Source of the DNA: an uncultured Burkholderiales bacterium
GTDB lineage: Bacteria > Pseudomonadota > Gammaproteobacteria > Burkholderiales > Burkholderiaceae_C
Direction: 5' to 3'
Assembly (NCBI GenBank): GCA_937871935.1
Contig: CALMQI010000119.1
Span: forward strand, 1-33,104
DNA: 33,104 bases
The translations under genes were made by a program, and so were the position numbers. Numbering within the stretch: the first letter of the stretch is position 1; each line of letters begins with the position of its first letter. Below, in pieces: positions 1 through 33,104 of this stretch. Under the pieces are notes generated by a model, which searched no databases, was not told the origin of the DNA, and worked only from the letters and a program-made list of their open reading frames with translations.

Positions 1-1557
1 CTCGGGGCGCGGATTCGGCAGGCGGCCGAAGTAACCGGCGTAGTGGCCCGCGGTCATGAGGCCGAGTCCGAGCGCCGCCAGGCCGGTCAGGGGCGTATTG
101 GGGCTCAGGGCGAGTGCGGTCCCGAGCGCGCTGTAGAGGACCGCGGCGAGAATCAGGGTGAAGGTCGAGACTCGCCGGGAGGCCGTTCCGACGGGCCAGA
201 ATACCGAGAAGAGATGTCCGGGAATCAAGCCGGCCGCGATCGGCCCGGGATCCTTGAGGGTCTGGTCGATGAGGGCTCTGACCATCAGCGCAACTCCGCC
301 CGCGAAGGAGGCAAGAGCGAGCCCCACCCAGAACACGCGGCCCCGGGCGGGCGGGGAGTTGGGCACCAGGGGTGTAAACGCCTGCTCAACGAGCTCCTCC
401 GGATCGAACTCGCGTCCTCGAAAACGGTCCTGGATGTCGCTGGTCGCAACCGTGTCCGGGTTTCCGAACAATTCCTGGACGACCTTCCGTTCGAGGCTGT
501 TCAAACGATCGCGAGGCACGGTGAGCCGCATGGAGACGAGGGGGTCGGTCTCATCTGTTGCCGGCTTGTCGACGGTGATCGAGAGCTTCCGCTGCGCCGC
601 CATCCGCAGCATGAGTTCCTCGAATGAGGGCGACATCGCGCCGTTCCCGTAACGTGCGGCGACCGCTTCTTTGGGCAAGGGTTCAACGATGCGTTCGAAG
701 AGCTGTCGATCACCGCGAGGGGGAGCGCCGAGCAGACGGTTCGAGGCCAGGAAGAGGGCCAGCAGCATCAAACACAGGGCGAACGGTCCGAAAGCGCCGG
801 CGAGGCGGAAGGCGGCGGCTTGCGCGTCGACTTCCTTTGGCTTTCCTTCGGGCAGGTAACGGAGATGCCGCTGGACGCGATAGTCGACGTCGGGTGTGGC
901 GACGCCGATCTCGCGGTCCTTGTCGAGGAGAACCCACGCGGTGTCGTATTCGAAGCGGTAGTTGAGTTCGGGGAGAGCGTTCGGCGAGCCCCGCGTGGGG
1001 AACTCGACGTCGTGGTCGAAACGATAGATGCGGTGAAGATCGGGCCACGCGGCTTTCCATCCCGCGAGCACTTCACGGGCGCGAGCGAACGGGCTGCGCG
1101 GCATCGTTCCCGAGTCGAGAGGTTCTACGCCCGCGGCGATGTCCCAGGACGGTGTCACCGCGCCTTGAAGTGTGTACTCGATCAGATAGCTTCTACGCAC
1201 ACCCGGTTCGATGGGCGGATCCGCCTCGGCCCGGAACCAGATCTGCAGACCCCACGACCAGGACTGATAGGAATCGGGTCCGTCGGGCCCGTTTCTGAGC
1301 GCCTTCTTCACACCGAGGGAATCGACGATCGAAACGCTCTGGACAACCGCGCTCTGATCGGCGCCCACGAGAAGATTGCGATAGGCGTACGTGACCTCGC
1401 CCGAGATCGTGAGCTCGTGCGTCTCTTCCACCCGGACGGCGCCGTTATTGTCGAGCTTCGCCACGACACTCGTCCGGTTCCACTCGAGCTGGCCCTGGGC
1501 GGCAGCGGGCAGAGAACCGAGAAGGGCCAGAAGACCGACCGCGATCGTCCGTTTCAT
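1..1557 (-). CDS. DUF2207-type predicted membrane protein, 3' end beyond window
   Basis: I translated this frame by hand: 519 codons from ATG at 1557 down to base 1 with no stop, so the gene continues off the left edge. Residues 1-21 form a signal peptide ending near AAAQG. Residues ~25-245 form an extracytoplasmic, beta-rich region with an RSYLIEYTL stretch (residues 121-129) typical of DUF2207. A membrane helix follows at ~250-272, then a soluble cytoplasmic stretch (~275-405), then three more hydrophobic segments at ~409-431, ~465-485 and ~488-508. This matches the architecture of DUF2207 (YciQ-like) proteins, whose function is unknown. Base composition looks less GC-extreme than the rest of the window, and no Burkholderiales synteny is apparent. 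It is divergent from the DUF533-like start at 1629. The reading frame is very sure; the family assignment is moderately sure. Confidence 0.7.
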   Translation of the reverse strand, partial: MKRTIAVGLLALLGSLPAAAQGQLEWNRTSVVAKLDNNGAVRVEETHELTISGEVTYAYRNLLVGADQSAVVQSVSIVDSLGVKKALRNGPDGPDSYQSWSWGLQIWFRAEADPPIEPGVRRSYLIEYTLQGAVTPSWDIAAGVEPLDSGTMPRSPFARAREVLAGWKAAWPDLHRIYRFDHDVEFPTRGSPNALPELNYRFEYDTAWVLLDKDREIGVATPDVDYRVQRHLRYLPEGKPKEVDAQAAAFRLAGAFGPFALCLMLLALFLASNRLLGAPPRGDRQLFERIVEPLPKEAVAARYGNGAMSPSFEELMLRMAAQRKLSITVDKPATDETDPLVSMRLTVPRDRLNSLERKVVQELFGNPDTVATSDIQDRFRGREFDPEELVEQAFTPLVPNSPPARGRVFWVGLALASFAGGVALMVRALIDQTLKDPGPIAAGLIPGHLFSVFWPVGTASRRVSTFTLILAAVLYSALGTALALSPNTPLTGLAALGLGLMTAGHYAGYFGRLPNPRPE

Positions 1558-1628
1558 CGCGGCATTCTCTCAGGCCTCACGGCTGCGAAAGGCCTTTCTG
1601 TAGGATTCGCTCCAGGAGACACGAGACG

Positions 1629-1700
1629 ATGTTCAATCCGGAACAACTATTGGGACAGCTGCTCAAGAGCGGACTGGGCGGCAGCCTCGGCGGCGGCCCC
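1629..1700 (+). pseudogene. N-terminal fragment of a DUF533-like protein, cut by a junction
   Basis: An ATG at 1629 has a good ribosome binding site (AGGAG at 1614-1618). It begins MFNPEQLLGQLLKSG and continues with a Gly-rich run, which resembles the start of DUF533/TerB-like (YebE-type) proteins. After about 23-24 residues the sequence becomes Arg/Gly/Cys-rich with no family character. From 1778 another frame reads clear malic enzyme. I infer that only the 5' end of this gene is present and that it has been joined to unrelated DNA. The open frame itself runs on to 1970, but that part overlaps malic enzyme coding in another frame. The family call rests on a very short segment. Confidence 0.35.
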
Positions 1701-1747
1701 GAAGGCCGAGACGCGCATGCGCGAGGAGTTCGACGCCCGGGCAGCGG

Positions 1748-3496
1748 ATGCGGCTGCCGAGGCTGGGCGGTGGCGGCGTGGTGGCCTCGGGCGCGGGCGC
1801 TGCTGCGATCGCCTGCCTCGACATATTCGTCAGCCTGGGTGTGCGCATCGAGAACATCTTTGCTGTCGACTCCAAGGGGGTCATCCGCGCCGGCCGCGGC
1901 GACAAGCTCGATGAGTCGAAGCAGCGCTACTGCCAGAAGACCGAGGCACGCACGCTGGCCGACGTGGTGAAGGGCGCCGACGTCTTTCTCGGCTGCTCGA
2001 CGTCCGGCGTGCTGACCGGCGAGATGGTGTCCACGATGGGGCCAAAGCCCATCATCCTGGCGCTGGCCAACCCCGAGCCCGAGATCCGTCCCGAGCTGGC
2101 CAAGAAAGCACGACCCGACTGCATCATCGCCACCGGGCGTTCGGACTACCCGAACCAGGTGAACAACGTGCTGTGCTTCCCTTACATCTTCCGCGGCGCA
2201 CTCGATTGCGGCGCAACCAAGATCACCGAGGCGATGAAGCTCGCCTGCGTGCGCGAGATCGCCGCGCTGGCCAAGGCCGAGACGAGCGACGAGGTAGCGT
2301 CCGCCTACGCCGGGCAGGAGCTCAAGTTCGGCCCCGACTACATCATCCCGACGCCGTTCGACGTGCGGCTGATCCTGCGCATCGCGCCGGCGGTGGCCAA
2401 GGCGGCCGCCGAGTCGGGCGTGGCCACGCGCCCGATCACCGACTACGACGCGTATCGACAGTCGCTGACCCGCTTTGTCTACCAGACCGGCATGTTCATG
2501 CGCCCAGTATTCGCCGCCGCCAAGGCGCAACCCGCCCGCGTGGTCTACGCAGAAGGCGAGGACGAGCGGGTGCTGCGGGCGGTGCAGGTCGTGCTCGACG
2601 AGCACATGGCCCGCCCGATCCTGGTCGGCCGGCCTGCCGTGATCCAGATGCGCATCGAGCGGGCCGGTCTGCGACTCGCCGCCGGGAGCGACTTCGAGAT
2701 CGTCGACCCCGAGAACGACGCGCGCTTCCGCAGCTACTGGGAGCTGTACCACCAGCTGATGGGGCGCGACGGCATCTCGCCCGAGGCGGCCAAGGCCGCG
2801 GTGCGGCGCTCGAACACGCTGATCAGTGCGCTGATGCTGCGCCGCGGTGAGGCCGACGGCATGTTGTGCGGGCTGGTCGGCCGCTACGACAGTCATCTCG
2901 ACCATGTGCGCTCGGTGATCGGCATGCGCAGCGACGCCCGCACGCTGGCGGCGATGAACGCGCTGATGCTGGAACAGCACACGCTGTTCATCGCCGACAC
3001 CTTCGTCAACGAGGAGCCGAGCGCCGAGGAGCTGGCCGACATCGCCCGCATGGCGGCGGCGGAGGTGCAGCGCTTCGGTGTGCCGCCGAAGGTGGCGTTC
3101 CTGTCGCACTCGATCTACGGCTCGTCCAAGCGCGCATCGGCACAGCGCATGCGTGCGGCGCGCGACCTGTTCGTCCGCCAGGTGCCCGACGTCGAATGCG
3201 ACGGCGAGCTGCACGGCGATGCCGCCTTGTCCGAAGACGTGCGCAAGGGTTACCTGACCGACGGCACGCTCACCGGCTCGGCCAATGTGCTGGTGCTGCC
3301 GAACCTGGATGCCGCCAACATCCTGTTCAACGTGCTCAAGGTCACCGGTGGGCACAACGTGACGGTGGGGCCGATCCTGCTCGGCGCCGCAGCGCCGGTG
3401 CATGTGCTGACGCCTTCGGCGACGATGCGGCGCATTGTCAACATGACAGCGCTGGCGGTGGCCGATGCCGCCGCGATGCGCGACACGGCGCGCTGA
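1748..3496 (+). CDS. maeB: NADP-dependent malic enzyme (MaeB type), 5'-truncated
   Basis: MaeB decarboxylates malate to pyruvate with reduction of NADP+. Full-length enzymes have about 760 residues: an N-terminal malic domain, an NAD(P)-binding domain and a C-terminal phosphotransacetylase-like domain. Here homology begins abruptly at 1778 with VVASGAGAAAIACLD, the Rossmann motif found near residue 190 of E. coli MaeB. The remaining NADP-binding part follows (DSKGVI, LALANPEPEI, GRSDYPNQVNNVLCFP), then a complete PTA-like domain (for example RGEADGMLCG, FIADTFVNEEP, DGELHGDAAL). The malic domain with the catalytic Tyr and Lys is missing. The ATG at 1748 lies in non-homologous sequence and is only the first available start, so the product as written should lack malic enzyme activity. 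pyk follows 91 bp downstream. The family call is sure; the truncation probably reflects the junction at the left end. Confidence 0.85.
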   Translation: MRLPRLGGGGVVASGAGAAAIACLDIFVSLGVRIENIFAVDSKGVIRAGRGDKLDESKQRYCQKTEARTLADVVKGADVFLGCSTSGVLTGEMVSTMGPKPIILALANPEPEIRPELAKKARPDCIIATGRSDYPNQVNNVLCFPYIFRGALDCGATKITEAMKLACVREIAALAKAETSDEVASAYAGQELKFGPDYIIPTPFDVRLILRIAPAVAKAAAESGVATRPITDYDAYRQSLTRFVYQTGMFMRPVFAAAKAQPARVVYAEGEDERVLRAVQVVLDEHMARPILVGRPAVIQMRIERAGLRLAAGSDFEIVDPENDARFRSYWELYHQLMGRDGISPEAAKAAVRRSNTLISALMLRRGEADGMLCGLVGRYDSHLDHVRSVIGMRSDARTLAAMNALMLEQHTLFIADTFVNEEPSAEELADIARMAAAEVQRFGVPPKVAFLSHSIYGSSKRASAQRMRAARDLFVRQVPDVECDGELHGDAALSEDVRKGYLTDGTLTGSANVLVLPNLDAANILFNVLKVTGGHNVTVGPILLGAAAPVHVLTPSATMRRIVNMTALAVADAAAMRDTAR

Positions 3497-3587
3497 GACA
3501 GTCTTGCCAGTACCCACGGCCGTGCGCTTCGGCGTGCGGCCGCGATAATGCGCGGGATTCGCCCGCGCCACCGGAGAACGCTGCCAC

Positions 3588-5018
3588 ATGACCCGCGCCA
3601 CCAAGATCGTCGCCACGCTGGGGCCTGCCTCCAGCGATCCGGCCGTGCTGGAGCGGCTGCTGCGTGCCGGCGTCGACGTGGTGCGACTGAACTTCAGCCA
3701 CGGCACCGCCGCCGACCACATCGGCCGAGCCCAGCTGGTCCGCGACACCGCCGAGCGCGTCGGCAAGCCGGTGGCGCTGATGGCCGACCTGCAGGGGCCG
3801 AAGATCCGCGTCGGCAAGTTCGTCGACGGCAAGGTAACGCTGAAGAACGGCACGCCCTTCGTGCTGGACGCCGGCCGCACCACGCCGGGCGACGCCGGCG
3901 CCGTCGGCCTCGACTACAAGGAGCTTCCGCGCGACGTGAAACCCGGCGACACGCTGCTGCTCAACGACGGACTGATCGTGCTGACCGTCGACACGGTGCG
4001 CGGCGAGCAGGTGCACACGCTGGTCAAGGTGGGCGGCGTGCTGTCCAACAACAAGGGCATCAACAAGCAGGGCGGCGGCCTCACGGCGCCGGCGCTGACC
4101 GCCAAGGACATGGAAGACATCCGGACGGCGATGGCCTTCCAGGCCGACTTCGTGGCGGTGAGTTTTCCGAAGAACGCCACCGACATGGAGATGGCGCGCC
4201 AGCTCGCCAACGTGGCCGGCGAGTCGTTGCGGCACAAGCCGGCGATGATCGCCAAGATCGAACGCAGCGAGGCGATCCCGCAGCTCGAGGCGATCCTGCG
4301 CGCCAGCGACGGCATCATGGTCGCCCGCGGCGACCTCGCAATCGAGGTTGGCAACGCGGCCGTGCCGGCGCTGCAGAAACGCATGATCCGCATGGCCCGT
4401 GAGATGGACAAGCTGACCATTACCGCGACGCAGATGATGGAAAGCATGATCAACAACCCGGTGCCCACACGCGCCGAGGTCAGCGACGTGGCCAACGCCG
4501 TGCTCGACGGCACCGACGCCGTGATGCTGAGCGCCGAGACGGCCGCCGGCATGTACCCGGTGGAAACCGTCGAGCACATGGCGCTGATCGCGCTCGAGGC
4601 CGAGCGCGCTGAGGATCTGCAGCTCGACGCCGATTTCACCAACAAGCACTTCGGGCGCATCGACCAGAGCATCGCGATGGGCGCGCTCTTCACCGCTCAC
4701 CACCTCGGCTGCAAGGCGATCATCGCGCTGACCGAGAGTGGCTCCACCGCGTTGTGGATGAGCCGGCACCTGATCCACGTGCCGATCTTCGGCCTGACGT
4801 CCAAGCCCGGCTCGGAGCGTCGCATGGCGTTGTACCGCAACGTCTACCCGATCCAGATGCCCGCCCACACCGACCGCGACCAGGCGCTGGCCGAGGCCGA
4901 GCGCCTGCTGGTCAAGCGCGGCGTGCTGATGCCCGGCGACACCTACGCCATCACCTGCGGCGAGCCGATGGGCTATCCGGGAGGCACCAACATGCTCAAG
5001 GTGTGCCGGGTCGGCTGA
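3588..5018 (+). CDS. pyk: pyruvate kinase
   Basis: Converts phosphoenolpyruvate and ADP to pyruvate and ATP, the last step of glycolysis, in the cytosol. The product has 476 residues, normal for bacterial pyruvate kinases. Visible motifs are RLNFSHG (33-39), the ADLQGPKIR start of the B domain (66-74), the catalytic segment IAKIERSEAI (221-230) with Lys223 and metal ligand Glu225, MVARGDLAIE (244-253) with ligand Asp249, and TQMMESM (281-287). The C-terminal allosteric domain is present and ends in GTNMLKVCRVG. The start is supported by GGAGAA at 3572-3577. It lies between malic enzyme and aldolase on the same strand, so three steps around pyruvate and glycolysis are neighbours. A GATAAT hexamer at 3544-3549 may be a -10 box, but I see no clear -35 element. 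Confidence 0.97.
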   Translation: MTRATKIVATLGPASSDPAVLERLLRAGVDVVRLNFSHGTAADHIGRAQLVRDTAERVGKPVALMADLQGPKIRVGKFVDGKVTLKNGTPFVLDAGRTTPGDAGAVGLDYKELPRDVKPGDTLLLNDGLIVLTVDTVRGEQVHTLVKVGGVLSNNKGINKQGGGLTAPALTAKDMEDIRTAMAFQADFVAVSFPKNATDMEMARQLANVAGESLRHKPAMIAKIERSEAIPQLEAILRASDGIMVARGDLAIEVGNAAVPALQKRMIRMAREMDKLTITATQMMESMINNPVPTRAEVSDVANAVLDGTDAVMLSAETAAGMYPVETVEHMALIALEAERAEDLQLDADFTNKHFGRIDQSIAMGALFTAHHLGCKAIIALTESGSTALWMSRHLIHVPIFGLTSKPGSERRMALYRNVYPIQMPAHTDRDQALAEAERLLVKRGVLMPGDTYAITCGEPMGYPGGTNMLKVCRVG

Positions 5019-5124
5019 TGCCCGTCGCACTTGAGCCTGGTGGCAACGCGGCGGCCCGCATGCCGTCGCCATCGATCCTGCTGCAGGCGCGCCATAGGCA
5101 TGTGGTTTGCCCGGCATCACGCCG

Positions 5125-5149
5125 GCTCAAGGCGCGGCCCCCCTTGAGC
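5125..5149. other. perfect 8-bp inverted repeat between pyk and fba
   Basis: GCTCAAGG (5125-5132) and CCTTGAGC (5142-5149) are perfectly complementary around a 9-nt loop. No T-run follows on either strand, so a classical intrinsic terminator is not supported. It could be a processing or attenuation hairpin in the pyk-fba spacer (5019-5248), or have no role. Confidence 0.35.
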
Positions 5150-5179
5150 ATGGCGTCGCGGATACGCGGGGGTGCCTCG

Positions 5180-5185
5180 TAGAAT
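5180..5185 (+). promoter_or_regulatory. possible -10 box upstream of fba
   Basis: TAGAAT at 5180-5185 matches five of six TATAAT positions and lies 63 bp before the fba start. No convincing -35 element is at the expected spacing, so this is weak. Confidence 0.25.
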
Positions 5186-5248
5186 CGACAGCAATCTCGC
5201 GCGGCCGCTGGCCGGCGACCGGATTCTTCATCTGCAAGGACTTCCACC

Positions 5249-6313
5249 ATGGCACTCGTGTCGATGCGACAGTTGCTGGACCATGCCGCCGAGCACCGCT
5301 ACGGCATTCCGGCCTTCAACGTGAACAACCTCGAGCAGGTGCAGGCGGTCATGACCGCCGCGGCCGAAGTCGGCGCGCCGGTCATCCTGCAGGCCAGCGC
5401 CGGCGCGCGCAAGTACGCCGGCGAGGCCTTCATCAAGCACCTGATCCTCGCCGCCACCGAGGCCTACCCGAACGTGCCGCTGGTGATGCACCAGGACCAC
5501 GGCCAGAGCCCCGAGATCTGCAAGGGCGCGATCGACCTCGGCTTTAGCTCGGTGATGATGGACGGCTCGCTGCAGGCCGACGGGAAGAGCATCGCCAGCT
5601 ACGACTACAACGTCGACGTGACCAAGAAGGTCGTCGACATGGCGCACCGCCAGGGCATTACCGTCGAGGGAGAGCTCGGTTGCCTGGGCTCGCTCGAGAC
5701 CATGAAGGGCGACAAGGAAGACGGCCACGGCGCCGAGGGCACGATGACGCGCGAACAGCTGCTCACCGACCCCGAACAGGCCGCCGACTTCGTGAAGAAG
5801 ACGCAGCTCGACGCACTGGCCATCGCCATCGGCACCAGCCACGGCGCCTACAAGTTCAGCCGCAAGCCCACCGGCGACATCCTGGCGATCAGCCGGATCA
5901 AGGAGATCAACAAGAGGATCCCGAACACGCACTTGGTGATGCACGGCAGCTCCAGCGTGCCGCAGGATCTGCTCGAGCAGATCCGCCTGTTCGGCGGCAA
6001 GATGAAAGAGACCTACGGCGTTCCGGTGTCCGAGATCCAAGAGGCCATCAAGTACGGCGTGCGCAAGATCAACATCGACACCGACATCCGCCTGGCGATG
6101 ACCGGCGCGGTGCGCAAGTTCCTGGCCGAGAACCCGGACAAGTTCGACGCGCGCGAGTGGCTCAAGCCGGCCCGCGAAGCGGCCTACCGCATCTGCAAGG
6201 AGCGCTACCTGCAGTTCGGCTGCGAGGGCCAGGCCGGCAAGATCAAGCCGGTCGAGTTGACGACGATGGCCAGGAAGTACAGCCAAGGCGAACTGGCGCA
6301 GACCGTGGTCTGA
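5249..6313 (+). CDS. fba: fructose-bisphosphate aldolase, class II
   Basis: Zinc-dependent aldolase that interconverts fructose 1,6-bisphosphate with dihydroxyacetone phosphate and glyceraldehyde 3-phosphate, in glycolysis, gluconeogenesis and the Calvin cycle. The product has 354 residues, the length of the CbbA/FbaA form of proteobacteria. Class II signatures are visible: HQDHG at 81-85 (catalytic Asp83, zinc ligand His84), [10 protein letters not shown] (141-150), TSHGAYK with zinc ligand His198, and MHGSSSVP with zinc ligand His232. The start has an AAGGA ribosome binding site about 10 bp upstream. It follows pyk by 230 bp on the same strand and is closed by a strong terminator at 6359-6396. 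The gene may be labelled cbbA in organisms with a Calvin cycle, but no other cbb gene is in this window. Confidence 0.96.
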
Positions 6314-6358
6314 CAGACGGTCGGCGCAGGACGGTCGGACCGGACTGCCCAACCGAAC

Positions 6359-6396
6359 AGCCCGCCCGCTCGGCCAGAGCCGGCGGGCTTGTTTTT
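6359..6396 (+). terminator. intrinsic terminator after fba
   Basis: AGCCCGCC (6359-6366) pairs with GGCGGGCT (6382-6389). A smaller inner pairing GCTC/GAGC (6368-6371 with 6377-6380) extends the hairpin, and TTGTTTTT follows (6389-6396). It separates the pyk-fba unit from purC. Confidence 0.85.
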
Positions 6397-6455
6397 CGAT
6401 CGGCTCGCGAAGGCACAATAGCCGCTACCACAGTCCAGCCTGGTGCAAATCGCCC

Positions 6456-7382
6456 ATGACGCGTGCACTCTTCGAATCCCACCTGCACTCGTTGAAGCTC
6501 TTGGCGCGCGGCAAGGTGCGCGACAACTACGCCGTCGGCGCCGACCGCATTCTCATGGTCGCCAGCGACCGCATCTCGGCGTTCGACGTCGTGATGGGCG
6601 AACCCATCCCGGGCAAGGGCGAGATGCTGACTCGAATGGCACTGTTCTGGTTCGCACGCCTGTCGCACGTGGTGCCGAATCACCTGACCGGCGAGGCGCC
6701 CGAGTCCGTGGTGGCGCCCGACGAGGTGGAGCAGGTCCGCGGCCGCTCGATGCTCGTGAAGCGGCTCAAGCCGTTGCCGATCGAGGCCGTCGTGCGCGGT
6801 TATCTCGCCGGGTCGGGCTGGAAGGAGTACCAGCAAACCGGCAACGTATGCGGCGTGCCCTTGCCGCCCGGATTGAAGAATTCGTCGCGCCTGCCACAAC
6901 CCATCTTCACACCGGCCACCAAGGCGGCTGCCGGCGACCACGACGAGAACATCACCTTCGAGCAGGCCAGCGCCATCATCGGGCGCGAGATGGCCGAGAC
7001 CGTGCGCGACGTCTCCATCCGCCTGTACCGCGAGGCGGCCGACTACGCACGCGAGCGCGGCATCATCATCGCTGATACCAAGTTCGAGTTTGGCCTGGAC
7101 GAGCGTGGCGTACTGACGTTGATGGACGAGATCCTCACCCCTGACTCGTCCCGCTTCTGGCCTGCGACGTCGTATGCGGAAGGCATCAATCCACCTAGCT
7201 ATGACAAGCAGTTCCTGCGGGACTGGCTGGAGGCGGTACGGGTGGGTGGGAGTCCCTGGAACAAGCGGGCGCCGGCGCCGGAGATTCCGGATCAAGTAGT
7301 CTCAGAAACACAAAACCGGTACAGATCCGCCTGGTCCGACCTAACAAACTATTCGCCACATGGAATCACGACTCACTCGTGA
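6456..7382 (+). CDS. purC: phosphoribosylaminoimidazole-succinocarboxamide synthase (SAICAR synthase)
   Basis: Joins aspartate to carboxyaminoimidazole ribonucleotide using ATP, in de novo purine synthesis. The product has 308 residues. Family motifs are ARGKVRDNY (17-25), ASDRISAFD (36-44), [45 protein letters not shown] and [15 protein letters not shown], in the order of the long proteobacterial form. The C-terminus is unusual: after the expected end near [10 protein letters not shown] it runs 12 residues further ([10 protein letters not shown]), and the DNA from about 7290 becomes visibly less GC-rich. The last 23 bases overlap the next gene in another frame. In many Burkholderiales purE and purK follow purC; here they do not. 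I infer that the 3' end of purC lies at the edge of inserted or rearranged DNA. Function should be intact, since all catalytic motifs are present. Confidence 0.95.
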
Positions 7383-8478
7383 CTTGCAGAGCTCAATCAG
7401 AGCCAGCTCCGACAGAATCGAGTGGGCACGGAATCTATGCCGCCTCGCGTCGCATGACGCGCGGCAAGGTCTCGAGAGCCAATCCGCCGCTGCAATTGAG
7501 GCAGTGCGCAAGTCCTTCGGGAGTGGCCTTGAACCCGAAGTCGCTGCGTGGCTAATGCTCGCTGAAGGAATTGCTTGCTTCGTTCGGGGCGACTTTGATC
7601 TCGCTCGTGATCGCATCCGACGTGCTTATGGAATCGCAGCCGCCATGAATGCGCGGCGCGCTCAACCCAGTTGTGCAGCCTGGCTCGCGCATCTGGAGTT
7701 CAATCTGAGCAGTTTCTCAGCTATTGCCCCACCGCTCCAGGACGCATTGTTGTTGGCAGGAATAGACGATCATCAGGCGCTCGCGCGCGCGTCACTGGTC
7801 ATGGCAGATGGACTGCACTTCTCCGGCAGCTTTCGCAGCGCGCGCCGATGGTATGACGAGGCTCGAGTGCATGCGCTCAAGGAGGGCGACGATGCCACGG
7901 TCAGTGCGTTACTACACAACGTAGCCGCGTTCAGAGCAGCTAACGTGAGGCTCGCACATGCTCTAGGCACCGAAATGAAGGACGAGGCCCGCCGCGCACA
8001 GCTCGAGGCAACGTCAGCATTGAGCTATGACGCAGCTATTGGTACCCAGTCATTCAAGTCACTTTCTGCACTGGTTAGAGGGCAGCTGCTACTGGTCGAG
8101 GAACGGTTCGACAAAGCGATCGAGGCTCTAGTGAGCATACCGATGCAGACCCTTCCTGAACGATTGCGTTGCGTGCTCCTCACTGACATTGCATGGTGCG
8201 CGAGGGGACAAGGACAACACGAGACAGCGCTGGACGTCGCTAGAAGCGCGGTTTCTGAGATGAGCGAAGGCGTCGATACGGACGATCTGGTGTACGTATG
8301 CGCTCGCCTGTCGCAACTGTTCGCTTCGTTCGGGGATGCGGCTCTTTCGCGCCGCCTAGCCGCCGATACAAGAGTGGCGATGGACCGTCATCGATCCATA
8401 CAGCAAAGTCTCCAGGCCGAATTGCTCAACGTCGAGCGCATGGTCTTAGCCGAGAGACAAAGAAATAGCCCGGCCTGA
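7360..8478 (+). CDS. hypothetical TPR-like alpha-helical protein
   Basis: The product has 372 residues, with no signal peptide or membrane segment. It is almost entirely helical and Ala/Leu/Arg-rich. Repeating helix pairs look like degenerate tetratricopeptide units, for example [19 protein letters not shown] (~68-86), [20 protein letters not shown] (~154-173), [19 protein letters not shown] (~234-252) and [20 protein letters not shown] (~274-293). This resembles the MalT-like TPR scaffold often found in front of output domains, but no GGDEF, HTH or other output domain follows. Base and codon use (many AT-ending codons) differ from purC and nrdA on either side, suggesting later acquisition. 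The ATG at 7360 overlaps purC by 23 bp and lacks a clear ribosome binding site, so the start is uncertain. The stop codon sits in the loop of the hairpin at 8467-8486. I do not recognise a specific function; protein-protein interaction is the likeliest role. Confidence 0.8.
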
Positions 8479-8486
8479 GCCGGGCT
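8467..8486. terminator. bidirectional hairpin terminator between the TPR gene and the H1-like gene
   Basis: AGCCCGGC (8467-8474) and GCCGGGCT (8479-8486) form a perfect 8-bp stem around a 4-nt loop that contains the TGA of the upstream gene. Read on the minus strand, the stem is followed by ATTTCTTT, a fair U-tract, so it should end the H1-like transcript. On the plus strand the tail GTCTTC is weaker. The genes on both sides converge on it. Confidence 0.65.
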
Positions 8487-8505
8487 GTCTTCGCTGGCGA
8501 AGAGA

Positions 8506-8894
8506 CTAGGGCTTGTTGCCCGTAGGGAAGGGCCATGCAGCCGCCGGACTTAGCGCGGTCTTTGCTGCCGGTGCGGCCGCAGCAGCAGGCGCAGCCTTCT
8601 TAGCTGGCGCCTTTTTTTTTGCAGCCTTCTTCTTTGCAGGCGCCTTCTTCTTGGCTGCCTTCTTCTTCGCTGGGGCCTTCTTCTTGGCTGCCTTCTTCTT
8701 GGCTGCCTTCTTCTTTGCGGGCGCCTTCTTCTTGGCTGGAGCCTTCTTCTTCGCAGCGGCCTTCTTCTTGGCTGGAGCCTTCTTCTTCGCAGCGGCCTCT
8801 TGGTTGCAGGCTTCTTCGCAGCAGCCTTCCTGGCCGGAGCCTTCTTCTTCGCAGCAGCCTTCTTGGCCGGAGCCTTCTTCTTCGCAGTTGCCAT
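8506..8894 (-). pseudogene. histone H1-like Lys/Ala/Pro-rich DNA-binding protein, one-base frameshift
   Basis: The start at 8894 has a strong AAGGAGAT ribosome binding site. The reading frame begins MATAKKKAPAKK and repeats AAAKKKAPA units, as in the bacterial histone H1-like proteins of Burkholderiales that compact the nucleoid. After ~32 residues (PATKR) the annotated frame changes to an Arg/Gln-rich string ending at 8550. Adding one base near 8796-8800 (plus-strand CCTCTTGG instead of CCTTCTTGG) restores KKKAPAKKK-type repeats all the way to SPAAAWPFPTGNKP and a TAG at 8506-8508. The repaired product would be 129 residues, and that C-terminus is what I expect for this family. It lies 213 bp downstream of nrdB on the same strand. 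The break is either a sequencing or assembly error in a low-complexity repeat or a real inactivating or phase-variable deletion; the sequence alone cannot decide. Confidence 0.8.
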
Positions 8895-9107
8895 TTCGAT
8901 CTCCTTGATCAAGTTGCGAAAAGCACCTTGCCGCTTCTTGCAGCTCGGCGATTCACCGCTGTGAACTCAAACCTGCCTCTCGGCGTGCTGGAATCCCTTC
9001 GCGATGAATGGGGGGTGGCGACGTTCGTCAGTTCTATCGACAACGATCCGTCAACCACGAGTCTTGATCTCTTCAGCTGGGTCGGCTCTGCGGTGTGCTG
9101 CAGAACA

Positions 9108-10331
9108 TCAGTCCCAGGTCAATGCGCCACCGGATTGGTACTCGATGACACGCGTTTCGAAAAAATTGCGTTCCTTCTTCAGGTCGATCATCTCGCTCAT
9201 CCACGGAAACGGGTTCTCTTCGTTCGGGTAGAGCAGCTCCAGGCCAATCTGCGTCGCACGCCGGTTGGCGATGTAGCGCAGATAACCCTTGAACATCGAG
9301 GCATTCATGCCGAGCACGCCGCGGGGCATGGTGTCCTCGGCGTAGCGGTACTCCAGATCCACGGCCTTGAGAAACAGGTCCTTGATCTCCGCACGGAATT
9401 GCGGCGTCCACAACTGCGGATTCTCGAGCTTGATCTGATTGATCAGGTCGATCCCGAAATTGCAGTGCATCGACTCGTCGCGCAGGATGTACTGGTACTG
9501 CTCGGCAGCGCCGGTCATCTTGTTCTGCCGGCCCAGCGCCAGAATCTGCGTGAAACCGACGTAGAAGAACAGGCCTTCCATCAGGCAGGCAAAGACGATC
9601 AGCGACTTCAGCAATGTCTGGTCGGTCTCGGGCGTGCCGGTCTTGAAGTTCGGATCCATGATCGCGTCGATGAACGGGATCAGGAACTCGTCCTTGTCGC
9701 GGATCGACGCGACCTCGTGATAGGCATTGAAGATCTCGCCTTCGTCTAGACCCAGCGACTCCACGATGTACTGGTAGGCGTGGGTGTGGATGGCTTCCTC
9801 GAAAGCCTGGCGCAGCAGGAACTGTCGTGCCTCGGGTGCCGTCACGTGACGGTAGGTGCCGAGCACGATGTTATTGGCGGCGAGCGAGTCGGCAGTGACG
9901 AAGAAGCCGAGATTGCGCTTGATGATGCGGCGCTCGTCGTCGGTCAGGCCGTTGGGATCCTTCCACGTCGCGATGTCGCGCGACATGTTGATCTCCTGCG
10001 GCATCCAGTGGTTGGCACAGGTGGCGAGGTACTTCTCCCACGCCCACTTGTACTTGAAAGGGACCAGCTGGTTGACGTCGGTCTGGCCGTTGATGATGCG
10101 CTTGTCGGCAGCCGAGACGCGGCGGGTGCTGCGCGCCTGCACCGTGGCGGCGACCAACGTTGGCGCCGGCAGCGAGGGCTGTTGCTCGACGAAGACCGAC
10201 GCTTCGGTCATCCGGGACTGCAGCAGCGGCTGGGGAAGATGCATCCCGTGCGCCGCATCAGGTGTGATCGGCGCAGCGCTTCTCTGAGGGTGTGTCGGTT
10301 GGACTCTGATTTCGTCTTCCCAGACCAGCAT
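9108..10331 (-). CDS. nrdB: ribonucleoside-diphosphate reductase, beta subunit (class Ia)
   Basis: Small subunit that holds the di-iron centre and tyrosyl radical needed by NrdA to make deoxyribonucleotides. The product has 407 residues. By alignment with E. coli NrdB the metal ligands are Asp148 (TADSL), Glu179 and His182 in [10 protein letters not shown], Glu252 (LMEGL), and Glu286 and His289 in RDESMH; the radical tyrosine is Tyr186. The residue pattern E-x2-H-x3-Y is intact. The first ~75 residues are a Pro/Ala-rich N-terminal extension outside the ferritin-like fold. An AGGAAG ribosome binding site 8 bp before the ATG at 10331 supports using this early start, though Met41 is an alternative. 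The C-terminal tail that docks on NrdA is present (ends GGALTWD). It follows nrdA by 160 bp on the same strand. Confidence 0.96.
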
Positions 10332-10491
10332 GTGAGTGCTTCCTGTGGTGGCGGATTATGGGAGTGTTGCGTTCAAACACCAAGCACTTCTTGACTTTTG
10401 GACAGTCGCGATGTTGCGAACCTGCATCGTTGTTCGACGCGCGCACTGCGTGATGCGCATACATCGCGCGTCGATGACGAGCGCGTGCACA

Positions 10492-13398
<2,907 letters not shown>

Positions 13399-13673
13399 GG
13401 ATTCCCCTCTTCTGATGTCGAAAGAAAAGCGACGGACGGTGAACGAGCGCGAGCCCCAGTGGCCGTGGACTGGCTTCAGCGAGTGACGCCGGATGCCGGG
13501 ACTGCTGGCGAGGCGCTCATGGTGTTCTGGCTGGACCTGGTCTGCTGATGTTCTGCGTGTGGACGCGCCACTCGCGGTGACGCCTGCCCACAAAGTGCGG
13601 ACTCTGCTGCCGAACAGGTGGACGATGAGCGCGGAGCAGACTGTTCACGTCGGTCGCAGGATAGCACGGAGAA

Positions 13674-13689
13674 ACACTATATCTGGGGC
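13674..13689 (-). promoter_or_regulatory. candidate NrdR box 1 upstream of nrdA
   Basis: The 16-mer ACACTATATCTGGGGC agrees with the NrdR consensus ACACWATATATWGTGT at 12 of 16 positions; the left half is perfect. NrdR represses ribonucleotide reductase genes when deoxynucleotides are plentiful. A second site starts exactly 31 bp away. Confidence 0.55.
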
Positions 13690-13704
13690 CTCGAGCAGCT
13701 TCAA

Positions 13705-13720
13705 CCGCTACCCGTAGCGT
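13705..13720 (-). promoter_or_regulatory. candidate NrdR box 2 upstream of nrdA
   Basis: CCGCTACCCGTAGCGT (13705-13720) matches the NrdR consensus at 9 of 16 positions and contains the palindromic arms CGCTA and TAGCG. Alone it is weak, but its start lies 31 bp from that of box 1, the usual three-helical-turn spacing of NrdR box pairs. Confidence 0.45.
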
Positions 13721-13850
13721 GCTTGCCCCTCTTGACGGATGACGCTGTTTTTGCGTTCCGGGGCCATGCGCTCGCGTGTTCGCCACGTCGATCACCCGCG
13801 ATGCCGCGTCGGCGCGTGTGTCGTCGCGCGGACCCCGCGTGTTCACTGGC

Positions 13851-14498
13851 TCAAAGCGCCGATTCGCGCGCGTCGACCGCATCGTTGCTGGATCGCGAGG
13901 CGAACGGGATGCGCGCCGCACGCCAACGCAGCAGGCTCGCCAGCAACGCCCAATCAAACCCTGCTCCCGGGTCGTGTTTTCGCGCCGGCGCGACATGCTC
14001 GTGGCCGACGATCTGCAGCGCACGATGACGACGCGCGAGTGATCGCAGCAGGGTCACCAGCGCGGCGTACTGCGCCGGCTCGAACGTCTGCCCTTCGAGG
14101 CCTTCGAGTTCAACGCCGATCGAATAGTCGTTGCAGTTGTCGCGTCCGCGCCATGTCGACACGCCGGCATGCCAGGCGCGCTGATCGCAGGATACGAACT
14201 GCAACAATTTTCCGTCGCGCCGGATCACGAAATGCGCCGACACGCGCAGATCGCGAATCGACTGGTAGTACGGATGCGCGTTCCAGTCCAGCCGATTGGT
14301 GAACAGCCGCTCGATCGCGTCGCCGCCGTAGCTCCCCGGCGGCAGGCTGATCGAGTGCAAGACCACCAGCGAGACGATGATGCCCGGCGGGCGCGCGCTG
14401 CAGTTCGGCGAGGGTATCGCTACCGCCCGCCGCCACCAGCCGCTCTGCCAGGCCGCGCGCGTGCGCTCAGAAACCGGTGTCGCCGCGTTCGCCGACAT
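13851..14498 (-). CDS. ampD: 1,6-anhydro-N-acetylmuramyl-L-alanine amidase AmpD
   Basis: Cytosolic zinc amidase that removes the peptide from anhydro-muropeptides during cell-wall recycling; in many bacteria its loss derepresses AmpC beta-lactamase. The product has 215 residues, slightly longer than E. coli AmpD. The zinc ligands by alignment are His48 (VVLHSIS), His166 (VGHEH) and Asp176 (RKHDPG), with catalytic Lys174 and Glu130 (SIGVELEG). The motifs GGDAIERLFTNRLD and CDQRAWHAGVS are typical. The chosen ATG overlaps the end of pilR by 32 bp; the first ~25 residues are poorly conserved, so a later start is possible. The C-terminal ~15 residues are a variable tail. The overlap suggests co-transcription with pilS-pilR. 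No ampR or ampC is in the window. Confidence 0.92.
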   Translation of the reverse strand: MSANAATPVSERTRAAWQSGWWRRAVAIPSPNCSARPPGIIVSLVVLHSISLPPGSYGGDAIERLFTNRLDWNAHPYYQSIRDLRVSAHFVIRRDGKLLQFVSCDQRAWHAGVSTWRGRDNCNDYSIGVELEGLEGQTFEPAQYAALVTLLRSLARRHRALQIVGHEHVAPARKHDPGAGFDWALLASLLRWRAARIPFASRSSNDAVDARESAL

Positions 14499-15990
14499 GA
14501 TCGGCCACGTTCACGCCAAGCCGGGCCATGCGGTAGCGCATCTGCCGCAGCGACAGGCCCAGGCTGGCGCCCGCGGCGGTGCGATTGAATCGGTGCTGCT
14601 CCAGCGCGCGCACCAGGATGTCGCGCTCGATGTCGTCGAGATATCGCGCCAGGTCGTCCGGCAACGCGCCGGGCTCAGGCGCCGTCGCCTGGGCCGCGGC
14701 GCTGGCAGCGTGCAAGGCGTCGAGGTCGACGATGCCGCTGTCGATGAACACATCGTCGGCAAGGCCGAGGTCGGCCCATTCGATCTTCTCGCCGCTGGAC
14801 AAGGCCACCGCACGATGCAGCAGGTTCTCGAGTTCACGCACGTTGCCCGGAAATGCATAGTCCGACATGTGCGCCATCGCCTTGTCAGACAACCGCGGCG
14901 GCGGCGAGACACCCGCCTCGCCGGCAATCCGCGCCAGCACCAGGTCGCAGATCGCGGGCAGATCGTCCATGCGCTCGCGCAGCGGCGGCACACGAATCTG
15001 AATCACGTTGAGCCGGTAGTACAGGTCCTGTCGGAACCGGCTCTCGTGCACCTCGGTGGCGAGGTCCTTGTGGGTGGCGCTGACCACGCGCACGTTGATC
15101 GGCGTTTCGCTGACGGCACCGACTGGCCGCACCGACCGCTCCTGGATCACGCGCAGCAGCTTGCTCTGCATTGCCAGCGGCAGGTCGCCAATCTCGTCGA
15201 GGAACAGCGTGCCGCCCTGCGCCGCCTGCACGAAGCCCTCGCGATCCTCGTGCGCGCCGGTGAACGAGCCCTTGCGGTAGCCGAAGAACTCAGCCTCGAG
15301 CAGCTGTTCGGGGATCGCACCGCAGTTCACTGCGATGAACGGCTGCTCGGCCCGGCTGCTGCAACCATGGATCGCGCGCGCCACCAGTTCCTTGCCGGTG
15401 CCGGACTCGCCTTGCACCAGCACCGGCGCCATGCTGCGCGCCACGCGTTCGACCAGCGAACGCACCTGCTGCATGGCGAGGGAGCGGCCGGCCAGGCGCG
15501 AAAGCGCCGGATGCAGCCGGGTTGCCTCGGCCGCCTGCGCCTCGCGCGAATCGCTCGCGGCGGCTTGCGATTCGTCGCGCGCCGCGGCGGCCTGCGCGGC
15601 GCCGGCGATGGTCGGCGCCCGGCCGAGAGCCGACGCCACCACGCTGCGAAACTGCCGCAGATCGACCGGCTTGGTCAGGTAGTCGAACGCCCCGGCCTTC
15701 AGTGCCTCGACCGCGCCCTCGGCCGAACCGTAGGCCGTGATGACAATGGCCTTCTCGCGGCGGCGCGCCGAATCCAGCCGCTTCAGCAACTCGAGCCCGG
15801 TGCCGTCCGGCAGCCGCATGTCGGTGATCACGGCGCTGTAGGTGCGGTCGGCCAGCCGCTGCCAGGCTTCTTCGACCGTGCCGGCGGTCTCGACGTCGTA
15901 GCCTTCACGCAGCAACGTCAGCTCGTACAGCGTGCGCAGGTCGGGCTCGTCGTCAACGACGAGCAGGCTGTAATGCGCGGGGCTGTTCAT
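14467..15990 (-). CDS. pilR: sigma-54-dependent response regulator (PilR/NtrC family)
   Basis: Transcription activator of the NtrC type, expected to switch on sigma-54 promoters of type IV pilus genes. With the start at 15990 the product has 507 residues. A receiver domain (8-125) contains VVDDEP (11-16), phospho-acceptor Asp57 (VITDMRLPDGTG) and Lys107 (LTKP). A central AAA+ domain contains Walker A GESGTGKE, the sigma-54 contact loop GSFTGAHE, Walker B GTLFLDEIGDL and FRQDLYYRLNV. A Fis-type helix-turn-helix lies at the C-terminus (RFNRTAAGASLGLSLRQMRY). The ATG overlaps the pilS stop as ATGA, so translation is coupled. An upstream in-frame ATG at 16122 would add 44 non-family residues inside pilS and is rejected. 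The specific pilus role is inferred from family and synteny. Confidence 0.88.
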   Translation of the reverse strand: MNSPAHYSLLVVDDEPDLRTLYELTLLREGYDVETAGTVEEAWQRLADRTYSAVITDMRLPDGTGLELLKRLDSARRREKAIVITAYGSAEGAVEALKAGAFDYLTKPVDLRQFRSVVASALGRAPTIAGAAQAAAARDESQAAASDSREAQAAEATRLHPALSRLAGRSLAMQQVRSLVERVARSMAPVLVQGESGTGKELVARAIHGCSSRAEQPFIAVNCGAIPEQLLEAEFFGYRKGSFTGAHEDREGFVQAAQGGTLFLDEIGDLPLAMQSKLLRVIQERSVRPVGAVSETPINVRVVSATHKDLATEVHESRFRQDLYYRLNVIQIRVPPLRERMDDLPAICDLVLARIAGEAGVSPPPRLSDKAMAHMSDYAFPGNVRELENLLHRAVALSSGEKIEWADLGLADDVFIDSGIVDLDALHAASAAAQATAPEPGALPDDLARYLDDIERDILVRALEQHRFNRTAAGASLGLSLRQMRYRMARLGVNVADHVGERGDTGF

Positions 15991-17930
15991 GGTATCGGGG
16001 CTTCGCTCGCGGGCAGCGCGGCGCGCTGCATGGAAATCTGGAACTCGTTGCGGTGCCTGTGCTCCTCGCCATGCGGCCTGTATTCGATGCTGGCACCGTA
16101 GCGGGCGCACAGCTCGCGGCAAATATACAGGCCCAGCCCGGTGCCGCGGCTTCGCGTCGAGAAGAACGGCTCGAACAGGTAACGCTCCACGTCGAGTGGA
16201 ATCGGATCGCCATCGCTGTCCACCGACAGCGTGACGGTGCGCTCGTCATCGCCCTCGGCCAGCCGCAGCTGAATCGCACCGGGCTGTTCGCTCGCGTAGC
16301 GGCGCGCATTGTCGAGCAGGTTGATCAGCACACGCCGCAGGTGCTCGGCGTCGAACTGCACGCCGACCGCGCCCGGCGGCAGATCGACGCGCAGGCGACT
16401 CGCAACCCCTAGCGACAGCTGGGCTGCGCGTGCCCATTCAGCACAGACCGCGGCGATCTGCGCCGCCGCATCGATCGTGCGCAGTTCGGGCGCGGCGCCG
16501 GGCGCCACCGCCATCACGTCGTCGACGATGCGCTTCAGGCGCTCCACGTTGTCGGCCACCATGCGGGCCAGCCGGTGCTGGTCGGGCGGCAGCGCATCTT
16601 CGAGCATCAACGCATTGGCCTGCGAGATGGCGGCCAGCGGATTGCGGATCTCGTGCGCAATGCCCGCCGACACGCGGCCCATCGCCGCCAGCTTGTCCTG
16701 CCGCATGCGCGACTGCACACTGCGCAGGTCCTCGAGGAAGACGACGCAGAACTCCTCCGGTGGCAGCGCGTCGCTGTCGGGAGCGCGGCGGCGCGTGAAG
16801 CGCGCGCGCAGCTGCAGCGTACGGCTGGCGTCGTTGCCGAATTGCAGGCGCACCTCGCGCGCCGACTCGGGCCATTCGCCTTGCACGAATGCCTGCTCGA
16901 CCGCAGCGAGCAGGCCGGCCCAGGCCTGCTCGCCCTGTAGCTGAAACGGCGCCGGCTTGGCCAGCCCTTGCGACGCGAGCAAGGCACGCGCAGCCGGATT
17001 GGCGGCGCGGACGCGGGCGCGCCGGTCCACCACCAGCACGCCGTCGGCCATCTCCTCGATCACCAGGCGATTGAGCTGCGCCTGCTGGCGAGCCAGCTCC
17101 AGACTGCCGCGGGCGGCCATCTCCTCGCGCGCGAGCCGGCCGGAGAGCTCGCCCGCCAGCAATGCGATCATGAAGATGCCGATGCCGGCCAGCCCGGCCT
17201 GAGTCAACGGCACGGCCATGTCGAAGACGTTCGGCCCCGAGCGCCACACCCCCGCCAGCAATACCAGCGCCGCCACGGCCGCGGTGGCCATCGCGGTCAG
17301 GCGCGTCGTCATCACGCCGGCCATCAGAACCGGCAGCACCAGCAGCGCGGCGAAGTTGAGGTTGGCCTGCGGATCGAACAGGTGCAGCGCCGCAAACGCA
17401 AACAGGTCCACACCGATCGTCGCCAGCCACTGGCGCCGCCTCAAGTGCGTCATCGGCGGCATGTCTTCCGCGGCGCGCAGCTGCGGCAGCAGCCACAGCG
17501 AGACGCTCTGGACACCGTAGGCGACGCACAGCACGATCAGCGGCAGCGTACTGTGGCCTCCGGACAGGGCCGCGACCCACGGCACCGCCGCCAACAGCAC
17601 GCCCAGCGCCGCACGAGCCGCAACATAGGTGCCGAAGACGCGCCGCAGGCCGGTTTCACCGGAAGTGGCGACACGACGCGCCTCGCGCGTCTCTTCGCGT
17701 CGCTCGTGCGCGGTCGGGCCGATAGGTGGGGCGGCCACCGCGCTCGCATCGCCAGCCGCCCGCGTTCGGCGCGCAAAGCCCGATTCGCCGGGCGCGTCCT
17801 GGAACTCGGTGTCACCGCCGACGCCGAGCGCGCCGAACAGGGACTCCTCGGTCATCGGCCGCGTGTCGTTGCGGCGATCGGGCCGCCGTCGGTCGCCCCG
17901 GCGTCGCTCGGGATAGACCGAGTCGGTCAT
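15987..17930 (-). CDS. pilS: sensor histidine kinase (PilS-like)
   Basis: Membrane sensor partner of PilR, 647 residues from the ATG at 17930. The first ~100 residues are a cytoplasmic, Arg/Asp-rich segment (ERRRGDRRRPDRRNDTR) of unknown role. Several hydrophobic segments follow at ~105-265, consistent with the multi-helix membrane domain of PilS. A PAS-like region follows (MADGVLVVDRRARVRAANPAA), then a HisKA domain with the phospho-acceptor His in GIAHEIRNPLAA, then HATPase motifs NLLDNARRYA (N box), EPFFSTRSRGTGLGLYI (F and G boxes). Both ends overlap neighbours by ATGA, upstream with the PP0621 gene and downstream with pilR, so the three are a single translation-coupled unit. The frame extends upstream to 17978, but the overlap rule favours 17930. 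Naming as PilS rests on synteny and architecture. Confidence 0.86.
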   Translation of the reverse strand: MTDSVYPERRRGDRRRPDRRNDTRPMTEESLFGALGVGGDTEFQDAPGESGFARRTRAAGDASAVAAPPIGPTAHERREETREARRVATSGETGLRRVFGTYVAARAALGVLLAAVPWVAALSGGHSTLPLIVLCVAYGVQSVSLWLLPQLRAAEDMPPMTHLRRRQWLATIGVDLFAFAALHLFDPQANLNFAALLVLPVLMAGVMTTRLTAMATAAVAALVLLAGVWRSGPNVFDMAVPLTQAGLAGIGIFMIALLAGELSGRLAREEMAARGSLELARQQAQLNRLVIEEMADGVLVVDRRARVRAANPAARALLASQGLAKPAPFQLQGEQAWAGLLAAVEQAFVQGEWPESAREVRLQFGNDASRTLQLRARFTRRRAPDSDALPPEEFCVVFLEDLRSVQSRMRQDKLAAMGRVSAGIAHEIRNPLAAISQANALMLEDALPPDQHRLARMVADNVERLKRIVDDVMAVAPGAAPELRTIDAAAQIAAVCAEWARAAQLSLGVASRLRVDLPPGAVGVQFDAEHLRRVLINLLDNARRYASEQPGAIQLRLAEGDDERTVTLSVDSDGDPIPLDVERYLFEPFFSTRSRGTGLGLYICRELCARYGASIEYRPHGEEHRHRNEFQISMQRAALPASEAPIP

Positions 17931-18166
17931 CGGGGCCCGGGTTCGGCCGGCCCGGCGAGCCGGTGCGCGTCGCTGCAATAGGCGAGCGCGCCGTCCTTCA
18001 CCGCATCGGTCGACGGCAGGTGAACGCCACAGTGCGCGCAGACGAGAAAGGCCGTCGGGCTTGCTCGCCGGCCATCAGCGGCGCGCTGGCTCCCGCCGTG
18101 CCGCGGTCGGCGCAACAGCACCCACCACACCAGGGCGATGACGACGAGAAGGACGAGGTACTTCAT
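17927..18166 (-). CDS. PP0621-family small membrane-anchored CxxC protein
   Basis: The product has 79 residues from the ATG at 18166. Residues 1-19 form one hydrophobic helix (MKYLVLLVVIALVWWVLL), followed by a basic linker. A small Cys-containing domain carries CAHC (43-46) and a third Cys-Ser-Asp-Ala-His (64-68), looking like a short zinc ribbon. These proteins recur between ccsA/ypjD and pilS in betaproteobacteria and are annotated as PP0621 family with no known function. The stop overlaps the pilS start by ATGA, and the start lies 7 bp after the end of the CcsA-like gene. The longer open frame to 18391 lies inside that gene in another frame and is not used. Confidence 0.85.
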   Translation of the reverse strand: MKYLVLLVVIALVWWVLLRRPRHGGSQRAADGRRASPTAFLVCAHCGVHLPSTDAVKDGALAYCSDAHRLAGPAEPGPR

Positions 18167-18173
18167 CGGCGGA

Positions 18174-18968
18174 CTAAATGACTGGGCGACCGAGCACGAC
18201 CTCGAGCACGAAGCGTGATCCCACATAGGCCAGCAGGAGCAGCGCCGCGCCGGCATACAGCCAACGCGTGGCGTGTCGGCCGCGCCAGCCGTGCAGCGCG
18301 CGACCCGCGAGCAGCGCCGCGAAGACCAGCCAGCCGAGCAGCGAGAACACCGTCTTGTGATCCCAGCGCCAGCGCGTGGCGGTGACCACACCCAGCAGCA
18401 ACGCCAGCGTCAGCACGATGAAGCCGGCTTCGACGAAACGAAACGTCAAGCGCTCCAGGCGCAACAAGGGCATGCCGAGCACCGCGTTGTCGCCCGGGCG
18501 CCGCATGCGCATGCGGCGCTCGGCGGCGTCGAGCAGCGACGCATGCAGCACCGCTACGCCGAACAGGCCGTATGACGCGACACCGAGCACCCAGTGCATC
18601 GGCGCCCACGGGCTGGCGGTGCTCAGGCGGGCCTCACCAGGGAACACCACCGCGAGCAATACCGCCGCGATGCCAGCCAGCGCCAGCGTACGACGGACCA
18701 CGGGGATCGGGACCAGCCGGCTCTCGATCACATGCACGAGAATGACGAGCCACACAGTCAGTGACAGCACCGGTGCAAAGCCGAGCCGCGCGCCAGCGTC
18801 GCCGCTCAACAGATCGGCCACTGCGGAAGCTGCATGCAGAACCCACCCCAGGACCAGCGCAGCCGACTCGACGCGCGACGATGTCGACGCGGACCAGGCT
18901 GCGACGGCATAGGCGGCCGACGCGCACAGCGCGACGGCAAGCGTGGGGACTGCCACCGATAGAATCAT
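18174..18968 (-). CDS. ccsA: cytochrome c assembly membrane protein, CcsA/YpjD family
   Basis: The product has 264 residues with about eight hydrophobic segments spanning nearly the whole length. Family features are SPWAPMHWVLGVASYGLFGV and WRWDHKTVFSLLGWLVF; the His in HW and the RWDHK segment align with the haem-handling region of CcmC/CcsA-type proteins. The shorter YpjD-like members beside ffh in betaproteobacteria are usually annotated as cytochrome c biogenesis proteins, but a direct haem export role for this subgroup is not established. It is divergent from ffh with a 60-bp gap and heads the run that continues into the PP0621 gene, pilS, pilR and ampD. Confidence 0.85.
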   Translation of the reverse strand: MILSVAVPTLAVALCASAAYAVAAWSASTSSRVESAALVLGWVLHAASAVADLLSGDAGARLGFAPVLSLTVWLVILVHVIESRLVPIPVVRRTLALAGIAAVLLAVVFPGEARLSTASPWAPMHWVLGVASYGLFGVAVLHASLLDAAERRMRMRRPGDNAVLGMPLLRLERLTFRFVEAGFIVLTLALLLGVVTATRWRWDHKTVFSLLGWLVFAALLAGRALHGWRGRHATRWLYAGAALLLLAYVGSRFVLEVVLGRPVI

Positions 18969-19028
18969 CGTCCCACAGTGTACTTTCGCGGCTTGACCGC
19001 GCGCGTGTCGCGCGGTGGCCGACGGCCC

Positions 19029-20429
19029 ATGGCATCCACGTTGACCGACCGACTATCGCGCCTGGTGAAGACCATGCGCGGCCAGGCGCGCATCACTGAA
19101 AGCAACGTGCAGGACATGCTGCGCGAGGTACGCGTGGCGCTGCTCGAGGCCGACGTCGCGCTGCCGGTCGTGCGCGAGTTCGTCGCTCGCGTCAAGGACA
19201 AGGCGCTCGGCCAGGAAGTGACCGGCTCCCTAAACCCCGGCCAGGCGCTGGTCGGCATCGTGCACAAGGAACTCGCCGCGACGATGGGCGGCGCTGCCCC
19301 TGCGGATGGTGGCTCCCGCCCGGTCGCCGAACTCGACCTGGCAACGCAACCGCCCGCGGTGATCCTGATGGCCGGCCTGCAGGGCGCCGGCAAGACGACG
19401 ACGACCGCCAAGCTGGCACGCCACCTGATCGAACGGCGCAAGAAGAAGGTGCTCACCGTGTCGGCCGACGTGTACCGACCGGCTGCGATCGAGCAGCTCA
19501 AGGTGGTCACGCAGCAGGCCGGTGCCGAGTGGTTCCCGTCGCAAGCCGCCCAGAAGCCGCGTGACATCGCTCTGGCGGCGCTCGACCACGCGCGCCGGCA
19601 CTACTTCGACGTGCTGCTGGTCGACACGGCGGGACGCCTCGCCATTGACCAGGCGATGATGGACGAGATTCGCGACCTGCATGCGGCCCTCAAGCCGGTC
19701 GAGACGCTGTTCGTCGTCGACGCCATGCAAGGTCAGGACGCAGTCAACGTCGCCAAGGCATTCAAGGAAGCGCTGCCGCTGACCGGCATTGTGCTCACCA
19801 AGATGGATGGCGACTCGCGTGGCGGTGCAGCGCTGTCGGTGCGCCAGGTGACCGGTGCGCCGATCAAGTTTGCCGGCACATCGGAGAAGATCGACGGGCT
19901 CGAAGTGTTCGACGCCGAGCGCCATGCCGGCCGCGTGCTCGGCATGGGTGACATTGTCGCGCTGGTCGAGGAAGTGCAGAAGGGCGTCGACGTCCAGGCC
20001 GCACAGCAGTTGGCGGCCAAGGTGAAATCGGGCGATGCCTTCGACCTCGACGATTTCGTGATGCAGCTCGGCCAGATGCGCAAGATGGGCGGCCTGAGCG
20101 GGCTGATCGACAAGTTGCCCAGCCAGCTCGCCGCCAAGGCCGGCCAGGCCGATCTGGACCGCGCCGAACGCGATGTGCGGCGCATGACCGGCATCATCCA
20201 TTCGATGACGCGCGAGGAGCGGCGCAAGCCCGAGCTCCTCAAGGCCAACCGCAAGCGGCGCATCGCGGCCGGGGCCGGCGTGCAGGTGCAGGAGGTCAAT
20301 CGGTTGCTCAACCAGTTCGACCAGATGCGCACAATGATGAAGAAGATGAAGGGCGGCGGCCTGATGAAGATGATGCGGCGCATGGGCGGCATGGGTGGTC
20401 TCGGCGGCCTGGGCGGCATGGGCCGTTGA
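19029..20429 (+). CDS. ffh: signal recognition particle protein Ffh
   Basis: GTPase that binds signal sequences of nascent inner-membrane proteins together with 4.5S RNA. I chose the ATG at 19029 (466 residues, MASTLTDRLSRLVKTMRG), since family homology starts there; the frame opens earlier at 18978. The N domain spans ~1-100. The G domain contains GLQGAGKTTTT (116-126), VSADVYRPAAIEQL, VDTAGR and TKMDGDSRGGAAL. The C-terminal M domain carries the Met-rich loop (DFVMQLGQMRKMGGLSGL) and the RNA-binding SMTREERRKPELLKANRKRR region, ending in a Met/Gly tail (GGMGGLGGLGGMGR). It is divergent from ccsA, and its receptor gene ftsY is 0.9 kb downstream on the opposite strand. Confidence 0.97.
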   Translation: MASTLTDRLSRLVKTMRGQARITESNVQDMLREVRVALLEADVALPVVREFVARVKDKALGQEVTGSLNPGQALVGIVHKELAATMGGAAPADGGSRPVAELDLATQPPAVILMAGLQGAGKTTTTAKLARHLIERRKKKVLTVSADVYRPAAIEQLKVVTQQAGAEWFPSQAAQKPRDIALAALDHARRHYFDVLLVDTAGRLAIDQAMMDEIRDLHAALKPVETLFVVDAMQGQDAVNVAKAFKEALPLTGIVLTKMDGDSRGGAALSVRQVTGAPIKFAGTSEKIDGLEVFDAERHAGRVLGMGDIVALVEEVQKGVDVQAAQQLAAKVKSGDAFDLDDFVMQLGQMRKMGGLSGLIDKLPSQLAAKAGQADLDRAERDVRRMTGIIHSMTREERRKPELLKANRKRRIAAGAGVQVQEVNRLLNQFDQMRTMMKKMKGGGLMKMMRRMGGMGGLGGLGGMGR

Positions 20430-20541
20430 CGCTCTGCGCCGGGGCGAGCCGAGCGCGCGGTAATAGTTGGCACCGCGCGAAGACGTTACCCCCGTCCGAG
20501 GGAAGCCGAAACGTGTTCTTACGCCTTTCGCGCGACGCCGG

Positions 20542-20570
20542 TTGACCCCATGCGGTGTGCCCCGTAACTT
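20542..20570 (+). promoter_or_regulatory. possible sigma-70 promoter of the DUF2726 gene
   Basis: TTGACC (20542-20547) and TAACTT (20565-20570) are separated by 17 bp and lie 36 bp before the ATG at 20606. The -35 is good (5 of 6) and the -10 is poor (3 of 6). Confidence 0.35.
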
Positions 20571-20605
20571 GGCGACACAACACGCTTGCTCTCATCGATC
20601 ATCAC

Positions 20606-21319
20606 ATGCTCGCCACCGATCCTACCTTCGCCGTCGCACTGACAGCCGCGCTGATCCTGTTGCTGTCGTTCGTGTTCATGCGCAAGCGACCGACGAAGAC
20701 CCGCGCACGTTCGGAGCGGCAAGACGCGCTCGACACGGTGGCCTCCTGGCAACCCGAGGCAGCCCGCGTGCTGACCGCGTCGGAACGCAAGGCGTTCGAG
20801 ACGGTGCGCAAGGCGCTGCCGGGGCACGTGGTGCTGGCGCAGGTGCCGCTGTCGCGCTTCTTGAAAGTGCCGACGCGCAACTCGTACAGTCAGTGGCTGT
20901 CACGGGTGGGCCACCTGAACGCCGACCTCGTGGTCTGTGACGCCGGCTCATTGGTGCTGGCGGTGATCGACATCCGTCCGACCAACCAGAGTGCGCGCGG
21001 TCGTCAGCGTCACGAGCGCATGTCGCGCGTGCTGCGCGCCGCCGGCATCAACGTGCTCATCTGGTCGGAGAACCACCTGCCCAGCCTGTCGGAAGTGCGC
21101 TCGCAGATGGCACCTTTGCTGCAGGACGGTCGCGTAACCGGCTTCGACACGAACTTCAGCGGATCGAAGTCGATGCCACTGATTCCGGTGGCCGAAATGG
21201 AGGAGATGCTCGCGCACGGCGACGCACTCGCCCAGGACGCAACGATGGAGCCGGTGCCGTCGACGCTGTTCGACGAGTTCGACCCCTTGCCGGCCACCGG
21301 CACCGGCGGCCGGCGATAA
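20606..21319 (+). CDS. DUF2726 domain protein with N-terminal membrane anchor
   Basis: The product has 237 residues from the ATG at 20606. Residues ~7-24 form one membrane helix (FAVALTAALILLLSFVFM) followed by a basic stop-transfer stretch (RKRPTKTRARSER). The remaining cytoplasmic part reads LTASERKAFETVRKALPGHVVLAQVPLSRFL, then LNADLVVCDAGSLVLAVIDI and RVLRAAGINVLIW. This is the DUF2726 pattern, whose fold is thought to be related to PD-(D/E)XK nucleases, although the catalytic set is not obvious here. An alternative GTG at 20555 would add 17 residues before the helix; the ATG directly before the membrane segment is more natural. It lies between ffh and ftsY. Function is unknown. Confidence 0.8.
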   Translation: MLATDPTFAVALTAALILLLSFVFMRKRPTKTRARSERQDALDTVASWQPEAARVLTASERKAFETVRKALPGHVVLAQVPLSRFLKVPTRNSYSQWLSRVGHLNADLVVCDAGSLVLAVIDIRPTNQSARGRQRHERMSRVLRAAGINVLIWSENHLPSLSEVRSQMAPLLQDGRVTGFDTNFSGSKSMPLIPVAEMEEMLAHGDALAQDATMEPVPSTLFDEFDPLPATGTGGRR

Positions 21320-21339
21320 GCCCGGCACCGTGATCCCCG

Positions 21340-22404
21340 TCAACTGAGCAGGGCCTGCGCGAACTCGCTAGCGCTGAACGTCTGCAAGTCCTGCAGCGTC
21401 TCGCCCACACCCAGAAAGTAGACCGCCAGAGCCGGAGAATCCGGCCGTTCGCGCTGGCGTTCGCGAGCCCACAACGCAATTGCGGCCAGCACGCCGCCTT
21501 TGGCCGTTCCATCGAGCTTGGTGACAATCAGGCCGGTGAGGCCGAGCGCCTCGTCGAAGGCGCGCACCTGCGCCAGCGCGTTCTGCCCAGTATTGCCATC
21601 GACGACCAGCAGCACCTGGTGCGGCGCCTGCGGATCGGCCTTGCCGATCACACGCTTGATCTTCTTCAGCTCTTCCATCAGGTGCAACTGGGTCGGCAGC
21701 CGTCCGGCCGTGTCGGCGATCACCACGTCGCAGCCTCGCGCGCGCCCGGCCATCACCGCGTCGTAGGTCACGGCGGCAGGGTCCCCGCCCTGCTGGGCGA
21801 CGATCTCGACGCCCGCCTGTGTCGATGTCGGCGCGCCGGCGCGGTCGTCGACGCGCTGCGCCCAGGCCATCAGCTGCTCACGCGCTGCAGCGCGAAACGT
21901 ATCGGCCGCCGCCAGCAGCACCTTTTGCCGCGCGTCGGCAAGGTGGCGCGCCAACTTGCCGATGCTGGTGGTCTTGCCGGCACCGTTGACGCCGACGACC
22001 ATCATCACCGTGCACGGCACCCGCCCGATCTCAAGCGGGCGCTCCAGCGGCCGCAGCAGCTCGACGAGCACCACCTCCAACAGCCGCCTGACCGAGGCCG
22101 GGTCGGTGCTGCCTTCAGCCTTGACACGGCTTTTCAGTTCACGCAGCACATGCGCCGTCGCGGCGACGCCGGCATCGGCCATCAGCAGTGCCGACTCGAG
22201 CTGCTCGTAAAGCTCGTCGTCGATGCGCGCTCCAGTGAAGACTTGGGTGATGCCCGCACCGGTCTTGCGCAGGCCTCGGCGCAGCCGATCGATCCAGCCC
22301 TGCCGTTCGGGAGGAGCTTCCACCGGTGGCGGCGCGGACGGGGATTGGGGTGGTGACGGCGCAGCGTCCGCAGCGGGAGTCTTCTTCTTGAATAGGCTGA
22401 ACAT
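21340..22404 (-). CDS. ftsY: signal recognition particle receptor FtsY
   Basis: Membrane-associated GTPase that receives Ffh-ribosome complexes and hands them to the Sec translocon. The product has 354 residues. After a short basic start (MFSLFKKK) and a Pro/Ala-rich linker (~10-35) replacing the long acidic A domain of E. coli, the NG domain follows. It shows VVGVNGAGKTTSIGKLA (136-152), AADTFRAAAREQL, DVVIADTAGRLPTQ, TKLDGTAKGGVL and YFLGVGETLQDL, all expected for FtsY. It converges with the DUF2726 gene (20-bp gap) and is divergent from the tRNA (73-bp gap). Confidence 0.96.
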   Translation of the reverse strand: MFSLFKKKTPAADAAPSPPQSPSAPPPVEAPPERQGWIDRLRRGLRKTGAGITQVFTGARIDDELYEQLESALLMADAGVAATAHVLRELKSRVKAEGSTDPASVRRLLEVVLVELLRPLERPLEIGRVPCTVMMVVGVNGAGKTTSIGKLARHLADARQKVLLAAADTFRAAAREQLMAWAQRVDDRAGAPTSTQAGVEIVAQQGGDPAAVTYDAVMAGRARGCDVVIADTAGRLPTQLHLMEELKKIKRVIGKADPQAPHQVLLVVDGNTGQNALAQVRAFDEALGLTGLIVTKLDGTAKGGVLAAIALWARERQRERPDSPALAVYFLGVGETLQDLQTFSASEFAQALLS

Positions 22405-22459
22405 CGAATCCCGTCTTCGGCGCCCGCGTGGCAGGTCGCGGCGTGAGGTTCGCCACCGA

Positions 22460-22465
22460 TATAAT
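22460..22465 (+). promoter_or_regulatory. -10 box of the tRNA gene
   Basis: A perfect TATAAT at 22460-22465 ends 11 bp before the tRNA and is followed by a GC-rich CTCGCGC discriminator, as expected for a stringently controlled tRNA promoter. No good -35 is visible. Confidence 0.55.
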
Positions 22466-22476
22466 CTCGCGCTCGG

Positions 22477-22553
<77 letters not shown>

Positions 22554-22615
22554 CCCGCATCGGCAACAGGTTCATGCAACCGGCCGCCTGATTCCACAGC
22601 CGCTGGATACACACC

Positions 22616-22999
22616 ATGATCCGCTGTGCCACCACCCTGTTCGTCGCTGCGCTGATCGCAAGTTCCGCAATGGCACAGCCGGTGCAGCGCCCGTTCCCGG
22701 CTACCGCGCTGCGTGGCGAGATCGCGTTCGGGCAACCGCCGGAGATCCTGCTCAACGGACAGCCCGCGCGGCTGTCGCCTGGTGCACGTATCCGCGGCTC
22801 CAGCAACCTGATCGTGATGTCGGGTGCCCTGTTCGGCCAGAGTGCGGTAGTTCACTACGTGATCGATTCCACGGGGCTCGTGCGTGATGTCTGGATCCTC
22901 ACCGACGACGAGCGCGCCAAGCTGCCTTGGCCGAAGTCGGCGCAGGAGGCGCGCAGCTGGACCTTCGATCCCGTCGCACAGACCTGGACCGCGCGCTAG
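22616..22999 (+). CDS. small exported hypothetical protein
   Basis: The product has 127 residues. A clear signal peptide occupies ~1-21 ([21 protein letters not shown], cleavage after AMA). The mature part of ~106 residues has short beta-type stretches ([36 protein letters not shown]) and ends with a Trp-rich tail ([16 protein letters not shown]). There are no Cys residues in the mature part, so it is not a lipoprotein. It lies between the tRNA and miaB on the same strand, with miaB starting 13 bp after its stop, so the two may be co-transcribed. I recognise it only as the kind of conserved periplasmic protein seen in Burkholderiales; function unknown. Confidence 0.8.
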
Positions 23000-23012
23000 C
23001 GCGGCACCTGCC

Positions 23013-24344
23013 GTGCCCACACGCAAGACCGTCTACATCCGCACCTTCGGGTGTCAGATGAACGAATACGACTCCGACAAGATGGCCGACGTGCTGCGCG
23101 TCGCCGCGCAGTACGAACCGGTGTCCGATCCGGAGCAGGCGGACCTGATCCTCTTCAACACCTGCTCGGTGCGCGAGAAGGCGCAGGAGAAGGTGTTCTC
23201 CGATCTCGGGCGCGTGAAGCACTTGAAGGGCCGGGGGGTGCTGATCGGCGTGGGCGGCTGCGTGGCCAGCCAGGAAGGCGCGGCGATCGTCGAGCGCGCG
23301 CCCTACGTCGACCTCGTGTTCGGTCCGCAGACGCTGCATCGTCTGCCGCAGATGATCGAGCGACGCCTTGCTGACGGACAGCCGCAGGTCGACATCAGCT
23401 TTCCGGAGATCGAGAAGTTCGACAACCTGCCGCCGGCCCGGGTCGACGGCGCCAGCGCCTTCGTATCGATCATGGAGGGCTGCTCCAAGTACTGCAGCTA
23501 CTGCGTCGTGCCCTACACCCGCGGTGAGGAGATCAACCGCCCGCTCGACGACGTGCTGGCCGAGGTGGCCGGCCTGGTCGACCAGGGGGTCCGGGAGATC
23601 ACGCTGCTGGGCCAGAACGTCAACGCCTACCGCGGCGCGATGGGCAGCAGCGGCGAAAGCGCCGACTTCGCCTTGCTGATCGAGTACCTGGCCGAGATCC
23701 CCGGACTGTTACGGCTGCGCTACACCACCAGTCATCCGCTGGAGTTCAGCCAGCGCCTCATCGACGTGTATGCGCGTGTTCCGCAGCTGGTAGATCACCT
23801 GCACCTGCCGGTGCAGCACGGCAGCGACCGCATCCTCGCCGCCATGAAACGCGGCTACACGACGCTCGAATACAAGCGCATCGTGCGGCGCCTTCGGGCC
23901 GTGCGGCCCGGACTCAGCCTGTCGTCGGACTTCATCGTCGGCTTCCCTGGCGAGACCACACAGGACTTCGAGCAGTTGATGCGTCTCGTCGACGAGATCG
24001 GTTTCGACGCCAGTTTTAGCTTCGTCTTCAGCCCCAGGCCGGGCACGCCGGCAGCGGCGCTGCCCGACGAGACACCGGCCGAGGAAAAACTCGCGCGGCT
24101 GCAGCAACTGCAGGCCGCACTCGAGGTGAGCATGCGGCGCATCTCGGCATCACGCGTGGGCACCCGTCAATCGATCCTCGTGGTGGGACCGAGCAAGAAG
24201 GACCCAGCCGAGCTGATGGGACGCACAGAGTGCAACCGCATCGTCAACTTCGGCGGCCCATCGCGGCTCATCGGCCAGATGATCGAGGTCGATATCACCC
24301 AGGCACTCCCTCATTCCCTGCGCGGCCAGGCGGTGATCCGCTGA
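23013..24344 (+). CDS. miaB: tRNA-2-methylthio-N6-dimethylallyladenosine synthase MiaB
   Basis: Radical-SAM methylthiotransferase that modifies A37 of tRNAs reading UNN codons. I chose the GTG at 23013 (443 residues, [20 protein letters not shown]), because family homology starts there and no in-frame ATG exists nearby; the earlier open part lies in the upstream gene. The N-terminal UPF0004 domain has three cluster ligands, Cys14, Cys51 ([10 protein letters not shown]) and Cys83 (GVGGCVAS). The radical-SAM cluster is in [10 protein letters not shown] (Cys157, 161, 164). A C-terminal TRAM domain ends with the ECNRIVNF and [14 protein letters not shown] segments. It sits directly after the small exported protein gene. 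Confidence 0.95.
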
Positions 24345-24377
24345 CTTCCCCCCACGGCAAGCGGCCCTAAGCGCCAC

Positions 24378-24668
24378 TTAGCCTGATCGCGGCCGCCAGG
24401 GTCCGAATCCGACAGCCCAGAGGGTGACGGCGATGGCTGTGACCATGGCGCCGTACGCGGCCATCGTACCGTCGCGACCCAGTAGCACCAATCCAGCCCC
24501 CAGGGCCAGCAACCCGGCGCCGAACCCCCACGAACACAGCCGAAGCCAGCCGGTTGCAGCCAGATCCCGGCGCCAGAGCAGCTTCACCAACGTTGCCGAC
24601 ACGGCGGCGGTGACCAGCGCCGGCGCGACGAAATTCAGGACGTGCCAGAACTGCAACAACGGACTCAT
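24378..24668 (-). CDS. small hypothetical inner-membrane protein
   Basis: The product has 96 residues with three predicted hydrophobic helices: ~10-31 ([19 protein letters not shown]), ~42-65 ([20 protein letters not shown]) and ~69-90 ([19 protein letters not shown]). The short basic loop LLWRRDL suggests the first loop is cytoplasmic. It converges with miaB (33-bp gap) and is divergent from hemA (100-bp gap). Similar small membrane proteins opposite hemA occur in related Burkholderiales as far as I recall. Function unknown. The hydrophobic pattern and clean start support a real gene. Confidence 0.75.
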
Positions 24669-24768
24669 GACGTCTGGCCGGGTGACATGGCGTGACGGGC
24701 TGCCAACTCAGCAGAAGTTGATCGCGCGGGGTAGGCTGGACTGGCGGCGAATCTTACAATCGCGTCCC

Positions 24769-26070
24769 ATGAGCGTTCTGGCTCTGGGCCTCAACCACAC
24801 CACCGCGCCGGTCGGCATGCGCGAGCGTTTCGCGTTCGCGCCGGAGCAGCTGACGCCTGCGTTGCGTGGGCTGCGCGAGGCCCTCGCCCGTGTCGCGCCG
24901 GAAGCGGCGCTGCTGTCGACCTGCAACCGCACCGAGCTCTACGTGGCGGCCGAACCGACCAACCTGCAAGCGCTGATCCGCCCGGCGGTCGACTGGTTGG
25001 CCGGTACCGGCGGGGTGGCCGGCGAGCAATTGATGGCACACACTTATGTGCTGGAGAAGCGCGACGCGGCACGACACGCCTTTCGCGTCGCCTCAGGTCT
25101 GGACTCGATGGTGCTGGGCGAGCCGCAGATCCTGGGCCAGATGAAGCAGGCCGTGCGCGAAGCCGACGCCGCCGGAACGCTGGGTACCACGCTGCACCAG
25201 TTGTTCCAGCGCTCGTTTTCGGTGGCCAAGGAGGTACGTACGTCCACCGAGATCGGCGCGCACTCGATCAGCATGGCCGCGGCGTCGGTTCGCCTGGCCG
25301 GTCAACTCTTCGAGGATCTGCGCGACACGCATGTGCTGTTCGTCGGCGCTGGCGAGATGATCGAGCTGGTAGCGACGCACTTCGCCGCGCGCAATCCCAA
25401 GTCGATGGCGGTGGCCAACCGGACGCTCGAGCGCGGCGAAAAACTCGCCAGCCGCTTCGGCGCCAGCGCGCTGCGGCTGGCCGACCTGCCCGGACGGCTG
25501 CAGGATTTCGACGCGGTGATCTCCTGCACCGCGAGCACGCTGCCGATCATCGGGCTGGGCGCCGTGGAGCGGGCGCTCAAGGCGCGCAGGCATCGGCCGA
25601 TGTTCATGGTCGACCTCGCGGTGCCGCGCGACATCGAGCCCGAGGTGGCGGGCTTAAGCGACGTCTATCTGTATACCGTTGACGATTTGTCAGCCATCGT
25701 GCAGACCGCGGGTGAGAAGCGGCAGGCCGCGGTGCAGCAGGCCGAGGCGATCATCGACGCCGGCGTGCAGAGCTTTACGCATTGGCTCGATCAGCGCGCC
25801 AGCGTGCCGCTGATCCAGGCGCTGAACCGCCAGGCCGACGACTGGCGCAGTGTCGAAATGGCGCGAGCCCGCAAGCTGCTGGCCAAGGGCGCCGACGTCG
25901 ACAGCGTGCTCGACGCGCTGTCGCGCGGCCTCACGCAGAAGATGCTGCACGGCACGATGGCCGAGCTGCATGCCAGCGACGGCGATCAGCGCGCGCAGCT
26001 TGCGCAGACCGTGTCGCGCCTGTTCCTGCGCGGTACAGTGCGCAGCCCGGGCGGCGACGGTCAGTCGTAG
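24769..26070 (+). CDS. hemA: glutamyl-tRNA reductase
   Basis: Reduces glutamyl-tRNA(Glu) to glutamate-1-semialdehyde with NADPH, the first committed step of C5 tetrapyrrole (haem, chlorophyll) synthesis. The ATG at 24769 gives 433 residues beginning [15 protein letters not shown], the usual N-terminus; the frame opens earlier but without family character. The catalytic nucleophile is Cys52 in [28 protein letters not shown], the NADPH-binding segment [27 protein letters not shown] and the C-terminal dimerisation helices are all present. A TACAAT at 24755-24760 only 8 bp before the ATG could be a -10 box, which would imply an almost leaderless message. prfA and prmC follow on the same strand, the widespread hemA-prfA-prmC order. 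Confidence 0.96.
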
Positions 26071-26138
26071 TAGCGCCTGCCGTCGCCCGCCCTTGCCGCC
26101 GGCAGGGACTGAGCGGCCCGTTCCATGTCGAGCACGCG

Positions 26139-27221
26139 ATGAAGGACTCCCTGCGACAGCAATTCGAACGACTGGCCTTCAGGCTGGGCGAGCTCGATGC
26201 CATGCTGGCCGATCCAGCCACCGCCGGCGACATGACTCGCTATCGCGCGGTAGCGCGCGAGCGGGCTCAGGCGGCCGACATGGTGGCGCGGTTCGACGCC
26301 TACCGCCAGCGCGAACACGACATCGCCGAGGCCAGCGAACTGCTGGATGATGCGGAAATGGCCGAGATGGCCAAGGAAGAGGTGGTGGCGGCCCGCGCCG
26401 ACCTCGATCGCATGCTGCAGGAACTGCAGACGGCCCTGTTGCCACGCGACCCAGACGACGAGCGTAACGCCTTCGTCGAGATCCGGGCCGGTACAGGCGG
26501 CGAGGAGTCGGCACTGTTCGCCGCCGACCTGGCCCGGATGTACCTGCGCTACTGCGAGCGCCGCGGCTGGCACACCGAGCTGATGAGCGAGAGCGCGTCC
26601 GACCTCGGCGGCTACAAGGAAGTGGTCATCCGCGTCGCCGGTGAGCGCGCTTACGAGCGCTTGAAGTTCGAATCCGGTGGCCACCGGGTGCAGCGCGTGC
26701 CGGCCACCGAAGCACAGGGACGCATCCACACCAGCGCGTGCACCGTGGCCGTGATGGCCGAGCCCGACGAGCAGGCCGAGGTGACCTTGAATCCGGCCGA
26801 GCTTCGCATCGATACCTTTCGTGCCAGCGGCGCCGGCGGCCAGCACGTGAACAAGACCGACAGCGCGATCCGCATCACCCACTTGCCGACCGGCATCGTC
26901 GCCGAGTGCCAGGACGACCGCTCGCAGCATCGCAACAAGGCCAAAGCGATGGCCGTGCTGCTGGCCCGCCTGCGCGACAAGGAGCGCAACGAGCGCCAGC
27001 AGAAGGAGGCCGCTGAACGCAAGAACCTGATCGGTAGTGGCGACCGCAGCGATCGCATCCGCACCTACAACTTTCCGCAGGGCCGACTCACCGACCATCG
27101 CATCGGGCTGGCGCTGTACCGGCTGGGGGCGGTGATGGAGGGCGATCTCGACGAGGTGATCGATGCGCTGATGGCGGCCCGCGCCCAGCAGCAGTTGCAG
27201 ACGCTCGAAGCAGGCGCATGA
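26139..27221 (+). CDS. prfA: peptide chain release factor 1
   Basis: Recognises UAA and UAG stop codons and triggers release of the finished protein. The ATG at 26139 gives 360 residues, the standard RF1 length. The stop-codon-reading tripeptide Pro-Ala-Thr is at 188-190 ([15 protein letters not shown]), which marks RF1 rather than RF2. The catalytic GGQ is at 233-235 ([13 protein letters not shown]). [15 protein letters not shown] is the usual C-terminal signature. The gene follows hemA by 68 bp and overlaps prmC by ATGA; PrmC methylates the glutamine of the GGQ loop, so the coupling makes functional sense. Confidence 0.97.
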
Positions 27222-28042
27222 CGATCGACGATGCGCTGGCCGAGGCCCGCGCGCGCGGGATCGATCGACTCGATGCGGCCGTGCTGCTGGCTTGCGTGAC
27301 GGGCCGGTCGCGCACCTCTCTGATGGCCCACGGCGGCGACCGGCTGGATGCTACGGCGATGACGACGTTCGCGCGCCTTTGCGACCGCCGCCGCGGCGGC
27401 GAGCCGCTTGCCTACCTGACCGGCGAGCGCGAGTTCTTCGGCCTGCGGATCGCGGTATCGCCGGCGGTACTGGTGCCGCGACCGGATACCGAGACGCTGG
27501 TCGTCTGGGCACTCGAACTGCTCGCCGGGCCGCTTGGCGGCCAGCGCCCCGCGGTCATCGATTTGGGAACCGGCAGTGGTGCTGTTGCGCTCGCCCTGGC
27601 CTCGCGCTGCCCAAGTGCACGGATTACTGCGACGGACTTGAGCGAAGCCGCACTCGGTGTCGCCCGCGCAAACGGACAACGACTCGGACTGCCCGTGCGA
27701 TGGCGGTCGGGCGACTGGTGGCAGGCCGTCGCCGGCGAGCGATTCGACCTGGCTCTGTCGAATCCGCCGTATGTCGCCGAAGACGATCCCCACCTGGCTG
27801 GACTGGCGCACGAGCCGCGCTGCGCCCTGGTGGCGGCGGACGCCGGCCTTGCCGCCCTGCGCCGCATCGTGGAGTTGGCGCCCGCTCATGTCTCGGCTTG
27901 GCTGCTCGTAGAGCACGGATGGGATCAGGCCGAGGCGGTTCGCGGCATGCTGCGGGCAGCCGGGGCCGCCGCAGTGGAAACCCGGCTCGACCTGGCCGGC
28001 CACCCGCGTTGTACCGGCGGCTGCTGGACGTCGGGCTGCTGA
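27218..28042 (+). CDS. prmC: release factor glutamine methyltransferase PrmC (HemK)
   Basis: Transfers a methyl group from S-adenosylmethionine to the GGQ glutamine of release factors. The product has 274 residues. An N-terminal helical domain (~1-80) contains [20 protein letters not shown]. The methyltransferase fold shows [10 protein letters not shown] (85-94), the SAM-binding [13 protein letters not shown] (113-125) and the catalytic [10 protein letters not shown] (181-190) with NPPY. The C-terminus ends in [12 protein letters not shown], near the expected VTGG-R end. The start overlaps the prfA stop by 4 bp, indicating coupled translation. Confidence 0.95.
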
Positions 28043-28226
28043 GGTCACGGGCAGCCTTGTCGTCGCTTTGGCAACAGCCCCCAAGAATGCGGGTGCAACC
28101 AAGCGCATCGACGGTTCACGATGCACCAACCGAAGCGTACGATGGACCGAGCGGTGGCAAATGGCCGCTGCCGGCTGGTGACGAGGCGCCCTGTCTGCTC
28201 GGAACCGGCGTCGTGGGGAGCACAAG

Positions 28227-28841
28227 ATGAATGCAGCGCGCACGGGAATCGTTGTCGCCGGCTGGCTGGTTGCAGGCCTCAGCCATGCCGCCGCGGGGCA
28301 GGGCTTGGCGGTTGACGCCGACGGCCTCGGGCCGCGCTGGCAGGCCCGACTGCAACTGACCGCAGACGCGGCGCCGGCCATGTCGCTGAACGATCAGTTG
28401 CGCAATTTCGGCCCTTCGCGCACCCGCTCGGCCGCTGTGTTCGGCGACTACTATCTGGCGCAACCGTGGTTCGGCGAATCTGGTGGACTGCGGATCACCA
28501 GTGGCCTGCTGACGGGCCAGCGTGGCGCCGTCCTGGGCCCGAGTGCAGTTGCACAACTGGACTCGAACGTGTCGGCCTCCATCAGCCGGCTCGCCGGTCA
28601 TGCGCCAGGCGGCAGCGACAACCCCAGTGAGGCCAATCAGACTTGGCCATACCTGGGCATCGGCTACAGCGGCAGCAGCCTTCGTGGTGGCTGGGGCTTT
28701 AGCGCCGATCTGGGACTGGCGGCGCAGAACCCCAGCGTCATTCGCCTGGGTCGCATGACGGTCACGGCCGGTTTCGACGACTGGGTGCGCGAGATGCGCC
28801 TGACGCCGCTGGTGCAGCTCGGCGTGTCGTACAAGTTCTGA
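28227..28841 (+). CDS. outer-membrane-like beta-barrel hypothetical protein
   Basis: The product has 204 residues with a GGGGAG ribosome binding site 6 bp before the ATG. A signal peptide occupies ~1-24 (GIVVAGWLVAGLSHAAAG). The mature part shows alternating polar and hydrophobic strands (RWQARLQLTADAA, SAAVFGDYYLAQPW, GGLRITSGLLTGQ, PYLGIGYSGSSLRGGWGFSADLGLAAQ) and ends in VQLGVSYKF; a C-terminal Phe is the usual signal of outer-membrane barrels. Eight strands would fit the length. It sits between prmC and grxD, which are often nearly adjacent in relatives, so it may be a lineage addition. The exact function is unknown. An outer membrane location is inferred. Confidence 0.75.
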   Translation: MNAARTGIVVAGWLVAGLSHAAAGQGLAVDADGLGPRWQARLQLTADAAPAMSLNDQLRNFGPSRTRSAAVFGDYYLAQPWFGESGGLRITSGLLTGQRGAVLGPSAVAQLDSNVSASISRLAGHAPGGSDNPSEANQTWPYLGIGYSGSSLRGGWGFSADLGLAAQNPSVIRLGRMTVTAGFDDWVREMRLTPLVQLGVSYKF

Positions 28842-28885
28842 GGGCTGTCTTTCGGCACCGCCACTCGGGCGACGGCGCTTTGCCG

Positions 28886-28891
28886 TATAAA
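28886..28891 (+). promoter_or_regulatory. possible -10 box upstream of grxD
   Basis: TATAAA at 28886-28891 lies 36 bp before the grxD ATG. It matches five of six -10 positions, but I see no good -35. Confidence 0.3.
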
Positions 28892-28927
28892 TGCCACGTC
28901 TAGCAAAAACCGTGGAAGCAGCCAGTC

Positions 28928-29239
28928 ATGGATGAAGTGCAGCAGCGCATCGACAGCATCGTCAAGAGTCACCGGGTCGTTCTGTTCATGAAGGGGACGG
29001 CACAGTTTCCAATGTGCGGCTTCTCGGGTCGTGCCATCCAGGTGCTCAAGGCATGTGGCGTCGACGAGATGACGACGGTGAACGTGCTCGAGGACGAACC
29101 GGTTCGCCAGGGGATCAAGCAGTACGCCAACTGGCCGACGATTCCGCAGCTCTACGTGAAGGGCGAATTCGTCGGTGGCTCGGACATCATGATGGAGATG
29201 TACCAGTCCGGCGAACTGCAGCAGATACTCGCCACGTGA
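28928..29239 (+). CDS. grxD: monothiol glutaredoxin (Grx4/GrxD, CGFS type)
   Basis: The product has 103 residues. The active site is Cys30 in the CGFS motif (FPMCGFSGRAIQVL), the hallmark of monothiol glutaredoxins that carry and transfer Fe-S clusters rather than reduce disulphides. Glutathione-binding segments are visible: Lys22 (FMKGT), WPTIPQLYVKGEFVGGSDI with the cis-Pro, and the GG-S-D element. It overlaps ubiX by GTGA at the stop, so both are translated from one message. Confidence 0.95.
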   Translation: MDEVQQRIDSIVKSHRVVLFMKGTAQFPMCGFSGRAIQVLKACGVDEMTTVNVLEDEPVRQGIKQYANWPTIPQLYVKGEFVGGSDIMMEMYQSGELQQILAT

Positions 29240-29817
29240 GCATCCGGCCCCGCTTGGTGGTCGGTGTCACCGGCGCCAGCGGTGCCCTTTATGCCGTACG
29301 GCTCCTGTCGCGCGCACGAGCACTCGGGGTCGAGACACATCTGGTGGCCAGCCCGGCCGGCGTGCTGAATGTGCATCACGAACTCGGCCTCGACCGGCGC
29401 TCGCTCGAGGCCCAGGCCGACCACAGCTACGCGCCCAATGACATCGGCGCCTGCATTGCCAGCGGCAGTTTCGACGCTACGGCGATGGCGATCGCGCCCT
29501 GCTCGATGAAGACGCTGGCCGCGGTAGCGCACGGTCTGTCCGACAGCCTGCTCTCGCGTGCCGCGGACGTGATGCTCAAGGAACGCCGCCGCCTGCTGCT
29601 GATGGTGCGGGAGACGCCGTTCAATCTGGCGCACCTGCGCAACATGACCGCGGTGACTGAGATGGGGGCCATCGTGTTCCCACCGTTGCCGGCGTTCTAC
29701 CACCGGCCGAACAGCATCGAGGCGCTGGTCGACGACACGGTGGAGCGCGCCCTCGCGCTGCTTGGCGTTGCCGGCGCCGTGCCCAGGCCGTGGTGTGGAA
29801 TGCGAAGCAGCGCTTGA
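29236..29817 (+). CDS. ubiX: flavin prenyltransferase UbiX
   Basis: Makes prenylated FMN, the cofactor of the decarboxylase UbiD used in ubiquinone synthesis. I chose the GTG at 29236 (193 residues), which overlaps the grxD stop by 4 bp; no ATG is suitably placed. Motifs are VVGVTGASGALYAVRLL (FMN and phosphate loop), SGSFDATAMAIAPCSMKTLAAVAHG, LSRAADVMLKERRRLLLMVRETPFN and the NMTAVTEMGAIVFPPLPAFYHRP segment with catalytic residues. The C-terminal tail (VPRPWCGMRSSA) is variable. It converges with the transglycosylase gene with only 1 bp between stops. Confidence 0.95.
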   Translation: MSIRPRLVVGVTGASGALYAVRLLSRARALGVETHLVASPAGVLNVHHELGLDRRSLEAQADHSYAPNDIGACIASGSFDATAMAIAPCSMKTLAAVAHGLSDSLLSRAADVMLKERRRLLLMVRETPFNLAHLRNMTAVTEMGAIVFPPLPAFYHRPNSIEALVDDTVERALALLGVAGAVPRPWCGMRSSA

Positions 29818-29818
29818 G

Positions 29819-30505
29819 CTAATGCCGGGCGGCGGTGCGAGGCGCATCGCCAGAGGGGTCGATGAGCCAGGCGCGCCGTGCGGCCAACACCGCGTTTGGA
29901 TACTCGGCACGACCGCGGCTGCCGTTGTAGCGTCCAAGCGCCATGAACAGGTCGCCACGCTCGAGGTCGAGGTAGTGCCGCAGGATCACACAGCCGAACC
30001 GCAGGTTGACCTGCATGTGGAATAAGCGCGCCGGTTCGCCGCCGCCGATCAACCTTGCCCAGAACGGCATCACCTGCATGTAGCCGCGTGCACCGGCCTT
30101 GCTGACGACATACTTGCGAAAACCACTCTCCACCTGGATCAGGCCGAGCACCAGTTCCGGCTCGAGGCCGGCGCGACGCGACTCGTACCACACGGCCTCG
30201 AGAAACTCGACGCGTGTCGCATGCTCCGCCTTGCGACTTTTGAGGCGCTCGCTGGTCGCCGCCAGCCAGCGCAGGTAGGCCAGCCGCTCCTCGATGCGAT
30301 CGAAGCTCGCCTTGGGCGGTACGGCGTCCTGCACGGCGGCGACGAGCGCACTGCGCACAGAATCGGCCAGAGGTTCTTCGACCTGCGCTCCGGCATATGC
30401 CAACTCAGTGACAGCCATCGCCGCCGCGATCAGGAGCCTGCGCCAGGCCACGGTCGCCCTGCAGGACGACCTTCTGGCCTGGCAGTGCCGCGACTGCATC
30501 GGCAC
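29819..30505 (-). CDS. lytic transglycosylase (SLT domain), exported
   Basis: The product has 228 residues. A signal-peptide-like segment is near 20-40 (WRRLLIAAAMAVTELAYAGA) after an unusually long basic start, so the true start could be later. A helical linker (~45-100) precedes an SLT catalytic domain with ILE-type signature: GLIQVESGFRKYVVSKAGARG, where the Glu of VESGF is the catalytic acid, then GYMQVMPFWA, LRFGCVILRHYL and ALGRYNGSRG. These enzymes cleave the glycan strands of peptidoglycan in the periplasm. It starts 15 bp after the proS stop, so the two form an operon. The subfamily is not determined. Confidence 0.88.
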   Translation of the reverse strand: MPMQSRHCQARRSSCRATVAWRRLLIAAAMAVTELAYAGAQVEEPLADSVRSALVAAVQDAVPPKASFDRIEERLAYLRWLAATSERLKSRKAEHATRVEFLEAVWYESRRAGLEPELVLGLIQVESGFRKYVVSKAGARGYMQVMPFWARLIGGGEPARLFHMQVNLRFGCVILRHYLDLERGDLFMALGRYNGSRGRAEYPNAVLAARRAWLIDPSGDAPRTAARH

Positions 30506-30520
30506 GCTATCCAGCCCCGA

Positions 30521-32266
30521 TCAGATGCCAAGCCGGTTGCGCAGAACAACCATGGCCTCGCCCAGCGCAACCTTGGTCGCCGCGCCCTCGCGCCGGCCTT
30601 GGAACTCTACCTGACCTTCCTTGATGCCTCGATCGGACACGACCACTCGGTGCGGGACACCGATGAGCTCCCAGTCAGCGAACATCGCGCCGGGTCGCTC
30701 GCCACGGTCGTCGAGCATGACGTCCACACCGAGCGCCGCTAACCCGTCGTGCAGCGACAGCGCCTGCTGGCGGACGGCTTCGCTGCGGTCCATGCCGATC
30801 GGACAGATCACCACACGGAACGGCGCCATCGCGTCGGGCCAGATGATGCCGCGCTCGTCGTGGCCCTGTTCAATGGCTGCGCCGAGGATGCGCGTGACGC
30901 CGATGCCGTAGCAGCCCATCTCCATCAGTTGAGGCTTGCCGGACTCGTCGAGGTAGGTGGCATTCATGGCCCGGCTGTACTTCGTGCCCAGGTAGAACAC
31001 ATGGCCGACCTCGATGCCCCGTTGGATCGCCAGCACACCGTTGCCATCGGGCGATGGATCGCCCACCACAGCGTTGCGAATATCGGCCACCAAATCGGGT
31101 TCGGGCAGGTCTCGGCCCCAGTTGACCCCTGTGTAGTGGAAGTCCCGGGCATTGGCTCCGCAGACGAAATCGCTCATCAGCGCCACCGTGCGATCGGCGA
31201 CCACTCTGACCGGCTTGAGCGTGCCGATGGGACCCAGGTAACCGGGCTTGCAGCCGAAATGCGCCTCGATTTCGCCGACCGTGGCAAAGCGGAATCCATC
31301 GCGCAGCCCGTCGACCTTTCCCGCCTTGACCTCGTTGAGCGCATGATCGCCTCGCACAAGCAGAAGCCAGATCACGGTATCGACGACGCGCCCTGCGCCA
31401 TCTCTCACGTCAGTGGCAAGCACCAGCGACTTCACGGTGCGCGTCAGCGGCTGTCTCAGCAGTGCAGCCACGTCCTCGCAAGTGCTCTTGCCCGGTGTGG
31501 GCGTCTTCGCCATCGTTTGCGTAGCGGGCAGGCGCGGTTGTGCGGGCGCTAGGCACTCGGCCAGTTCGATGTTCGCCGCATAGTCGCCCTGCGGGCTGTA
31601 AACAAGCGCGTCCTCGCCGGTGTCGGCAATGACCTGGAATTCGTGCGAGAGATCGCCGCCGATCGCGCCGGTGTCCGCTGCCACCGCGCGGTACTGCAGC
31701 CCGAAACGGTCGAAGATGCGGCAGTAGGCGTCGTACATCACCTGGTAGCTCTTAGAAGCTCCCTGTGCGTCGCGGTCGAACGAGTATGCATCCTTCATCG
31801 TGAACTCGCGACCGCGCATCAGTCCGAAGCGAGGACGCCGTTCGTCGCGGAACTTCGTCTGGATGTGATAGAAGTTTCGCGGCAATTGCCGATAGCTGCG
31901 CAACTCTTGCCGGGCGATGTCGGTGATGACTTCCTCGCTCGTCGGCTGGATCACGAAGTCGCGCGAGTGCCGATCCTTCACGCGCAGCAACTCCGGGCCC
32001 ATCTTCTCGAAGCGGCCCGTCTCCTGCCATAGCTCGGCCGGTTGCACCACGGGCATCAAGAGTTCGACCGCACCCGCGGCGTTCATCTCGTCGCGAATGA
32101 TGGCCTCGACCTTGCGGATCACCCGCAGGCCCATCGGCATGTAGCTGTAGATGCCGGCGCTCAGGCGCTTGATCAGGCCGGCCCGCAACATCAAACGATG
32201 GCTCGCGACCTCGGCGTCTGCGGGTGCTTCCTTGAGCGTGGCGACGAAGAACTGGGTGGCTTTCAT
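30521..32266 (-). CDS. proS: prolyl-tRNA synthetase
   Basis: Charges tRNA(Pro) with proline in the cytosol. From the ATG at 32266 ([20 protein letters not shown]) the product has 581 residues, the bacterial type with an editing domain. Class II motifs: motif 1 in the [16 protein letters not shown] region, motif 2 [24 protein letters not shown], and motif 3 [13 protein letters not shown]. The inserted YbaK-like editing domain lies between (~240-400; [12 protein letters not shown] onward, with [11 protein letters not shown]). The C-terminal anticodon-binding domain includes [20 protein letters not shown]. An upstream in-frame start at 32296 would add ten Arg/Ser-rich residues and is not favoured. 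It is divergent from rppH and followed by the transglycosylase. Confidence 0.96.
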
Positions 32267-32370
32267 GATGCGACGTCGGCGGCTGCTCCGACGCATGCGG
32301 GAAAGCGAGGTTCACGCGTCTTGAGCCGCCGGTGCAATAATGAAATCAGTTAAAGAATCGGGGTTCGATT

Positions 32371-32991
32371 ATGCTCGACCGAGAGGGCTTCAGGCCCAAC
32401 GTCGGCATCGTCCTGCTCAACTCGCGCAACCAGGTGTTCTGGGGAAAGCGACTGCGCACCCACTCCTGGCAGTTCCCGCAAGGGGGCATCAAGTACGGCG
32501 AAACGCCTGAGCAGGCGATGTTGCGCGAGCTCCATGAGGAGGTGGGGCTGTTGCCCGATCACGTTCGTATCGTCGCGCGGACCCGCGACTGGTTGCGCTA
32601 CGAAGTCCCTGATCACTACATCCGGCGTGACGCACGTGGGCACTACCGTGGTCAGAAGCAGATCTGGTTTCTTCTGCAGCTCACCGGGCATGACAGCGAC
32701 ATGAATTTGCGCGCCACCGAACACCCGGAATTCGACGCTTGGCGCTGGAACGAATATTGGGTACCGCTTGAGTCTGTGATCGATTTCAAACGCGACGTCT
32801 ATCAGCTCGCATTGACCGAACTTGCCCGGTTCGTCCCGAGGGCACACAATCACAATCGCTATTTGCGTTCTGGCCTGCGGCCGCAGACAAATCTGCACGA
32901 AACCGAGCGTGGCCGTACCGCAGAGACGTCGGATGCGCCAAACACCGATGAATCACCTTCGATACCTCCGCAAGGCGAGGCGCCTGGCTGA
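32371..32991 (+). CDS. rppH: RNA pyrophosphohydrolase RppH (Nudix family)
   Basis: Removes pyrophosphate from the 5' end of transcripts, which exposes them to RNase E decay. The product has 206 residues. A complete Nudix box runs from Gly38 to Leu60: Gly38, Glu44, Arg52, Glu53, Glu56, Glu57 and Gly59 fit G-x5-E-x7-RE-x2-EE-x-[16 protein letters not shown] at the start and QIWFLLQL with the [10 protein letters not shown] segment are RppH-specific. After ~160 a Ser/Thr/Glu-rich tail of about 45 residues is added, as in other betaproteobacterial members. It converges with proB (2 bp between stops) and is divergent from proS. Confidence 0.95.
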
Positions 32992-32993
32992 AG

Positions 32994-33104
32994 TCAGCCG
33001 AGCACGAGGTTATCGCGGTGGATCATTTCGGGTTCGCCGGTAAAGCCGAGCAACGACGCGAAGGTGGTCGAGGAGATTTACCTTGCGGTGCTCGCGCGGC
33101 GGCC
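32994..33104 (-). pseudogene. proB: C-terminal end of glutamate 5-kinase, with in-frame TAA; partial at window edge
   Basis: Reading leftward from the edge, the frame that ends at TGA (32994-32996) gives ISSTTFASLLGFTGEPE followed by MIHRDNLVLG. This closely matches the C-terminal end of ProB PUA domains, where (E/D)PE-(L/M)IHRDN is conserved. ProB catalyses the first step of proline synthesis. Upstream in the same frame is a TAA at 33078-33080, preceded by GRRASTAR, where relatives carry AR-K-x-SS, so a Lys codon appears to have become TAA. Either the gene ends early here, or the edge of the contig carries a base error. proB next to rppH and proS is common in Burkholderiales. Only about 37 codons are visible. 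Confidence 0.5.

Follow-up and report, generated by a model that had tools for sequence, protein, structure and literature searches.

A truncated maeB gene at the end of a Burkholderiales contig: very probable misassembly with Acidobacteriota-like DNA

The window (the whole stretch of 33,104 nt that was analysed) makes up the whole of contig C119, which belongs to a draft genome comprising 463 contigs and 6.57 Mb, with an estimated completeness of 91.7% and contamination of 3.1%. At its left end, a malic enzyme gene begins in the middle, directly behind DNA of other kinds, which raises the question of whether maeB lost its malic domain in the cell or was joined to unrelated DNA outside it. A sequence-only reading had offered both a contig joined from two genomes and a real recombination removing the malic domain. 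The analysis presented here indicates, at a probability of about 95%, that the join between 1–1.7 kb of C119 and maeB is an assembly artefact and not biology.

The 3' part of maeB and its native neighbourhood

The ORF at 1748–3496 (+) encodes part of the malic enzyme NAD-binding domain, followed by a full PTA domain. In Pfam, the NAD-binding domain (PF03949) was covered at profile positions 28–231 of 258, indicating that it is cut at its start, and the PTA domain (PF01515) at 1–319 of 319 (E = 1.1e-91), while the N-terminal malic domain (PF00390) had no Pfam match in this ORF. Homology and Pfam assigned 1778–3496 (+) to the 3' part of one maeB copy (copy A), which shared 89.6% identity over 578 aa with the gene of G002, a congener of the window organism (82% complete). 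The homology had been placed from 1778 at about residue 190 of the family, and protein alignment bore this out (residue ~197 in the protein of G002). Across 40 genomes searched, 35 of which matched (own genome included), the best matches to maeB set in at 1778–1790, and the longest DNA alignments to relatives' maeB began at 1778–1779; matches across or left of 1778–1790 were few and short (E = 9.9e-6 or weaker), and no long match crossed the 1778 junction in these genomes. The ATG at 1748 results from the join.

The next gene, at 3588–5018 (+), which we take to encode pyruvate kinase, anchors the true locus as a native neighbour; it lies behind maeB and is collinear in G002, on contig C7 of G016, and in G022, the latter two being other genomes of the window's family. 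DNA alignment revealed that 1778–7210 of the window is collinear with G002:C249 from 5431 to 1, and the same order around maeB was found in G016:C7 (with ~2.9 kb extra) and G022. In these relatives, maeB is one uninterrupted frame, of 817 (G002), 787 (G022), and 807 (G016:C7) codons counted from the preceding stop, and the DUF533/maeB arrangement was not seen in the 39 other genomes of the 40 searched. G016 harbored two similar A-type maeB copies (C3:547195 and C7:221299), each 80% identical to the window, and of the two 20-kb stretches read in that genome, the C7 stretch alone contained the pyruvate kinase neighbourhood. Elsewhere in the window, a lysine/alanine-rich repeat protein at 8450–8930 (-), presumably histone H1-like, showed a frame switch, starting with MATAKKKAPAKK and continuing with AAAKKKAPAKKK in another frame, which is probably an indel error or repeat collapse, or else a real frameshift.

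Affinity of the DNA left of maeB

The ORF at 1–1557 (-) runs off the contig end and encodes a membrane-type protein of 519 aa, considered foreign on the basis of protein searches and composition. It had been named a DUF2207 gene; the ORF stands, and the label is weak, the protein being loosely DUF2207-like with a Pfam match to PF09972 (E = 0.028, 15.1 bits) that did not reach the cut-off of 24.4, and with no family found in NCBIfam. In the window's phylum, from which 398 genomes were searched, the protein was found in the own genome alone (0 of the other 397), and in a search of 100 genomes among relatives it was found in none of the 99 others. A Vicinamibacteria MAG (G487) encoded a relative at E = 3e-74, with 52% and 43% identity over two parts. 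Vicinamibacteria belong to Acidobacteriota, and 11 of 396 genomes of this phylum, G487 included, had matches, four of them reaching E = 1.4e-19 or lower, two lying around 1e-7, and five weaker than 1e-6; the seven weak matches (E = 1.9e-7 to 3.3e-4) count against the artefact reading. Sequence comparison across the two phyla searched in depth, i.e., the window's and that of the Vicinamibacteria MAG, thus assigns the left part a foreign, Acidobacteriota-like affinity. Peptide patterns confirmed no left protein in a collection of genome contigs, which is a weak negative because G487, from the same collection, carries a relative; peptide patterns in viral contigs and translated searches of plasmids and phages gave no match either. 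The relative in G487 (locus L141, C408:32–1503) consists of two pieces in different frames that meet at about 736, likely reflecting a frameshift.

A different base composition had also been claimed for the left part. GC content did not bear this out, since 0.63–0.67 in the blocks of 1–1750 lies within the contig's range, and GC was rejected as a marker of the foreign part; tetranucleotide and codon usage did set it apart. When 1–1600 was compared with the rest, as the sequence-only reading had proposed, its tetranucleotide distance to the own mean was 0.436, against 0.243 (sd 0.047) for own tiles, of which 1 of 69 was as far. Distances to two G487 loci were 0.251 (L092) and 0.235 (L141), and those to loci of three other genomes of the same phylum were 0.284, 0.371, and 0.459, such that the segment is not close to every locus of that phylum (0.235–0.459). 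The codon usage of the left ORF was the lowest of 58 ORFs (z = -9.0; next -7.9). The ORF with z = -7.9, at 27068–28381 (-), has a mean codon score below that of the left gene, lies antisense to the ORF at 27218–28042 (+), and is probably not a gene.

To the right of this protein, about the first 24 codons of a DUF533 gene were found at 1629–1700 (+, end approximate), probably from the same foreign genome as 1–1557. The ORF opens with MFNPEQLLGQLLKSGL, and its first 16 residues (16/16) are those of the DUF533 protein at L092 of G487, which passes the Pfam cut-off (PF04391), so the DUF533-like start proposed at 1629 is well founded; at the DNA level, 40 of 45 bases at about 1625–1669 are identical to the L092 gene. 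The truncated ORF itself matched no Pfam family, PF04391 included. A DNA pattern of this start was reported in 92 stretches, 80 of which were examined as loci with L092 as the best, and none of the 80 contained the left protein (best E = 0.34). The same MAG, G487, carries both the left-protein relative and the best DUF533-start match. In the five loci read from G487's phylum, the DUF2207-like gene was not observed next to the DUF533 gene, which leaves their pairing unconfirmed and counts against the artefact reading; two of these loci start at a contig end, inside the gene or just ahead of it.

Between this gene start and maeB, the ~80 bases at 1698–1777 fit neither flank, in line with the ~75 bp already described as belonging to neither side; they are not devoid of affinity, though, and most resemble trmL, presumably a SpoU-family tRNA methyltransferase gene. 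In 299 family genomes, with three candidates scored per genome, the best match was in G1051 (83% over 58 bases, E = 1.8e-8) and the second best in G041 (85% over 52 bases, E = 7.6e-8), and the two fall on one position within trmL; the G041 match (52 bp, 85%, E = 9e-8) had also been the best of 60 genomes in an earlier search, and its score of 60 compares with a control maximum of 41 among 300 segments. Six of the 29 match loci examined, with the two best among them, lie in trmL at this place, and 23 do not. In G487's phylum, the best match was equally weak (E = 2.4e-7 among 396 genomes). The own trmL, on C377, matches the bridge (on the minus strand of its locus) at the same place with a score of 50, which 0 of 300 control segments reached (maximum 39–42); as a source it was rejected, the C377 sequence being clearly different, and two other own SpoU-family loci (L161 and L163) gave no match (scores 25–30). 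These comparisons suggest that about 1712–1766 (+), which excludes about a dozen bases on either side, is probably a third piece, from trmL of a relative in the window's family, with low sequence quality, given that single-base insertions break its frame. The window showed only weak self-matches to the junction (best E = 0.014), and a fold-back or internal duplication within the window was rejected as its source. An imperfect inverted repeat (1682–1697/1750–1765; 16 nt, 88% complementary, 52 nt apart) extends from the end of the DUF533 piece into the bridge; it could be chance in GC-rich DNA or the trace of a fold-back template.

The missing half of maeB and a second mosaic gene

Besides the window, malic domains were found in the own genome on C118 and C419 only. 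C419 3738–19144 is collinear, in three blocks, with G002:C249 4497–19977 (to the end of the fetched stretch), and these blocks run through maeB and up the side opposite to the window's; likewise, the DNA upstream of maeB in G002, G016, and G022 corresponds to C419. Taxonomic affinity switches at the join on C119, and the other half of the severed gene lies elsewhere in the same assembly. In MaeB hybrid proteins, the PTA part acts as an acetyl-CoA sensor and regulates the malic part (PMC7902834). The window ORF corresponds to the ordinary 3' part of such a hybrid (PF00390 + PF03949 + PF01515) and differs from it by the N-terminal malic domain; this domain is missing from C119 because it is located on C419, and the enzyme itself does not lack it. 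A maeB without a malic domain would be odd, and the sequence comparisons argue that there is no such gene here.

The maeB of C419 was itself mosaic. At C419:2924–5260 (-) (loci L002 and L016), a full-length, intact-looking ORF combines a copy A 5' part with the 3' part of a paralogue, copy B. Its protein resembles G002 MaeB in the N-terminal part and a different paralogue after the FHDDQHGTAI stretch. In eight 50-column blocks of the 5' part (5227 to ~4830), identity was 88–94% to G002 copy A and 68–96% to copy B of G003; from 4727 on, 34 of 36 blocks were nearer to copy B, with one tie and one nearer to A. The best switch point was C419:4822/4817, up to which the informative sites divide 76 A : 18 B and beyond which they divide 123 A : 453 B, and the zone is not sharp (roughly C419:4840–4790). 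Flanking DNA of copy B was also present, as C419 122–2247 corresponds to the region beyond copy B in G003, and 2296–2886 to a segment on the opposite side of that copy. In G002 coordinates, one half of copy A ends at ~5581 and the other restarts at 5431, indicating that ~150 bp of this copy are in neither contig. The conserved gene order and the A/B site pattern thus establish, at the level of sequence, the synteny of maeB and the mosaic on C419, which is probably another misjoin, and one that would escape annotation.

These observations are consistent with the following course. The true maeB copy A would run from C419 48006 to ~4820 on its 5' side and from C119 1778 onward on its 3' side, and the assembly would have broken within it, a gene with paralogues elsewhere in the genome and with strongly conserved stretches. 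The copy A 5' half would have become linked to paralogue B's 3' half, giving C419, and the orphaned copy A 3' half would have been joined, via the short trmL-like piece, to a foreign fragment (1 to ~1700) from a co-occurring Acidobacteriota-like genome. Several maeB copies in one genome make it more natural that a misjoin struck this gene in both contigs. The presence of three unrelated gene pieces within ~150 bp, one of them frame-broken, fits a chimeric read or a low-support join. We infer that the joins arose through software or through chimeric reads or templates, not in the cell. No shared k-mer was identified at the joins, which counts against an artefact.

Competing explanations and consequences for annotation

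Of the other accounts, the one that fares best, while still improbable, is that the bin mixes two congeneric species, one G002-like with copy A and one G003-like with copy B, C419 being a cross-species chimera. In line with this, G002 (at its 82% completeness) showed A only and G003 showed B without A when 14 candidates per genome were scored; against it stand the contamination estimate of 3.1% and the fact that scoring 40 of 687 candidates gave one full-length copy of pyruvate kinase for the own genome. A two-species bin would in any case be compatible with an assembly artefact. Less likely still is that the C419 hybrid is a true recombination between paralogues A and B, by inversion or translocation, with only the left end of C119 an artefact. 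Strongly conserved stretches shared by A and B (94–98%, one 50-column block) are places where cells could recombine, yet a reciprocal event predicts a B 5'–A 3' hybrid, and it is foreign DNA that precedes the A 3' half; moreover, the bin yielded no B 5' half, although a misjoin on C419 would predict one as well, and copy A is unbroken in three relatives.

Very improbable is the second option of the sequence-only reading, that Acidobacteriota-like DNA entered chromosomal maeB by real recombination and the malic domain was lost. The given sequence is continuous, the right ORF is open to the ATG at 1748, and the one imperfect inverted repeat described above, which may be chance, lies at the join. 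Against this, the missing 5' half and the syntenic upstream region are on C419, the left segment sits at the contig end and is broken off inside an ORF at base 1, no tRNA was found in 1–4000 and no direct repeat in 1400–2000, and Pfam revealed no mobile-element family in the three ORFs tested in 1–3496; the arrangement was, in addition, unseen in 39 other genomes, with the left protein in 0 of 99. Equally remote is a subpopulation carrying an Acidobacteriota-like insert in maeB with an NAD-binding/PTA remnant, the A/B recombination on C419 having occurred in the same population.

The evidence thus favors an assembly artefact, i.e., the first option, a contig joined from two genomes, given the 5' maeB half and its neighbourhood on C419 and the Acidobacteriota-like relatives of the left protein. 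Chimeric MAG contigs of the kind targeted by GUNC (PMC8201837) resemble C119 in an abrupt lineage change within one contig; they differ in that here the foreign part amounts to just ~1.7 kb at one end of the contig, and scores for a whole bin may miss such an end. A strong case for a misjoin can be made without reads where the gene order is known from relatives and another contig carries the severed half, as here. The warning that 1–1.78 kb should not be used to describe the organism was right: the annotation of 1–1777 is to be discarded, which averts three wrong annotations, namely a regulatory MaeB in truncated form, an Acidobacteriota gene gained by horizontal transfer, and, on C419, an intact-looking mosaic MaeB, and no MaeB without a malic domain is to be inferred for this organism.
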